A stretch of 64,000 nt of DNA from Deferribacter autotrophicus (lineage in GTDB: Bacteria > Chrysiogenota > Deferribacteres > Deferribacterales > Deferribacteraceae). The stretch lies in contig NZ_VFJB01000006.1 in the NCBI RefSeq assembly GCF_008362905.1, positions 124,001-188,000 of the forward strand, read 5' to 3'. The notes under the pieces were generated by a model, which saw only the letters and a list, made by a program, of their open reading frames with translations, was not told the DNA's origin and searched no databases. The position numbers and the translations under genes were made by a program. Shown one piece after another: positions 1 through 64,000 of this stretch (positions are counted from its first letter, which is position 1; the number at the start of each line of letters is the position of its first letter).

Positions 1-1
1 G

Positions 2-187
2 ATAGCAGGTGGTGCAAAGAAGATCTTTACGGATAAAGGGTTAAAGTTTAAAATTTCTATTCCAAATGTTGTGACTGGTAAAGGACATAAAATAAAAAGA
101 CCTAGTAATGTTCCATGTTTGGGAGTAAAATTCAAAATTGATAATGAAGTCTTTGTTATAGAGGTATCTTTAAAAGAAAATCAATAA
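2..187 (+). CDS. C-terminal fragment of unidentified protein (5' end outside window)
   Basis: An open frame runs from the left edge to a TAA at 185-187 and encodes 61 residues. The fragment is basic, rich in Lys, Ile and Val, and ends in a beta-rich stretch containing GVKFKID and VFVIEVSL. I see no TM segment or catalytic motif and do not recognise the family. The stop lies one base before the prepilin peptidase ATG at 189, so the two genes are probably cotranscribed; a role in pili or secretion is only a guess from position. Confidence 0.6.
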   Translation: MAGGAKKIFTDKGLKFKISIPNVVTGKGHKIKRPSNVPCLGVKFKIDNEVFVIEVSLKENQ

Positions 188-188
188 T

Positions 189-968
189 ATGGGTACATTT
201 ATAATTTTTATAATAGGTACAATTTTCGGCAGTTTTTATAACGTGATAATATGCAGACTTCCTTATGGGGAGTCTATAGTTACGCCATCTTCTAAATGTC
301 CCCAATGTAATACAAAAATTAAATGGTATGATAATATTCCGATTATAAGTTATTTGATTTTAAAGGGGAAATGTAGAAATTGTAACGCTTCAATTTCCGT
401 CCAATACCCGTTAATTGAGCTTACTACAGGTTTATTTACATTTTTTTTATATAAAATGTATGGTTTTGATATAAACTTTTTCAAATATTTTGTACTACTA
501 TCCATACTTCTTTGTGCAGGAGTGATAGACTTTAAAACAGCTTTGGATGATAACTTTGAAACTGGGATTATCCCTAATGAGCTTTCTTTGGGTGGTTTTT
601 TGCCGGGATTTATATTTGCATTGATTGAGAAGAGAATAATTGTTTCACTTGTTGGTGCTGCTGTGGGATTTTTATTACTCTTTTTACCAGGATTTATTTA
701 TAAGCTTTTGACTGGTAAGGAAGGGATGGGTGGTGGAGATATAAAGCTTTTTGCAATGATTGGCAGTTTCTTAGGATTTAAACCATTGTTTTTTATACTT
801 TTTGCTAGTTCTCTTTTGGGAGCAGTTGTTGGTGTTATTTTTATTGCCATTTCGAAAAATAAGGACTATCCTATTCCTTTTGGTCCTTTTATAGGTTTAG
901 CTACATTTATATACATTTTTTTTGGGAATACACTAATAAATGCTTATTTAAAAATTTTAACAGCATAA
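189..968 (+). CDS. pilD: Prepilin peptidase / N-methyltransferase (A24 family)
   Basis: Inner-membrane aspartic peptidase that cleaves the short leader of type IV prepilins or type II secretion pseudopilins and methylates the new N-terminus. The N-terminal part has the family's GSFxNVIxxRLP motif followed by two zinc-type CxxC pairs (residues 37-40 and 62-65), which marks the bifunctional form. The catalytic Asp pair is represented by D in VIDFKT (about residue 117) and GMGGGD (about 180). Several hydrophobic helices follow. The stretch between the first Asp and IPN carries a few extra residues compared with typical PilD. At 259 aa it has normal length. It precedes tyrS by 10 nt. Known: A24A peptidases; inferred: which pilin system it serves, as none is in the window. 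Confidence 0.93.
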
Positions 969-978
969 GGAGGATAGG

Positions 979-2181
979 TTGTTACCTGTAGAAGAACAAT
1001 TAAAATTAATACGTAGAGGTACAGAGGAAATAATTGTTGAAGATGAGTTGAAAAAGAAACTTGAAAGAGCTGTTAAAGAAAATAGACCCTTGAGGGTTAA
1101 GGCGGGTTTTGATCCAACTGCTCCAGACCTTCATCTTGGACATACAGTGTTAATCCAAAAATTAAAGCATTTTCAAGATCTTGGTCATCGAGTAATATTT
1201 TTAATTGGCGATTTTACAGGTATGATTGGTGATCCTACAGGTAAATCTGAAACAAGAAAAGCGCTTACAAGGGAAGAGGTACTTAAAAACGCTGAAACTT
1301 ATAAAGAGCAGGTATTTAAGATTCTTGATCCTGATAAAACAGAAATTGCATTTAACAGCAGTTGGATGGATAAAATGACATCCTATGATATGATTAAGCT
1401 GGCTTCAAAATATACTGTGGCAAGAATGCTTGAGAGAGATGATTTCTCGAAACGCTATGCAGCAAATAAACCTATCAGTATTCATGAATTTTTATACCCT
1501 CTTGTTCAAGGTTATGATTCTGTTGCTTTAAAAGCAGATGTTGAGCTTGGTGGAACAGATCAAAAATTCAATTTATTGGTAGGTAGAGAATTGCAAAGGG
1601 ATTATGGGCAGGAACCTCAAATTGCAATTACTATGCCTATTCTTGAAGGGCTTGATGGGGTTCAGAAAATGAGTAAATCCCTTGGAAATTATGTTGGAAT
1701 TACTGAAGATCCTTTTACCATGTTTAGTAAAATTATGTCCATTTCGGATGAGTTGATGTTTAGATATTATCTATTGCTGTCTGATAAAAGTGAAGATGAT
1801 ATTGAAAAAATGAAAATTGATATAAAAAATGGAATTCTTCATCCTATGGAAGCAAAAAAGCAGTTAGCCGCAGAAATTGTAACAAGGTTTCATAGTGCTG
1901 AAGATGCAAAAAATGCCAGGGAAAAGTTTGAAGCATTATTTAGTAAAAAGGAAATCCCTGATGACTTACCAGAATTTACTTTGCAGAAAGGGATGAAATT
2001 AATAGATATTATCAAAGAGGTTAAATTTGCTGCTTCAAATAGTGAGATCAGAAGGCTTGCCAGCCAGGGAGCAATTTATATAGATGGGGCAAGAGTGGAA
2101 GATATATACAAAGAGATAAAAGAAGATGAATTTATATTGAAGGTTGGCAAAAAGAAATTTGCCAGGATTAAAATGAGTTGA
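979..2181 (+). CDS. tyrS: Tyrosyl-tRNA synthetase
   Basis: Cytoplasmic class I aminoacyl-tRNA synthetase charging tRNA-Tyr. The class I signature appears as HLGH (residues 52-55) after GFDPTAPDL, and KMSKSLGN is near residue 231. The C-terminal 65 residues form an S4-type RNA-binding domain. At 400 aa it matches the TyrZ-like bacterial form. The start is TTG at 979, five bases after a perfect AGGAGG (968-973); no upstream ATG in frame competes. The next gene begins 10 nt downstream, suggesting one transcription unit with the DUF1015 gene. Confidence 0.97.
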
Positions 2182-2191
2182 GGAGGCGCCT

Positions 2192-3439
2192 GTGGTAATG
2201 GTGAAACCGTTTAAAGGGGTAAGGTATAATCTGGAAAAAACACTTTTGAAACAGGTATTAGCTCCACCATATGATGTAATAAGTGAGGAACAGAAAGAGA
2301 TATTAAAGCTGAAATCTCCATACAATGTGGTAAGGTTAATTTTACCTGATGGTGAAAATAAATATGAAGAGGCTGCTAGACTTTATAATGAGTGGAAAAA
2401 AGAGGGGATTTTAATAAAAGACAGTGAACCATCTTTTTACCTTTATGAACAGGAATATGAGTATGAAGGTAAAAAATATGTCAGGACAGGATTTATCGGG
2501 CTAATGAAACTCGAAGAATATGGCAAAGGGAATGTATTCCCACATGAGAAAACCTTGGCCGGACCAAAGATGGATAGATTTAATCTGATGAAAGCTGCAA
2601 AGGCGAATTTCAGTCAGATTTTCGGATTGTATATTGATAAATCAAACAAACTTGAAAAATTGTTTTCTGCAGTAAAAAAAGATATGCCTGCTGCTTCAGC
2701 AGTGAATGATGAAGGGGTAAAAAACAGTTTATGGTTAATAAACGATGATGAATTGAAGGAAGAAATTAGTCATTTTATGAGAGATAAAAAGATATATATT
2801 GCTGACGGGCATCACAGGTATGAAACAGCACTAAGATACAGAGATTACATGAGAGAAATAAACAATGATTCTGAGGATGAGATAAAACCATACGATTTTG
2901 TTATGATGATGTTTGTAAACTTTTATGATGAGGGGCTTAAAGTATTTCCAACTCATCGAGTGGTAGAGTACAGTAACAATTTTGATGATTTGATGGATAA
3001 AATCCAAAAAATGTATGATATTAAAAAAGTAGGTAATTTTGAGGAAGGTGAGAAATTATTAACTGATTCTGAAATTCCATCATTTTTAATGTATAGAAAG
3101 GGTGAATTTTTTATTATAAGAATCAGGGATGAAGAATATGAGAAACTTCATCCAATTTACAGAAAAGTGGATACATACGTATTGCAAGAGACCATTTTAA
3201 AAGGTGTAATTGGATTTACCGATGAAAAATTGCTAAAGAAAGAAGGAATTTATTTTGTTCAGAATATGGAGCAGATTGAAAAAATTGAAAAGGAAAAAGA
3301 TATAGTTGCTTTTATTATTAAAGGGGTTGATATTGAAATTATAAGAGAAATTGCTGAAAATGGCCTTGTAATGCCACAAAAATCCACATATTTCTATCCA
3401 AAATTAGATTCAGGATTAGTTTTTAACGATTTAGCTTAA
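2192..3439 (+). CDS. DUF1015 family protein
   Basis: A conserved cytoplasmic protein of the DUF1015 family (415 aa, usual length). The family hallmarks are visible: KPFKGVRYN at the N-terminus, APPYDVIS near residue 28, PHEKT near residue 118, and the signature IADGHHRYETAL near residue 202. No biochemical role is assigned with confidence here. It lies directly behind tyrS, with AGGAGG at 2181-2186 overlapping the tyrS stop. The start is GTG at 2192 (5-nt spacing) or ATG at 2198 (11-nt spacing); spacing favours GTG. The His-rich signature suggests a phosphoryl-transfer or metal-dependent enzyme, which is an inference. Confidence 0.88.
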   Translation: MVMVKPFKGVRYNLEKTLLKQVLAPPYDVISEEQKEILKLKSPYNVVRLILPDGENKYEEAARLYNEWKKEGILIKDSEPSFYLYEQEYEYEGKKYVRTGFIGLMKLEEYGKGNVFPHEKTLAGPKMDRFNLMKAAKANFSQIFGLYIDKSNKLEKLFSAVKKDMPAASAVNDEGVKNSLWLINDDELKEEISHFMRDKKIYIADGHHRYETALRYRDYMREINNDSEDEIKPYDFVMMMFVNFYDEGLKVFPTHRVVEYSNNFDDLMDKIQKMYDIKKVGNFEEGEKLLTDSEIPSFLMYRKGEFFIIRIRDEEYEKLHPIYRKVDTYVLQETILKGVIGFTDEKLLKKEGIYFVQNMEQIEKIEKEKDIVAFIIKGVDIEIIREIAENGLVMPQKSTYFYPKLDSGLVFNDLA

Positions 3440-3481
3440 TATAAATCTAATAAGTAGTTTAATTTTAATGGAGGAAATTAT

Positions 3482-4810
3482 ATGAGAATTGCGGTTGTAG
3501 GTACGGGATATGTTGGTCTTGTGACCGGTGCTTGCCTGGCTGAATTTGGTATGTTTGTAACCTGTGTTGATATAGATGAAAAGAAGATTGAGATGTTAAA
3601 TAGAGGGGAAATACCCATCTATGAACCAGGTCTTGATGTTGTTGTGGAGAAAAACAGCAAAGCAGGGAGATTGAAATTTACCACAGATATCGAAGAGGCT
3701 GTAAAAAATAATCTTGTTATTTTTATAGCAGTGGGCACACCTCCTAAAGATGATGGAAGTGCTGATTTGACGTATGTGGAAAATGTGGCTAAAGATATAG
3801 CAAAATATATGAATGGGTATAAGGTGATTGTAAATAAGAGTACCGTGCCGGTGGGAACAGGTCAGAAAGTGAAAAAGATTATCAGGGATATCGTGGGGGA
3901 CAAGTACAAATTTGATGTGGTTAGTAATCCTGAATTTTTGAGAGAAGGTGCTGCTGTAAATGATTTTATGAGACCTGATAGAATAGTAATTGGAGCGGAG
4001 AGTGATGAAGCAGTGGCTATAATGAAAGATATTTATAGTGCTCATTATCTTGGAGAAGCGCCATTTGTTGTTACAAACATTGAAACTGCTGAAATGATAA
4101 AATATGCATCCAATGCGTTTCTTGCGCTGAAGATTACATTTATCAATGAAGTGGCAAACTTATGTGATCTTGTGGGAGCTGATGTTCATAAAGTAGCAAA
4201 GGCAATGGGAATGGATGGGCGTATTAGCCCTAAGTTTTTACATCCTGGTCCTGGTTATGGAGGTTCATGTTTTCCAAAGGATACCCTTGCGTTGTGTAAT
4301 ATAGCTAAAGAGCATGGTTACCAATTTAAAGTGGTAGAGGCAGCAATAGAGGTTAATGAGGAGCAAAAGCTTAGGATGGTAGACAAGATTATGGGGTTGC
4401 TTGGGGTTGAAAAGAAAGAAGGTGTCCTTGAAGGTAAGACAATATCTGTACTTGGCTTAGCATTTAAACCAAATACAGATGATATGAGGGAATCTCCTGC
4501 CATTATAATAATAAATGAACTGCTTAAATATGGTGCTAAGATAAAGGCTTTTGATCCGATTGCAATGGAGAATGCAAAAAAAATATTTGGAGATAAAATA
4601 GAGTACTGCAGTGATGAATATGAGACGGTGCAGGATTCCGATTGTTTAACAATTGTTACTGAGTGGAATCAGTTTAGAAAGCTTGATATGGAAAGAATTG
4701 GTGGTTTAATGAAAGAAAAAAATTTGGCTGATTTAAGGAATATTTATGAACCAGCCAAGATGAGGAAACTTGGGTTTAATTATACCTGTGTGGGAAGAAG
4801 TAAGGTTTAG
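3482..4810 (+). CDS. ugd: UDP-glucose 6-dehydrogenase
   Basis: Oxidises UDP-glucose to UDP-glucuronate with two NAD+ in the cytoplasm, feeding envelope polysaccharide or LPS synthesis. The N-terminal Rossmann motif VVGTGYVGL is at residues 5-13, STVPVGTG lies near residue 118, and the catalytic Cys sits in GGSCFPKD near residue 260. The C-terminal UDP-binding domain contains GLAFKPNTDDMRESP. Length (442 aa) is normal. The ATG follows GGAGG with ordinary spacing. A 42-nt gap separates it from the DUF1015 gene, and lepA begins 13 nt after its stop. A UDP-ManNAc dehydrogenase is an alternative, but the sequence resembles the Ugd branch more closely. Confidence 0.95.
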   Translation: MRIAVVGTGYVGLVTGACLAEFGMFVTCVDIDEKKIEMLNRGEIPIYEPGLDVVVEKNSKAGRLKFTTDIEEAVKNNLVIFIAVGTPPKDDGSADLTYVENVAKDIAKYMNGYKVIVNKSTVPVGTGQKVKKIIRDIVGDKYKFDVVSNPEFLREGAAVNDFMRPDRIVIGAESDEAVAIMKDIYSAHYLGEAPFVVTNIETAEMIKYASNAFLALKITFINEVANLCDLVGADVHKVAKAMGMDGRISPKFLHPGPGYGGSCFPKDTLALCNIAKEHGYQFKVVEAAIEVNEEQKLRMVDKIMGLLGVEKKEGVLEGKTISVLGLAFKPNTDDMRESPAIIIINELLKYGAKIKAFDPIAMENAKKIFGDKIEYCSDEYETVQDSDCLTIVTEWNQFRKLDMERIGGLMKEKNLADLRNIYEPAKMRKLGFNYTCVGRSKV

Positions 4811-4823
4811 GAGTTAGCTGTTA

Positions 4824-6626
4824 ATGGAGCAGAAGTTTATAAGAAATTTTTCAATTATTGCTCATATTGATCATGGAAAGTCCACTTTAGCGGATAGATT
4901 GATTGAGTATACCGGTGCCTTGGATAAGAGGTTAATGAAAGAACAGGTACTGGATAAGATGGATATTGAAAGGGAGAGAGGGATAACAATCAAGGCCCAA
5001 ACAGTAAGGCTTTATTATGATGCAGATGATGGTAATAGATATCAGTTAAACTTGATTGATACCCCAGGCCATGTGGATTTTACATATGAAGTTTCAAGAA
5101 GTCTTGCAGCTTGTGAAGGGGCTTTGCTTGTGGTTGATGCTTCTCAAGGGGTAGAAGCTCAGACCATAGCAAATGTTTATTTAGCTCTTGATAATGATTT
5201 AGAATTAATTCCTGTTTTAAATAAAATAGATTTACCTGGAGCTGATCCTGAAAAGGTTAAAAAAGAGATTGAGGATGTGATAGGGATTGATGCAAGTGAA
5301 GCGATACTTGCAAGTGCAAAGGAAGGGATTGGGACAAAGGAGATTCTGGAAGCAGTTGTCAGAAAAATACCACCACCTTCAGGAAGTATTGATGAGCCTT
5401 TAAAAGCAATGGTTTTTGATTCCTGGTATGATTCTTATCAGGGTGTTGTTACCCTGATTAGGGTAATTGATGGAAAGGTTAAAAAAGGGGATAAAATTAT
5501 ATTTATGTCCTCAGGTAAAGAATATGAAGTAACAAGAGTGGGGGTATTTACACCTCTTGCTAAAGATGTGGATGAATTATCTGCAGGAGAAGTTGGATTT
5601 ATTATTGCAGGAATTAAAGAATTGAAGGATGTGAGTATAGGTGATACAATTACTCATCCTGATAATCCAACAAAGCAACCATTCCCTGGTTTTAAAAAAG
5701 TAAAGCCTGTAGTTTTCTGTGGTATCTATCCTGTTGATACTAAAGATTACGATGATTTAAGAGATGCTCTGGAAAAGTTGTCACTAAATGATAGCTCCAT
5801 TACTTTTGAGCCAGAAAATTCTGCTGCTCTTGGGTTTGGATTTAGATGTGGATTTCTTGGGCTTCTACACATGGAAATTGTGCAGGAGAGGTTGGAAAGA
5901 GAATTCGATTTGAATTTGATATCTACTGCACCTACTGTTGTGTATAGGGTTAAAAAGAGAAATGGAGATGTTTTAGAAATTGATAATCCTGCAGATTTAC
6001 CACCTGTGGGTGATATAGAGGCTATTGAAGAGCCTTATATCCTTGCCACAATAATTGTTCCCTCTGAATATCTTGGGGGTGTTTTACAGCTTTTACAGGA
6101 AAAAAGAGGGATTCAAAAGAATTTTAACTACATATCTGAACAAAGGGTAATTTTAGAGTATGAAATTCCTTTGTCAGAAGTGGTAATAGATTTTTACGAT
6201 AGACTTAAGTCAAGAACGAAAGGGTATGCATCCTTTGATTATGAATTTTCTGGATATAAAGCAAGCGATCTGGTAAAACTTGATATTTTGATAAATAAAG
6301 AACCTGTGGATGCTTTGAGTATAATTGTTCATCGTGATCATGCTTACTATAAAGGGAGAGATCTTGTTGATAAATTGAAGGAGCTGATTCCAAGGCAGAT
6401 GTTTGATGTAGCTATTCAGGCAGCCATTGGGAATAAAATTATTGCAAGGAGCACAGTAAAAGCTTATAGAAAAAATGTGACTGCGAAATGTTATGGTGGT
6501 GATATTACAAGGAAAAAGAAACTTTTAGAAAGACAGAAAGAAGGTAAAAAGCGTATGAAACAAATAGGTAAAGTAGATGTGCCTCAAGAGGCTTTTTTAG
6601 CTGTGTTAAAGCTTGGTGAGGATTGA
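4824..6626 (+). CDS. lepA: Elongation factor 4 (back-translocating GTPase LepA)
   Basis: Ribosome-associated GTPase that remodels stalled or mistranslocated ribosomes. The G domain shows AHIDHGKST (G1), RGITIKAQ (G2), DTPGHVDF (G3) and NKIDLPGA (G4). Elongation-factor-like domains follow, and the LepA-specific C-terminal domain includes [15 protein letters not shown]. At 600 aa it has the usual length. It is followed by lepB with a 1-nt gap, the classical lepA-lepB arrangement known from Escherichia coli. Confidence 0.98.
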
Positions 6627-6627
6627 T

Positions 6628-7212
6628 ATGAGTAATGAGGTAAAGAAAAATAAATTTAAAGATACTATCGATTCGTTAGTTGTTGCTTTTGTAATTGCAA
6701 TGATAATAAGGGCTTTTGTGGTTCAGGCTTATAAAATACCATCAGGTTCTATGTTGAATACCCTCTTAATAGGAGATCATATTTTAGTTAATAAGCTTGC
6801 CTATACATTTTCAAAACCTAAACGAGGAGATATCGTTGTTTTTGAGTGGCCAGTAGAACCTTCAAAAGATTTTATAAAGCGTGTTATTGGGGTTCCTGGT
6901 GATAAGATACAGATAATTAATAAAGAGCTTTATGTAAATGATAAAAAGGTGAAGGAACCTTATGTTATTCATACATCAGGCTTTACGCTTCCAGGAAATT
7001 TTACTCCAAGGGATAATACTCCTGCTTTTGTGGTTCCTGAAGGGTTTTACTTTGTAATGGGGGACAACAGAGATTCAAGTTATGATAGCAGATACTGGGG
7101 TTTTGTCGCAGAAGATAAAATTAAAGGGAAGGCATGGATTATTTATTGGTCGTGGAAGTTTTCGGGTGGTTTTGAATTAAGATTGAATAGGATATTGAAA
7201 ACAATACATTAA
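6628..7212 (+). CDS. lepB: Signal peptidase I
   Basis: Inner-membrane Ser/Lys protease that removes signal peptides from Sec and Tat substrates. A TM helix near residues 17-35 precedes the catalytic Ser in PSGSML; the catalytic Lys is in KRVIGVPGD; MGDNRDSSYDSRYWG is the family box D/E. I chose ATG 6628 (MSNEVKK), preceded by GTGAGG, over the in-frame TTG at 6613, which would sit inside the end of lepA. The product is 194 aa with a single N-terminal anchor, typical of the shorter bacterial SPase I. It belongs to the lepA unit. Confidence 0.96.
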   Translation: MSNEVKKNKFKDTIDSLVVAFVIAMIIRAFVVQAYKIPSGSMLNTLLIGDHILVNKLAYTFSKPKRGDIVVFEWPVEPSKDFIKRVIGVPGDKIQIINKELYVNDKKVKEPYVIHTSGFTLPGNFTPRDNTPAFVVPEGFYFVMGDNRDSSYDSRYWGFVAEDKIKGKAWIIYWSWKFSGGFELRLNRILKTIH

Positions 7213-7258
7213 TTATGATAGAATATTAATAGTTATTATTTTTATAAATTGAGAGGCT

Positions 7259-8873
<1,615 letters not shown>

Positions 8874-8874
<1 letters not shown>

Positions 8875-9590
8875 TGGAACAAAGGAATATACCTGCCCAT
8901 GTTGCCATCATTATGGATGGTAACGGAAGATGGGCTAAAAAAAGGGGGCTGCCCCGTATTTTTGGTCATAGAGCTGGTGTGCAGGCTGTTGAAAAAATTG
9001 TTAGCCATGCATCAAATCTTGGTGTAAAATATTTGTCTCTTTTTGCCTTTTCCACAGAGAATTGGCTAAGACCAGAAGATGAAGTAAGTGGGTTAATGAC
9101 ATTGTTGAGTGAATTTGTGGATAAAAAGTTTTCTGATATTATTGAAAAAAATATAAAATTTATTGTATCTGGTAGGCTAATGGAGCTACCGGATGAGCCA
9201 AGAAGCAAGGTTTTAAAACTTATTGAGACATCAAAAAATAATACTGGGATGGTATTAAATCTTGCATTAAATTATGGTGGTCGAAAAGAAATTGTTGATG
9301 CTATTAATAAAATATTGGATAGTGGTATCAAGGAGATTGATGAAAAGATTTTTTCAGACTTTTTATATTCTCCTGAAGTGCCAGATATTGATCTTCTTAT
9401 TAGGACAAGTGGAGAAATGAGAATAAGTAATTTTATGCTTTGGCGCCTTGCTTATGCTGAACTTTATTTTACGAAAACGTTATGGCCTGATTTTGATGAG
9501 AAAGAGTTTGATAAGGCAATTCTTGATTACCAAAAAAGAGATAGACGTTTTGGTATGACAGATGAACAGATAAAGAGGGGGAAGATTTGA
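8874..9590 (+). CDS. uppS: Undecaprenyl diphosphate synthase (cis-prenyltransferase)
   Basis: Condenses isopentenyl diphosphate onto farnesyl diphosphate to make the C55 carrier of peptidoglycan and LPS subunits. The substrate-binding motif [14 protein letters not shown] is near residue 13, and the C-terminal signature is [14 protein letters not shown]. Ser-Gly-Glu-Met replaces the usual Gly-Gly-Glu-Gln in that box, a mild deviation. The GTG start at 8874 overlaps the frr stop by one base. Length (238 aa) is normal. It is coupled to cdsA by a 4-nt overlap. Confidence 0.96.
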
Positions 9591-10384
9591 GCGAAAAACA
9601 AAAGAGGGTGTTAACGGCTCTTGTAATAATCCCATTTTTAGTATTTGGAGTGATTTATCTTAATGACTTTTATTTCTTTTTGCTACTCGAAGTGGTTATA
9701 CTTATTGCTACATATGAGTTTTCGATGTTGATTGACAAAAGTGAGTTTAAATTTCTGAAGGTGCCTACCTTTGTAGGAGCGTTTATTATCCCTTTTGCTT
9801 TTTATTTAAATGATATGAATATATTTTTATTTGCTGTTTTTATAGTTTGCTTTTTCACTCTTGTGTTGAAGCTACTTGGTTCAAAACCGCTTGATGATAC
9901 ATATAAAACCACTTCTATCACACTTCTATCAATTTTCTATGTGCCATTTATGTTTTCTCATCTTCAGCTTTTAAGGCATGAAGGGTATCATTTTGTCTTT
10001 TATCTATTTTTTATAATCTGGATGAGTGATAGTTTTGCTTATTTCTTTGGTATAAAATATGGCAAAAACAGACTTTATGAGCTTATCAGTCCTAAAAAAA
10101 GTATTGAAGGGCTTATTGCTGGCTATATTGGAGGTATCATTGCTGCATTAGTTTATGGATTAATTTTTATAAAAATGAATTTTTTTGATATTATTTTTAG
10201 CTCAATGATTGTTGTAACTGCTGGAGTTCTTGGCGATCTTGTGGAATCAATGTTTAAAAGAAAATCTGGGGTAAAAGATAGCGGTTCTATTTTTCCTGGA
10301 CATGGGGGGATGCTTGATAGGATTGATTCCCTTGTTTTTGGTGCTCCTGCACTTTATTACTATATCTACTTTTTCATGAGGTGA
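9587..10384 (+). CDS. cdsA: Phosphatidate cytidylyltransferase (CDP-diacylglycerol synthase)
   Basis: Integral membrane enzyme making CDP-diacylglycerol from phosphatidate and CTP for all phospholipids. About seven to eight hydrophobic helices fill the protein. The CdsA signature is near residue 223: [13 protein letters not shown] followed by PGHGGMLDR. The TTG start at 9587 overlaps the uppS stop (TTGA), and an AGAGGGGGAAG tract precedes it. At 265 aa it is normal. It continues the lipid and isoprenoid operon. Confidence 0.95.
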
Positions 10385-10385
10385 T

Positions 10386-11516
10386 ATGAGAAAAATAGGG
10401 ATTATTGGTGCTACTGGTTCCATAGGTAGTCAGGCAATAGATATTATTGAACAGGAGAAAGATGACTTTCAGGTTATTTTTCTAACTGCTCATAATCAGT
10501 TAGATAAATTAATAAAAATTGGTAAGAAGGTAAACGCAAAGCATCTTGTTTTGACATCAGAACGGCATCATACGGATAAAGTTTTAACAGGTATTGATGA
10601 ACTGTTAAAGGTAATAGAGAATGAAGAAATAGATATTATTCTCTCAGCAGCAGTAGGTTTTTCTGGGTTAATTCCAACTTACTGTGCTTTAAAAAAAGGT
10701 ATTGATATAGCTCTTGCCAATAAAGAATCTATGGTTGCTGCTGGCAGATTGTTAAACGAGACAGCGAAGAAAAATGATGCTAAGATTATTCCTGTTGATA
10801 GCGAACATTCTGCAGTTTATCAATGCCTTTTAGGCCATGATACAAGTTATCTTGAAAAAATTATTTTGACTGCTAGTGGTGGACCATTTCGTAATAGGCC
10901 TATTGATTCTTTTGAGTTTATAAGTGTAGAGGAGGCGTTGAATCATCCTAACTGGAGTATGGGAAGGAAAATAACTGTTGATTCTGCTACGATGATGAAT
11001 AAAGGTTTAGAACTTATTGAGGCAAGATTTTTGTTTAATGTTGGGCATGATAAACTTGATGTAGTAATTCATCCTGAAAGTATAATTCATTCTATCGTGG
11101 CTTTCTGTGATGGGAGTTATCTTGCCCAAATGGGAGTTCCAGACATGAAAATTCCAATTTCTTATGCCATTAGTTATCCTGAAAGGGTAAAGTTAGATAT
11201 TCCGAGATTGAACTTTTTTGAACTTAAAAAACTCACTTTTATAAAGCCAGATTTTGAAAGATATCCTTGTTTGAGAATTGCTATGGAAGCGCTGAAAATT
11301 GATAAAAATAGCATTTATATAGCTTTAAATGCTGCGAATGAAGTAGCAGTGGATGCGTTTCTTAAAGAAGTGATAAAATTTAATGAAATTCCTATGATAA
11401 TTGAAAGGACGATAGAAGATTTTCCTGTGGAAGATGTAATGGATATTGAAGAAATAGTAAAGATGGATAAATTAGCAAGAGAAAAGAGTAGAAAATTAAT
11501 GTCTAATATAATTTAA
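10386..11516 (+). CDS. dxr: 1-deoxy-D-xylulose 5-phosphate reductoisomerase
   Basis: Second enzyme of the MEP isoprenoid pathway: rearranges and reduces DXP to 2-C-methyl-D-erythritol 4-phosphate using NADPH. Rossmann motif GATGSIGSQ is at residues 7-15, LANKESMVAAG near residue 113, metal-binding PVDSEHSA near residue 139, and the flexible-loop region contains NHPNWSMGRKITVDSATMMNK in two adjoining blocks. At 376 aa it is normal. It starts 1 nt after the cdsA stop. The same pathway's ispH is also in the window at 37.9 kb. Confidence 0.97.
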   Translation: MRKIGIIGATGSIGSQAIDIIEQEKDDFQVIFLTAHNQLDKLIKIGKKVNAKHLVLTSERHHTDKVLTGIDELLKVIENEEIDIILSAAVGFSGLIPTYCALKKGIDIALANKESMVAAGRLLNETAKKNDAKIIPVDSEHSAVYQCLLGHDTSYLEKIILTASGGPFRNRPIDSFEFISVEEALNHPNWSMGRKITVDSATMMNKGLELIEARFLFNVGHDKLDVVIHPESIIHSIVAFCDGSYLAQMGVPDMKIPISYAISYPERVKLDIPRLNFFELKKLTFIKPDFERYPCLRIAMEALKIDKNSIYIALNAANEVAVDAFLKEVIKFNEIPMIIERTIEDFPVEDVMDIEEIVKMDKLAREKSRKLMSNII

Positions 11517-11528
11517 GAAGGAGTTTTG

Positions 11529-12587
11529 ATGGGGATTATTTCTGCTATACTTGTTTTTGGTGTGTTAGTTTTTATACATGAGTTTGGACATTTTATTTTT
11601 GCTAAACTGTTTGGTGTAAAAGTTTTAAGATTTTCCATAGGCTTTGGTCCTGTGATTTTTGCTAAAAAGTGGGGCGAGACAGAATATGCTCTTTCATTAA
11701 TTCCTTTGGGTGGATATGTGAAAATGTATGGGGAAAATCTGGAAGAAGGCATTGATGAATCAGATAGAGATAGAGCGTTTCTCGAAAAACCTGTTTGGCA
11801 TAGGTTTTTTATCGTTTTTGCGGGGCCATTGTTTAATTATTTGTTAGCAATCTTTGTTTTCGCGCTACTGTTTGTTGCAGGTGTAAATGAGTTTTTGCCT
11901 GTTGTGGGGGAAGTTAAAAAGGATATGCCTGCATATTCGGCTGGGATTAAGACAGGTGATAAAATTCTTGAGATTGATGGTAGACCTATTAAGTATTGGG
12001 ATGAAATGAGTCAGTATATTAAGGGGAAAGCAGGTGAAAAAATTGTTTTAAAAATAGAGCGAGACGGGAAAATCTTAAATATAGAAGTAGTGCCTAAAAA
12101 AACAGTAGTTAAAAATATTTTTGGTGAAGATAAAGAAGTTGGATTGGTAGGAATTGTTCCAAAAGGTGATACAGTTTTAGTTAGATATAATCCGGTAAAA
12201 GCAATTATTTTGGGGTTAGAAAAAACAAATGAAATTACAAAATTGACCCTTGTTGGAATTGTTAAAATTATACAAAAAGTGGTGCCTGCAGATAATATTG
12301 GTGGACCAATTATGATTTTTCAGATGGCAAAACAGACAGCAGAGACAGGGGTTGCAAGTCTATTGGCATTTATGGCTGTAATAAGTATTAATCTTGCTAT
12401 TTTAAATCTTTTGCCAATTCCTGTGCTAGATGGTGGACACCTCTTTTTCTATATTATAGAGATAATAAGAGGTAGACCTGTTAGCGTAAGGGTAAGAGAG
12501 ATAGCACAATATATAGGATTAGCTCTATTGATAGCACTTATGTTTTTTGCTTTTTATAACGATATATCAAGGATTGTTAGCAAATAG
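11529..12587 (+). CDS. rseP: Site-2 protease RseP (zinc metalloprotease)
   Basis: Intramembrane M50 metalloprotease; in model bacteria it cleaves anti-sigma factors such as RseA and clears remnant signal peptides. The zinc site HEFGH lies in the first TM helix (about residue 19). One PDZ domain spans about 110-190, and the third zinc ligand is in PIPVLDGGH near residue 300. The ATG at 11529 is preceded by AAGAAGGAG; an in-frame TTG just upstream is less well placed. The 352-aa length implies a single PDZ domain rather than the two of E. coli RseP. No anti-sigma gene is nearby. Confidence 0.95.
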   Translation: MGIISAILVFGVLVFIHEFGHFIFAKLFGVKVLRFSIGFGPVIFAKKWGETEYALSLIPLGGYVKMYGENLEEGIDESDRDRAFLEKPVWHRFFIVFAGPLFNYLLAIFVFALLFVAGVNEFLPVVGEVKKDMPAYSAGIKTGDKILEIDGRPIKYWDEMSQYIKGKAGEKIVLKIERDGKILNIEVVPKKTVVKNIFGEDKEVGLVGIVPKGDTVLVRYNPVKAIILGLEKTNEITKLTLVGIVKIIQKVVPADNIGGPIMIFQMAKQTAETGVASLLAFMAVISINLAILNLLPIPVLDGGHLFFYIIEIIRGRPVSVRVREIAQYIGLALLIALMFFAFYNDISRIVSK

Positions 12588-12588
12588 A

Positions 12589-13212
12589 ATGATTTTGGAA
12601 AAATCTGACATACTAGATTCTAGAATTGATGAGCTTGAGTATTGTGTCTTTGATATTGAGACAACCGGTGTCCGTCCATTTGATGGAGATAGAATTGTGG
12701 AGATAGGCGCTGTAAAAATAAAGCCAGGATTGAAGATGGATTATAAAAATAAATTTCATTTATTAGTTAATCCTGGTATTCATATACCAGATAATTCAGT
12801 CTCTATCCATGGTATAACTGATAAAGATGTTGAAGATGCACCGGATGAATGTTTAGCATTTTATCAGTTTTTAGAATTTGCAAGGGGTAGTATTCTTGTG
12901 GCTCACAACGCAAAAAAAGACATGGGCTTTTTAAGACGAGTCATGAAAGATTATTCTATTAGTGACCCCTTTGACTTTGTAATTGATACTCTTACGTTGT
13001 CAAGGAAAGTTAATATTTATAATCGTTATCACAACCTTGATGCCTTGATGGAGCAGTATAATATTAAGCTAAATTCTCCATACAAAAGGCACAGGGCACT
13101 TTTTGATGCAGAACTTACCTCTGTTATTTTTAGGTTGATGATAAAAAAGTTGCTTGCAAAGAGAATGTTTACTTTAATGGAACTGCTGATTTTTCTTGAA
13201 GCTAGAGGCTGA
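12589..13212 (+). CDS. DnaQ-like 3'-5' exonuclease (DEDDh family)
   Basis: Probable proofreading-type exonuclease resembling the DNA polymerase III epsilon subunit. The three exo motifs are visible: DIETTG (Exo I), HNAKKDMGF (Exo II) and HRALFDAE (Exo III, H-x4-D). The start is uncertain. ATG 12589, just after the rseP stop, gives 207 aa but has only a weak, distant AAGGA; an in-frame TTG at 12547 overlaps rseP. Whether it is the replicative epsilon subunit or a stand-alone repair nuclease cannot be told from the sequence. Confidence 0.87.
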   Translation: MILEKSDILDSRIDELEYCVFDIETTGVRPFDGDRIVEIGAVKIKPGLKMDYKNKFHLLVNPGIHIPDNSVSIHGITDKDVEDAPDECLAFYQFLEFARGSILVAHNAKKDMGFLRRVMKDYSISDPFDFVIDTLTLSRKVNIYNRYHNLDALMEQYNIKLNSPYKRHRALFDAELTSVIFRLMIKKLLAKRMFTLMELLIFLEARG

Positions 13213-13279
13213 TTCAAAATTATAAATATTGAAATCATAAACTTGATTTTTAATTTTTTATGGAGTAATCTACAAAGTT

Positions 13280-14041
13280 ATGGGTAAAATTATTGCTGTA
13301 GCGAATCAAAAAGGTGGTGTAGGAAAGACAACCACAGCGGTTAATTTGTCTTCTGCACTTGCTATTGCAGAAGCAAAGGTTTTGATCGTGGACATGGATC
13401 CTCAGGGGAATGCTACAAGTGGGCTTGGGTATTTACCTCATGAGCTTGATAAAAGTGTATATGATGTTATTGTTGGGGACGTTGAGCTTGATGAGGTTAC
13501 TTTTGAAACAAAGATTAATAATTTGTTTTTGGTTCCAAGTAAAATAGATTTAACAGCAGCAGAAATTGAGCTTGTTACTGTTTTATCAAGGGAAACAAGA
13601 CTCAAGAGACATCTTGATAAAAAAAAGGATGACTATGATTTTATAATTATTGACTGTCCCCCATCGCTTGGTTTGTTGACAATTAATTCTCTTACAGCTG
13701 CTGATACAGTGCTCATTCCTTTACAGTGTGAGTATTATGCCCTTGAGGGATTAAGTCAGCTATTAAACACGGTAAGGCTGATAAAGGAAAATTTAAATCC
13801 TGGTTTGAAACTGGAAGGTATACTACTTACAATGTATGATCCTAGAAATAATTTGTCTAAGGAAGTTTACAGGCAGGTTAGAGAATACTTTAGAGATGAA
13901 ATGTTTAAAACAATTATTCCTAGAAATGTAAAATTGAGTGAAGCGCCGAGTCATGGGTTGCCTATTATTTCTTACGATATAAGATCAAAAGGTGCTGAAA
14001 GTTATATAGAACTTGCAAAAGAGGTGATAAGTAGAAGATGA
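13280..14041 (+). CDS. parA: Chromosome partitioning ATPase ParA/Soj
   Basis: Walker-type ATPase that binds DNA nonspecifically when ATP-bound and drives ParB-parS complexes apart. The deviant Walker A KGGVGKTT is at residues 11-18, MDPQGNATSG follows, and DCPPSLG is the Walker B. At 253 aa it is the short chromosomal type without an HTH. The stop overlaps the parB ATG by 4 nt. The upstream 67-nt gap separates it from the exonuclease gene. I saw no parS consensus in the window. Confidence 0.97.
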   Translation: MGKIIAVANQKGGVGKTTTAVNLSSALAIAEAKVLIVDMDPQGNATSGLGYLPHELDKSVYDVIVGDVELDEVTFETKINNLFLVPSKIDLTAAEIELVTVLSRETRLKRHLDKKKDDYDFIIIDCPPSLGLLTINSLTAADTVLIPLQCEYYALEGLSQLLNTVRLIKENLNPGLKLEGILLTMYDPRNNLSKEVYRQVREYFRDEMFKTIIPRNVKLSEAPSHGLPIISYDIRSKGAESYIELAKEVISRR

Positions 14042-14892
14042 GTAAGAGAAACCCTTTAGGAAGAGGTTTGGAGTCTTTGATTCCCTCTAAAAATGATAAT
14101 AAAGATGAAAGAAAAATTGTTAAAGAAATTGATGTCGTAGACATCAAACCAAATGAAAACCAACCTCGTAAGATTTTTGATAGGGAAAAACTTGAGGAAC
14201 TTGCTGCTTCTATAAAATCTAAAGGGGTCATACAGCCCATATTAGTGGAAAGAGTAGAAAATGGGTATGTAATTTTAGCCGGTGAAAGGAGATGGAGAGC
14301 AGCTGCCCTTGCAGGATTAAAAAAAATACCAGCTATTGTTATAGACAAAACCACGGAGCAGGAAAAAATTGAAATAGGTTTGATTGAAAATATTCAGAGA
14401 GAATCTTTAAATCCTGTTGAGTTGGCTGAAGCATTCAAGACACTTATGGAAAGGTATGGTTATACTCAGGAACAGGTAGCCTCAATTGTGGGGAAAAGTA
14501 GGGCGGCAGTGGCAAATACTCTCAGACTTTTAAATCTTGATGAAAAGAGTTTTCAGGCTCTAAAGGAAGGACATATTAGTGAGGGGCATGCAAGAGCGCT
14601 TCTTGGGATAGAGGATATTGAGTATCGTCTATATGTTCTTAAGGAAATTATTGAAAAAAATCTTTCTGTAAGAGATGTAGAAAAGTTAGTAAAAAGAAAA
14701 AATAAAAAAGTTCAAAATAAAGATGAGCAGAGTAAAGATGTCTTTATTATGGCTCTTGAGGAAGAGCTTGAAAACTATTTTAAAACCAAAATTGATATCA
14801 AGATGAAGAAGAAAGGCGGTGCTATTGTTATAAACTTCAATAGTAGCGATGAACTTGATAGAATCATTAATATCTTGAGAGGCGAGTTATGA
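14038..14892 (+). CDS. parB: Chromosome partitioning protein ParB/Spo0J
   Basis: CTPase clamp that loads at parS and spreads over the origin region. The N-terminal basic tail RNPLGRGLESLIPS is typical and would contact ParA. The ParB/Srx box includes ENQPRKIFD and GERRWRAA. The HTH follows around residues 125-190 (YTQEQVASIVGKSRAAVANTL). A C-terminal dimerisation domain completes 284 aa. It overlaps parA and the bactofilin gene by 4 nt each. Confidence 0.97.
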   Translation: MSKRNPLGRGLESLIPSKNDNKDERKIVKEIDVVDIKPNENQPRKIFDREKLEELAASIKSKGVIQPILVERVENGYVILAGERRWRAAALAGLKKIPAIVIDKTTEQEKIEIGLIENIQRESLNPVELAEAFKTLMERYGYTQEQVASIVGKSRAAVANTLRLLNLDEKSFQALKEGHISEGHARALLGIEDIEYRLYVLKEIIEKNLSVRDVEKLVKRKNKKVQNKDEQSKDVFIMALEEELENYFKTKIDIKMKKKGGAIVINFNSSDELDRIINILRGEL

Positions 14893-15275
14893 TAAAAGGT
14901 GGTAAACAAGAGAGTAATACTATCAACGCATTTTTAGGGAAAAACACCAAATTTGAAGGTACTTTGATTTTTGATGGCTTGGTTAGGATTGATGGTGAGT
15001 TTGAAGGTGAAGTGAAAAGCAGTGATACATTCGTTGTGGCTGAGACTGGTAAAGTCAAGGCAAACGTTGAAGCAGGAGTTGTTAAAATTTCAGGTTTTTT
15101 TGATGGAAATATTATTGCAAAAAATAAAGTTGAGTTGTATAAACCCGCAATTGTCAAAGGTACAATAAAGACTCCATCATTGATAATAGAGGACGGAGTT
15201 ACTTTCAATGGAAGTTGTGAAATGGGTAAAGATATAAATAATATTGAAAAAAAATTGGAGGAATCTAAGAAATGA
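14889..15275 (+). CDS. Bactofilin family polymer-forming protein
   Basis: Small cytoskeletal protein with a right-handed beta-helix that polymerises without nucleotide. Repeats of alternating hydrophobic and Gly residues, such as TLIFDGLVRIDGEFEGEV and VKISGFFDGNIIAK, are typical. The 128-aa length fits. The ATG overlaps the parB stop (ATGA), and the 3' end overlaps tpiA. Known: in Myxococcus xanthus bactofilins position ParAB-parS complexes; inferred: the tight parAB linkage here suggests a similar link. A membrane-binding N-terminal peptide is not obvious. Confidence 0.9.
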   Translation: MIKGGKQESNTINAFLGKNTKFEGTLIFDGLVRIDGEFEGEVKSSDTFVVAETGKVKANVEAGVVKISGFFDGNIIAKNKVELYKPAIVKGTIKTPSLIIEDGVTFNGSCEMGKDINNIEKKLEESKK

Positions 15276-16024
15276 GAAAGCCTCTAATCGTTGGAAATTG
15301 GAAAATGAATCTAACAATTTCTGAAGGAGTAAATCTTGTAAATTCTGTAATAGATGCTGGTATTGATCAACTGAAAGTGGATTATGGGTTTGCTCCATCA
15401 TTTGTTGCTTTGGGTGAGATTAAAAAATATTTAAATGATAGCCATATATTAGCTGCTCAAAATATATATTTTGAAGATTCTGGTGCATTTACTGGGGAAG
15501 TATCAGCAGACATGGTAATATCAGCTGGTGCAAATTGTGTAATTTTGGGACATTCTGAAAGAAGGCACATTTTTAAAGAAAGTGATGAGATTATTAACAA
15601 AAAGGTTCGTCAAGCTGTGGATAAGGGGTTAAATGTCATCTTATGCGTTGGTGAATTACTTGAGGAGAGAGAAGCAGGATGTGAAGTTGAGACAGTGTTA
15701 AGGCAGGTAGCTCTTGGATTGAAAGGTTTAAACTCTGATGACATGAAAAAAGTGGTAATCGCTTATGAACCTGTTTGGGCAATTGGGACAGGCAAGACTG
15801 CTAGCAAAGATGATGCTGAGACAATGCATAGAGAAATCAGGAGTTTTGTGTCAAAGCTTTATGGAGAAAATATTGCGAATGATCTTCGAATTTTATACGG
15901 TGGTAGTGTAAAGCCTGAAAATATTAAAGAGCTTATGAGTGCTGAAAATGTTGATGGCGCTCTTGTAGGTGGTGCAAGCCTTAAGGCTGAAAGTTTTGTA
16001 AAAATTTTAAAATTCTATGAATAG
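15272..16024 (+). CDS. tpiA: Triosephosphate isomerase
   Basis: Interconverts dihydroxyacetone phosphate and glyceraldehyde 3-phosphate. GNWKMN holds the substrate-binding Asn and Lys (residues 8-13); the catalytic His is in LGHSERR, the catalytic Glu in AYEPVWAIGTG, and the phosphate loops are LYGGSVKPEN and GALVGGASL. 250 aa is the standard length. It overlaps the bactofilin gene by 4 nt and is followed after 9 nt by secG, a frequent tpiA-secG pairing. Confidence 0.98.
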   Translation: MRKPLIVGNWKMNLTISEGVNLVNSVIDAGIDQLKVDYGFAPSFVALGEIKKYLNDSHILAAQNIYFEDSGAFTGEVSADMVISAGANCVILGHSERRHIFKESDEIINKKVRQAVDKGLNVILCVGELLEEREAGCEVETVLRQVALGLKGLNSDDMKKVVIAYEPVWAIGTGKTASKDDAETMHREIRSFVSKLYGENIANDLRILYGGSVKPENIKELMSAENVDGALVGGASLKAESFVKILKFYE

Positions 16025-16033
16025 AGGTGGGAA

Positions 16034-16351
16034 ATGTATTCAGTTATTATAGCCATTCATGTGTTTGTTAGTATTTTATTAATTTTGGCTGTTTTATTGC
16101 AGTCAGGTAAAGAGTCTGATTTAGGTTCAGCTTTTGGTGGTGGTTCTTCAGATACTTTCGGACCAGCTACACCTGCTAATATTATGAACAAGATTACAAC
16201 AATTCTTGTGATAGTATTCTTTTTTACTTCAATTACTCTTACTATCTTATCAAAAAACAGAACAGGAGAGTCCATTTTAAATAAAATACCAGTTTCAGCA
16301 CCAGTTCAAAACAATCAATCTTTTCCTAAGGTGCCAACACAGAGCAAATGA
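16034..16351 (+). CDS. secG: Preprotein translocase subunit SecG
   Basis: Small accessory subunit of the SecYEG channel. Two hydrophobic helices (about residues 3-22 and 53-71) flank the conserved loop containing QSGKESDLGSAFGGG. 105 aa is typical. AGAGGTGGGAA supplies the ribosome site. The stop overlaps the ATG of the peptide-binding lipoprotein gene by 4 nt (ATGA). Confidence 0.95.
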   Translation: MYSVIIAIHVFVSILLILAVLLQSGKESDLGSAFGGGSSDTFGPATPANIMNKITTILVIVFFFTSITLTILSKNRTGESILNKIPVSAPVQNNQSFPKVPTQSK

Positions 16352-17994
16352 GGTTTTTAAAGTTATTTATTATATTTTTTTTTGTAATTAATTTGTTTTC
16401 ATGCAGTGAGGGGGATAAAAACAATTCCCCTTCTGCTGAATATAAGAAAGATTCGACTGTTGAAGTCAAAGCTTATGGTGATGCCCTTGTAGAAGGGAGT
16501 ATTGGAGACGCAAGTAATCTTATTCCAATATTGGCAACAGATTCGGCATCCCATTCTGTAGCAGGACTTATATATAATGGATTGTTAAAATACGATAAAA
16601 ACCTAAATCTTGTTGGTGATCTTGCTGAAAAATGGGAAGTTTCTGAAAATAAAAAAATAATAACATTTTATTTGCGAAAAGGTGTGAAGTGGCATGATGG
16701 TGCACCTTTTACAGCGGAAGATGTAAAATTTACTTATAAGTTAATTGTTGATGATAAGACGCCCACAGCTTATGATGCAGATTTTAGATTGATAGATAGA
16801 GTGGATGTAGTTGATAATTATACAGTGAAAGTTTTTTATAAAAAAGCATATGCACCTGCACTTTCAAGCTGGACTATTTCCATATTACCTTCACATTTAC
16901 TAAAAGGGGTCGAAGTTACAAAATCTCCATTACAGAGAAAACCTGTTGGAACTGGTCCTTATAAGTTTTTGGAATGGAAGTCACAAGATCATATTACTCT
17001 AGTTGCAAATGAAGACTATTTTGAGGGGAAACCTTACGTTGAAAGGTATATTTTTAGAATAATTCCAGATACATCTTCCATGTTTTTGGAATTACTTAAT
17101 GAAAATATTGACCTTATGGGGTTGTCTCCATTACAGTATACAAAGCAGACTGAAAATCCAAGATTTAAAAAAAGTTATAAAAAATATAAATATCTTGCAA
17201 ATTCTTACACTTATATCGGTTATAATTTAAAAAATCCTTTTTTTGCAGATAAAAGGGTTAGACAGGCATTATCCTACGCCACTCCAAAAAATGATATTAT
17301 AAAAGGGGTATTATTTGGGCTGGGAGAGATTGCCACAGGTCCTTATAAACCTGGTACTATTTGGTATAACCGGGATGTGAAAAGATACGAGTATGATCTT
17401 GAAAAGGCAAAAGAGCTTTTAAAAGAAGCTGGCTGGCAGGATAGAGATGGTGATGGTATCCTTGAAAAAGGGAAAAAGAAGTTTAAAGTGACTATTTTGA
17501 CAAATCAGGGTAATTCCACCCGTAGTAGGATTGCGGAGATTGTACAGCAAAGTTGGAAGAAGATAGGAGTGGATGTGGAAATCAGAATTTTGGAATGGGC
17601 TACTTTCATTAGTGAATATATTGATAAAAGAAATTTTCAAGTGGTCATTTTGGGATGGAGTATTCCACAAGAGCCTGATCTTTATGATGTATGGCATTCT
17701 TCAAATTGTAGAGATAAAAAACTCAATTTTATCTGTTATCAAAATAAAGAGGTTGATAAACTTATTGAACTTGCAAGGACAGAGTTTGATACAGAAAAAA
17801 GAAAAGAATATTATTATAAAATCCAGGAGATTTTTGCAGAAGAGCAACCATATACATTTTTATACGTACCTGATGCACTGATTGCCCTTCACAAACGTTT
17901 TAGAAATGTTAAGCCCGCACCTGCGGGTCTTATGTATAACTTTATAGAATGGTATGTTCCAAAATCTGAGCAGAAGTATCATTTTACCCAGTAG
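16348..17994 (+). CDS. Peptide/nickel-type ABC transporter substrate-binding lipoprotein
   Basis: Periplasmic solute receptor of the SBP_bac_5 (OppA/DppA) family. The signal peptide ends in a lipobox-like VINLFSC with Cys near residue 19, so the mature protein is probably lipid-anchored. Family motifs include [24 protein letters not shown] as two blocks and FTAEDVKFT near residue 122. A GDGDGI-like loop ([11 protein letters not shown]) is near residue 370. At 548 aa it has the usual size. The permease gene begins 5 nt downstream. The substrate (oligopeptide, dipeptide, nickel or other) cannot be decided from sequence. Confidence 0.93.
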
Positions 17995-17999
17995 GTAGT

Positions 18000-18986
18000 A
18001 TGTTAGCTTATATTGTCAAACGATTATTTGGGATGATTCCTCTTCTTGTGGGGATTACACTTATCAGTTTTTTGGTGATAAATTTAGCACCTGGTGATCC
18101 TGTGCAATTTCTTTCGCAGATGAATCCTAAGATATCTGAAACAGCAAGGGCAAAGTTTATAAAGCTTTATAACCTTGATAAACCGATACATGTGAGATAT
18201 TGGTTATGGCTAAAAAAACTTGTAAAACTTGACTTTGGAGAATCATTTGCTGCCGACAGAAAACCTGTTTTAGAAAAGATTAAAGAGAGGTTACCTTTAA
18301 CACTGTATCTAAATATAACATCAATGATGCTTATTTTTCTTATAGCTTTGCCTCTGGGGATACTATCTGCATATTATAAAGATTCTATTTTTGATAGAGG
18401 AGTAACTATATTTGTTTTTATAGGTTTTGCTATTCCCACTTTTTGGTTAGCACTTCTTTGTATGTATTATTTTGGAGTGATTTTGGGGTGGCTCCCTATT
18501 GCAGGATTGAAGTCTTACAATTATGAGTCATTATCAACATTTGGGAAGGTAGTGGATATTGTAAAACACACGATTTTGCCGGTAGGAATTTCCGTATTTG
18601 GTGGACTTGCAGGGCTTTCCCGTTTTGCAAGAAATAGTATGCTTGATGTTTTAAATGATGAGTATATTGAAGCTGCAAGGGCTAGAGGGTTACCTGAAAG
18701 GAAGATACTGTTTAAGCATGCTTTAAAAAATGCGTTACTACCTGTGATTACTATTTTAGGGCTATCAATTCCAGGGCTTATTGGTGGTAGCGTAATCTTT
18801 GAATCAATTTTTGGGTTGCCAGGGATGGGACAGCTTTTCTATCAATCAGTTATGATGAGGGATTATCCTACAATTATGGGGATACTTGTTATTGGAGCTG
18901 TTCTTACTTTGATTGGTAATCTCATTGCTGATGTGGCCTATGCATTGGCTGATCCAAGGATTAGGTATGGTAAAAAGGGGAAATAA
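18000..18986 (+). CDS. Peptide-type ABC transporter permease (DppB/OppB family)
   Basis: First inner-membrane permease of the importer. It begins with the DppB-type N-terminus ([21 protein letters not shown]) and the conserved block LAPGDP near residue 31. The EAA loop reads [16 protein letters not shown] near residue 222, and the C-terminus LADPRIRYG is typical. About six TM helices, 328 aa. Its end overlaps the second permease by 20 nt. Start ATG 18000 follows the lipoprotein stop closely. Confidence 0.95.
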
Positions 18987-19797
18987 GCTCTTTTGGATAG
19001 GATTAATTTTGGTAGGTTTATTTTTTATTATTGCTATCTTCGCACCTGTAATAGCTACCCATGACCCTTTTAAAATAGATTTAAACAATATTTTTCTACC
19101 ACCATCAAAAGAGCATTTATTTGGTACAGATGATCTTGGTAGAGATGTTTTTAGCAGGGTGGTTTATGGAACCAGAGTTTCATTGTTTGTAGGGTTTGTA
19201 GCAGTGGGGATTTCCATTTTAATAGGAACAATTTTAGGTTTAATTTCAGGCTTTTATGGTGGTTTTGTTGATGTTTTGATAATGAGATTTGTAGATATAA
19301 TGCTTTGTTTTCCATCCTTTTTTCTTATTTTAGCCGTTATTGGTTTTTTAAAACCAAGTCTTACAAATGTAATGATTATAATTGGTCTTACAAGTTGGAT
19401 GGGTGTTGCAAGGATGGTGCGTGCAGAGGTACTGAGTGTAAAGGAAAGGGAGTATGTGTTGGCAACACGAGTTTTGGGTTTGCCAACTTGGAAAATTTTA
19501 ATAAAGCATATTTTGCCAAATGTTTTTACCCCTATATTTGTTACGGCTACTTTAGGTGTAGCAGGTGCTATTCTTACAGAATCAGCACTGAGTTTTTTGG
19601 GACTTGGGGTTCAGCCGCCGACTCCTTCATGGGGAAATATATTGACTGCAGGTAAAGACAATATTATGTTTGCCTGGTGGTTGTCCTTTTTCCCAGGTAT
19701 AGCTATTTTCCTAACCGTTTTGGGATACAACTTACTAGGGGAAGGGCTGAGGGATATTCTTGATCCTAAGACCATAGATTCATCGGATAAAAAATAG
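18967..19797 (+). CDS. Peptide-type ABC transporter permease (DppC/OppC family)
   Basis: Second permease. It shows the DppC hallmarks [19 protein letters not shown] near residue 52 and the EAA loop [18 protein letters not shown]. The C-terminus [14 protein letters not shown] is standard. I start it at ATG 18967 (MVKRGNK), six bases after AGGA at 18957-18960; an earlier in-frame start at 18913 would extend far into the preceding gene. 276 aa. No ATPase genes (dppD/F type) follow, so the energising subunits must be encoded elsewhere. Confidence 0.94.
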
Positions 19798-19828
19798 ATT
19801 TTAAAAAGTATTAGAAGGAGGAATAGAT

Positions 19829-20926
19829 ATGATACCAATGCTAGATATTAAAAGGGAACTAAATTTGATTGGTGATGAAGTAAGAGAAGCAGTGGAATCA
19901 TCTATAAAAGAGACAAGGTTTATATTAGGTCCAAATGTGGAAGCTTTTGAAAAAGAGGCCGCAGATTATTTGGGAGTTAAATATGCTGTTGGCGTTGCCA
20001 GTGGAACGGATGCTTTGCATCTTGCCTTGCGTGCATTGGGAGTGGAAGAAGGAGACGAAGTAATTACAGTTCCTTTCACATTTATTGCAACAGCAGAGGC
20101 AATACTTTATTGCAACGCAAGACCTGTGTTTGTAGATGTGGATAGAGAGACAATGAATATGGATGTTAAGCAACTTGAAGAGAAAATTACAGAAAAAACA
20201 AAAGTGATTATCCCTGTGCATTTGTTTGGCAATCCTGCTAATATGGATGAAATTCTTGATATTGCCAAAAGACATAATGTGAAAGTGTTGGATGATTGTG
20301 CACAATCCTTTGGAGCTGTTTATAAAGGGAAAAGAGTGGGTAGTTTTGCAGATGCAAGTGCATTTAGCTTTTTCCCAAGCAAAAACCTTGGTTGTTATGG
20401 AGATGGTGGTCTTGTTACTACTAATGATGAAGAGGTTTACAAAAATTTAAAAGCTCTTAGAAATCATGGTTCATTTGTGCGTTATTATCATGAGATGCTT
20501 GGATTTAATTCAAGGTTAGATGATATACAAGCAGCCATACTGAGGGTAAAACTAAAGTATATTGATAAATTCAATGAAGACAGAAGGAATGTAGCTGATA
20601 AATACATAAATTCTCTAAAAGGGATTGTGGATATTCAAAAAGAAAATAGTGATGGTACTCATGTGTATCATCAGTTTACAATTGTCTCAGACAAAAGGGA
20701 TAAAATTATTGAAAATCTAAAGGAGCATGAGATTGCATCTGCCATTTATTATCCTGTGCCTGTTCATTTGCAAAAAAGTTTTGAAAGGTTTGGGTATAAA
20801 AAAGGAGATTTTCCAGTTTCAGAATACTTATCTAAAAAGGTAGTTTCTCTTCCTATGAATCCTTTTCTTGAAGATGAAGAGGTGGATGTGATTATAGAGG
20901 TTGTAAAAGATAGTGTAAATGAATAG
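19829..20926 (+). CDS. DegT/DnrJ/EryC1 family sugar aminotransferase
   Basis: PLP-dependent aminotransferase acting on nucleotide-linked keto sugars. The cofactor Lys is in FFPSKNLG near residue 184, with DDCAQSFGA and GDGGLVTT flanking it. FIATAEAI and NSRLDDIQAAIL are also typical. 365 aa. It starts the envelope cluster behind a good AAGGAGG and overlaps the DUF374 gene by 8 nt. The product sugar is unknown; the neighbouring LPS genes suggest a modified sugar for LPS or O-antigen. Confidence 0.92.
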   Translation: MIPMLDIKRELNLIGDEVREAVESSIKETRFILGPNVEAFEKEAADYLGVKYAVGVASGTDALHLALRALGVEEGDEVITVPFTFIATAEAILYCNARPVFVDVDRETMNMDVKQLEEKITEKTKVIIPVHLFGNPANMDEILDIAKRHNVKVLDDCAQSFGAVYKGKRVGSFADASAFSFFPSKNLGCYGDGGLVTTNDEEVYKNLKALRNHGSFVRYYHEMLGFNSRLDDIQAAILRVKLKYIDKFNEDRRNVADKYINSLKGIVDIQKENSDGTHVYHQFTIVSDKRDKIIENLKEHEIASAIYYPVPVHLQKSFERFGYKKGDFPVSEYLSKKVVSLPMNPFLEDEEVDVIIEVVKDSVNE

Positions 20927-21539
20927 AACATTACTTAATTTAGGTTATTACTTTTTAAAAGGATATTACAAAACATTAAAATATGAAATTTATAATGGTG
21001 AAATTGTAAGCAATTTGAGAAAAGAGAAAAAGCAGATAATTTTTGCCATTTTTCATGGGCAGCTTTTCCCTTTTGTTTATCTTCACAGAAATGAAGGGAT
21101 TGTAACTATCGTATCAGAGAGTAAGGATGGGGAAATAGCTGATTTTTTTCTTAAAAAGTTTGGATTTCAAACAGTTAGAGGTTCATCCACAAGAGGTGGA
21201 GTCAAGGCAGTAATTGGTGCAAAACGGAGGATGGGGGATAATTTTGATGCTGCTGTTACAGTGGATGGGCCTAAAGGTCCTCGTTTTGAGGTTAAACCTG
21301 GGGTGATTTATCTTGCAAAAAAGAAGACAAATTTTGTAGTGCCTGCTGTTTGCAAATGTGAAAAATACAAAGAGTTTAATAGTTGGGATAGATTCATTCT
21401 CCCATATCCATTTTCAAAGGTTAAAATAATGTATGGTGAGCCTATATATTTTTCAAAAAGTATAGATGATTCGTTAATGGAAAAGGATAGAAACTTTTTA
21501 CAAAAAAGGATGCTGGAGCTTCTTGATGCTGATTTTTAG
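20919..21539 (+). CDS. DUF374 lysophospholipid acyltransferase-like protein
   Basis: Member of the DUF374 branch of the LPLAT acyltransferases (206 aa). FAIFHGQLFP carries the family His, and AVTVDGPKGPRFEVKPG is the diagnostic block near residue 108. A catalytic HxxxxD is not evident in the usual form, as noted for this branch. It lies between a sugar aminotransferase and waaA, overlapping the first by 8 nt and the second by 14 nt, so it very probably acts in lipid A or core lipid assembly. The exact acyl acceptor is unknown. Confidence 0.87.
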   Translation: MNRTLLNLGYYFLKGYYKTLKYEIYNGEIVSNLRKEKKQIIFAIFHGQLFPFVYLHRNEGIVTIVSESKDGEIADFFLKKFGFQTVRGSSTRGGVKAVIGAKRRMGDNFDAAVTVDGPKGPRFEVKPGVIYLAKKKTNFVVPAVCKCEKYKEFNSWDRFILPYPFSKVKIMYGEPIYFSKSIDDSLMEKDRNFLQKRMLELLDADF

Positions 21540-22755
21540 AATTATATACAATGTTATTATTTTGATTTTGTTACCCATTGCAGTGCCTTTGGGTTATCTT
21601 TTTGCATTGAAGAAGAAAGAGGAAAAAGATTACTTTGAGAGATTCGGTTTTATTAAAATAGAAAATATACCCAAAAAGAGTATCTGGTTTCATTGTGCAA
21701 GTGTAGGTGAGGCAAAGAGTATAAAGATACTGGTGGATAGAATTAGAGAAGAATTGAAAGATATTTCAATAGTAGTAAGTACTGTGACATATTCAGGTAA
21801 AAAGATTGCTGAAAAAGAGATAAATCCTGATATTTCTTTCTTGTTACCCTTAGAGAACAGTTTGGCTATAAGTTATCTTGTACATTTGTTAAATACAAAA
21901 GCTTTTTTTATAGTAGATACTGAGTTATGGCCGAATTTAATTTACAGTGTAAGTAAAAGATGTAGCCTTTATCTTATTAATGGGAGGATTTCTGATAAAA
22001 GTTTTAAAGGGTATTATTTCTTCAGGTTTATATTTAAAAATCTTCTAAGACGTTTTGAAAAGATTTTTGTAAAGAGTGATGAAGATTTTGAAAAGTTTTC
22101 AAAAATTATAGGGTGTGATGAAAATTTAATAAATCTTGGCAACTTGAAATTTTTTGAAAAAAAAGATGTTGATACCTCAGATTTATCATTTTTAGAAGGG
22201 AAAATTATAACTGCAGGTAGCACTCATCGAGGAGAGGAAGAACTTGTTTTAGCTGCTTTTGAAAGTGTGGGGAAATATTTTGAAAAACTTATAATAGTGC
22301 CTAGACATTTAAACCGTGTGGAAGAAGTAGTGCAGATTGTTAGAGATAAAGGGTATAGCCCAGCAAAGTGGAGTGATGGGGATTTAGCTGTTAGAGATGC
22401 CAAGGTAGTCGTAGTGGATGTTTTTGGAATACTGGAAAAGTTATACAAGATTTCTGAGAAAATTTTTATAGGTGGGTCTGTGGTGGAAAATATTGGGGGG
22501 CACAATATTTACGAAGCACTGCAGTTTGAAAAAGTGGTGGCAATTGGGAAAAATATGTGGAATTTCAAAGAGATTTATGATTTAGCAAGGAAACATAATG
22601 TTGTTTATGTGGTGGAAGATAAAAAGCAGCTTATTGAATATTTCAGAGATGACTTTATGTTACCAGCTGATTTTGATGGATTTGAAAGAGAGTTGAAAAA
22701 AAGTTCTGAAGATAAGCTTGATAGGATACTTGCAGAAATAAAAAGGTGGGTGTGA
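21526..22755 (+). CDS. waaA: Kdo transferase (3-deoxy-D-manno-octulosonate transferase)
   Basis: GT30 enzyme adding Kdo from CMP-Kdo to lipid A precursor at the inner membrane. A hydrophobic N-terminal anchor (about residues 4-21) precedes the glycosyltransferase domain with WFHCASVGEAKS near residue 46; the C-terminal part has FIGGSVVENIGGHNIYEAL in two adjoining motifs. I prefer ATG 21526 over the TTG directly before it. 409 aa is typical. It overlaps the DUF374 gene and abuts the acyltransferase GTG. Whether one or two Kdo residues are added cannot be read off. Confidence 0.94.
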   Translation: MLIFRIIYNVIILILLPIAVPLGYLFALKKKEEKDYFERFGFIKIENIPKKSIWFHCASVGEAKSIKILVDRIREELKDISIVVSTVTYSGKKIAEKEINPDISFLLPLENSLAISYLVHLLNTKAFFIVDTELWPNLIYSVSKRCSLYLINGRISDKSFKGYYFFRFIFKNLLRRFEKIFVKSDEDFEKFSKIIGCDENLINLGNLKFFEKKDVDTSDLSFLEGKIITAGSTHRGEEELVLAAFESVGKYFEKLIIVPRHLNRVEEVVQIVRDKGYSPAKWSDGDLAVRDAKVVVVDVFGILEKLYKISEKIFIGGSVVENIGGHNIYEALQFEKVVAIGKNMWNFKEIYDLARKHNVVYVVEDKKQLIEYFRDDFMLPADFDGFERELKKSSEDKLDRILAEIKRWV

Positions 22756-23619
22756 GTGGAAGCTTTGTTTAAATTTTTTCAGAACCGAGATTTGACTACC
22801 CTTTATCGTTATGGAAACTTCCTTGGTAATATTGCATACTATGTCCTCAGGGGTAGGAGAAGAGTTGCAGAGAGAAACTGTGAAATTATTGGAATAAAAG
22901 ATATTAAAAAGGTTGTAAAAGAATCTTTTAAAAATACTTTTTGTTCGTTTATGGAGATTTTTTATCTTCATAAGGTGGATAATGAGTTTATTTTGAATAA
23001 TGTTATTATTGAAAATGAAGATAAGATTAGAAAATTATTGGAAAAGTATAAATCTGTTTTTGTCGTAAGTGCTCATATTGGTTCATGGGAATTCACTCCA
23101 GTAATTTTTAAAAAAGTTTTTAAAATAAATACTGCTATAGTAGGACGGCGAATTAAAAACAAAAAGATTGATGATTTTATTAAAAAACAGAGAAGTGCAG
23201 ATGGAATAAAATATTTTACTCATCGAGATGTGGCGTTGGAGCTTTCAAAACTTGTAGATGAAGGTTATGCCATAGGGACACTGCTTGATCATAGTGCCCT
23301 TTCAAAAGATAGTGTTTATGTGGATTTTTTTGGCTTGAAAACTTCCTTCATTGCAGGTGTACCGTTACTCTCTCTTAGAAAAAAAATTCCTATTCTACCC
23401 ATTTTTCTCATTAGAGAAGATGGTTACTATAAAATGATTGATTATCCGCCAATATTTCCTGAGAGAAATGGGAATATTAAAGAGAATATGGAGAAAGTTG
23501 CAAGAAAAATCAATGAAGTTTATGAGGATATTATCAGGAAGTATCCTGAACAGTGGTATCTAATACACAAACGTTTCAAGAGGGTAAGAGATGGAGAAGA
23601 GACCCGTAGTGTTTATTGA
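22756..23619 (+). CDS. Lipid A late acyltransferase (LpxL/HtrB family)
   Basis: Membrane-associated acyltransferase that adds a secondary acyl chain to Kdo-lipid A. The catalytic H-x4-E motif is seen in SAHIGSWEF near residue 103, and VRER-like and GTLLDHSA segments follow. 287 aa is within the family range. GTG start 22756 directly follows the waaA stop with AAAGGTGGG upstream. It overlaps gmhB by 29 nt. Substrate order (lauroyl or other) is unknown. Confidence 0.9.
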   Translation: MEALFKFFQNRDLTTLYRYGNFLGNIAYYVLRGRRRVAERNCEIIGIKDIKKVVKESFKNTFCSFMEIFYLHKVDNEFILNNVIIENEDKIRKLLEKYKSVFVVSAHIGSWEFTPVIFKKVFKINTAIVGRRIKNKKIDDFIKKQRSADGIKYFTHRDVALELSKLVDEGYAIGTLLDHSALSKDSVYVDFFGLKTSFIAGVPLLSLRKKIPILPIFLIREDGYYKMIDYPPIFPERNGNIKENMEKVARKINEVYEDIIRKYPEQWYLIHKRFKRVRDGEETRSVY

Positions 23620-24169
23620 TAGAGATGGTACTATTAATAAAGAAGCAGGTTATATAAATCATCCCGACAATTTTGAAGTTTACCCTTTTGTGTCTCATGC
23701 AGTCAGACTTCTAAATGTAAATGATATTTTAGCTGTCGTGGTTACTAATCAGGCTGGTATAGCAAGAGGGTATTACCCTATTGGTACAATGCATCTTTTG
23801 CATGAAAAGATGGAGAGTATTTTAAATGAAAACGGTGCTAAAATTGATGCACTATATTACTGTCCTCACCATCCTTCTTCAAAAATTAAGGAGTATGCTC
23901 TTGACTGCAACTGCAGAAAACCAAAGACAGGTATGATTGATAAGGCATTACAGGAGTTGCCCATAGATGAGAAAAATATGTATGTGGTAGGGGATAAACT
24001 GAGCGATATGGAGTTTGGCTGGAATGCAGGTTGCAAAACAATTATGGTTATGACGGGATATGGTAAAGGTGAATTAGTTAAACTGAAAAATTATGAAAAA
24101 AAGCCTGATTTTATCTGTGAAAATCTACTTGATGCCGTTTTGTTCGTCTTGGAAGATTTAAAAAAATAA
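23591..24169 (+). CDS. gmhB: D-glycero-beta-D-manno-heptose 1,7-bisphosphate 7-phosphatase
   Basis: HAD-family phosphatase of the ADP-heptose pathway for LPS inner core. The catalytic DxD is in FIDRDGTINK (residues 9-18), VVTNQAGIARG is motif II, and the zinc-binding CPHHP ... CNCRKPK pair typical of GmhB is near residues 97-117. Motif IV is VVGDKLSDMEFG. 192 aa. Its stop codon lies inside the downstream terminator stem. A histidinol-phosphatase role is possible for the family, but the LPS context favours GmhB. Confidence 0.92.
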   Translation: MEKRPVVFIDRDGTINKEAGYINHPDNFEVYPFVSHAVRLLNVNDILAVVVTNQAGIARGYYPIGTMHLLHEKMESILNENGAKIDALYYCPHHPSSKIKEYALDCNCRKPKTGMIDKALQELPIDEKNMYVVGDKLSDMEFGWNAGCKTIMVMTGYGKGELVKLKNYEKKPDFICENLLDAVLFVLEDLKK

Positions 24170-24188
24170 GGGGGACATGCCCCCTTAT
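24166..24188. terminator. Bidirectional rho-independent terminator
   Basis: A perfect 9-bp stem (ATAAGGGGG / CCCCCTTAT) with the 5-nt loop ACATG lies between convergent gmhB and the symporter gene. A run of A residues on its left becomes the T tract for - strand transcripts; the right flank is less T-rich, so it should work best for the - strand. Both gene stops touch or border the stem. Confidence 0.88.
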
Positions 24189-24189
24189 C

Positions 24190-25728
24190 TTATTCTGCAC
24201 CTACACCTAGGTATGTTCTTACTTTTTCTTCTTCAAATTTTTTCTCAGCTTCTTTATCTGGAGTCATGAGAGAAGCGATGATTGCCACTATAAAAGCTAA
24301 GCTCATTGATACAACCGCAGGGTTTTTCAATGGGAAGATTGGCTGTGGATTATGAAGCACTTTTACCCATACAGTAGGACTTAAGATAATTAATATTGTA
24401 GCTGAAATTCCTCCAGCCAAAATTGACCAAACTGCTCCTGCAGTTGTGAATTTTTTCCAGACAATTGATAGGAAAAGAGCGGGGAAGTTTGCACTTGCGG
24501 CAATAGCGAAGGCAAGACCCACTAAAAATGCCACGTTTTGTCCTTTGAAAAGAATACCGAGTAATACGGCTGTTACACCGAAAATTACAGTGGATATTCT
24601 AGCCACTTTTACCTGCTCAGATTCAGTAGCTTTCCCTTTTTTGAAAACACTCACATAGATGTCATGAGAAAGAGCTGATGCAGCGGCAAGAGTAAGTCCT
24701 GCAACAACTGCAAGTATTGTTGCAAAAGCAACGGCAGCTATGAAACCTAAGAAGGCTTTTCCACCGAGAAGCTCTGCTAGAAGCGGAGCTGCCATATTAC
24801 CACCTTTACCTATTTGAGTGATGAGATCTTTACCAACCAGTACTGCTGCACCAAATCCCACTATAGGAATAATTAGGTAGAAATATCCAATGAATGTAGT
24901 AGCATAAACCACAGATTTTCTTGCTTCTTTTGCATCAGGTACTGTATAAAATCTCATTAAAATATGAGGCAGTCCCAAAAGACCAAACATGAGAGCAAGA
25001 CCTAATGAGAATGAATCAAGTGGTGTTGTAATAAGTCCACCAGGATTAAGCATTGCTTCACCATACATCTTTTGAACTTCGCCATAAAGAACACCAGGAT
25101 TAAATCCGAATTTTGCAAGTGTGAGTATGGTCAAAACAGTAACTCCTAAAAGAAGAAGTACAGCTTTAATAATTTGTACCCAGGTTGTAGCAAGCATTCC
25201 ACCAAAAAGAACGTATAGAAGCATAACAAAACCAACTATAATTTCAGCAAGCTCATAAGGCATCCCGAACATAAGCTGAATCAGTTTACCGGAACCGACC
25301 ATCTGTGCAATTGTATAGCAAAGAACAACTAAAAGACCACCAATTGCAGCAGCAATTCTAATTGGCCCCTGTCTTAATCTAAAAGCCACAACATCAGCAA
25401 AGGTGTATTTCCCAAGATTCCTTAAAGGTTCTGCAATTAGAAACATCAATGCTGGCCAACCAACTAGCCAACCTACCGCATAAATCATACCATCATAACC
25501 TTTTAAAGCAACAAGACCTGAAATACCTAAAAAAGACGCAGCTGACATATAATCACCAGCCAAAGCAAGACCGTTTTGAAAACCGCTTACGCTTCTACCA
25601 GCTGCATAGAATTCGCTGGTAGTTTTGGTTTTTCTGGCAGCAAAATAAGTAATAACTAATGTGAGAATAACAACTAAAATGAAGAAAACTATAGCAATAA
25701 TATTTGGTTTTCCAACACTTGTATTCAT
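24190..25728 (-). CDS. actP: Sodium:solute symporter, acetate permease (ActP) type
   Basis: Inner-membrane Na+/monocarboxylate symporter of the SSS family. About 13 TM helices. Typical blocks are EFYAAGRSVSGFQNGLALAGD near residue 36 (two adjoining motifs), GDYMSAASFLG and AFATILAVVAGLTLAAASALSHD (adjacent blocks). 512 aa is slightly shorter than E. coli ActP. It follows a DUF485 gene by 10 nt, the standard actP partner. Acetate, pyruvate or a similar acid are the likely substrates; the gene symbol marks the family only. Confidence 0.9.
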   Translation of the reverse strand: MNTSVGKPNIIAIVFFILVVILTLVITYFAARKTKTTSEFYAAGRSVSGFQNGLALAGDYMSAASFLGISGLVALKGYDGMIYAVGWLVGWPALMFLIAEPLRNLGKYTFADVVAFRLRQGPIRIAAAIGGLLVVLCYTIAQMVGSGKLIQLMFGMPYELAEIIVGFVMLLYVLFGGMLATTWVQIIKAVLLLLGVTVLTILTLAKFGFNPGVLYGEVQKMYGEAMLNPGGLITTPLDSFSLGLALMFGLLGLPHILMRFYTVPDAKEARKSVVYATTFIGYFYLIIPIVGFGAAVLVGKDLITQIGKGGNMAAPLLAELLGGKAFLGFIAAVAFATILAVVAGLTLAAASALSHDIYVSVFKKGKATESEQVKVARISTVIFGVTAVLLGILFKGQNVAFLVGLAFAIAASANFPALFLSIVWKKFTTAGAVWSILAGGISATILIILSPTVWVKVLHNPQPIFPLKNPAVVSMSLAFIVAIIASLMTPDKEAEKKFEEEKVRTYLGVGAE

Positions 25729-25738
25729 ATAACTCCCC

Positions 25739-26032
25739 CTATTTTAGCTCACTTTTGAGCTCGTCCACAATCTTATCGTATTTTGTGTTAGCCCAGATAA
25801 CATAAATAACTGTTAACAACCATGCTCCAACGACAACTAAAACCCCCATTAAAATGCCCACTGTAGTGTACTGGCCGACTTTTTGGGCAACGAGTTGTTT
25901 GTTAAGAGCTATAGTAAAAACATATCCGTAATAGATGAAAAAAAGTATTGCAAGCATGATAAAACTAAAAGTCCATTTCGTACGTACCAATCTTTTGAAT
26001 TTTTCGGAATTCAATAATTGCTCAATATTCAT
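25739..26032 (-). CDS. DUF485 membrane protein (YjcH-like), symporter partner
   Basis: Short membrane protein with two helices, about residues 22-42 and 58-84 (97 aa). DUF485 proteins are regularly encoded just before ActP-type symporters, as here. The start is decided by the ribosome site: AAGGAGG at 26045-26039 directly abuts the first ATG (26038) but is six bases from the second ATG (26032), which I prefer. A second, perfect Shine-Dalgarno without a start lies further upstream (see findings). Function in transport is assumed from linkage. Confidence 0.9.
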   Translation of the reverse strand: MNIEQLLNSEKFKRLVRTKWTFSFIMLAILFFIYYGYVFTIALNKQLVAQKVGQYTTVGILMGVLVVVGAWLLTVIYVIWANTKYDKIVDELKSELK

Positions 26033-26388
26033 AGACATCCTCCTTGGTTATTTTTAAAAAACTTTTTAAATTCACCTCCTTTCATTTTAAGTTTTCTTTT
26101 ATTAGTTTAGGAAATATTAATTTATGAGGCGTAAATAGTATAATGTTTAATAATTGTCAATAATAAAATATTTTTCTATTTTGAGATGTAAGTATTATCA
26201 ATATGTTATATGTGATAAACTAATAGTTTTTTGTATTTCATTTACTATATATTAAATAAGATGAATAATTGGTGTTATTAATATAAAATAGTTTTGTTTT
26301 ATGATAATAAAATTTTAAACAAATATGCTAAAAATATTTAAAAATTACCAATGATATGTTAAAATTAATAAAAAATACGAGGTTGGTT
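26033..26388. other. Divergent promoter region between DUF485/actP and the DUF294 gene
   Basis: About 350 nt, extremely AT-rich. It contains the DUF485 ribosome site, an 11-nt perfect anti-SD complement (26072-26082, - strand) and a possible 18-codon leader ORF (26085-26029, - strand). Many TATAAT-like hexamers exist, so I cannot single out promoters. No strong hairpin was seen. The arrangement suggests joint control of both divergent units. Confidence 0.5.
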
Positions 26389-28251
26389 ATGCCTGTTGAT
26401 TTGGTTAAGTTTATTAATAATAACAATATTTTTTCTGATGTTTCCTATGAAAAAGTAAGTAAGATAATTTCACAATCAAAAATTTTGGAATTTGAAGAAG
26501 ATGAGGTTTTATTTTTTAAAGGGGATAAGTATCATAAAGGTCTTTATTTGATTGTAAGTGGTGAAGTTATTTACATGGACAATGATAAAGTAATATTAAC
26601 TCTTTTGGAAGGAGACTTTGTAGGGTTATCTGCTTTTCTTGGTAAAGGCTCTTATCTTGTAAATGCCCGAGTAAAAAAAGGGTCTTTTTTGGTTTTTATG
26701 CCTGAAATTTGTGTCTATAAACTTATTAATGAATCGGAGCAGTTTAGAGAAAAGTTCTATTATGAGGTTAAACAACGTTTGGATATATTGTGTGATAGAA
26801 CCGGTGAGATATCATTTGATAAGAATTATAAGCCGATTGGTAGATATATGACAAAGGATCCTATTTCTATTGAAGAAGATGCTTCGGTTTATGATGCAAG
26901 TAGGAAGATGGGGAAATATAAAATTGGCTCAGTTGTGGTTTTAAATAACAAGGGAGAGGTTAGTGGAATTTTGACAGCAAAAAATATTGTTCACCATTTC
27001 CTGGCAAAGACGGATTGTGACGATTTGAGTGTAAGTAATTTTATGGATAAAAATGTTTTAAAATTGCCTAAGGAATACCCTTTAGTGGAAGCTTTTATCG
27101 ATATGCAGTTGAACAATAAGGAATACATTGTGATAGTTGAAAATGAGAAGCCGGTGGGGATTATTTCAAATAATGATATTTTAAAATATCTTTATCAAAA
27201 CCTAAATATTTTGAGCATTAATGTAGAAAATGCAAACAATTTTGATCAGTTGAAAGATATTTATAAAAACTTATATAAGATTGTGGAAAAACTTGTAGAT
27301 CAGACAAGATTGACGAGTGAGGTGTTACCCACTTTATCTATGATTCACCTTGAAATCCAAAAGAGGGTTTATGAATTAACGGTACAGATGTTTTATAGTA
27401 AAAAAGGGATAAATATTGAAGATATTAAACATGCTTTTGTTATTATGGGAAGTGGTGCGAGAAAAGAGATGATGCTTGATCCTGACCAGGATAATGGTTT
27501 TATCTTTGCTGATGATATAACATTAAGAGAAAAAAAGATTATGATGGATTTTGCTAATGATTTGGTGGAAAACCTTAATTATGTGGGATATAGAAAATGT
27601 CCAGGTCATGTTATGATTATAAATGAAAGGTTGTCAAAAACATTGTCGGATTGGAAAACTGACATTGCAAATATTGTTAATAATCCTGGAAATATAGGGC
27701 TGATGTGGTCATCGATAATGTTTGATATGGGGTGTTTGGCAGGAGATGAAAGACTTGTTTGGGAATTGAAAGATTTTGTGGTGAAGGTAGTAAAAGAAAA
27801 GGATATTTTTTTGATTCAGTTGTTGGAGAAAGAAACACATAATAGAATACCTCTTTCGATGTTTGGAAGGTTTATTGTGGAGAAGAAGGGAGAGCATAAA
27901 GGGGAAATCAATTTAAAAACTCAAGCTCTTACTTTTATCGTGGATGTTACAAGAGCATTTATTTTAAAACATGGATTATTCGAAACTAATACTATAGACA
28001 GATTGAAAGCTCTTAAAAGAAAAGGGATTTTGGGTGAAGATATGGTGTTAAACGTGATGAATGCCTATGAAATATTAGTGGATATGATTTTGAGGAGTCA
28101 GATTGAAAAAAGTAAAAAAATGGAACAGGTTAATAAATATATTAATCCTGAAAAGCTATCAAAATACAATCAGCAAAGATTAAAAGAATCACTCTCGATT
28201 ATTTCAAAATATTTAAATACAGCACTTAAAGTTTTCAAGGGGCATCCATAA
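26389..28251 (+). CDS. cNMP-binding / CBS-pair / DUF294 nucleotidyltransferase-like regulator
   Basis: Soluble multidomain protein. Residues about 10-130 form a cyclic-nucleotide-binding fold (LYLIVSGEV, GDFVGLSAFLG); about 150-275 a CBS pair (GRYMTKDPISIEEDASVYDA; MDKNVLKLPKEYPLVEAF in two segments); then the DUF294 nucleotidyltransferase with GSGARKEMMLDPDQDNGF, where GSGAR and DxD-like DPDQD resemble GlnD-type enzymes; then DUF294_C. I start at ATG 26389 (MPVDLVK), with GAGG six bases upstream, rather than ATG 26356. 620 aa. Known: such proteins are often next to ActP/DUF485 genes. Inferred: it regulates the symporter by nucleotidylation or ligand sensing. Confidence 0.88.
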   Translation: MPVDLVKFINNNNIFSDVSYEKVSKIISQSKILEFEEDEVLFFKGDKYHKGLYLIVSGEVIYMDNDKVILTLLEGDFVGLSAFLGKGSYLVNARVKKGSFLVFMPEICVYKLINESEQFREKFYYEVKQRLDILCDRTGEISFDKNYKPIGRYMTKDPISIEEDASVYDASRKMGKYKIGSVVVLNNKGEVSGILTAKNIVHHFLAKTDCDDLSVSNFMDKNVLKLPKEYPLVEAFIDMQLNNKEYIVIVENEKPVGIISNNDILKYLYQNLNILSINVENANNFDQLKDIYKNLYKIVEKLVDQTRLTSEVLPTLSMIHLEIQKRVYELTVQMFYSKKGINIEDIKHAFVIMGSGARKEMMLDPDQDNGFIFADDITLREKKIMMDFANDLVENLNYVGYRKCPGHVMIINERLSKTLSDWKTDIANIVNNPGNIGLMWSSIMFDMGCLAGDERLVWELKDFVVKVVKEKDIFLIQLLEKETHNRIPLSMFGRFIVEKKGEHKGEINLKTQALTFIVDVTRAFILKHGLFETNTIDRLKALKRKGILGEDMVLNVMNAYEILVDMILRSQIEKSKKMEQVNKYINPEKLSKYNQQRLKESLSIISKYLNTALKVFKGHP

Positions 28252-28272
28252 AAATAGATAAGAGGGAAAGAA

Positions 28273-28295
28273 AGGCTCATTATTAAAATGAGCCT
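28273..28295. terminator. Rho-independent terminator between DUF294 gene and rpmB
   Basis: A 9-bp stem AGGCTCATT / AATGAGCCT with a 5-nt loop lies between two convergent genes. On the - strand it is followed by TTCTTTCCC, suiting rpmB; on the + strand the tail is weaker. Confidence 0.8.
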
Positions 28296-28308
28296 GTTAT
28301 ATGGGTTG

Positions 28309-28497
28309 TTATGCTTTTTGAACTTTACCAGCTTTAATACATTTTGTGCAAACTTTCTTTCTTACTACTTTACCATCTTCAATAACTCTAATTTTATGCA
28401 CATTAGGATAAAAAACCCTTTTTGAGACGTTGTGAGCGTGGCTAATTGTGTGTCCAAACATTGGACCTTTACCACATATATCGCATCTTCTTGCCAT
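28309..28497 (-). CDS. rpmB: 50S ribosomal protein L28
   Basis: Large-subunit ribosomal protein. MARRCDICGKGPMFG at the N-terminus and CTKCIKAGKV at the C-terminus give two Cys pairs, the zinc-binding form of L28. ATG 28497 is set by GGAGGT at the proper distance; the longer frame upstream would lie in the promoter. 62 aa is typical. It is monocistronic here, with its own promoter and terminator. Confidence 0.97.
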   Translation of the reverse strand: MARRCDICGKGPMFGHTISHAHNVSKRVFYPNVHKIRVIEDGKVVRKKVCTKCIKAGKVQKA

Positions 28498-28532
28498 TAT
28501 CTCTACCTCCATCTTAAAATGAGCGAACAACT

Positions 28533-28561
28533 CATATATATGAAAAACAAACTTTTTGCAA
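28533..28561 (-). promoter_or_regulatory. Predicted sigma-70-type promoter of rpmB
   Basis: On the - strand TTGCAA (28561-28556) and TATATG (28538-28533) are separated by 17 nt. The start of transcription would be about 30 nt before the rpmB ATG. A short inverted repeat ATGAG/CTCAT (28520-28536) overlaps the -10 edge. Confidence 0.55.
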
Positions 28562-28567
28562 CGGTTT

Positions 28568-28746
28568 TTATATAAAATTTAAAAATAATTTTTCTTCAAC
28601 TGCCTTATAACCTTTTCTTCTGATATCAGCAGCACCAAATTTGCAGTTTACAGTAGGAGTCCACCAAAATAGATATTGTAGTTATCAAATTTTGCTGTAG
28701 TGTAGAATTTTTTTATTTCATTTACAAGTATTTTATTTAAATTCAT
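28568..28746 (-). pseudogene. Frameshifted small ORF (about 59 codons)
   Basis: On the - strand an ATG at 28746 opens MNLNKILVNEIKKF and ends at a TAA after YFGGLLL. If one base is supplied near the YFGG segment the frame continues as WTPTVNCKFGAADIRRKG to a TAA at 28570-28568, giving about 59 residues. The downstream half looks coding (Cys, Trp, Gly and charged residues in a plausible mix). It lies between the kinase stop and the rpmB promoter. I do not recognise the family; a genuine frameshift, a sequencing slip or chance are all possible. Confidence 0.35.
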
Positions 28747-28756
28747 TTCTTTTGCA

Positions 28757-31534
28757 TTATTTTTTCAAAAGATTTTTTATAACCTTAAGTAACTCTTTGG
28801 CATCAAAAGGTTTTTTGAAAAAGGGGTAATTTTTATCGAAAATTTCTTTTATTAGTTTGGATTCGTCAGACCCTGAAATAAAAATGATTGGCATTTCAGG
28901 TTTTAATGTTAAAAACTTTTTTGCTAAATCAATGCCATTTTTGTCATATAAAAAAATATCTATTATTGCTAGCTCAATATTGTTACTAGTAAATTTAATT
29001 AAAGCATCGTTATAACTGTTTGATGTCATAATATCATACAGTTCACGATCTAAAATAATTTTTGCTGAATCAAGTATAGAATCCTCATCATCTACTAATA
29101 ATATTGTTTTCTTGGTTTTATCTCTTTTTGATTGTATAGACAAATCGCTTACTAAATTGTAGGTATGCATAATTGTGGGGAGATAGATTTTAAAGGTTGT
29201 ACCTTTACCCACCTCAGATTCTGCAGTTATTGTGCCACCATGTTTTTTTATTATACCATAGCTGGTAGCTAAACCAAGGCCTGTTCCTCCACCAGCTTTT
29301 TTTGTGGTATAGAATGGTTCAAAAATTTTGGGTAAATCCTTTTCCGCAATTCCGACACCAGTATCAGATATAGATAGCTCGATATATGCACCGGGGTTTA
29401 GTTCAGGATTAAAGAGGCTACTGTATTCATCAATAACTTTACAATTTGCTGTAATCTGAAAAACTCCTCCATTTGGCATCGCATCTTTTGCATTTGCTGT
29501 GAGATTTAAAATAACTTGAGTCATCTGGATTGGATCACCCTCAAAAGCAGGCAAATTTGAAGGGATATCTATGATCAAAGAGATGTTTTCTCCAAGTGTG
29601 CTTTTAATTAATGGAACAGTATCATTTATTAATTTTTTAATGTTTAAAATTTTGATATCTGATTTAGATTCTCTACTAAATTCTAATAGCTTATTTATTA
29701 ACTGTGCAGATTTATTTGAAGATTCATGGATTATTTTTGCTGATTTTTTTAGCTGTTCTGGCAGATCTTTATTTTTTAAAAGATAGGATGATAATGTAAC
29801 AATTGGAGTTAACATGTTGTTGAGTTCGTGAGCTATACCGGCAGTAAAATATGCAATACTTCTTAGTTTTTCAGTATTTATTATCTGAAATTCAAAATTT
29901 TTATAAAGAGTTATGTCATATAGAAAACTATACACATGTGTAAGATTACCATCTTTATCAAATCTACCAACAGCATTTTCTAAAACGATAGTTTCATTAC
30001 CTTCTTTATCGATATAAGTCATTTCGATGTTTTTTACCGTTTTCTTTTCCTTTAAAATTTTTAGAAATAGTTCTCGCTGTTTTCTATCTTTATAGAAATT
30101 TGAAGCGTTAATCGTTTTGAGTTCATTTTTATCTTTATATTTAAAGAGATTTAAGAATGCTTGATTACAGTCGATAAAATCTCCTTTAGGTGTGGTAATA
30201 CAAATTGCAGCAAGATTTTCTTCTAAAAATTTTTCAAAATCTTCAGATAAATTTGATAATTTCATAGATTGTTCTAATCTGTAGAACGTGCTTGCTATAA
30301 GGTTTGATATTTCACTTAGGATTATACGTTCAAATTCTTCGAGTTTTCTATCCCAAGCATTTATGTTTAAGATTATGTATCCATAAAAATTATTGAGATA
30401 CTGAATTTTGGATGAAAAAGTAAGGCTTCCATGTTGTAAGTTTAAATATGGGCAGGTTTTGCATGTCTTATTGTTATGATGATCATTTAAGACGATATAA
30501 TTTTGATTATGCAATGCGTTGATACATTCTGGTAACCCTTTTTCAAGATTTTTTGCAAATAGTGTTTCATCATCCTTTGTAAAACCGTAAGTTATAAAGT
30601 CACTGATTTCTTTATTATTATCAAGTAAAACGATAGAAAAACATTTTATATCATTATATTTTGAAAGAAGATTTGCCGTTTCTGATAAAATTAATTCTTT
30701 AGATTGTAATAGTTTGAGATTTTTATTAAGTTCATGCAAGATAAACAGCAAATTGAGATGGTTTTGAAGCTTTTTTTTAGCAGATTTCTCTTCGTGGATA
30801 TCAATGGCAGTTATTAACCCTGCATGTTTACCGTTGTAAGTTGTAACTCGTCCTTCCAGTAAAACCCATCTCTTTTTTCCATCTTTTCTTTTTACAAGTA
30901 TTTCATATTTGTTTTCAGGGTCATACCCTTCTTGTCGCTTTCTACCCCGTTTTTTTACAATTTCTTGAAAATTATCATCTACTAACTCCCAGAATTTCAT
31001 CCCAACAATTTCATTTTTTGAATAACCAGTAATTTTAGTGGCTGCAGGATTTGCGAAGATTATAATGTCATCTTGATAAAAGATAATTGCAACAGAGGTT
31101 TTTTCATAAAGGTCTCTAAAAATTTGATTTCTTTCTTCTAACTGAATTTGAATTTTCTTTTTATCCGTGATATCTTTTATGGTAATTAATACGTTATCAA
31201 TAGTTTTTTTGTTAATAATTATAGGAGTTGAGGTGATCTGTAGATATTTTGTTTTTCCATTAAATGGAACTTTCAATTCATTATCGCTAGATTTTCCTGT
31301 AATAATAACTTCTTTAGCTGGACATTTTGATACATTTTGGCAAATATTGTGAAATTCTTTTTTGTTATCAAAGCATTTATTGCCCTCGATAAAACCTTTT
31401 TCTTTTGCTTTGTGATTTGCAAATAAGATGGTAAGATCTTTGTTTACTGAAAAAACGATGTCTGGTAGATTATCTAAGATTTTTTTAAAAAAAAACGCAT
31501 CTGCTCTCATATATAATTCTAAAGTATTTTCCAT
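28757..31534 (-). CDS. Hybrid sensor histidine kinase (PAS-PAS-GAF-PAS-HisKA-HATPase-REC)
   Basis: Soluble 925-aa kinase without TM segment. PAS1 (about 10-115) has three Cys (GNKCFD, HNICQN, SKCPAK); PAS2 is about 125-245; a GAF-like domain about 265-415 contains TCKTCPYL; PAS3 about 430-550. HisKA has the phospho-His in TAGIAHELNNML, the ATPase domain has the N box NLTANAKDAM and GTGLGLATSYG, and the C-terminal receiver has VDDED with acceptor Asp in IDIFLYDKNG. It has no cognate response regulator next to it. Cys pairs suggest redox, metal or FeS sensing (inference). The start is ATG 31534; the Shine-Dalgarno is weak. A foldback element begins 26 nt upstream. Confidence 0.92.
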   Translation of the reverse strand: MENTLELYMRADAFFFKKILDNLPDIVFSVNKDLTILFANHKAKEKGFIEGNKCFDNKKEFHNICQNVSKCPAKEVIITGKSSDNELKVPFNGKTKYLQITSTPIIINKKTIDNVLITIKDITDKKKIQIQLEERNQIFRDLYEKTSVAIIFYQDDIIIFANPAATKITGYSKNEIVGMKFWELVDDNFQEIVKKRGRKRQEGYDPENKYEILVKRKDGKKRWVLLEGRVTTYNGKHAGLITAIDIHEEKSAKKKLQNHLNLLFILHELNKNLKLLQSKELILSETANLLSKYNDIKCFSIVLLDNNKEISDFITYGFTKDDETLFAKNLEKGLPECINALHNQNYIVLNDHHNNKTCKTCPYLNLQHGSLTFSSKIQYLNNFYGYIILNINAWDRKLEEFERIILSEISNLIASTFYRLEQSMKLSNLSEDFEKFLEENLAAICITTPKGDFIDCNQAFLNLFKYKDKNELKTINASNFYKDRKQRELFLKILKEKKTVKNIEMTYIDKEGNETIVLENAVGRFDKDGNLTHVYSFLYDITLYKNFEFQIINTEKLRSIAYFTAGIAHELNNMLTPIVTLSSYLLKNKDLPEQLKKSAKIIHESSNKSAQLINKLLEFSRESKSDIKILNIKKLINDTVPLIKSTLGENISLIIDIPSNLPAFEGDPIQMTQVILNLTANAKDAMPNGGVFQITANCKVIDEYSSLFNPELNPGAYIELSISDTGVGIAEKDLPKIFEPFYTTKKAGGGTGLGLATSYGIIKKHGGTITAESEVGKGTTFKIYLPTIMHTYNLVSDLSIQSKRDKTKKTILLVDDEDSILDSAKIILDRELYDIMTSNSYNDALIKFTSNNIELAIIDIFLYDKNGIDLAKKFLTLKPEMPIIFISGSDESKLIKEIFDKNYPFFKKPFDAKELLKVIKNLLKK

Positions 31535-31559
31535 TTAAGTTCAATTTAATTTGAGGTTT

Positions 31560-31788
31560 TGGAGTCACCCCTATTTTTTAAGAATAGTAATATTATGAGT
31601 ATTATTAGTAGATTACACACTAAATACAGTGGAAAATATTTTTCTCATTCTCGTGGCACGTCCAGTGCCACTTGCGAGGCAGGTTTCTCAAAAATCGCCA
31701 TCCATGGCGATTTTTTGGAAACCTAAACCCGAAAAATATTTTCCAATGTATTATAAAATATTATTTTTTAAATTTTGGGGTGACTCCA
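31560..31788. mobile_element. Foldback/MITE-like element, 229 bp
   Basis: Perfect 12-bp terminal inverted repeats TGGAGTCACCCC (31560-31571) and GGGGTGACTCCA (31777-31788). Inside are 20-bp arms with one mismatch (31625-31644 and 31731-31750), a 7-bp hairpin GTGGCAC/GTGCCAC (31653-31671) and a 21-bp near-perfect hairpin with a 2-nt loop (31681-31724). It encodes no transposase. No clear target-site duplication is visible. The inside is richer in G+C than the flanks. It separates the kinase gene from the pheA promoter and may carry regulatory or terminator activity. A structured RNA is the alternative. Confidence 0.65.
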
Positions 31789-31822
31789 GAATTTGAAGTT
31801 GTTTTTAAGGGTTAAATAAGGG

Positions 31823-31851
31823 TTGAATATTTTTTAACTCTGATTTATATT
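31823..31851 (+). promoter_or_regulatory. Predicted leaderless promoter of the aromatic operon
   Basis: TTGAAT (31823-31828) and TATATT (31846-31851) are spaced by 17 nt. The pheA ATG begins at 31858, seven bases after the -10 box, which is where transcription would start. No Shine-Dalgarno precedes this ATG. Together these suggest a leaderless mRNA. Confidence 0.55.
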
Positions 31852-31857
31852 TTGCAC

Positions 31858-32928
31858 ATGGAAAGATTAGATGAATTAAGAAAACAAATTGATGTAATTG
31901 ATGAGCAGATATTAAAATTATTGAATAAACGAGCAGAGCTTGCCATTGAAATTGGTAAGATAAAAAAAGCTCAAAACAAACCTCTTTATGTGCCGTCGAG
32001 AGAAAAAGCTATTTACGAAAGATTAAAAGCTATAAATAGTGGCCCTTTCCCTGATGAGTATATAAAAAATGTGTTTCGTGAGATTATATCTGCATCACTT
32101 TCCCTTGAAGAGGTGCAGAAAATTGCTTATCTTGGGCCAGAAGGGACATTTACCCATCTGGCTGGAATAAAACATTTTGGACTAGCAGCAAAATTAATTC
32201 CGCTTTCCAATATCTCTGATGTTTTCGAATATGTGGAGAAGAAGAGATGTACATATGGGGTTATTCCTATAGAAAACTCTCTTGAAGGGGTGGTAAATCA
32301 TACCCTTGATATGTTTATGGATTCAAATCTTAAAATTTGTGGCGAAGTATACCTTGAGGTATCCCATCATTTGATGAATTTGAGTGGAAATTTTGATGAT
32401 ATAAAAAAGATTTATTCTCACCCCCATGCTATTGCTCAATGCAGAAAATGGTTATCTAAAAATGCAAGAAGGATTACTGTAGTGGAGGTGGAGTCTACTG
32501 CCAAAGCGGCTGAAATTGCTAAAAAAGATGCATCTGTAGCTGCTATTGCCTCTGAGATGGCTGAAATTCATTATGGTTTGAAGATTGTAGAAAAAAGTAT
32601 AGAAGATTTTACAAACAATTTTACAAGGTTTCTCGTGATTGGATATACAGAGTCTGCAAGGACCGGCAATGATAAAACATCAATAATGTTTTCTGTAGCT
32701 CATAGAGCTGGTTCTTTGTATGAGGCACTGAGGGCTTTTGCAAAACAGAATATAAACATGACAAAGATAGAGTCTCGTCCCTCCAAAAGGAAAGCCTGGG
32801 AGTATATTTTTTACGTAGATATAGATGGTCATATTATGGATGAAAATGTAAAAATTGCACTGGATAACTTTTCAAAAAATGTTAATATATTAAAAATATT
32901 AGGCTCTTATCCAAAGGGGGAAAAATGA
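31858..32928 (+). CDS. pheA: Chorismate mutase / prephenate dehydratase (P-protein)
   Basis: Bifunctional enzyme converting chorismate to prephenate and then phenylpyruvate. Residues 1-85 are an AroQ chorismate mutase (LDELRKQIDVIDEQIL, RAELAIEIGKIK). About 93-270 is the dehydratase (YLGPEGTFTHLA; IENSLEGVVNHTLD; NNFTRFLVIG, with the catalytic Thr). An ACT domain (about 280-356; RAGSLYEAL and ESRPSK) should mediate Phe feedback. I start at ATG 31858 (MERLDE); a TTG two codons upstream is the alternative. Overlaps hisC by 4 nt and heads the operon. Confidence 0.96.
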   Translation: MERLDELRKQIDVIDEQILKLLNKRAELAIEIGKIKKAQNKPLYVPSREKAIYERLKAINSGPFPDEYIKNVFREIISASLSLEEVQKIAYLGPEGTFTHLAGIKHFGLAAKLIPLSNISDVFEYVEKKRCTYGVIPIENSLEGVVNHTLDMFMDSNLKICGEVYLEVSHHLMNLSGNFDDIKKIYSHPHAIAQCRKWLSKNARRITVVEVESTAKAAEIAKKDASVAAIASEMAEIHYGLKIVEKSIEDFTNNFTRFLVIGYTESARTGNDKTSIMFSVAHRAGSLYEALRAFAKQNINMTKIESRPSKRKAWEYIFYVDIDGHIMDENVKIALDNFSKNVNILKILGSYPKGEK

Positions 32929-34022
32929 TAGATTTTAAAAAGCTTGCAGGAGAAAATATTGCATTACTTATACCATATAAGCCTGGTAAACCTGTAAAAG
33001 AGCTGGAAAGAGAATTGGGGATAAGAAAGGCAATAAAACTTGCGTCAAACGAAAATCCTATGGGGATTTCGCCAAAGAGTAAAGAGGCTTTAATTTCCTT
33101 TATGGATGAATTGAATAGATATCCTCTTGGCGATTGTTATTATTTAAGAAAAAAGCTTGCCGGTAAGCTCGGGGTTGCAGAGAATAAGCTACTTTTTGGT
33201 ACAGGTTCTAATGAAATTATAGAATTGTTAATTAGAACTTTTGTAAAATCTGGTGAAAATGTGGTTTCTTTTTTCCCAAGCTTTTCAGTGTACGGAATAA
33301 TTGCTCAGGCGAACGGCTCTTTCTGCAAATGGGTTGAAACAGACGATGATTTCAAAGTAAATTTTGAAAAAATACTAAATACAATTGATAATAATACAAA
33401 AATAGTTTTTCTTGCAAACCCTAATAATCCTACAGGTACATATTTTAGCCATGATGAACTAGTTAATTTTCTTGATAATGTTAGGGATGATGTTCTTGTT
33501 GTTTTAGATGAAGCTTATTATGAGTTTGTTGATGCTCATGATTATCCTCAGAGTGTAAAATTGTTGGATAAATATCCAAATCTTTTTATTATGCGGACCT
33601 TCTCAAAAGCTTATGGTTTGGCAGGATTTAGGATTGGTTATGTGATAGGAAGTCCTGAAGGGATTGATATGTTAAACAGAGTGCGCCAGCCTTTCAATGT
33701 GAATATGGCTGCTCAAATTGTGGCTGAAGCTGCTCTTGAAGATCACGAGTTCTTGAGGAAGGTTATTAAAAATAATCGAGATGGTAAAATTTATCTTTAT
33801 AATGAGTTTAAAAAACTGGGATTGAAATATTATGAAACGCAGGCCAATTTTATCCTTGTAGATGTGAAGGACGGTAATAAGGTTTTTAATGATTTGCTAT
33901 ATAAAGGTGTAATTGTGAGGTTTCTTGGACCGAAACTTGCACCTTACATCAGGGTATCCATCGGATTGCCTGAGGAGAATGAAATTTTTATAGAAAAGCT
34001 AAAAGAGGTTTTGGAGGTATAA
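32925..34022 (+). CDS. hisC: Histidinol-phosphate / aromatic aminotransferase
   Basis: PLP class I/II aminotransferase. The PLP Lys is in TFSKAYGLAGFRIGY near residue 227; NENPMG-like SNENPMGIS, NPNNPTGTY and DEAYYEF are HisC hallmarks. 365 aa. It sits between pheA and aroF rather than in a his operon, so it may serve phenylalanine and tyrosine synthesis as well as histidine; such dual enzymes are known. It overlaps pheA by 4 nt, and aroF starts 1 nt after its stop. Confidence 0.92.
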   Translation: MIDFKKLAGENIALLIPYKPGKPVKELERELGIRKAIKLASNENPMGISPKSKEALISFMDELNRYPLGDCYYLRKKLAGKLGVAENKLLFGTGSNEIIELLIRTFVKSGENVVSFFPSFSVYGIIAQANGSFCKWVETDDDFKVNFEKILNTIDNNTKIVFLANPNNPTGTYFSHDELVNFLDNVRDDVLVVLDEAYYEFVDAHDYPQSVKLLDKYPNLFIMRTFSKAYGLAGFRIGYVIGSPEGIDMLNRVRQPFNVNMAAQIVAEAALEDHEFLRKVIKNNRDGKIYLYNEFKKLGLKYYETQANFILVDVKDGNKVFNDLLYKGVIVRFLGPKLAPYIRVSIGLPEENEIFIEKLKEVLEV

Positions 34023-34023
34023 C

Positions 34024-35043
34024 ATGATTATTGTAATGAGGCCTGAGGCCACAAAAGAAGATATAGATTTTGTAGTAAAAAAACTTACCGATTATGGGTT
34101 TAAAACCCATCTTTCAATGGGGGTAGAAAGAACCATTATCGGTGCTATTGGTGATGAAAGGGCTTTACGTGATAAACCATTGAGTTCATTACCCGGTGTT
34201 GAGAAGGTTGTTCCTATTTTAAAGCCTTACAAACTGGTGAGTAAAGATTTTAAGAAAGAGCCTACTGTTATAAATATTAAAGGAGTTAAGATTGGTGGAA
34301 AACATATTGCAGTGATGGCAGGCCCCTGCTCTGTTGAAAGTAGAGAGTTGCTCTTTGAAGTTGCTGATTCGATTTACAAAGCTGGTGCAAGGATTTTACG
34401 TGGTGGAGCGTTTAAACCGAGAACAAGCCCTTATTCTTTTCAGGGGTTGGGTGAAGAAGGGCTTAAATATTTAAGGGAAGTGGCTGATCATTACGGTATG
34501 CTTGTCATAACAGAACTTATGGATCCAAGGGATTTAGATTTGGTGGCAAAATATGCTGATATTTTACAGATTGGTGCAAGGAATATGTCAAATTTTAGGC
34601 TTTTAAAAGAGGTGGGTAAGGCAAAAGTTCCTGTTATGCTTAAGAGAGGGATGTGTGCCACAATAAAAGAATTTCTAATGGCTGCTGAATATATCGCTAG
34701 TGAAGGGAATTACGATATAATTCTTTGTGAAAGAGGAATAAGATCTTTTGATACTGAGACGAGGAATACACTGGATTTGGCTGCTGTTCCTGTTATTAAG
34801 AATGCAAGCCACTTACCGATTATTGTGGATCCAAGTCATGGGACGGGTAGAAGAGATTGTATACTTCCTATGGCACAGGCTGCCATTGCTGCCGGTGCGG
34901 ACGGTTTAATGGTGGAGGTTCATCCAAGGCCTTCAGAGGCTTTAAGTGATGGGGATCAATCTATTTTACCAGAAAATTTTGATGTGTTGATGAGAAGGGT
35001 TAGAGTTATAGCTGCTACTTTAGAGAAACATCTGGAAGAGTAG
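34024..35043 (+). CDS. aroF: 3-deoxy-7-phosphoheptulonate (DAHP) synthase, type I-beta
   Basis: First shikimate-pathway enzyme, condensing PEP and erythrose 4-phosphate. An N-terminal ferredoxin-like regulatory domain (residues 1-70; MIIVMRPEATKEDID) precedes the barrel, as in the Thermotoga maritima enzyme, where it mediates tyrosine inhibition. Catalytic-site motifs: MAGPCSVES near residue 98, RGGAFKPRTSPYSFQG near residue 122, CERGIRSFD and DPSHGTGRR. 339 aa. It is placed between hisC and tyrA. Confidence 0.96.
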   Translation: MIIVMRPEATKEDIDFVVKKLTDYGFKTHLSMGVERTIIGAIGDERALRDKPLSSLPGVEKVVPILKPYKLVSKDFKKEPTVINIKGVKIGGKHIAVMAGPCSVESRELLFEVADSIYKAGARILRGGAFKPRTSPYSFQGLGEEGLKYLREVADHYGMLVITELMDPRDLDLVAKYADILQIGARNMSNFRLLKEVGKAKVPVMLKRGMCATIKEFLMAAEYIASEGNYDIILCERGIRSFDTETRNTLDLAAVPVIKNASHLPIIVDPSHGTGRRDCILPMAQAAIAAGADGLMVEVHPRPSEALSDGDQSILPENFDVLMRRVRVIAATLEKHLEE

Positions 35044-35048
35044 ATTCG

Positions 35049-35879
35049 GTGCCGAAGGTTTTTGAAAAAATCGGTGTTATAGGTATCGGTCTTATCGGTG
35101 GCTCTTTTGCCAAAGCTTTTTATAAAAAAGGGTATAAAATTTACGGTCTGGATTCTAACAATGAGACTCTCTTAAAGGCCATTGAGTCTGATATTTTCGA
35201 AGGAGTTGCAAATACTCTGGATGATTTTTTAACTTTTGACCTTGATTTGATATATATTACAACGCCTGTTTCATCTGCAAAAAAGATTTTAAGAGATTTA
35301 TCAGCGAAAAATATAACTATACCTATTACTGATGCTTGTAGTACAAAGTTTTCCCTCGTGAAGTTAGCAAAAGAGTTAAATTTGAATTTTTATGGTGGCC
35401 ATCCCATAGCTGGGAAGGAAAAATCAGGTTTTGAGTATAGTGATGATAACATGTTGAAAGGTGCATATCATTTTTTAACGGTAGAGAAAGATGATGATAC
35501 GGTGTTAGCTTTAAAAAAGATGCATGAAGAGATTGGGATGGTTGTAAAGGTGATGGATGCGAAAAAACATGACGAACTTTTTGGGTTAATTAGTCATTTC
35601 CCACATCTTATAGCTTTTGCATTGATAGATTTGGTAGATATAAAAAATCGTGATGCTTTTGGTTTTACAGGGGGGGGATTTAAAGATTTCACTAGGATTG
35701 CAGCAAGTGAACCGAGAATGTGGACCGATATTTTTCTTGATAATAGTGAAGTTGTAGTTTCATTGATTGATGAATTTATAAATATTTTAAATAGCTGGAA
35801 AGATAATATCCTTGATAAAAAGGAAGATGCAATTTTTCACGATATTGGTCTTATTAGCAATATAAGAAGAGGACTGTGA
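35049..35879 (+). CDS. tyrA: Prephenate dehydrogenase
   Basis: NAD(P)-dependent oxidative decarboxylation of prephenate to 4-hydroxyphenylpyruvate. The Rossmann motif GVIGIGLIGGSFAKA is at residues 9-23; the active-site region reads FYGGHPIAGKEKSG, and SHFPHLIAFAL carries a conserved His. No C-terminal ACT domain: 276 aa is the short form. Start GTG 35049. The 53-nt gap to aroA is unusually G/T-rich (see findings). Confidence 0.95.
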   Translation: MPKVFEKIGVIGIGLIGGSFAKAFYKKGYKIYGLDSNNETLLKAIESDIFEGVANTLDDFLTFDLDLIYITTPVSSAKKILRDLSAKNITIPITDACSTKFSLVKLAKELNLNFYGGHPIAGKEKSGFEYSDDNMLKGAYHFLTVEKDDDTVLALKKMHEEIGMVVKVMDAKKHDELFGLISHFPHLIAFALIDLVDIKNRDAFGFTGGGFKDFTRIAASEPRMWTDIFLDNSEVVVSLIDEFINILNSWKDNILDKKEDAIFHDIGLISNIRRGL

Positions 35880-35932
35880 AATGTGTGTAGGTATGTGTAA
35901 GTGTGCAGTGTGAGTGTAGGTGAGGGTGATAT

Positions 35933-37210
35933 ATGGTTACTTTTGAGAAAGTAAAAACATTAAAAGGTGAAGTGGAAGTTCCTGCTGATAAATCTATAAC
36001 ACATAGAAGCTTTATCCTTTCTGCAATGGCTTGTGGCGAATCTGTTGTAAAAAATCCTCTTATGTCAAGGGATACAAAGGCTACGATGGCCGCTTTAAAA
36101 GCCTGTGGGGTTCAGTTTGAAGAGATTGAGGATGGTTTTAAGGTTATTTCTAAAGGGTATGAACATTTTAATGAGCCTTTTGACATAATAAATTGTGAAA
36201 ATTCAGGGACTACAGCTAGACTTTTAACGGGACTTTTTTCCCCTATGAGAAAATATTTTGTCTTGACGGGAGATAATTCTCTGAAAAAAAGACCCATGGG
36301 CAGGGTTACAGAACCGCTAAGCAAAATGGGTGCTGTTATTTTTGGTAGAAACAATAATAAAAACTTACCTATCACCATCTTGCCATCTGAAATGCGTGGG
36401 ATAAAAATTGAGTCAACTGTAAAAAGTGCGCAGGTGAAAAGTGCAATAATTTTGGCAGGTTTGCAGATAGATGGAGAAACGGTTTATGTGGAAAGGGTAA
36501 AAACAAGAAATCACACAGAAGTAATGCTAAAATATTATGGTGTGGATCTTGAAATAGATAATGATGAAATAAAGGTACCTGGTAAGCAAATTTTAAAACC
36601 TTCAATTGTGGAAGTGCCGGGGGATTTTTCTTCTGCTGCCTTTTTTATAGGTGCAGCTTTAATGTTTGAAAATAGTGAGATTTTGATTAAAAATGTGGGT
36701 TTAAATCCTACGAGGACTGGTTTTATTCAGGTTTTAAAAGATCTTGGTGCAGATATTTCTATTACAGTTCGGGATGATTCTTTTGAGGTTAGAGGGGATA
36801 TTTTTGTAAGACACTCTGGTTTAAAAGGTGGCAAAGTTGAGGGGGAGATTATTCCCAATATTATTGATGAAATTCCACTTCTTGGTGTCCTTGGACTTTT
36901 CTGTGAGAATCCTCTTGAGATAAGGGATGCTGAAGAGCTGAGGGTGAAGGAATCTGATAGAATTAATTCTATTGTTCATAATTTGAATGTTGTGGGTGCT
37001 AAGATAGAAGAGTATAACGATGGGTTTAAGGTTTACCCAATTAAAAATGTGAATGATGGTGGAGTGTTAAAATCTTTTGATGATCATCGTATTGCAATGA
37101 TAAATATTTTACTTGCAAAAAGATTTGGAAACTTTTTAATTGACAGTATCGAGAGTATTGATGTATCGTTTCCTGATTTTATTGAGAGGTTTGAGCTGTT
37201 AGAGGTTTAA
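35933..37210 (+). CDS. aroA: 5-enolpyruvylshikimate 3-phosphate synthase
   Basis: Sixth shikimate-pathway enzyme, transferring enolpyruvyl from PEP to shikimate 3-phosphate; the glyphosate target. Motifs: VPADKSITHRSFILSA at residues 17-32, NCENSGTTARLLTGL near residue 86, KRPMGRVTEPL near residue 119, and C-terminal RVKESDRI plus DDHRIAM. 425 aa. Ala at the position after DNSL-type residues was not examined further, so I make no statement on class I versus II. Followed by cmk after 2 nt. Confidence 0.97.
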   Translation: MVTFEKVKTLKGEVEVPADKSITHRSFILSAMACGESVVKNPLMSRDTKATMAALKACGVQFEEIEDGFKVISKGYEHFNEPFDIINCENSGTTARLLTGLFSPMRKYFVLTGDNSLKKRPMGRVTEPLSKMGAVIFGRNNNKNLPITILPSEMRGIKIESTVKSAQVKSAIILAGLQIDGETVYVERVKTRNHTEVMLKYYGVDLEIDNDEIKVPGKQILKPSIVEVPGDFSSAAFFIGAALMFENSEILIKNVGLNPTRTGFIQVLKDLGADISITVRDDSFEVRGDIFVRHSGLKGGKVEGEIIPNIIDEIPLLGVLGLFCENPLEIRDAEELRVKESDRINSIVHNLNVVGAKIEEYNDGFKVYPIKNVNDGGVLKSFDDHRIAMINILLAKRFGNFLIDSIESIDVSFPDFIERFELLEV

Positions 37211-37212
37211 GG

Positions 37213-37878
37213 TTGCTTCGCATAGCCATTGATGGGCCTGCAGGTAGTGGGAAAAGTACTATTGCAAAGATTTTAGCAAAAAAATACGGCTTGTTGTATA
37301 TCGATACAGGGGCTATGTATCGTTTTGCTGCTTATCTCATGCTCACTGAGAATATGGATTTTAATGAGCTCGTAGAATCACTTAAAGAAAAAGAGATTAC
37401 TTTTGAGTATAAAGATGGTGAGCAGTATCTTGTTGTTAAAGATGAAATTGCTTTATATTTGAAAGATGAGTTAAGAAGTGTAGAAGTGACAAACCTTGTA
37501 AGTAAAGTAGCCTCTAATAAAGAGGTAAGGGCAGTTTTAACAGATATGCAGAAAAAAATTGCGTCAGAAAACAATGTGGTAATGGATGGAAGAGATATCG
37601 GTACTGTGGTAATTCCAGATGCAGAATTTAAGTTTTTCTTAAATGCTACTTTAAATGAGAGAGCAAAAAGAAGATACAAAGATTTTATTGAAAAAGGTGT
37701 AGAGATAACTTTTGAAGAGGTATTAGAAGATATTAAAAAGCGGGATGAAATGGATGCCAAAAGGGATGTGGCTCCTTTAAAAAAGGCTGATGATGCCATA
37801 GAAATAGATACAACAGGCTTGACAATAGATGATGTAGTTTCAATAATTGAGAGAAATATTGGTAAGGTGCATAGATAG
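37213..37878 (+). CDS. cmk: Cytidylate kinase
   Basis: Phosphorylates CMP and dCMP with ATP. The P-loop IDGPAGSGKST is at residues 5-15; DTGAMYR (31-37) and DGRDIGTVV near residue 125 are family motifs. TTG start at 37213, seven bases after GAGG at 37202-37205. 221 aa. The cmk-rpsA proximity is widespread; here ispH lies between them. Its stop TAG shares a base with the ispH GTG. Confidence 0.97.
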   Translation: MLRIAIDGPAGSGKSTIAKILAKKYGLLYIDTGAMYRFAAYLMLTENMDFNELVESLKEKEITFEYKDGEQYLVVKDEIALYLKDELRSVEVTNLVSKVASNKEVRAVLTDMQKKIASENNVVMDGRDIGTVVIPDAEFKFFLNATLNERAKRRYKDFIEKGVEITFEEVLEDIKKRDEMDAKRDVAPLKKADDAIEIDTTGLTIDDVVSIIERNIGKVHR

Positions 37879-38738
37879 TGAAAATTATAAAAGCAGAGCA
37901 TGCCGGTTTTTGTTTTGGGGTTGAAAGGGCTGTTGGAATTGTGGAGAATGCGTCCACAATATATGAAAATGTCGTAACACTTGGCCCTATAATACATAAT
38001 CCTCAGCTTGTAAATAAATTGAAAGAAAAAGGGGTTTTGCCAGTAGAATCAACAGGTGATGTTGAGAAGAAACATACGGTTATTATTAGATCCCATGGAA
38101 TTACAAAAGATAATTATAACTTTTTGAAAGAAAAGGATGTGAATATTATAGATGCAACATGCCCTTTTGTTATAAAAGCGCACAAATCAGCAATGAATTT
38201 ATCAAAGGAGGGTTATACTGTAGTTGTTTTTGGAGAAAAGGAGCATCCTGAGGTCAAAGGGATAGTGAGCTATGTAGAAGGGGAGTATTATCTAATTTCT
38301 TCAAAAGAAGAAGCTGAGCAATTACCTTTTAAAGAAAAATATGGTGTTGTAGCTCAAACTACTCAAAACGGAGAATATTTCAAAAATGTGGTTGATGTAA
38401 TCAAAGAAAAATGCAATGAGCTAAAAGTTGTTAATACAATTTGTAATGCCACTACTTACCGTCAAGAGGCTGCAAAAGCAGTGGCAAAACAGGTAGATAT
38501 GATGATAATAGTGGGTGGTAAAAACAGCGGTAATACAAGAAGACTTTACGAAATTTGCAAAGAAATATGTAAAAACAGCATTCATATTGAGACAAAAGAT
38601 GAATTAGATGAAAAAATGTTTGAAAATATTGAAAAAGTTGGTATAACTGCAGGAGCAAGCACTCCTGATTATCTGATAAACGATGTTATAAACTATTTAG
38701 AAGAGGTTGGAAATGCAAGAAAATGCAAAAAACAATAA
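37878..38738 (+). CDS. ispH: 4-hydroxy-3-methylbut-2-enyl diphosphate reductase
   Basis: Last MEP-pathway enzyme, a [4Fe-4S] reductase giving IPP and DMAPP. The three cluster Cys are in HAGFCFGVERA, DATCPFV and NTICNATTYRQ; the substrate region GGKNSGNTRRL is present. GTG start 37878. 286 aa. It overlaps rpsA by 26 nt. In several Gram-positive lineages ispH and rpsA are neighbours or fused, and this arrangement resembles an unfused version. Confidence 0.96.
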   Translation: MKIIKAEHAGFCFGVERAVGIVENASTIYENVVTLGPIIHNPQLVNKLKEKGVLPVESTGDVEKKHTVIIRSHGITKDNYNFLKEKDVNIIDATCPFVIKAHKSAMNLSKEGYTVVVFGEKEHPEVKGIVSYVEGEYYLISSKEEAEQLPFKEKYGVVAQTTQNGEYFKNVVDVIKEKCNELKVVNTICNATTYRQEAAKAVAKQVDMMIIVGGKNSGNTRRLYEICKEICKNSIHIETKDELDEKMFENIEKVGITAGASTPDYLINDVINYLEEVGNARKCKKQ

Positions 38739-40410
38739 CGAACTTGAAATGGAAGATTTTGAAGCTTTATTGGAAGAATCATTATCACTGCCTAAAAAAG
38801 GTACTGTGGTAAGAGGGCAGGTTGTTCAGATTACTGACAATCATGTATTGATAAATTTTGGTTATAAAAGTGAAGGGTTTGCAAATAAAGAGGATTTCCT
38901 GGCTGATGGAGAGTTGACTGTTAAAGTAGGTGATGAAGTAGATGTTATGGTAGTTGGAGTGACTGGTGGTGGTGCGAGGGTATGGCTTTCAAAAAAGGTG
39001 CTTGATCAGAAAAAGGACTGGCAGGATGTTTTGGAAGCTCATGAAAAAGGTAGATACTTGCCATTGAAAGTATTGGAAAAAGTGGAAAAAGGTTTTAAAG
39101 TTTTATTCAGCACAGTGGAAGGTTTTATTCCTGATGGACATATGGAATATATGCATAAACAACGTGAACCTGAATACTATATAGGAAAAGTTTTCAACTC
39201 TAAAATTCTCAAATTAAACAAGAGAGATAAAAGCTTTCTTGCTTCAAGAAAGATTTATCTGCAGGAAGTGAGAGAGGAAGAGAAAAGGAATTTCTTTGAG
39301 AAAACAAAGGTTGGTGATCTTGTAAAAGGTAGGGTGAAGAGTATAAAAAATTATGGTGTTTTTGTTGATGTCGGTCCAATTGATGTATTCCTAAGAAAGG
39401 AGAATATCAGCTGGGGAAGAGTAAAACATCCAAATCAATTTTTAGAGATTGATGATGTTATCGAAGGTGTAGTAGTGAATATTGATTCTGAAAATGAAAA
39501 GGTTGAAATAAGTTTAAAAGACAAGCAGCCTGATCCATGGACAAAAGTAGATGAAAAATATAAAAAAGGTGAAAAAGCATCAGGTACCGTTGTTGCAAGG
39601 GTGAAAAAAGGTTATATTGTAGAACTTGAGCCTGGCATTGATGGGTATATCCCTGATGATGAGCTTAGCTGGCTGAAAAAAGCTAATGTGAAATTGAATG
39701 TGAGAGACGTGGTTGAAGGTCAGGTAATAGATATTGATAATAAAAATAAAAAAGTTGTTCTTTCTTTGAAACTTTTGAGTGAAAATCCTTGGGTAAGCCT
39801 TAGAAACAAACACCCTGAGGGGTCTGTGATTAAAGGTAAGGTAAAAAGTATTACTGATTTTGGTATATTTGTAGATTTTGGAGTATTTATTGATGGACTT
39901 ATCAGGAAAGAGGATATCTCTTGGACTGAAGATGTTACTGACTTAAGTGAAATGTTTAAAGTTGGTGATAAAGTTGAAGCTAAAATTTTAAAGATTGATG
40001 ACAAGAGAGAAAGAATTTCTCTTGGTATAAAACAGCTTGAAAAGAATCCTTGGAGAGAGATTGATAAAATTTTGCCAAAAGGAAAAGTTGTGGAAGTACC
40101 TGTTACATTGGTAACAAAAGATTATGTGGAAGTGGAATTGCCAAGAAAGATTAAAGGGGTGATTGAAGCAAGAGAGCTTGATGAGCAGAAAGTGTTGCCT
40201 GAAGAGCTTGTAAAGGTTGGAGATACTATAAAAGCTGTTGTAATTGGCTATAATGCGAAGGATAAGAAGGTCTTTTTGTCCAGGAAAAAATATCTGCTTG
40301 ATTCAGAAAAGAGAGAAGTTAAAGAGTTTTTAAAGCAGTTGGAAAGTAAAGAAGATACTGGATTTAGCTTAGGTAATATTTTAAAAGATAAGCTTAAAGA
40401 TATTGAATAA
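38713..40410 (+). CDS. rpsA: 30S ribosomal protein S1
   Basis: RNA-binding ribosomal protein aiding mRNA recruitment. An acidic N-terminal segment is followed by about six S1 (OB-fold) repeats of roughly 70-85 residues. Recurring blocks are VKSIKNYGVFVDVG, VKSITDFGIFVDFG, LRKENISW/IRKEDISW and KVEISLK/RISLGIK. ATG 38713 (MQENAKN) is six bases after AGAGG; an in-frame TTG at 38707 is less likely. 565 aa is normal. A strong terminator follows and ends the supraoperon. Confidence 0.97.
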   Translation: MQENAKNNNELEMEDFEALLEESLSLPKKGTVVRGQVVQITDNHVLINFGYKSEGFANKEDFLADGELTVKVGDEVDVMVVGVTGGGARVWLSKKVLDQKKDWQDVLEAHEKGRYLPLKVLEKVEKGFKVLFSTVEGFIPDGHMEYMHKQREPEYYIGKVFNSKILKLNKRDKSFLASRKIYLQEVREEEKRNFFEKTKVGDLVKGRVKSIKNYGVFVDVGPIDVFLRKENISWGRVKHPNQFLEIDDVIEGVVVNIDSENEKVEISLKDKQPDPWTKVDEKYKKGEKASGTVVARVKKGYIVELEPGIDGYIPDDELSWLKKANVKLNVRDVVEGQVIDIDNKNKKVVLSLKLLSENPWVSLRNKHPEGSVIKGKVKSITDFGIFVDFGVFIDGLIRKEDISWTEDVTDLSEMFKVGDKVEAKILKIDDKRERISLGIKQLEKNPWREIDKILPKGKVVEVPVTLVTKDYVEVELPRKIKGVIEARELDEQKVLPEELVKVGDTIKAVVIGYNAKDKKVFLSRKKYLLDSEKREVKEFLKQLESKEDTGFSLGNILKDKLKDIE

Positions 40411-40439
40411 TCAGTTAGTTTTATTTAAGCTAACTGATT
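40409..40439 (+). terminator. Rho-independent terminator after rpsA
   Basis: A 10-bp perfect stem AATCAGTTAG / CTAACTGATT with an 11-nt loop, followed by TTTAATT. It begins at the rpsA stop codon and should end the pheA-rpsA transcript. Confidence 0.85.
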
Positions 40440-40590
40440 TTTAATTAAAAGCTATTTATTAAAAGCGAGTAAAGTTTTTCTTTAGTTTTTGATGTTTTTA
40501 ATGAAAAGCTTAGGTTTTGAATATGTGTAAAAATTAAGAAAATGGCTTTTATATTCAGAAATACAATAAAATTGCTTTACTGTCTTGGTT

Positions 40591-40607
40591 TCTGGGGACT
40601 CCCCAGA
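40591..40607. repeat. Short GC-rich inverted repeat upstream of the antiporter gene
   Basis: TCTGGGG ACT CCCCAGA, a perfect 7-bp inverted repeat with a 3-nt loop, stands out in AT-rich surroundings 41 nt before the antiporter ATG. It lacks a T tract, so an operator or an mRNA hairpin is more likely than a terminator. Confidence 0.45.
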
Positions 40608-40647
40608 GTAATCTCAAAATTAATTTTTCAGGAGTGAGTAAGAATCA

Positions 40648-41637
40648 ATGTATTATATTCTCTTTGTTGTTTGTGCTATTTTAATTGTTTATAGTGGAAT
40701 GGCTTTGTCAAAATATGGTGATGTGATTGCATCTGCAACGAATCTTGGACATAGTCTAGTAGGGATTCTCCTTCTTTCAGTAGTCACAAGCTTACCTGAA
40801 CTGATATCTTCCATTGGTTCTGTTACAGTGGTGGATGCGCCTTCTCTTGCCTTTGGAAATATTTTTGGCTCAAATATGTTTAACATATTTATAATATTTT
40901 TGATGGACTTGCTTTTTAAAAAAGATTCTATCTTTGTGGATATAAGCCTAGCTAATATAGTGACAGGTATTTATGCTCTATTATTGACCATTGTTGCAAT
41001 AATGGGATTTGTATTCAAAATGCCTAATTTCTTATGGGTATCATCAGGTAGTATTATTATTTTTGTTATTTATGTGGCGTCTGTTTACAGTGCTTATAGA
41101 AGTTCATTTTTTGATATACAAATGGAAAATGAAGACGAAAAAGTTGATTCTGCTTCGCTCAGGAAAGCTGTGTTACTTTTTACGTTTTTTGCAATTATAA
41201 TTGTGGTAGCAGGTTTACTTTTGAGTAAATCAGCGGATGTAATTGCATTGGAGACAGGGCTTGGTAGAAGTTTTGTGGGGGCTTTTTTGCTCGCTTTTGT
41301 TACATCTTTACCTGAAATTTCGGCATCTATTGGGGCAATTAGGGTTGGATCGGCAAATATGGCTTTTGGAAATATTGCTGGTTCATGTGTGTTTAATGTG
41401 GCAATTTTGTTTTTTGTGGATATTTTTTATATGAAAGGTTCTGTATTTGAGTTTGTATCGTTAATTCACCTGAAATCAGCTCTTTTATCTGCTATAATGT
41501 TAATTATTGCACTAATAGGAGTGAAACAGGATAAGATTTCAAGATTTAGATTAGGGAGAATAAGTATTTACTCCTTTTATATAGGAATTTTTTATACATT
41601 CTACCTGTTATATATGTATAAAATGAGGGGAAGCTGA
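40648..41637 (+). CDS. Ca2+/cation antiporter (CaCA superfamily)
   Basis: Inner-membrane Na+/Ca2+ or K+-dependent exchanger. Two alpha repeats are visible: VVTSLPELISS with AFGNIFGSNMFN (about residues 44-82) and FVTSLPEISAS with AFGNIAGSCVFN (about 211-250). About ten TM helices, 329 aa. The Shine-Dalgarno GGAG is 13 nt from the ATG, a long spacing. It overlaps sppA by one base. Ion specificity is not decidable. Confidence 0.92.
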   Translation: MYYILFVVCAILIVYSGMALSKYGDVIASATNLGHSLVGILLLSVVTSLPELISSIGSVTVVDAPSLAFGNIFGSNMFNIFIIFLMDLLFKKDSIFVDISLANIVTGIYALLLTIVAIMGFVFKMPNFLWVSSGSIIIFVIYVASVYSAYRSSFFDIQMENEDEKVDSASLRKAVLLFTFFAIIIVVAGLLLSKSADVIALETGLGRSFVGAFLLAFVTSLPEISASIGAIRVGSANMAFGNIAGSCVFNVAILFFVDIFYMKGSVFEFVSLIHLKSALLSAIMLIIALIGVKQDKISRFRLGRISIYSFYIGIFYTFYLLYMYKMRGS

Positions 41638-42497
41638 TGAAATGGGTGAAACTTCTTTTTAAATTTATTCTTTTTTTGATTGTTATAATATTTTTTATAG
41701 AGATGGTTTTGATGCTTACTAAAGGTGATTCCTCTGTATTGCTCAAAAAACCACATGTCTTGGTAGTAGAGCTTAATGGTGTAATAGTTGATTCGAAAAA
41801 GGTGACAAAAAAGTTGGAAAGAGCTGAAAAAGACGAATACATTAAAGGTGTTATATTAAAAATAAATTCACCGGGTGGTGCTGTAGCTCCAAGCCAGGAG
41901 ATTTACAGATTTATTAGGAACATGAAGAAACCGGTTTATGCAGCAATTTCCACACTTGGAGCTTCTGGTGGTTATTATGTTGCTTCAGCTTGCGATAAAA
42001 TTTTTGCTCTTTCTGGGAGCATTACAGGAAGTATTGGTGTGATTATGAAATTTTCAAATTTAAAGGAGCTTTATGATAAAATAGGAATAAAAGTTGTTAC
42101 CATCAAAAGTGGAAAATTTAAGGATATAGGCTCATCTTCAAGGGAGATGACCAAAGAGGAGAAGAGATTACTGGAAAATGCCATCAAGGATGTTTACAAT
42201 CAATTTGTAGAGGATATAATCAAGGCAAGGAGTATAAAAAGAGAATTGCTCTTGAAGTATGCCGATGGTAGGATTTTAACTGGTAATCAAGCAAAGAAAA
42301 TTGGACTAATTGATGCTATTGGAACTTATAGAGATGCATTCATTTCTATGAAAAAGGATTTTCATTTCTCAAATGATGTGATTTTGTATGAGCCAGAAGA
42401 AAGAAAAGGGGTTTTAAGGGAGTTTTTAGAGGGGGTTACAAATATAAAGATGAAGTTTGAGGAAACAGGTATTTTTTATTATCTTTATGAAAATTAA
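41637..42497 (+). CDS. sppA: Signal peptide peptidase SppA (S49 family, short form)
   Basis: Membrane-anchored serine protease that degrades cleaved signal peptides. One N-terminal TM helix (about 5-25). The nucleophile Ser lies in LGASGGYYVA near residue 110, and the catalytic Lys in KSGKFKDIGSS near residue 160. INSPGGAV and SITGSIGVI are family motifs. 286 aa corresponds to the single-domain form. The gene starts one base inside the antiporter stop. Confidence 0.95.
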   Translation: MKWVKLLFKFILFLIVIIFFIEMVLMLTKGDSSVLLKKPHVLVVELNGVIVDSKKVTKKLERAEKDEYIKGVILKINSPGGAVAPSQEIYRFIRNMKKPVYAAISTLGASGGYYVASACDKIFALSGSITGSIGVIMKFSNLKELYDKIGIKVVTIKSGKFKDIGSSSREMTKEEKRLLENAIKDVYNQFVEDIIKARSIKRELLLKYADGRILTGNQAKKIGLIDAIGTYRDAFISMKKDFHFSNDVILYEPEERKGVLREFLEGVTNIKMKFEETGIFYYLYEN

Positions 42498-42519
42498 TGA
42501 TTGATAATAAGGTTTTAAT

Positions 42520-44046
42520 GTGTTTGCGAAGGTTTCCACTGCACATCTTGAGGGTATTGAACCAGTCTTGGTTGAAGTGGAAGTTAATATTTCGAATATG
42601 GGATTGCCTTCCTTTACAGTGGTTGGTCTTGCAGAAACAAGTATCAAGGAAAGTCGTGAAAGGGTTAAATCAGCTTTAAAAAATCTCGGATTCAATATTT
42701 TTGCCAAACCTATTACTATTAATTTGGCACCTGCCGATTTTAAGAAGGAAGGGACTCATTACGACTTACCAATTTCTATAGGATTACTTGCAGCGTCAGG
42801 TTTCTTAAATGCAGAAATGGATGACACTTTTTTCATTGGTGAAGTTTCACTTGATGGAAAACTGAGAGGGGTAAAAGGAGTTTTACCTTTTACGATATTT
42901 GCAAAGGAAAATGGTTTTAAAAAAATTATTGTTCCAAAAGAGAATATAAATGAAGCAGCTATAATAGATGGTATAGAAATTTATGGGTTTGACTCTCTAG
43001 ATAAAGTGCTTGCCTTTTTAGCAGGCGAGATGGATGAGAGGCCCATAAAAAAGGATATTACCGAATTGCTTATCCATGAAAATGAATATCATGATTTTGA
43101 AGATGTGAAAGGGCAGTTCGCTGTGAAGAGGGCTGCTGAAATTGCAGCAGCTGGAATGCATAACTTGTTGATGATAGGATCTCCTGGTAGTGGCAAGACG
43201 ATGATTGCAAAAAGGATACCCTCCATTCTTCCTGAAATGACTTTAGAAGAAATAATTGAGACTACAAAGATTCATTCTGTTGCAGGAAGGCTAATTAATA
43301 AAAATCAAATTGTTAGCAAAAGACCTTTTATTGCCCCACATCATACAGCCAGTGATGTATCTATAATAGGTGGGGGACGCGATGCAAAACCGGGAGCTGT
43401 GAGCCTTGCCCACAACGGTATACTCTTTTGCGATGAATTGCTTGAGTTTAAAAAGAGTGTGCTGGAAGTATTGAGGCAACCGCTTGAAGATAGAGTGGTG
43501 ACAGTAAGTAGGGCAAACAGAACAGTGACGTATCCTGCAAATTTTATGTTTGTGGCAGCGTGTAACCCTTGTCCTTGTGGATATTTAGGGGATAACAGAA
43601 GAGAGTGTGTATGTACTCAAGCTCAAATTCAAAGGTATAGAGCAAAATTGTCTGGTCCTTTGATGGATAGAATTGATATTCAGGTGCAGGTTTCCTCAAT
43701 TGATATAAAAGACTTATCAAAGCTGCAGCCTGGTGAATCATCTGAGAATATAAGAAAGCGTGTGGAAGTGGCAAGAAAGATACAGATGGAAAGGTTTAAG
43801 GAAGAAGGGATACTATATAACTCTCAGATGAATGAGAAGCAGATTAGAAAGTATTGCAGACTTGATGAATCAAGTTTGAAATTGATGGAACAGGCCGTGA
43901 CGAAATTGGGCTTATCGGCAAGAGCCTATTCGAAGATTTTAAAGGTAGCTCGTACCATAGCTGATTTGGAAGAGTCAAAAGATCTTTTATCTAAACATAT
44001 TTTAGAAGCTATCCAGTACCGCATACTTGATAAAGAAAATCTTTAA
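42520..44046 (+). CDS. comM: ComM/YifB family Mg-chelatase-like AAA+ ATPase
   Basis: Cytoplasmic AAA+ protein; Vibrio cholerae ComM is a hexameric helicase promoting branch migration in natural transformation. N-terminal ChlI-like domain (VVGLAETSIKESRERV), Walker A GSPGSGKT near residue 220, Walker B LFCDELLEF near residue 302, a Cys cluster NPCPCGYLGD ... CVCTQAQ, and a C-terminal Mg-chelatase domain. GTG start 42520 (VFAKV) agrees with family N-termini. 508 aa. DNA uptake genes are not in this window apart from a prepilin peptidase. Confidence 0.94.
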   Translation: MFAKVSTAHLEGIEPVLVEVEVNISNMGLPSFTVVGLAETSIKESRERVKSALKNLGFNIFAKPITINLAPADFKKEGTHYDLPISIGLLAASGFLNAEMDDTFFIGEVSLDGKLRGVKGVLPFTIFAKENGFKKIIVPKENINEAAIIDGIEIYGFDSLDKVLAFLAGEMDERPIKKDITELLIHENEYHDFEDVKGQFAVKRAAEIAAAGMHNLLMIGSPGSGKTMIAKRIPSILPEMTLEEIIETTKIHSVAGRLINKNQIVSKRPFIAPHHTASDVSIIGGGRDAKPGAVSLAHNGILFCDELLEFKKSVLEVLRQPLEDRVVTVSRANRTVTYPANFMFVAACNPCPCGYLGDNRRECVCTQAQIQRYRAKLSGPLMDRIDIQVQVSSIDIKDLSKLQPGESSENIRKRVEVARKIQMERFKEEGILYNSQMNEKQIRKYCRLDESSLKLMEQAVTKLGLSARAYSKILKVARTIADLEESKDLLSKHILEAIQYRILDKENL

Positions 44047-44111
44047 TATTAGAGATTTTAGTGCATTATGAGTTGTTCTTTTATAATGATAAATTTAAAT
44101 GGAGGCAAATT

Positions 44112-44477
44112 GTGTTTAAAAAAGTATTAATGTTTCTTGTTGTGGTTTTTGTATCTTTAAATTTTGCTCTTGATTTACAGGCTAAAGAAGTTACTGATAT
44201 TGCAGGTATGTTAGATAAAGCAAAAAATTTAGGTGTAATGGATAAAGAAGGTGGTTTTATGGTTTGTTTATTAAATAAGAATGATGAGTATCTTGTTAAA
44301 TTTAAAGTAAGTAGTGACGGAGAGTATCTCATTATGACAAAAAACAGTGGTGTAGATTTCGAAGGACAGCTATTAACAAGAAATTATAGTTATCAATTGG
44401 TAGTAGAATGTACAGATTTTAATTTACCAGACCAAAAACGATTCTTTAATTGCAATGAAGATATGGATAAATCATAA
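44112..44477 (+). CDS. Small secreted/periplasmic protein, unknown function
   Basis: Predicted 121-aa exported protein. A hydrophobic signal peptide (about residues 5-20) ends in DLQAKE, with likely cleavage after Ala. The mature part is about 95 residues, with three Cys (MVCLL, VVECT, FNCNE). GTG 44112 is six bases after GGAGG (44101-44105) and places the signal correctly; an upstream ATG at 44061 would add a polar segment before it. It follows comM but has its own Shine-Dalgarno. I cannot assign a family. Confidence 0.7.
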   Translation: MFKKVLMFLVVVFVSLNFALDLQAKEVTDIAGMLDKAKNLGVMDKEGGFMVCLLNKNDEYLVKFKVSSDGEYLIMTKNSGVDFEGQLLTRNYSYQLVVECTDFNLPDQKRFFNCNEDMDKS

Positions 44478-44582
44478 ACTTATTATATGTATTTTAGTAC
44501 ATCTGGAGACAATCCACGTTTGGGATGTGCAAAAATATTTATTGGCAAAAAATAATGGTGATTATAAGAGTTTTTTAAATTT

Positions 44583-44693
44583 TTATCTGATTCTTTTTTG
44601 ATAATTTTGCCTGCCAGCTCCTTATCAATGGCAAGGTGGGAATAAAACACAACAAATATTATCATTGATTTTTTTATTGGAATAACTCTTAAA
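44583..44693 (-). pseudogene. feoA remnant (3' part only)
   Basis: On the - strand the translation RVIPIKKSMIIFVVF followed by YSHLAIDKELAGKII aligns with the end of the intact FeoA at 56910 (KVIQKKPMIIFEVF, HSRFAIDKELADKII). Over 44601-44632 the DNA is identical to 56929-56960 at 30 of 32 positions. The upstream half is missing: an in-frame TGA lies just before this segment and no start is sensible. The frame also runs past the normal FeoA end. It therefore looks like a decayed copy left by duplication or rearrangement. Confidence 0.7.
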
Positions 44694-44978
44694 ATAAATC
44701 TTCAGGCTTTTAGGATTTTTGTAAAAAAACTGGTGATGTCTTCTTTGTCTTAGAATAATTTTTTGTATGATAGTACGTTATAATTTTTTCAGCATCAACT
44801 AAATAACACTCATGAAGTCATTCTATACTTCCATAGGCTAATCATTAGTTAAGAAACATTATCCTAACTGGTTTTGGATATGTAATTCTAAAAAATAGGC
44901 CGCTGGCTGTCTTAATGTTTCGGTGTGATAAAAAAAAAAATAAAATAAAGATGTTTTATTAGACGAGATTAGTGGTGA

Positions 44979-44997
44979 TAATCATTCCTAATGATTA
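44979..44997. promoter_or_regulatory. Fur-box-like palindrome
   Basis: TAATCATT CCT AATGATTA, a perfect 8-bp inverted repeat with a 3-nt centre. It resembles half-sites of the Fur consensus (GATAATGATAATCATTATC). It lies between the feoA remnant and the hydrogenase operon, about 400 nt from hybO, so its target is unclear. Could be the orphaned operator of the decayed feo copy. Confidence 0.45.
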
Positions 44998-45067
44998 GTA
45001 TTGAATAAATCTATAGTTATTTGAGTGTGATATAGATTTTACAAATATATGTAATTTGAATTTTTAA

Positions 45068-45208
45068 TTAACTAAATATATTGAAAATAGAGGATTGTTA
45101 GAAGCATTAGTTGTCGTGCGTGAGAAAACTGAAGGATGTTTTGTTGCTTTATTGCTGCTTTGATGGCGAAACATTGTTATTAAAACGTTTTTTTTAGATT
45201 GGTTATAA
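45068..45208 (+). pseudogene. Broken ORF remnant with one internal stop
   Basis: Between two in-frame TAA codons the + strand encodes about 46 codons with a single TGA: LTKYIENRGLLEALVVV and REKTEGCFVALLLL, stop, then WRNIVIKTFFLDWL. Composition and continuity on both sides of the stop suggest an inactivated gene fragment. No start or ribosome site is evident. I do not recognise the family. Confidence 0.35.
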
Positions 45209-45294
45209 ACTAAAAAAAATGATAATTGATAAAAGAAAGACATTAATACGTTAATTGTAGTATAAGGTCTGATAGAACATTGTATTATAAATAT

Positions 45295-45315
45295 AAACAA
45301 TAATAATTATTGTTT
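45295..45315. promoter_or_regulatory. Palindrome upstream of hybO
   Basis: AAACAATAAT A ATTATTGTTT, a 10-bp perfect inverted repeat around one central base, 86 nt before the hybO ATG and followed by a T run. It may be an operator for the hydrogenase operon or a weak terminator for the remnants upstream. Confidence 0.4.
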
Positions 45316-45400
45316 TTTTCAATAAAAACTCTTGTTTTCTATAAATTTTGTTGTTAATTATTTTTTCCGATAGGCCTTTATAAACATTTATGGAGGTAGT

Positions 45401-46486
45401 ATGAAAAGATTTAACATTAGTAGGCGTGATTTTATTAAAATATGTATCAAAACAACAGCTTTAATGGGACTGCCTTATGGAATGCATACAAAAGTTGCAG
45501 AAGCAGCTGAAAAGGCAGAAAAACCATCAGTAGTCTGGTTGCACTTTCAAGAGTGCACTGGTTGTTCTGAGTCACTTCTTCGCTCTAGCCATCCTGGCCT
45601 GTCAGAGCTGATTCTTGACCTGGTGTCATTAGATTACCATGAAACTTTGATGGCAGGCTCAGGTGTGCAAGCAGAGGAATCTTTGCACAGTGCAGTTACA
45701 GAAAATAAAAATAATTATATTTTGGTTGTTGAGGGAGCAATTCCTACTAAAGAAGGTGGTGTTTACTGCAAGGTGGGAGGAAAAACAGCTGTAGAATCAT
45801 TGAAAGAAATGGCAGAAAAGGCAGCTGCAATTATCTCTATAGGGACCTGTGCATCATATGGCGGTATTCAAGCTGTTGACCCCAATCCCACTGGTGCGGT
45901 TGGTGTCTGGGATATCGTAAAGGATAAACCAGTTATTAATGTGCCTGGTTGTCCACCTAATCCTTATAACTTTTTATCGGTAATATTGTATTATATGACA
46001 TTTAATAAGTTTCCTAAGCTTGATAAATTGAACAGGCCTTTGTTTGCTTATGGTAGAAAAATTCATGAACACTGTGAGAGAAGACCGCACTTTGATGCTG
46101 GTAGATTTGCTGAAAAATATGGTGATGAAGGCCATAAAAACGGGTACTGCCTGTATAAACTAGGGTGTAAGGGACCCGCTACATTTGCAAACTGTTCTGT
46201 TCTCAGGTTTAATGATGCAGGTGTTTGGCCTGTTTCTGTTGGTCATCCATGCATTGGATGTACAGAGCCTTCCATTCTTTTCAAAAAATCTATTGATGAA
46301 AAAGTTCAGATACACAATCCAACACCTCCTGATACTTATCCGTCAACTGAGCCAACTGAACGTGGTAAAGGTGCAGATCCTGTGACTACAGCTGTTGTCG
46401 GAGCAGTAGCAGGAGCAGCAGTTGGTGCAGGTGCTGTTTTGGCAAAGAAGCTGCCAAAGGAGGAGGATAGTGAAAAAGAAAACTAG
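45401..46486 (+). CDS. hybO: [NiFe] hydrogenase small subunit (Hyb type)
   Basis: Electron-transfer subunit carrying three FeS clusters, exported by Tat with the large subunit. Tat signal SRRDFIK is at residues 7-13. Cluster ligands are seen in QECTGCSES (proximal), GTCASYGG, VPGCPPNP, HEHCERRP and YKLGCKGP (distal), and HPCIGCTEP (medial). A C-terminal hydrophobic helix (about 325-345, rich in Ala, Val and Gly) anchors it in the membrane, as in HybO. 361 aa. It is the first gene of a hybOABCD series in the same order as in Escherichia coli. ATG follows GGAGG. Confidence 0.95.
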   Translation: MKRFNISRRDFIKICIKTTALMGLPYGMHTKVAEAAEKAEKPSVVWLHFQECTGCSESLLRSSHPGLSELILDLVSLDYHETLMAGSGVQAEESLHSAVTENKNNYILVVEGAIPTKEGGVYCKVGGKTAVESLKEMAEKAAAIISIGTCASYGGIQAVDPNPTGAVGVWDIVKDKPVINVPGCPPNPYNFLSVILYYMTFNKFPKLDKLNRPLFAYGRKIHEHCERRPHFDAGRFAEKYGDEGHKNGYCLYKLGCKGPATFANCSVLRFNDAGVWPVSVGHPCIGCTEPSILFKKSIDEKVQIHNPTPPDTYPSTEPTERGKGADPVTTAVVGAVAGAAVGAGAVLAKKLPKEEDSEKEN

Positions 46487-47372
46487 GAGAGAATTTTTAA
46501 AAACTACAGCTGGCTTAATAGCTGGTGCTTGTGTTTCAGGTGTTGCTACTGCAGAAGCTAATGAAGAAAATTTTGTGAAAGATGATGCCTATGCAATGTT
46601 TTATGATGCTACCGCGTGTGTGGGATGCAAAGCATGTGTTGCAGCTTGCAAAAGAGTTAATGGTATGCCTGCAGAAAAAGCAGATTTTGATCCAGATGGA
46701 AAGTGGGATGCTCCTAAGGATTTAGATAGTAAAACAAGAACAATTATAAAGCTGTATAAAGAAAATGAGAATGTGTGGTCATACATTAAACATCAGTGTA
46801 TGCATTGCGCAAAACCATCCTGTGTTTCAGCATGTCCTGTTGGGGCAATGAGGCAGGATGAAAATGGTGTGGTTTATTACAACGAAGATATTTGTATAGG
46901 GTGCCGTTACTGTCAGGTGGCTTGTCCTTTTAATATTCCTAAGTTTGAATGGGAGAAGGCATTTCCAAAAATTGTCAAGTGTGATATGTGTAAATTTACC
47001 AACCTTAAAGAGAAAGGCGAGCCTGCTTGTACAGAAGTTTGTCCAGCAAAAGCGGTTGTTTTTGGTAAGAGAAAGGATCTTCTAAAGGAAGCAAAAAGAC
47101 GTTTAAAGGAAAATCCTGATAAATATGTTAATCACATTTATGGAGAATTTGAAGCTGGTGGAACAAATGTAATATATTTGGCTTCTGTGCCTTTTGAAAA
47201 GTTAGGTTTTCCAAAATTAGATAGTAAATCACCAGCAGCTTTTACCGAAAAGATTCAACATACAGTGTATAAGGGGTTTATTGCTCCGGTTGCTTTGTAT
47301 GCAACGCTTTGTTTAATTGCACTCAGGAATAGAAAGAAAAATGAACAGTCTGATGAGAGGGAGGATAAGTAA
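46470..47372 (+). CDS. hybA: Hydrogenase 4Fe-4S ferredoxin subunit (HybA-like)
   Basis: Periplasmic FeS subunit linking the hydrogenase core to the membrane subunit. Tat signal RREFLKTTAG near residue 5. Four cluster-binding groups: CVGCKACVAAC, CMHCAKPSCVSAC, CIGCRYCQVAC and CDMC ... CTEVC. A C-terminal helix (about 273-291) probably anchors it. GTG 46470 is chosen from AAAGGAGG and the twin-Arg position; the longer frame upstream lies in hybO. 300 aa; overlaps hybO by 17 nt. Confidence 0.93.
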   Translation: MKKKTRREFLKTTAGLIAGACVSGVATAEANEENFVKDDAYAMFYDATACVGCKACVAACKRVNGMPAEKADFDPDGKWDAPKDLDSKTRTIIKLYKENENVWSYIKHQCMHCAKPSCVSACPVGAMRQDENGVVYYNEDICIGCRYCQVACPFNIPKFEWEKAFPKIVKCDMCKFTNLKEKGEPACTEVCPAKAVVFGKRKDLLKEAKRRLKENPDKYVNHIYGEFEAGGTNVIYLASVPFEKLGFPKLDSKSPAAFTEKIQHTVYKGFIAPVALYATLCLIALRNRKKNEQSDEREDK

Positions 47373-48616
47373 TGGCCCATGAAAATGAATATACAGTGTT
47401 GAAAAGAAAGATAGTAACAAAGCCATTTTTGTTCTTGCTGGCCATTGTTATCATTGGTTTTATGTTTATTGGTGTTCGCTATGTAAAAGGTATTGGAGCT
47501 GTGACTAATTTAAGTGATGGGTATCCATGGGGGATATGGATAGCTTATGATGTGGCTACAGGTACTGCGCTGGCTTGTGGTGGATATGCTATGGCAATAT
47601 TGATTTATATAATGAATAGATGGAAGTATCATCCTTTGATCAGGTCTGCCATTCTAACAAGTTTGTTTGGATATGGGCTGGCAGGTTTATCAGTGGTTAT
47701 TGACCTTGGAAGGTATTGGAATGTTTACAACTTTTTCATTCCTTCAAGATGGCAATTTAATTCAGTGATGTTTGAGGTGGCTCTTTGTGTAATGACATAT
47801 ACATTAGTGTTGTTTGTTGAGTTTTTACCTGCAATTTTAGAAAGATTAAAAAATCAGGATAACTTTTTAGCAAAATATGCTAAGTGGTTATATCCAAAGT
47901 TGAATAGTGTTCTTATCTTTTTCATTGCTCTAGGTATCACGCTTCCCTCAATGCACCAGTCATCTTTAGGCTCAATGATGACAATAGCTACGCATAAACT
48001 GCATCCACTTTGGCATACTGGATTTCTTCCGCTGCTTTTCCTTATTAACTGCGTGTACATAGGTTTTGCTATTGTTATATTTGAGTCGATTGTATCCTCA
48101 TTTGCATTCAATAGGCCTTATGAGGTAAAAGAATTATCTGGACTTGCTGGTATAATACCTTGGTTAACAGCAATCTGGATTTCCATAAGAATTGGAGATT
48201 TGTACTATAGAGGGCAGTTATCAGCTGTTTTTAAAGGTGATTTTTATTCAATAATGTTTTTGATTGAGTTTATGTTGATAGTAGTTGGTTCTATAATGTT
48301 ATTAAATGATAAAATTAGGAAATCCCCCAGATGGTTATTTGTAACTGCATGTTTGATACTGTTTGGGGGAGGGTTATATAGAATGAATGTTTATATTGTA
48401 GGCTTTAACCCTGGGCCTGGCTGGAGATATTTCCCATCACTACCTGAGTTTATGATAACTCTGGGAATAGTTGCGTTGGAAATTTTACTATATTTGATTT
48501 TTGTAAAACTGTTTCCTGTTTTACCATCTGGTCACAATCCAGATGAAATTTTAACTGAAGAAACTGTTGAAAAAAGTAAAGCAATATCAAGGAGGTTTGG
48601 ATGGCAAAGAAGATAA
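47372..48616 (+). CDS. hybB: Hydrogenase membrane subunit (HybB, NrfD family)
   Basis: Integral membrane subunit with about ten TM helices, expected to pass electrons to the quinone pool without haem. Characteristic NrfD/HybB parts: DGYPWGIWIAYDVATGTALACGG (two blocks near residue 50), PSRWQFNSVMFEVALC, PSMHQSSLGSM and PGWRYFPSLPEF. 414 aa is typical. The ATG shares one base with the hybA stop; the end overlaps hybC by 16 nt. Confidence 0.94.
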   Translation: MAHENEYTVLKRKIVTKPFLFLLAIVIIGFMFIGVRYVKGIGAVTNLSDGYPWGIWIAYDVATGTALACGGYAMAILIYIMNRWKYHPLIRSAILTSLFGYGLAGLSVVIDLGRYWNVYNFFIPSRWQFNSVMFEVALCVMTYTLVLFVEFLPAILERLKNQDNFLAKYAKWLYPKLNSVLIFFIALGITLPSMHQSSLGSMMTIATHKLHPLWHTGFLPLLFLINCVYIGFAIVIFESIVSSFAFNRPYEVKELSGLAGIIPWLTAIWISIRIGDLYYRGQLSAVFKGDFYSIMFLIEFMLIVVGSIMLLNDKIRKSPRWLFVTACLILFGGGLYRMNVYIVGFNPGPGWRYFPSLPEFMITLGIVALEILLYLIFVKLFPVLPSGHNPDEILTEETVEKSKAISRRFGWQRR

Positions 48617-50283
48617 CTATAGACCCAATTACAAGAATTGAAGGTCATTTAAGAATTGATGTTGAAGTGAATAATGGCAGAGTAAGTAATGCTTGGGCAT
48701 CTGCACAGATGTGGAGGGGGATAGAGGTAATATTAAGGGGTAAGGATCCGAAAGATGCTTGGGCATTTGCTCAGAGATTTTGTGGTGTGTGTACTACAGT
48801 TCATGCGATTGCTTCTATCAGGTCGGTAGAAAATGCTTTGAATGTTGAGGTACCTTTAAATGCTCAGTATATCAGAAACCTCATAATTGCTCAGCATTCA
48901 GTTCAGGATCACATAGTTCATTTTTACCATTTATCAGCTCTTGACTGGGTTGATATAGTATCTGCTTTAAAGGCAGATCCTAAAAAAGCTGCATCTATAG
49001 CTCAAAGTTTTTCAGACTGGCCAGGCAACAGTGTAAAAGAATTTGAAGCTGTCAGAGATAAATTAAAAGGTTTCGTAAATAGTGGCAGACTTGGTATCTT
49101 TGCTTCAGGTTACTGGGGACATCCAGCTATGAGATTGTCTCCTGAACTCAATCTTATACTTGTTACTCATTATTTAAAGGCTTTGGATTATCAGAGAAAA
49201 GCTGCGCAGGCAGTTGCTATTCTTGGTGGTAAGAATCCTCATATACAAAACTTGTGTGTTGGTGGAGTTGCGACAGCGGTTAATGTGGATAATCTGGCTA
49301 CTATCAATATGGAGAGGTTGAGTTATTTAAAAGAATTAATGAAAGAAACAGCCGAGTTTGTTGAGAAAGTTTATTTTCCTGATTTGGTGATATTGGCAAA
49401 TTATTACAAAGACTGGTTTGGTTATGGAAAAGGGGTTGATAATTATTTGGCTGTACCTGAGTTTCCTCTTGATACGAAAAATGAGAAGTTTGAGCTTGCT
49501 GGTGGAGTGTTTTTCAATGGAAATATAAAGCCTTACAAAATGCTTAAAAATCATAGTGAACAATATTTGATAAACTCCATAACAGAGTCAATTGCACATT
49601 CATGGTATGAAGGTAAAGATGGACTTCATCCTTGGGAAGGTGAAACAAAACCATATTACACAGATTTTCAAGCTGATGGAAAGTATTCATGGTCAAAGGC
49701 TCCTCGCTTTGATGGGAGACCTATGCAGGTAGGACCAGTGGCTCAGCTGTTTGCCATTCATGCTTCTGATAATACTGAGGCAAAACGTTTTATTGATGAA
49801 AGTTTAAAGAGAATTGGTGTGGAAATTTATGATTTGCAGTCAACTATGGGAAGACTTGTTGCCAGAGGAATAAGAGCAAGGATAATGGCACATCTCTCAT
49901 TAAAATTTTTAGATATGTTGGTAGAAAACATTGCAAAAGGAGATACTGAGTATGCTAACCATACTGACATTCCTGAGGGCGAGTTTAAAGGTGTAGGTTT
50001 TCACGAAGCACCTCGTGGAACACTTTCTCACTGGATTGTTATCAAGGATAAGAAAATCAAGAATTATCAGGCTGTTGTTCCTTCCACATGGAATGCTTCT
50101 CCTCGTGATGAAAAAGGAGCGATGGGACCATATGAAGCATCTCTTGTAGGTAATCCTGTACTTGAGCCTGAAAAACCTTTAGAAGTATTAAGGACTGTAC
50201 ATTCATTTGATCCTTGCATTGCATGTGCGGTGCATACTATAGATCCAGAAGGTAATGAAATTGTTAGAGTAAAAGTTCTTTAG
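48601..50283 (+). CDS. hybC: [NiFe] hydrogenase large subunit (Hyb type)
   Basis: Catalytic subunit holding the NiFe(CN)2CO site. N-terminal motif RIEGHLRIDVEV and L1 Cys pair RFCGVCTTVHA near residue 60; C-terminal Cys pair DPCIACAVH, after which a 15-residue tail should be removed by the HybD protease. 560 aa. AAGGAGG lies before the ATG, inside hybB. The gene group fits the membrane-bound H2-uptake class (group 1c, Hyb); a reverse H2-producing role is possible. hypA-F maturation genes are not in this window. Confidence 0.96.
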   Translation: MAKKITIDPITRIEGHLRIDVEVNNGRVSNAWASAQMWRGIEVILRGKDPKDAWAFAQRFCGVCTTVHAIASIRSVENALNVEVPLNAQYIRNLIIAQHSVQDHIVHFYHLSALDWVDIVSALKADPKKAASIAQSFSDWPGNSVKEFEAVRDKLKGFVNSGRLGIFASGYWGHPAMRLSPELNLILVTHYLKALDYQRKAAQAVAILGGKNPHIQNLCVGGVATAVNVDNLATINMERLSYLKELMKETAEFVEKVYFPDLVILANYYKDWFGYGKGVDNYLAVPEFPLDTKNEKFELAGGVFFNGNIKPYKMLKNHSEQYLINSITESIAHSWYEGKDGLHPWEGETKPYYTDFQADGKYSWSKAPRFDGRPMQVGPVAQLFAIHASDNTEAKRFIDESLKRIGVEIYDLQSTMGRLVARGIRARIMAHLSLKFLDMLVENIAKGDTEYANHTDIPEGEFKGVGFHEAPRGTLSHWIVIKDKKIKNYQAVVPSTWNASPRDEKGAMGPYEASLVGNPVLEPEKPLEVLRTVHSFDPCIACAVHTIDPEGNEIVRVKVL

Positions 50284-50300
50284 AGGGGAATTTTCCCCTC
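50283..50300 (+). terminator. Intra-operon hairpin between hybC and hybD
   Basis: GAGGGGAA TT TTCCCCTC directly behind the hybC stop, followed by TTTATAC. It may terminate part of the transcripts, stabilise the hybOABC mRNA end, or lower hybD expression. Confidence 0.6.
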
Positions 50301-50325
50301 TTTATACATATAAAGGAGGTCTTTG

Positions 50326-50790
50326 TTGGACAATATTGTTATTTTTGGTGCAGGAAATGTTTTATTATCAGATGAAGGGTTTGGCGTTCATTTTGTAAGG
50401 TATTTGGAGAATAATTATACTTTTCCTGATAATGTTAAACTTTTTGATGCAGGCACTCTTGGAATAATGGCAATGCATGTTATTGAAGAAGCTGATTATC
50501 TTTTTATAGTGGATGTTGTTGATGTTGATGGAAAGCCGGGAGAAATAAGGATATATGACAAAGATGATATCATTCTTGATAGGATTCCCACAAAAATGTC
50601 TCCACATCAGATTGGATTACAGGAGGTATTACTTTTAAGTGAAATGAGGGAAAGATTACCGAAAGTTGTAAAACTATTTGGTGTGATTCCTGAGAATATA
50701 GAAGCTGGTACAACTTTATCAAATAGTTTAGAAGAAAAGTTGCCTATACTGGCAGAATTACTGGTGAAAGAAATAGAAAATATAACTTAA
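50326..50790 (+). CDS. hybD: Hydrogenase maturation endopeptidase (HybD family)
   Basis: Nickel-checking protease that trims the C-terminus of the large subunit. Ni-probing ligands are visible: Glu in LSDEGFGVH, Asp in VVDVDGKPG, and His in SPHQIGLQE. GNVLLSDEG is the family N-terminal motif. The start is TTG 50326, six bases from AAGGAGG; an adjacent TTG at 50323 is the alternative. 154 aa. It directly follows hybC, matching its substrate. Confidence 0.93.
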   Translation: MDNIVIFGAGNVLLSDEGFGVHFVRYLENNYTFPDNVKLFDAGTLGIMAMHVIEEADYLFIVDVVDVDGKPGEIRIYDKDDIILDRIPTKMSPHQIGLQEVLLLSEMRERLPKVVKLFGVIPENIEAGTTLSNSLEEKLPILAELLVKEIENIT

Positions 50791-50938
50791 TAATAAACAA
50801 AATATTTATTGTTTTTTCTTGGTAAAAGGCTTAGTTTTTTGTCGATTTCTTCCGAGACTTCAGCAGTTAATTTGTATGAGTTTTCTTCAACCTCGTTTGA
50901 TCCGCTTATTATTCTAATAGAGAGTATCTGTAGAATTT
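50787..50938 (-). pseudogene. 3' remnant of an unidentified gene
   Basis: On the - strand about 50 open codons end in a TAA (50789-50787): ILQILSIRIISGSNEVEE, NSYKLTAEVSEEIDKKL and a basic tail. The composition is coding-like, and IRIISGSNEVEE faintly recalls the end of nucleoside phosphorylases or nucleosidases, which is only an impression. Upstream the frame runs into a poly-T tract and the hairpin at 50970, with no start. It looks like the tail of a gene destroyed by an insertion or deletion. Confidence 0.4.
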
Positions 50939-50969
50939 TAAAAAAAATTATAAATTTACATCTTATTAT

Positions 50970-51007
50970 TTAGTTCATCCTGAAAAATCTTTTTCAGGAT
51001 GAACTAA
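50970..51007. repeat. Perfect 18-bp hairpin
   Basis: TTAGTTCATCCTGAAAAA and its exact complement are separated by two bases. The hairpin lies between the gene remnant and the AAA/DUF4143 gene. It has no T tract directly behind it, so it is more likely an intergenic palindromic repeat or mobile-element end than a terminator. Confidence 0.6.
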
Positions 51008-51118
51008 GAAGTTTCGCAGATTGTAAAATAAATCTATGAGGGAGTTGTGCTACATATTGGTAGGTATTAGAATTTTAACTTCAATTTTGAGTGTTTGAGA
51101 GAAAAGCTATCTTTAATG

Positions 51119-51160
51119 GTGAAAATTGTAAGTTGAATTGACAATTTTCACTAAAATTGT
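51119..51160. promoter_or_regulatory. Operator-like repeats over the DUF4143 gene promoter
   Basis: GTGAAAATTGT (51119-51129) and ACAATTTTCAC (51141-51151) form a perfect 11-bp inverted repeat with an 11-nt spacer; AAAATTGT recurs at 51153-51160, making a second inverted pair with a 4-nt spacer. The repeats cover the -35 box and the spacer, as expected for a repressor site. Confidence 0.6.
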
Positions 51161-51166
51161 TATCAT
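51138..51166 (+). promoter_or_regulatory. Predicted leaderless promoter of the DUF4143 gene
   Basis: Consensus TTGACA (51138-51143) and TATCAT (51161-51166), 17 nt apart. The ATG at 51173 is seven bases after the -10 box and has no Shine-Dalgarno, so transcription likely begins at the start codon. Confidence 0.6.
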
Positions 51167-51172
51167 TCTTGT

Positions 51173-52318
51173 ATGATAAGAAGAAAAGTTAGTGATAGAG
51201 TTTTAGAATTGTCAAAACTGTTTCCTGTGATAACAATTACAGGTCCGAGACAATCGGGTAAAACTACTCTCTGTAAGATGCTTTTTCCGGATAAACGATA
51301 TGTTTCTTTGGAAGATTTGGACGAAAGAAAATTTGCTGAAGAAGATCCAAAAGGATTTTTAAATAGATTTCCTGATGGTGCTGTAATAGATGAAATTCAG
51401 TATGTCCCTGGTCTTTTTTCATATATTCAGACCATTGTTGATGAGAAAAATATCTCAGGGATGTATATTTTGACAGGAAGTCAGCAGTTTGAGATGCTGG
51501 AGCATATAAGTCAATCTCTTGCAGGCAGAGTTGCAATTGTAAAACTTTTACCATTTTCCTTGGACGAGGCTTATTCTAATCTGGATAATAAAGAATTAGA
51601 TGAAGTATTGTTTACGGGTTTCTTCCCGAGAATTTTTGATAAGAAAATTAATCCCACAGACATGGCTTCTTTTTATGTATCAACTTATTTAGAACGTGAT
51701 GTGAGAAAACTTGTAAATGTAAAAGATTTATTAAAGTTTGAAATGTTTTTAAAGCTTATTGCCGCAAGAAGCGGTCAATTGTTGAATTTAAGCAGTATTG
51801 CAGAGGCATGTGGAGTTAGTCATAATACAATTAAATCATGGGTTAGTGTGTTAGAAGCTAGTTATATAATAAAAATATCATATCCTTTTTTTCGAAACAT
51901 TAAAAAAAGACTGGTGAAAACTCCCAAGGTTTATTTTTTGGATACCGGTTTGCTGTGCTATTTATTGGGGATTAGAAGAGTAGAACATCTCGAAATTCAT
52001 CCTCTTAAAGGAGCAATTTTCGAAAGTTTTGTGGTTGCAGAGTTGCTTAAAAATAGATTTAATAAAGTAGAGCAGGATAATCTTTTCTTCTACAGGGATC
52101 ATAAAGGTATTGAAATTGATGTTGTTATTGACAATGGAATTGAGCTGGATTTGATGGAAATAAAACTTTCTCAAACTTTTTCGGAAAGCTTTTTCAAAAA
52201 TTTTTCTAAATTTCCAAGCTATGATTATTTGACAAAAGATATTATAGTATATGGTGGTGAGACTTTTAAATACAAAAATTATTTATTATATTCATGGAAA
52301 GATATTAGTCAGTTGTGA
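51173..52318 (+). CDS. AAA family ATPase with DUF4143 C-terminal domain
   Basis: Stand-alone ATPase (381 aa). N-terminal AAA_14 domain: Walker A GPRQSGKTT near residue 23, Walker B AVIDEIQYVPG near residue 73, sensor LTGSQQF near residue 102. The C-terminal DUF4143 domain ends with GIEIDVVIDNGIELDLMEIK, whose D...E-x-K spacing resembles a PD-(D/E)xK nuclease core (inference). These genes are frequent, variable in number and often horizontally acquired; their function is unknown, with toxin or defence roles suggested. The gene is isolated between two decayed or structured stretches, consistent with an insertion. Confidence 0.9.
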   Translation: MIRRKVSDRVLELSKLFPVITITGPRQSGKTTLCKMLFPDKRYVSLEDLDERKFAEEDPKGFLNRFPDGAVIDEIQYVPGLFSYIQTIVDEKNISGMYILTGSQQFEMLEHISQSLAGRVAIVKLLPFSLDEAYSNLDNKELDEVLFTGFFPRIFDKKINPTDMASFYVSTYLERDVRKLVNVKDLLKFEMFLKLIAARSGQLLNLSSIAEACGVSHNTIKSWVSVLEASYIIKISYPFFRNIKKRLVKTPKVYFLDTGLLCYLLGIRRVEHLEIHPLKGAIFESFVVAELLKNRFNKVEQDNLFFYRDHKGIEIDVVIDNGIELDLMEIKLSQTFSESFFKNFSKFPSYDYLTKDIIVYGGETFKYKNYLLYSWKDISQL

Positions 52319-52522
52319 TATAAAATAAGAAGCTAAATTATCTACGAATCCCATAAAAAATTTTGAAAGTTCTTTCAAAAAATATCGAAAAATTGGAGTA
52401 TTTTTCGACAAAAGAGCTTCTTTTTACATAATGCAACTAGATAATATTGCTTGTGCAATATCAATAACTATTTGAGAACATTGCTGTGCGATATCCTCAA
52501 GTTATCTATTGGGAATAGATTT
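52319..52522. repeat. Cluster of five stem-loops after the DUF4143 gene
   Basis: An outer 8-bp pair AAGAAGCT (52327-52334) / AGCTTCTT (52415-52422) encloses two hairpins: TTTTGAAAG/CTTTCAAAA (52361-52380, 2-nt loop) and TCGAAAAAT/ATTTTTCGA (52385-52408, 6-nt loop). Further hairpins follow: ATATTGC/GCAATAT (52444-52461) and ATCTATT/AATAGAT (52504-52520). The - strand is also open over about 40 codons across the enclosed part. It could be a structured RNA, a degenerate MITE, or terminators of the flanking convergent genes. Confidence 0.5.
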
Positions 52523-52562
52523 TAAAAGTAAAAAAATTAAGAATTATGGTTTTGAAAAGAAA

Positions 52563-52587
52563 AAGAAGGAGGATTTACCTCCTTCTT
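52563..52587 (-). terminator. Terminator of the Mo-oxidoreductase operon
   Basis: A 10-bp stem AAGAAGGAGG / CCTCCTTCTT with the loop ATTTA; on the - strand it is followed by TTTTCTTTTC. It overlaps the stop codon of the cytochrome b gene. Confidence 0.85.
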
Positions 52588-53290
52588 ATGAATTTGTAAG
52601 CTTTTTATACCAGCGAGAATGTTTTTCTTTTATATGTTCTAAATCAACTTCACCTGTACGGAATATTGCTTTAAGACCGCATCTATTTATTGGATGGGTT
52701 CCTATATATATATGAATTATTAAAAAGAAAGTGATTAATACGAAGAAGATAGCATGTATTCCTCGTGCCCACTGCCACAGATTTTCGCTATAGGAATCTC
52801 TAAAAGCGAGTATCCATCCGGAAATTGTCATCATAATCATTGCAATAATTATAAACCATGCAAAAAGTTTTTGCCCCATGTTATATTTGCCAATTTCAGG
52901 ATGCTCAAACTTTATATAAGTTTTATAAAGATCGTTTATACCACCAAAAATAGCTTTTATACCCCATTTTTCTGGCCAGATTTGCCATGATTTGATATCC
53001 TTTAACATTACAATTACAAATGGAATTGAAGCAAGGATGAAAAATAATGCTGTAACCCTGTGAAAAATTCTTGCTACCTGAATACCTACACTCAAAATTT
53101 CTGCAGATGTATTTATCTCACCAAGCCAGCTTACTGGGATACCAAAAATATATGCGAGAAATTTAAATTTGTCGGATAGAATAGGTAAACCTGTAATTAT
53201 GAAGAAGAACATAAAATGTATTATATGTTTATGATACCAAATAATAATTTGGTTAAATACTTCTATTTTTGTATCAGCTTTTTTTAACAT
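52586..53290 (-). CDS. Cytochrome b subunit of Mo-oxidoreductase (FdnI/PhsC type)
   Basis: Inner-membrane dihaem cytochrome b561-like subunit linking the enzyme to quinone. About four TM helices. Candidate haem His are in IIWYHKHIIHFM (N-terminal), FHRVTALFF, and ARGIHAIFFVL with IIHIYIGTHP near the C-terminus. 234 aa. It is the last gene of the operon, one base after the FeS subunit. A b561-type anchor rather than an NrfD-type one points to the thiosulfate reductase (Phs) or formate dehydrogenase architecture. Confidence 0.9.
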   Translation of the reverse strand: MLKKADTKIEVFNQIIIWYHKHIIHFMFFFIITGLPILSDKFKFLAYIFGIPVSWLGEINTSAEILSVGIQVARIFHRVTALFFILASIPFVIVMLKDIKSWQIWPEKWGIKAIFGGINDLYKTYIKFEHPEIGKYNMGQKLFAWFIIIAMIMMTISGWILAFRDSYSENLWQWARGIHAIFFVLITFFLIIHIYIGTHPINRCGLKAIFRTGEVDLEHIKEKHSRWYKKLTNS

Positions 53291-53291
53291 T

Positions 53292-54101
53292 TTACTCCTC
53301 CTCTTTTGAAGATTGCTCTACAACTTTTTTCCTATTAGCAAGCCAGTAAAGGAAATGGCCTGCTGTAGCAGCAATAGCAGCACCAATTAATACAGGAGCA
53401 CTTTTTTTGGCAATATTTCTTAATGCAACACCATTTTTGTATGGGGTTTCTGGTAATTTGTATGCTTCAAGCTCTTTTTTAGGAACAATAGTAACCCATC
53501 CTAGACTTCCCACATAATTATTTATTTCCTCCAGCCCATAAGCCACAAAAGGCTCATTATAGGTAGATTCGTACTTTTCAATCCTTTTTAAAACTTCTTT
53601 TCTTACCTCTTCAAAAGTTCCTGAAAACATAGCACCTGTTGGGCAGGCTTCAACACAAGCCTGTTTTAACCCATTTTCTACACGGTCGTAGCAGAATATA
53701 CATTTGAAAGTTTTATTTCTTTTAATATCATATTTGGGAACATTAAAGGGGCATGCATCCATACAGGATCTACATCCTACGCAGATTTCATCATGTATTA
53801 CTACAGCACCATTTTTTCGTTTTTCAATAGCATTAGCTGGGCATATTTGCATACATGGTGCATTTTCACAATGGTTGCAGTGATTAAATTTAGTTATTTT
53901 TTGAGTTTTTGGGTATTTTCCATATTCGTGTATTTCTGGAGTAAGATAGTAGTAGCTTTCATTTGTTTCGTTTACAGCAAGTTCATATCTTTTGTTTTTA
54001 TCTCTAAATTGTCTGGCTCTATTTTCCACTGCACAATTTATCATGCATGCATAACACCTAATGCAGGATATGGAGTCGTAACAAATTAAATTTTTGCTCA
54101 T
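53292..54101 (-). CDS. 4Fe-4S ferredoxin subunit of Mo-oxidoreductase (PhsB/FdnH type)
   Basis: Electron-transfer subunit with four cluster motifs: CIRCYACMINC, CNHCENAPCMQIC, CVGCRSCMDAC and CIFC ... CVEAC. A C-terminal hydrophobic helix (about 232-252) anchors it, as in FdnH. No Tat signal, so it should travel with the catalytic subunit. 269 aa. Its ATG overlaps the catalytic subunit's stop by 4 nt. Confidence 0.93.
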   Translation of the reverse strand: MSKNLICYDSISCIRCYACMINCAVENRARQFRDKNKRYELAVNETNESYYYLTPEIHEYGKYPKTQKITKFNHCNHCENAPCMQICPANAIEKRKNGAVVIHDEICVGCRSCMDACPFNVPKYDIKRNKTFKCIFCYDRVENGLKQACVEACPTGAMFSGTFEEVRKEVLKRIEKYESTYNEPFVAYGLEEINNYVGSLGWVTIVPKKELEAYKLPETPYKNGVALRNIAKKSAPVLIGAAIAATAGHFLYWLANRKKVVEQSSKEEE

Positions 54102-56608
54102 TTTGCCCTCCTTATTTTTACAATGAAATCTTGAGAAAGTTGACCACCATCAAGTGGTGAAAAGTTGAAATTGCCAATATGGTTTGGGTTCAAACCGTAT
54201 TGTGGAGCATAAGTTAGAAATTTATTGAGTTTATTATAAAAACCAGCGCCAACTCCGTAATATGCAAAGAGAGCATCAGGATGAACATACTCCACTAGTT
54301 TTACCTTAGCCAACGTTGGTAAATGAGGTTTTTCTATATTGAAAATTTCCACCATGTCTCCATCTTTTAACCCCAATTTTTCACCTTTTGCTTTGTTAAT
54401 ATACACTGCATCCCAATCAATCATTTCACCCAAAACCTTTAAAATTGGGTTGTTTTTAGTTTGTGCACCGGTAAATGAACTCAAAGGATTGAATGCTGTT
54501 ATTGGTACGAACTCATCATTGCCAAGATAATTTTTAGATGTTCTCCAGTATGGTTCAATATATTTAAATTTTGGATCAAGTATTGAAGCCAATTTTTCGT
54601 TTTTAGGTTTCATTTTCAGATAGTTATTAAGGAAGAAAGTGCTGTATATTTCTATTTTTTTCGATTTTGTTTTAGCTTTTACGCCGTATTTTATATGACC
54701 TGTCCAAACCCCTTTTTCAAAAAGGGCAGGTATTGAGAATTCAGCTTTTTCTTCATCAGTAAACCCTTTGATATGTGAAAGCTGTTTATCCCAGATGGCT
54801 TGAATACCTTTCTCTTCGAATTCTTTAAAGTATTTATTATAGGTTTCACTATCAAATACTCTTTTTGCGAGTTCGAGAACAATCCAGTAACCATTTTTTG
54901 CTTCAAAAAGTGGTTCTACAGCTTTTTTATGGATTGCTATGACCGGATATGGTGTTTTGAATTTTGTTCTTATTGCTTCATCTCTTTCTAAAAACATTGC
55001 ATCGGGAATAACCACATCAGCATAAAGAACTGTTTCGTTGAAAAATGGGGATACAGCTACAATCATTTCAAGTTTTTCTAAAGCTTTAATTATTTCTTCT
55101 CCACCTGTTGAACCACCTATTATGTTTTGTCCCCAAAAAACTGCCATTTTGCATTTGTAGGGTTTTTCTTCTAAAAGTGACTTGATAAATAATCTTCTGT
55201 AATTTGCTGTGTTAATAAATGAGAAATTATCAAATTTTCTGTAGTAGAGACTGATAGGTTTTTTTTGAGGTTTTGGTGTTTTTAAAAAGTGGGCTGTCTT
55301 GACTTTTCTTTGCAAAATCATTCCACCTTTTGTTCCAATGTTTCCTAAAAGAACGTTTAATATCAAAATTACACGTTTCTCTTCCATTGAGTTTTCATAT
55401 CTGGTTGATCTGTATCCTCTTTCGATGAATACTTGTGGGGAATTCTTAATCAGATTTTCAGCTACTTGTTTAATTTTACTTGCTGGGATTGATGTGATTT
55501 TTTCAGCCCATTCTGGAGTATATTGATTTGAGGATTCTCTTAATGCTGTAAGTGCTGTTTTTACTTTTTTACCGTTATACTCAAATGTTCCTATCAATGC
55601 AGGTTTTTGAGCAAGATGTGATAATTTGAAGGATTTATCAGCTTCATCAAATACTAGATAATCAAAATGTTTATCATCAGTTTTTTCTGTGTATACAGGT
55701 TTTCCTTCATCATCAATTAGCATTGCAGCATTGGTATATTTATTTAAAAACTCCTTGTTGTAGCCGTCAGTGGTTAAAATAATGTTAGTTAAGGCTAAAA
55801 GGAAAGCAAGGTCTGTTCCAGGTCTGATAGGTAGCCAATCAGTGAGACTTTCTCCTGCTTCAGATGGTTTCCTAGGATCAACTACAGTAATTTTCAATCC
55901 GTTTCTCTTTCCACGACCAAACATTATACCCCATGGGAATGTTACAAGTCCGCCGCCAGGGTTTCTATTTATGAGCAATCCGTATTTTGCATTTTCATAA
56001 TCAGGTGTGAGAGCTCCAGTTCCGCCACCAGGTACACCTTTATCCTCTTTACCTCCAAAAATTGCTCCAAAACTAACTACAAGAGAATTACCAAAACAGG
56101 TATCTCCATAACCTACAATATTTGGGGTTCCATAAATTTTGAAAAACTGTTTATCCATTTCTGGAGCACTATTAAATCGTGGAAGAAAAGCTACAAGATG
56201 CTCTTCACCTTTATTTTTAAGTTCTTTTAATTTATCAGCGATCATGTTTAGAGCTTCATCCCATGTAGCTCTTCTAAATTTGCCCTCTCCCCTTTTTCCT
56301 ACCCTGATTAATGGATATTTAATTCTGTCAGGATTATATAATGCTCCCATTGCTGCTCTACCACGAGCACATATTCCTGGATGTGGTGTGTGTTTGTTTG
56401 ACTCTACTCTTATTACCCTCCCATCGCGTATAACTGCTAGCATTGGACAAAATTGTGCACACATTCTGCACAAAACGGGTACTTTCTTTTCCATTCCAAA
56501 ATCAACGGAAGAAACTTCGGCATAAGATTTTTGAATAGATAGTAGATTTGCAGACAAGGTTGAAGCTACTCCTAGCTTCAAAAAATTTCTTCTGCTTATA
56601 CAGGGCAT
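54098..56608 (-). CDS. Molybdopterin oxidoreductase catalytic subunit (polysulfide/thiosulfate reductase-like)
   Basis: Periplasmic Mo/W-bis-MGD enzyme of the DMSO reductase family. Tat signal SRRNFLK at residues 5-11. The [4Fe-4S] site is CRMCAQFC ... GICARGRAA. A Cys in GDTCFGNS is the likely Mo ligand; no His follows it, which argues against formate dehydrogenase. Molybdopterin-binding C-terminal domain at about 700-836. ATG 56608 (MPCISRR) is fixed by GGAGG six bases upstream. 836 aa. The PsrA/PhsA group fits best, but arsenate, tetrathionate or other acceptors are possible. Expected partner: the Hyb hydrogenase through quinone. Confidence 0.88.
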   Translation of the reverse strand: MPCISRRNFLKLGVASTLSANLLSIQKSYAEVSSVDFGMEKKVPVLCRMCAQFCPMLAVIRDGRVIRVESNKHTPHPGICARGRAAMGALYNPDRIKYPLIRVGKRGEGKFRRATWDEALNMIADKLKELKNKGEEHLVAFLPRFNSAPEMDKQFFKIYGTPNIVGYGDTCFGNSLVVSFGAIFGGKEDKGVPGGGTGALTPDYENAKYGLLINRNPGGGLVTFPWGIMFGRGKRNGLKITVVDPRKPSEAGESLTDWLPIRPGTDLAFLLALTNIILTTDGYNKEFLNKYTNAAMLIDDEGKPVYTEKTDDKHFDYLVFDEADKSFKLSHLAQKPALIGTFEYNGKKVKTALTALRESSNQYTPEWAEKITSIPASKIKQVAENLIKNSPQVFIERGYRSTRYENSMEEKRVILILNVLLGNIGTKGGMILQRKVKTAHFLKTPKPQKKPISLYYRKFDNFSFINTANYRRLFIKSLLEEKPYKCKMAVFWGQNIIGGSTGGEEIIKALEKLEMIVAVSPFFNETVLYADVVIPDAMFLERDEAIRTKFKTPYPVIAIHKKAVEPLFEAKNGYWIVLELAKRVFDSETYNKYFKEFEEKGIQAIWDKQLSHIKGFTDEEKAEFSIPALFEKGVWTGHIKYGVKAKTKSKKIEIYSTFFLNNYLKMKPKNEKLASILDPKFKYIEPYWRTSKNYLGNDEFVPITAFNPLSSFTGAQTKNNPILKVLGEMIDWDAVYINKAKGEKLGLKDGDMVEIFNIEKPHLPTLAKVKLVEYVHPDALFAYYGVGAGFYNKLNKFLTYAPQYGLNPNHIGNFNFSPLDGGQLSQDFIVKIRRAK

Positions 56609-56657
56609 AATCAACCTCCAAAATCAAAAATTTTTGTTTTTAAATTCCTACAATCTT

Positions 56658-56687
56658 AATATAACTTTAATTGCAATTACATTGCAA
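56658..56687 (-). promoter_or_regulatory. Predicted promoter of the Mo-oxidoreductase operon
   Basis: On the - strand TTGCAA (56687-56682) and TATATT (56663-56658) are 18 nt apart, leaving a 5' UTR of roughly 40 nt. Two copies of the palindrome ATTGCAAT (56670-56677 and 56681-56688) overlap the -35 and spacer and may be an activator or repressor site. Confidence 0.5.
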
Positions 56688-56689
56688 TA

Positions 56690-56909
56690 ATTGTTTAAAT
56701 GGTTGTGTCTAACAAACATTTTTATTTTTGGTGATAAGGTTAAATAATACATGTTAGATGGGAGTTTTTGAGAAAACAAAATTAATAAAAATTTTTTAAA
56801 AAGTAGATTTTTGTTAGAAATGAAACGATGTTTGATGAGGAAAAATGCTTGTTTATCAAATATTTATATATTCAAATATAATTATTTATAAATATGTAAA
56901 ACTCCAGCT
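56690..56909. other. Intergenic region between Mo-oxidoreductase operon and feoA
   Basis: About 220 nt, AT-rich, no ORF of note. A weak stem AGCTT/AAGCT (56906-56920) spans the feoA stop and could help end the feo transcript. I see nothing else there. Confidence 0.5.
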
Positions 56910-57131
56910 TTAACTAAGCTCTTTGATAATAATTTTGTCTGCTAGCTCCTTATCAATGGCGAAACGTGAATGGAAAACTTCAAATATTATCATTGGTTTT
57001 TTTTGAATAACTTTCATATTTAGTCCAGGTAAAATTCCCAATGAACATATTTTTTTTAAGGCATCTTTATCGTTTTTGTCAATTTCAACTACAATGTACT
57101 CTTTATTTACTTTTGCATCGTTTAGCCTCAT
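56910..57131 (-). CDS. feoA: Ferrous iron transport protein A
   Basis: Small SH3-like cytoplasmic protein that supports FeoB-mediated Fe2+ uptake. 73 aa; the family core ICSLGILPGLNMKVI and the terminal AIDKELADKI are clear. The order here is feoB then feoA in transcription, the reverse of the common order. It starts one base after the feoB stop. A decayed partial copy of this gene lies at 44583. Confidence 0.93.
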   Translation of the reverse strand: MRLNDAKVNKEYIVVEIDKNDKDALKKICSLGILPGLNMKVIQKKPMIIFEVFHSRFAIDKELADKIIIKELS

Positions 57132-57132
57132 A

Positions 57133-59067
57133 TCAGTAACCCACCATTACAAGGATTGCATTGAGGATGATTCCCACAAAAAAAGCAAAAGGGATGACAG
57201 TACCAAAAATTATCATTGAGGTCTTAAATCCTCTTTCTTTTATCATGACAGAAAGCTGGGCAATACATGGAACAAAAAGAGTAAGTATGACACTTGCTAC
57301 AAGTAAATGACGGATAGAAAGGATATTTTGAATGTCATATAGTCCGGCAGCACCAAAATCCCTTCTGAAAAAGCCATAAAGAAAGATTTCCCCCATTTTT
57401 TCAGGAAGTCCCGCTAGTTTTGCGGGGTAGGAGAGAATAAGAGAGAAAAGGTCAAAAAGTTTTGTTATTTTTCCAATCCAGATTAGGATAGATGCAAAAA
57501 TAAAGAGAGGGATAACCTCTAGGGCATACCATTTTAGCCTTGAATATGTTTTCAAAAAGACATTTTTCAAACTAGGCATTCTAAGAGGCGGTACCTCCAT
57601 AAAAAAGCTTGCCCCTTTCCCTTTTGTGTATCTGTTTAGTATGAAGCCGCTTAATAAGAATACTATCAAGATTGTGAAAAACCATATTAATAAAGCTGAG
57701 AAGCTTTGCTCAAATAAGCCTAAAATTACGCCAAGCTGTGCAGAACAAGGGATGGTTAGTGCAAGTAGAAAAGTAACAAGGAGTCTTTCCCTTTTTGTTT
57801 CAAGAGTTCTAGTAACAACAGTTGCCATAGTGCCACAGCCAAGCCCAAGGATTAAAGGGATTACAGAACGTCCGCTCAAACCAATTTTCTTGAGTGATTT
57901 ATCAAGGATAATGGATAGTCTAACAAGGTATCCTGAATCCTCCAGCAGAGAAAACATAAAAAAGAAAGTAGAAACCACAGGTAACACGATGGCAATAGCA
58001 TATCTTAGTCCAAGTGTAATTATACCGTAATCGCCAGCGAATAGATTAAAAAATATGGTGGAACCTAAGAGTTTGTGAAACAGATTATTGATGTATGGGT
58101 TGATACTTTCTTCAAATATTTTTGTTTCAATAAAATCTACAAGGGTACCTGCTCCAAACTGTCCTACAAATTTGTAAAAACCAAAATATAGTATTAGTAA
58201 AACAGCAATAAACCCAGCCACTGGGTGTAATGTAATTTTATCCAGAAACTGTTTTATGGTAAATCCTTTTGATTTACCATTTGAATAAAAATGTTCGCTG
58301 CATAATTCTTGCGAAAAACTCAATCTTTTTGATGATATTTCTATGTTCAAATCTTCAGGAAGGGAATTGATAATTTTAATTATTTCAGGGTAATTGTTCT
58401 CACTTTTTATTAATTCTATAGTATCTTTATCTTTTTGCAGTAGTAGTAAAGCGATAGCTCTTTTTGAAATAGGATATTCGTTTTTCAAAAGTGAAGTAAT
58501 TTTTTTGATATAAACTTCAATGTTGTTACCATAATTTATATTTACAGGTTGAAAGTTATATCTACCTTCTAAGATACTTACAAGTCTTGATATGAGGTTT
58601 TCTGTGCCTTTGTTTTTTATGGCGGTAGTTTTTACTACAGGTATTCCGAGGTCGTGTTCGAGATGGGAAATATTGATTTCCATCCCTTTGCATTCAAGTT
58701 CATCATACATGTTTAAAACAAGTATGGTAGGGATACCTGCTTCCATCAGCTGAAAAGTTAAAGGGAGCATTCTAACAATATTTTTTGCATCTACCACATG
58801 GAGGATACAATCATATTCTTTTTTAAATATAATTTCTTTTGTTACTTTTTCTTCTTCTGTAATAGTCAAAAAATTGTAAAATCCGGGTGTATCTATGATC
58901 TCAATTTCATGGTGGGTACCTATTTTTGTTTTACCTTTGAATATTGAGACTGTAGTTCCTGGATAGTTTGATACGGAGGCATATTTTTTTGTGATATTGT
59001 AAAAAAGGGCACTTTTACCCACATTTGGGTTGCCCACAAGCAACACTTTGTATTCTTTCTTGTGCAT
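57133..59067 (-). CDS. feoB: Ferrous iron transporter FeoB
   Basis: Inner-membrane Fe2+ transporter with N-terminal GTPase. G1 GNPNVGKSA near residue 12, G2 Thr in NYPGTTVS, G3 DTPGFYNF, G4 LNMYDE. The GDI-like domain and two Gate domains follow (LGCGTMATVVTRTLETKRER; PCSAQLGV; FVPCIAQLSV). 644 aa. ATG 59067 (MHKKEYK) is preceded by GGAGGTAACA; an upstream in-frame ATG covers that Shine-Dalgarno and is rejected. Regulated through the palindrome at 59084-59107. Confidence 0.96.
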   Translation of the reverse strand: MHKKEYKVLLVGNPNVGKSALFYNITKKYASVSNYPGTTVSIFKGKTKIGTHHEIEIIDTPGFYNFLTITEEEKVTKEIIFKKEYDCILHVVDAKNIVRMLPLTFQLMEAGIPTILVLNMYDELECKGMEINISHLEHDLGIPVVKTTAIKNKGTENLISRLVSILEGRYNFQPVNINYGNNIEVYIKKITSLLKNEYPISKRAIALLLLQKDKDTIELIKSENNYPEIIKIINSLPEDLNIEISSKRLSFSQELCSEHFYSNGKSKGFTIKQFLDKITLHPVAGFIAVLLILYFGFYKFVGQFGAGTLVDFIETKIFEESINPYINNLFHKLLGSTIFFNLFAGDYGIITLGLRYAIAIVLPVVSTFFFMFSLLEDSGYLVRLSIILDKSLKKIGLSGRSVIPLILGLGCGTMATVVTRTLETKRERLLVTFLLALTIPCSAQLGVILGLFEQSFSALLIWFFTILIVFLLSGFILNRYTKGKGASFFMEVPPLRMPSLKNVFLKTYSRLKWYALEVIPLFIFASILIWIGKITKLFDLFSLILSYPAKLAGLPEKMGEIFLYGFFRRDFGAAGLYDIQNILSIRHLLVASVILTLFVPCIAQLSVMIKERGFKTSMIIFGTVIPFAFFVGIILNAILVMVGY

Positions 59068-59083
59068 TGTTACCTCCATACCA

Positions 59084-59107
59084 AAAAGTTAGATATATCT
59101 AACTTTT
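59084..59107. promoter_or_regulatory. 24-bp perfect palindrome, feoBA operator
   Basis: The half-site AAAAGTTAGATA and its exact complement adjoin without spacer. It overlaps the predicted -10 box and lies just upstream of the feoB ribosome site, an ideal repressor position. The TTAG...CTAA core resembles sites of DtxR/MntR-type metalloregulators more than a Fur box; the assignment is inference. Confidence 0.7.
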
Positions 59108-59118
59108 GTTTTTGTCAA
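59090..59118 (-). promoter_or_regulatory. Predicted feoBA promoter
   Basis: On the - strand TTGACA (59118-59113) and TATCTA (59095-59090) are separated by 17 nt. The palindromic operator covers the -10 box and part of the spacer. Confidence 0.6.
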
Positions 59119-59205
59119 CAATTTTTTTCTGGAATATTTGTAAAGAATTTATATTGTATTTTATTAATAAAAAATCTAGATTATAGTTGCTTATAGGTAA
59201 AGACT

Positions 59206-62145
59206 ATGATTATGAAAAGGATATTTTTTTTCATTTTAACATATTTGATATTAATAATTTCTATTGCTTATGCTTCTTATGACCATGTTGTTTTAATCGT
59301 TCACTCGCATGATGAAGAATATGAAATGTCTCATCATATCTATGATACAATAGAAAAGACACTTACTGGCCCAGGAAAAGGAATAAGGATAGTAACAGAG
59401 TTTATTGATAGTACAAGAATAAATAATGATTTTCATTATTTTGATACAATGAACAGAAGTTTTTTTGTGAAATATTCAATGAATATTCCAGATGTTATTG
59501 TGACTATAGGAAATGATGCACTTAGTTTTGTATATTCTTTAAGAGATAGTTTATTTTATAATGTTCCTATAGTGTTTGTTAATGTAATAAATCTTAAAGA
59601 TAGAATAGTCTTAGATAATCTTACCACAGGGATTTATGAAAAATATGATTATCCCGGTTTGGTTAAAGAGATAATAAATTTACAGCCAAATATAAAGAAG
59701 ATAGTATTTTTAGGTGATTCTTATTTTGAACTTTTACGTGATTTTTTAGAAGCTGAAATAACTGAATTTATTAAAGGAAATAAATTTGAGAATGTTGATA
59801 TAGAATTATTGGATGGTTTGAGTTTAGATGGAATAGTTGAAAGATTTAAAGGGAAGAAGGATACTGCTCTGATAGTTATGAGTGCATTAAATAATCATAG
59901 TGAGATACGTTTTGTAGAAGGCATAAATAAGTTTCTATTTAATAATTTAAAGATACCTTTATATACGTTTTATAATGAGGCTATGGAGACAGGGAGTGTA
60001 ATAGGTGGAAAGGTATTAAGTTGTAGCGAAAAAGGGAGGATAGTTGCAAAGTATGTTTTAGAACTTCTTGAAGGAAAAAGTATAAAAAAATTGCCGTTAG
60101 TTTCAACTGATAAATTGAGTAGGTGGGTTTTTGATTATAATTTACTGAAAAATTTTAATATTGATTTAAAAAAGCTTCCAAAAGATAGCTTAGTTTTGAA
60201 TGCTCCTGATGATAAAATTCATTTGGATAAAAATTTAGTATATTTCATCATATTGGTCTTAATTATATTAGCTGCAGGTTTTTCTATATATAATTATTTC
60301 CAAAAAAAGCATAAGAAAATTTTAATGCTTTATAAAATGGTTTTGGAACATACATATGATATTATTATAATAACAAATTTCGAAGGTGATATTATCGATG
60401 TTTTTGGCAATGTGGAAAATACCTTTGGTTTTACAGAAGATGAAATAAAAAAAATGAATGTAAGTGAATTATATTTTGATAAAGCAGAAAGAAATAAATT
60501 CATGGTTAATATTAAGGAATCAGGTAAATTGTCCAATTTGATTACAGTATTTAAGAAAAAGGATGGTAAGAAGTTAATATTTGAAAGTTCGGCAATATAT
60601 TTTCGCATGGATAATGAAGATAGAATTTTTACAATTTTAAGAGATATAACAGATAAGTTGGAAAATGAGGAGGAATTGAAATTTTATGGTTATTTGATTG
60701 AAAATTCTCCTGTATTTATTTCAGTGATGGATACTGATGGGAAAATAATATATGCAAATAATTACTTTTTATCGTTTACAGGGTATGAAAAAAATGAATA
60801 TTTGGATAAAAAATGTATATTTTTTAATAAGGAATTTTTTGATGAAATTAAGCAAAAACTGGAAGAAAATGGATTCTGGAGTGGTGAAATTGAAAACGTT
60901 AAAATGGATGGCTCAATCTATACTGAAAGTGCCATAATTTCAAAAACAAATTATAAAGGCAAGGATGTTTATGTAAAGTTTGGCATTGATATTACTGAGC
61001 ATAAAAAGATTAAAGACAAAATGATAGCTCAACAAAAATTTGAGACACTTGGACAGCTTGCTGGTGGGATAGCTCACGATTTTAATAATATTTTAACAGT
61101 AATTTCTTCATATTTGCAGGTTTATAAAATGAAAGTGACTAATGAAAGTGATAAAAAAATTTTTAATAAGATGATTGAAACTGTGGATAAGGCATCTGTC
61201 CTTATATCTCAGCTTCTTGCTTTTAGCAGGCAAGATTCTCACCAGCCGGTTTTAATCAACGTGTCTAAATATCTTGTAGACTCAGTGGATATATACAGAA
61301 GGCTTGTGAGAGAAGATATTGAACTGATTTTGGAAAGGAAAACGAAAGAGGTAATTGTGAAAGTTGATCCTGTACATTTAGATCAGATGTTTATGAATAT
61401 GATAAATAATTCTGTTTATGCACTTGAGCAGGTTGAGAGGGATAACAAATATATTAAAATAACAATAGATAAAAAAGTTTTTCATGAAGATAAACCATAT
61501 GGAATTTTTACTATAAACAAAGGTAAATATGCTGAAATAATTATTGAAGATAATGGAACTGGTATCGATGAAAGTATTGTGGATAAAATATTTGAGCCAT
61601 TTTTTACTACCAAACCAAGAGGAAAAGGGACAGGACTTGGCCTTGCTTCCATTTATGGCTTTATTAAAAGAAATAATGGTTATATTCTTGTGGATACTAA
61701 GAAAGGAGAATATACAAAATTCACAATTTATTTACCGTTATTTGAGATGAAATCTAAAGAAAATCAAGATTTAATAAATGCAAACGAAAAAATTAAATTG
61801 TTAAAAGACAAACATGTGGTGGTGATAGATGACAATAAAGACTTAGCGCATTCTGTAGGGACTATGTTGTCAGGACTTTGTAGAAAAGTGACGGTTTTTG
61901 ATAATCCATTGAAAGCAAAGGATTTTATTTTGGCAAACAAAGATGATATAGGTCTGGTGATTTCAGATATTATGATGCCTGAAATGAGCGGAATTGAATT
62001 GGTTGATATCTTGAAGAAAGAAGGTGTTAGTTTACCCATTGTTTTAATGACTGGTTATGCGACAGAGGAGTTCAAAGAAGGAAAAGTGTCAGTGCCTGTG
62101 ATTTCTAAACCATTTAGTCTCAACAATCTGTTAGAATATTTGTAA
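59206..62145 (+). CDS. Membrane hybrid sensor histidine kinase with periplasmic ABC-binding-like domain
   Basis: 979-aa sensor. Signal/TM segment at about 5-24, a periplasmic substrate-binding-like domain (about 25-335; [25 protein letters not shown]), a TM helix about 345-366, PAS domains about 378-488 and 500-610, HisKA with [11 protein letters not shown], HATPase with [10 protein letters not shown] and [11 protein letters not shown], and a C-terminal receiver with DDNKD and acceptor Asp in [11 protein letters not shown]. Divergent from feoB and convergent with a metal P-type ATPase, so a metal or solute role is conceivable but unproven. No separate response regulator nearby. Confidence 0.92.
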
Positions 62146-62189
62146 TAAAACTAAATCTCCATATTCTGCAATTAATTTTGCACATACAA

Positions 62190-64000
62190 TTAAGTTTTGT
62201 AAGTAAAAATTCTTAATGAATTCAGTATTGCAAGGAGTGCTACACCCACATCAGCAAAGACTGCTTCCCACATTGTGGCAACACCAAATATTCCAAGGAT
62301 GATGAAAATTCCTTTTACACTAAGAGAAAATATAATGTTTTCCTTTGCAATTTTTTTTGTATGTTTTGCTATTTTAATAGCTTTTGGAATAGCTAAAGGG
62401 TTATCATCCATAATTACAATATCAGCAGCCTCAATAGCTGCATCTGAGCCCACTCCACCCATTGCGATACCGATATCGCTTAAGGCTATAACGGGAGCAT
62501 CATTGATACCATCCCCTGCAAAAACCACTCGTTGTTTTTCAGACAGTTTGTCTTTTATCTCTTTTAATTTATCCACTTTATCTTGAGGTAGCAGACCTGC
62601 ATAAAATTCATCTATATTCAGTTTGTCAGCAATTTTTTTCGCAGCGTTAAAATTGTCTCCAGTGAGCATTATGACTTTATTTACTCCTACCTGTTTAAGT
62701 TTGTTTACAACCTGTAGAGATTCCTCTTTTATCTCATCATCGATGAGGATGTATCCTAAAAATTTACCATCCACAGCCACGTAAACTACAGAATGCTCTA
62801 CGTCGCAATCATCATGAGGTATACCTTTCATATGCATCAATCCATCATTTCCCACCAGAATTGTTTTTCCGTTTACGACAGCTTTCAATCCATAACCTTT
62901 TATTTCTTCAAATGATTCAATCTTTGATTTATCTATCGGCTGTCCAAATGATTTAACAATTACTTCTGCTACCGGGTGATTCGAATTTATTTCTGCATAA
63001 GCAGCATACTTTAAAATTTCATCTTCTGATGCTCCATTTTTTGTGACAATTCTGTTTATTTTAAATACCCCTTTTGTAAGTGTTCCAGTTTTATCAAATG
63101 CTACCACTTCAGTATCAGTAAGTGCTTCTAGGTAGTTGCTCCCTTTTACAAGAATACCATTTTTAGCAGATTTCCCAATTCCTGAGAAATAGGAGAGCGG
63201 GATAGAAATCACAAGAGCGCATGGACATGAAATGACAAGGAGTATCAGTGCGCGGTAAATCCAGTTTGCATAGGTTTGATTTGGAAGTATTATTGGGGGA
63301 ATAAAAGCTATGAAAAGTGCAGTAAAAACTACAAATGGTGTGTAGTATCTTGCAAATTTTGTGATGAACTGTTCAGTTTTTGACTTCCTGCTGGAAGCTT
63401 CTTCCACAAGTTCTAATATCTTTGCTATTGTGGAATCCTTGTATTCTTTTGTGACTTTTATTTTCAAAAGACCGCTTTCATTTATCATTCCTGATAAGAT
63501 GTCTTCCCCTGCCTTTACTCTTTTTGGAACAAATTCTCCTGTAAGTGCAGAAGTGTTCACGAAACTGCTTCCTTCTACAACCACTCCATCTAAAGGTATT
63601 TTTTCTCCTGGTTTTACAAGTATTATATCTCCTATTTTAACTTCTTCTGGGGTCACTGTAATATAAGTATCGTTTTTAATAATATTTACAGTTTCAGGTT
63701 TTAGATTGAGCAGGTTCTTAATAGATTTTCTTGATCTACCGACTGCTAAATTTTGAAGATATTCCCCTACGTTGTAAAAGAGCATTACTGCTACAGCTTC
63801 CGGTAATTCTTTAATGGCAATGGCACCGATTGTAGCTATCAAAATTAGAAAGTTTTCATCAAAAATCTGTTTGTTTTTAATATTTTTAGCTGCTTTGAGT
63901 ATTACAGGATAACCTATAATGAAGTAGGGGGTTAGAAAGGCTGTATATTCAAAGAGAGGATAAGCTGATAGTTTTGATTTGTAAAAAAGAGAGATTGTAA
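62190..64000 (-). CDS. Heavy-metal P-type ATPase, Zn/Cd/Co type (5' end outside window)
   Basis: Membrane efflux ATPase. The frame stays open from 63842 to the right edge, so the N-terminus (usually metal-binding domain and first helices) is missing. Motifs: TGEFVPK (actuator), SCPCALVIS (CPC metal site), DKTGTLTKG (phosphorylated Asp), NSNHPVAE (HP locus), MLTGDN and GDGINDAP. The SCPCALVISIP context and the C-terminal pair resemble ZntA/CadA rather than copper pumps. At least 602 codons in view. The stop is 44 nt from the convergent kinase gene. Physiologic substrate uncertain. Confidence 0.94.
   Translation of the reverse strand, partial: TISLFYKSKLSAYPLFEYTAFLTPYFIIGYPVILKAAKNIKNKQIFDENFLILIATIGAIAIKELPEAVAVMLFYNVGEYLQNLAVGRSRKSIKNLLNLKPETVNIIKNDTYITVTPEEVKIGDIILVKPGEKIPLDGVVVEGSSFVNTSALTGEFVPKRVKAGEDILSGMINESGLLKIKVTKEYKDSTIAKILELVEEASSRKSKTEQFITKFARYYTPFVVFTALFIAFIPPIILPNQTYANWIYRALILLVISCPCALVISIPLSYFSGIGKSAKNGILVKGSNYLEALTDTEVVAFDKTGTLTKGVFKINRIVTKNGASEDEILKYAAYAEINSNHPVAEVIVKSFGQPIDKSKIESFEEIKGYGLKAVVNGKTILVGNDGLMHMKGIPHDDCDVEHSVVYVAVDGKFLGYILIDDEIKEESLQVVNKLKQVGVNKVIMLTGDNFNAAKKIADKLNIDEFYAGLLPQDKVDKLKEIKDKLSEKQRVVFAGDGINDAPVIALSDIGIAMGGVGSDAAIEAADIVIMDDNPLAIPKAIKIAKHTKKIAKENIIFSLSVKGIFIILGIFGVATMWEAVFADVGVALLAILNSLRIFTYKT

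What the first reader, a model, noticed from the sequence alone, without database searches (positions are those of the whole stretch)
31560..31788. 229-bp foldback (MITE-like) element between a kinase gene and the aromatic operon
Seen: 12-bp perfect terminal inverted repeats, 20-bp inner arms with one mismatch, and two further hairpins, one with a 21-bp near-perfect stem. It could fold into a branched cruciform in DNA or RNA. It has no transposase and could be a non-autonomous element. It sits where it could carry the kinase promoter and insulate the pheA promoter. Copies elsewhere would define a family, possibly undescribed.
Basis: partly seen in the sequence, partly recalled or inferred. Interest (0 to 1): 0.6.

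Follow-up and report, generated by a model that had tools for sequence, protein, structure and literature searches.

The report
Replication-oriented foldback MITE targeted by IS110
The 229-bp hairpin is one of about 44 copies of a non-coding mobile element in the deep-sea bacterium Deferribacter autotrophicus; nearly all copies point the way DNA is replicated, and a second, RNA-guided mobile element carries a guide RNA that matches their hairpin and keeps inserting into it.

Summary
The window lies in Deferribacter autotrophicus. About 44 copies of the 130-nt core occur there, most inside ~235-bp elements with 13-bp terminal repeats (CTGGMGTCACCCC) and 8-11-bp target duplications. A same-ended autonomous IS with an IS4-type transposase exists in another family of the order; no relative of that transposase is in this genome.

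Four things go beyond the guess. (1) The core is a three-helix structure kept by compensatory changes (27 of 50 pairs). (2) An identical 1,272-bp IS110 element sits in eight copies at the same base, although the hosts are as little as 69% alike; its predicted bridge RNA matches that site, and a sister IS110 with different guides sits in a different, matching repeat. (3) The asymmetric core points in the replication direction in 39 of 42 copies (p = 6e-9), independently of transcription. (4) One ancient copy in the etf operon predates the split from D. desulfuricans; its core is 93% conserved, flanking genes 81.5%.

Promoter or insulator roles are not supported: the pheA promoter lies outside the element and is conserved without it. 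Mobility is well supported; the cause of the polarity is open.

The parts
31548..31558 (.). left target-site duplication AATTTGAGGTT (imperfect, 10/11)
31560..31571 (+). left terminal inverted repeat TGGAGTCACCCC (family TIR is 13 bp with an outer C; here T at 31559)
31623..31752 (+). structured core (covariance model R1 match): basal helix of 21 pairs enclosing two hairpins; + strand lies in the replication (G-rich) direction
31624..31644 (+). left arm of basal helix (pairs with 31731-31752)
31644..31652 (+). IS110 target motif CTCAT^TCTC (insertion after the AT at 31647-31648); unoccupied in this copy
31649..31679 (+). hairpin 1 (TCTCG-TGGCAC..GTGCCA-TGCGAG), covarying upper stem
31680..31725 (+). 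hairpin 2 (21-nt near-perfect stem, covarying)
31725..31726 (+). point at which a ~100-bp second miniature element (TTCAGGGTGTTGCAC..ACACCCTGAA) is nested in at least five other copies; empty here
31777..31788 (-). right terminal inverted repeat GGGGTGACTCCA (followed by family G at 31789)
31790..31800 (.). right target-site duplication AATTTGAAGTT
31823..31851 (+). pheA promoter-like site TTGAAT-N17-TATATT, outside the element, conserved in D. desulfuricans (context, not part of the element)

Best explanation
The element is a member of a multicopy, non-autonomous (MITE) family that was spread by a DDE transposase recognising 13-bp ends CTGGMGTCACCCC and making 8-11-bp target duplications (shown: ends, duplications, copy number; inferred: the transposase, which is absent from this genome but whose same-ended relative with an IS4-type transposase is present elsewhere in the order). 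Its asymmetric interior is a ~130-nt branched foldback core conserved in structure. Because the core points in the replication direction in 39 of 42 copies, insertion or retention is coupled to the replication fork; I favour fork- or clamp-oriented insertion, as reported for several IS families, over selection after insertion (inferred). The core now serves as a safe intergenic landing site for IS110 elements whose predicted bridge RNA is complementary to the base of hairpin 1 (shown: identical insertion point in at least nine copies and guide match; inferred: RNA-guided insertion). In the window copy no regulatory role is indicated.
For: MITE: ~44 CM hits in the genome, DNA hits at 70-93% identity, TIR pattern 54 vs 0 in control, duplications of >=8 bp in 23 of 31 copies against a mean of 0.8 after shuffling flanks, copies lie between genes. 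Autonomous relative: a 1,473-bp IS in G010, six copies, ends CTGGCGTCACCCC..GGGGTGACGCTAG, 8-11-bp duplications, 439-aa DDE_Tnp_1 transposase with the IS4 YREK signature. IS110: eight 1,272-bp copies 100% identical inside hosts 69-99.6% alike, always at CTCAT^TCTC; upstream ncRNA folds at z -6.6 with a target loop ACAUUUUUCUCAU..GAGAAUG; sister ISy has loop GUCAU..UCGCAAUG and sits at GTCAT^TGCGAG repeats, 3 of 3. Polarity: 39/42, p = 5.6e-9, 11/11 in convergent or divergent gene contexts.
Against: No transposase with these ends was found in this genome or in D. desulfuricans, so the mobilising enzyme is inferred. The autonomous IS copies in relatives show only a weak, non-significant polarity (15/23, p = 0.21), so fork-directed insertion is not demonstrated for this transposase. 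The window copy's own duplication has one mismatch. Bridge RNA expression was not tested.
Confidence: 0.85

Rival explanations
1. A structured RNA (or ssDNA) element with a cellular function that was carried along by a MITE: the core is kept by selection on its fold, as at the etf operon, and the mobile ends only spread it.
For: 27 of 50 pairs with double changes, covariation score 0.453 vs 0.188 shuffled, 95.6% of cells paired. At etf the core is 139/150 identical between two species, flanking genes about 81.5%, and the rest of the spacer is gapped. Three of four helical differences between the two species are C-G/U-G changes, which keep pairing in + strand RNA. All three copies against the polarity have damaged or interrupted cores.
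Against: Only two species and one orthologous copy; no homologue in 44 other genomes of the order. Double changes could come from palindrome correction by template switching. Fold energy is equal on both strands as RNA and as DNA. The window copy lies between divergent genes.
Confidence: 0.25
2. The core is spread as single-stranded DNA by an HUH/Y1 transposase (IS200/IS605 or REP type), which would explain the replication polarity.
For: Replication polarity 39/42 is what IS200/IS605 elements show (PMC5371812); hairpins with conserved unpaired motifs.
Against: The copies have 13-bp TIRs and 8-11-bp duplications, which ssDNA transposition does not make; the core-only copies give no independent boundary. 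No HUH transposase with matching hairpins was looked for.
Confidence: 0.06
3. Orientation is selected through transcription: copies are kept in sense with neighbouring genes.
For: 28 sense against 4 antisense copies among co-directional neighbours, p = 1.9e-5.
Against: 75% of genes lie on the leading strand. In convergent and divergent contexts, where transcription predicts nothing, 11 of 11 follow replication, and 3 of 4 antisense copies also follow replication.
Confidence: 0.05
4. The window copy is a cis-regulator (kinase promoter, pheA insulator or terminator).
For: It sits between divergent genes and contains strong hairpins.
Against: Both promoter-like sites lie outside it; the pheA promoter is conserved in D. 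desulfuricans, where no copy is present upstream; copies lack a conserved promoter.
Confidence: 0.05

Closest known systems
Bacterial MITEs derived from DDE insertion sequences (IS4-type ends)
   Same: Short, non-coding, TIRs, target duplications, multicopy, intergenic, no own transposase.
   Different: Long asymmetric core conserved by compensatory changes; core aligned with replication in 39/42 copies; autonomous parent missing from the genome; one ancient copy with its core preserved in an operon.
REP/BIME/REPIN elements and their use as targets by IS110 elements (IS621, ISPpu9, ISPpu10, ISPa11; PMC1525189, PMC11208160, PMC11187229)
   Same: Intergenic palindromic repeats that serve as a fixed landing site for IS110-type elements, with guide RNA matching the repeat.
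   Different: The repeat here is a 230-bp TIR element with target duplications rather than a 20-40-nt REP spread by a HUH enzyme; the insertion point is at the junction between the basal helix and hairpin 1.
IS110-family bridge RNA (IS621)
   Same: DEDD recombinase, ncRNA in the 5' region, target loop with left and right guides overlapping a core dinucleotide, donor loop matching the element's ends.
   Different: AT core instead of CT, long right guide (~8 nt); two sister elements in one genome programmed for two different repeat families. RNA and recombination not tested.
Replication-oriented insertion (Tn7 TnsE; IS200/IS605; several IS families, reviewed in PMC5371812)
   Same: Orientation follows replication direction.
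   Different: Here the symmetric-ended MITE is oriented through its interior; the related autonomous IS shows no significant bias (15/23).

Membership tests
MITE (non-autonomous TIR element) | terminal inverted repeats shared by copies | tested here: met
   54 pattern matches vs 0 control; 13-bp TIR in aligned copies
MITE (non-autonomous TIR element) | target-site duplications of fixed length | tested here: met
   8-11 bp, >=8 bp in 23/31 copies vs mean 0.8 shuffled; imperfect in the window copy
MITE (non-autonomous TIR element) | multicopy, short, no coding capacity | tested here: met
   about 44 copies, ~235 bp, no ORF of 80 aa or more within the window copy
MITE (non-autonomous TIR element) | autonomous element with the same ends | tested here: met
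   in another family of the order (G010), not in this genome
IS4 family (as source of the ends) | DDE transposase with Y-(2)-R-(3)-E-(6)-K signature | tested here: met
   YFKRWKVEESFRFMK in the G010 transposase; Pfam DDE_Tnp_1 E=2.5e-14
IS4 family (as source of the ends) | score above the curated IS4 family cut-off | tested here: not met
   NCBIfam IS4_2 66 bits against a cut-off of 152; so only called IS4-like
IS110 family (the element inserted in the MITE) | DEDD + Transposase_20 recombinase | tested here: met
   Pfam and NCBIfam transpos_IS110 199.8 bits, cut-off 140
IS110 family (the element inserted in the MITE) | 5' ncRNA with target and donor loops complementary to target and ends | tested here: met
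   sequence and fold only; RNA itself not tested
REP/REPIN (HUH-mobilised) | no TIR or target duplication; HUH (RAYT) partner | tested here: not met
   TIRs and duplications present; RAYT partner not searched
Known Rfam RNA family | match at gathering threshold | tested here: not met
   best match RNAI 23.6 bits, threshold 47
cis-acting structured RNA | conserved secondary structure with covariation | tested here: met
cis-acting structured RNA | expression and effect on the adjacent gene | not testable with these tools
   needs RNA-seq or reporter assays

The most novel reading that the evidence does not exclude
The core is a replication-polar functional structure (single-stranded DNA or RNA) that the cell or the element needs in one orientation relative to the fork. 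A symmetric-ended MITE has spread it, damaged copies lose the polarity constraint, one copy has been domesticated in the etf operon, and IS110 elements have evolved guide RNAs to exploit it.
Probability: 0.2. Interest if true: 0.75.

Novelty: new variant of a known kind. Interest (0 to 1): 0.52.

Why it matters
It gives one genome in which three questions can be tested: how a symmetric-ended MITE becomes oriented with the replication fork (39 of 42 copies), whether compensatory change in a mobile hairpin reflects selection or palindrome repair, and how IS110 bridge RNAs are naturally reprogrammed to new repeat families (two sister elements, two different repeats, guides matching each). It also shows a MITE copy inside a metabolic operon whose core outlasted its ends and is more conserved than the neighbouring genes.

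Tried and rejected
Structured-RNA family in Rfam: nothing above threshold. Plasmid collection by distant blastn: no match. Autonomous partner in the own genome near unpaired TIRs: only host genes, no transposase, and no homologue of the G010 transposase, with that search positive in eight other genomes. The 1.5-kb TIR elements first looked like the autonomous form, but they are MITEs interrupted by IS110. Idea that sense orientation reflects transcription: strong at first (28:4), then explained by replication direction. Promoter or terminator content: nothing conserved; fold energy is not strand-asymmetric. Idea that the last base of the right guide co-varies with host subfamily: dropped, because the contig-end copy does not fit. 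G-U versus A-C counts as a strand test: not decisive apart from fixed positions. Idea that the etf copy is a pre-MITE ancestral leader: rejected, since other genera have the two genes nearly abutting, so it is an old insertion. Scan of genome contigs for the exact guide sequence: none, own genome excluded. IS4-like orientation as the cause of the polarity: 15/23, not significant. The paper on clamp-dependent IS orientation cited in PMC5371812 was not held.

Full report
WHERE IT IS. The window is contig C6:124001-188000 of a 2.54-Mb, 10-contig genome. The contig count and the length of contig C1 (319,692) match Deferribacter autotrophicus in the table of PMC13186404, and the only congeneric genome held has the chromosome length of D. 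desulfuricans, 2,234,389. The table's total length is 8.6 kb larger than the assembly held, so the identification is near-certain rather than proven. G010 (2,526,590 bp) is, from memory of genome size, Flexistipes sinusarabici.

THE OBSERVATION. The element lies between a minus-strand histidine kinase gene (28757-31534) and the plus-strand pheA operon.

A MOBILE FAMILY. A DNA search of the genome found dozens of copies at 70-93% identity; the covariance model of the core finds 44 distinct places. The ends are a 13-bp inverted repeat CTGGMGTCACCCC followed by an A/T run, and the end pattern is present 54 times against 0 for a control pattern. Immediately outside the 13-bp ends, 23 of 31 copies have an exact duplication of at least 8 bp, mostly 8-11 bp, against 0.8 when flanks are shuffled. 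Elements with the same ends but quite different interiors also exist (C4:215576-215828, C4:274785-274975, C4:20992-21294, C3:317576-318031), so the ends are the unit of mobility and the interior is passenger.

THE ENZYME. No relative of the candidate transposase is in this genome or in D. desulfuricans, although the same search is positive in eight other genomes of the order. In G010, six copies of a 1,473-bp IS have the same ends (CTGGCGTCACCCCATTTT..AAAATGGGGTGACGCTAG), 8-11-bp duplications, and a 439-residue DDE transposase carrying the YREK signature of IS4. It scores below the curated IS4 cut-offs, so I call it IS4-like. Two or three MITEs with these ends and other interiors occur in G010 and G003. 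That a lost member of this group spread the family is an inference.

THE CORE. Inside the ends lies a ~130-nt core: a basal helix of 21 pairs enclosing two hairpins joined by conserved unpaired motifs (CTCAT, GAACCCG). Across 27 distinct copies, 27 of 50 pairs have changes on both sides, 95.6% of cells pair, and the covariation score is 0.453 against 0.188 in shuffles and at most 0.127 when slid. At least seven distinct basal arms are each matched by a changed partner arm. Because copies are related and arms of a palindrome can correct each other by template switching, this shows that the structure is maintained, not by itself that RNA is selected. Fold energies of the two strands are equal, as RNA and as DNA.

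AN OLD COPY IN THE etf OPERON. One copy without recognisable ends lies between an Fe-S oxidoreductase gene and an etfB-like gene in both D. autotrophicus and D. desulfuricans. In the nine other genomes of the order with this gene pair the two genes nearly abut, so a ~235-bp element inserted before the two species split. Since then its ends have decayed, but its core is 139/150 identical while flanking genes are about 81.5%, which argues for purifying selection on the core at this site. It is the only copy in D. desulfuricans, and none was found in 44 other genomes of the order.

IS110 LANDING SITE. Eight copies are interrupted by a 1,272-bp IS110-family element, identical to the last base in all eight, while the host MITEs are 69-99.6% alike. 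A ninth host carries an 82%-identical relative (L109), and a tenth, split between the end of contig C9 and the start of C4, carries a third. The insertion point is always CTCAT^TCTC, at the foot of hairpin 1. Upstream of the recombinase gene is a stable ncRNA (z -6.6) whose target loop reads ACAUUUUUCUCAU...UUGAGAAUG, matching the left target and complementary to the right target, with a donor loop containing ACGGAACAU and UGCGAUG matching the element's own ends (ACGGAAC-AT, AT-CGTA). This is the architecture described for IS621 (PMC11208160). A sister element, 65% identical in DNA, has three identical copies, all in a different repeat at GTCAT^TGCGAG, and its loop reads GAUUGUCAU...UUCGCAAUG. 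Guides and target repeat thus change together. IS110 elements that target palindromic repeats are known (PMC1525189) and natural guide changes are known (PMC11187229); the pairing with this MITE is new to the records searched here.

ORIENTATION. The core is asymmetric, so each copy has a direction. Relative to co-directional neighbours it is sense 28 times and antisense 4 times. This is not transcription: third-position GC skew over 20 kb, which has the same sign for genes on both strands, matches the core's strand in 39 of 42 copies (p = 5.6e-9). All 11 copies in convergent or divergent contexts and 3 of 4 antisense copies follow replication; within contig C3 the core orientation flips together with the skew. 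The three exceptions all have damaged or interrupted cores (C9:128205 lacks hairpin 2, C3:32311 is disrupted, C9:106868 holds an IS110), but interrupted cores are common, so this is only suggestive. Autonomous IS4-like copies in three relatives show 15 of 23 (p = 0.21), so the polarity is not a clear property of this transposase group. Replication-oriented insertion through the sliding clamp is reported for several IS families (PMC5371812) and is the simplest explanation; selection against reversed intact cores is the rival. Gene calls behind the sense/antisense count are longest-ORF calls made in a script, not a gene finder; the skew test does not depend on them strongly because genes on both strands give the same sign.

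THE WINDOW COPY. It is empty of IS110 and of the nested ~100-bp element. The pheA promoter-like site at 31823-31851 lies outside it and is conserved in D. desulfuricans, where the upstream gene differs and no copy is present. No promoter is conserved among copies. I see no evidence that this copy regulates either neighbour.

CONFIDENCE. Mobile non-autonomous family: about 0.95. IS4-like enzyme as the mobiliser: about 0.8. IS110 insertion guided by the bridge RNA: about 0.9. Polarity with replication as a fact: about 0.95; its cause by fork-directed insertion about 0.5, by selection about 0.35. Core selected for function at etf: about 0.6.

Noticed in passing
L111, L112, L113 (G000 C9:6070-7286, C3:264013-265224, C1:200691-201902): A second IS110-family element, three copies, inserted at GTCAT^TGCGAG in widespread GTCATTGCGAG..GAAGCAATCT palindromes, with a target loop matching that repeat.
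   Followed up: partly
L054:2227-2329; also L009, L027, L148, L034 and the end of contig C9: A ~100-bp second miniature element (TTCAGGGTGTTGCACA..TGTGCTACACCCTGAA) is nested at the same point and in the same orientation of the MITE core in about six copies; its mobiliser is unknown.
   Followed up: no
end of contig C9 (259133) and start of contig C4: The assembly break is flanked by the two halves of a MITE carrying an IS110 relative, with matching flanks, so the two contigs are probably adjacent.
   Followed up: partly
L088:663-1928: Next to one copy of the 1,473-bp IS in G010 lies a second, 41%-identical transposase gene; this second IS type has about eight copies in that genome.
   Followed up: no
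L150 (JAASTO010000152.1): A 6.5-kb contig labelled Balneolaceae MAG encodes a 92%-identical copy of the IS4-like transposase; either recent transfer or a mis-binned contig.
   Followed up: no
L153:2653-3040: Upstream of pheA in D. desulfuricans there is a cluster of the same GTCATTGCGAG palindromes and a different upstream gene, so this intergenic region collects repeats in both species.
   Followed up: no
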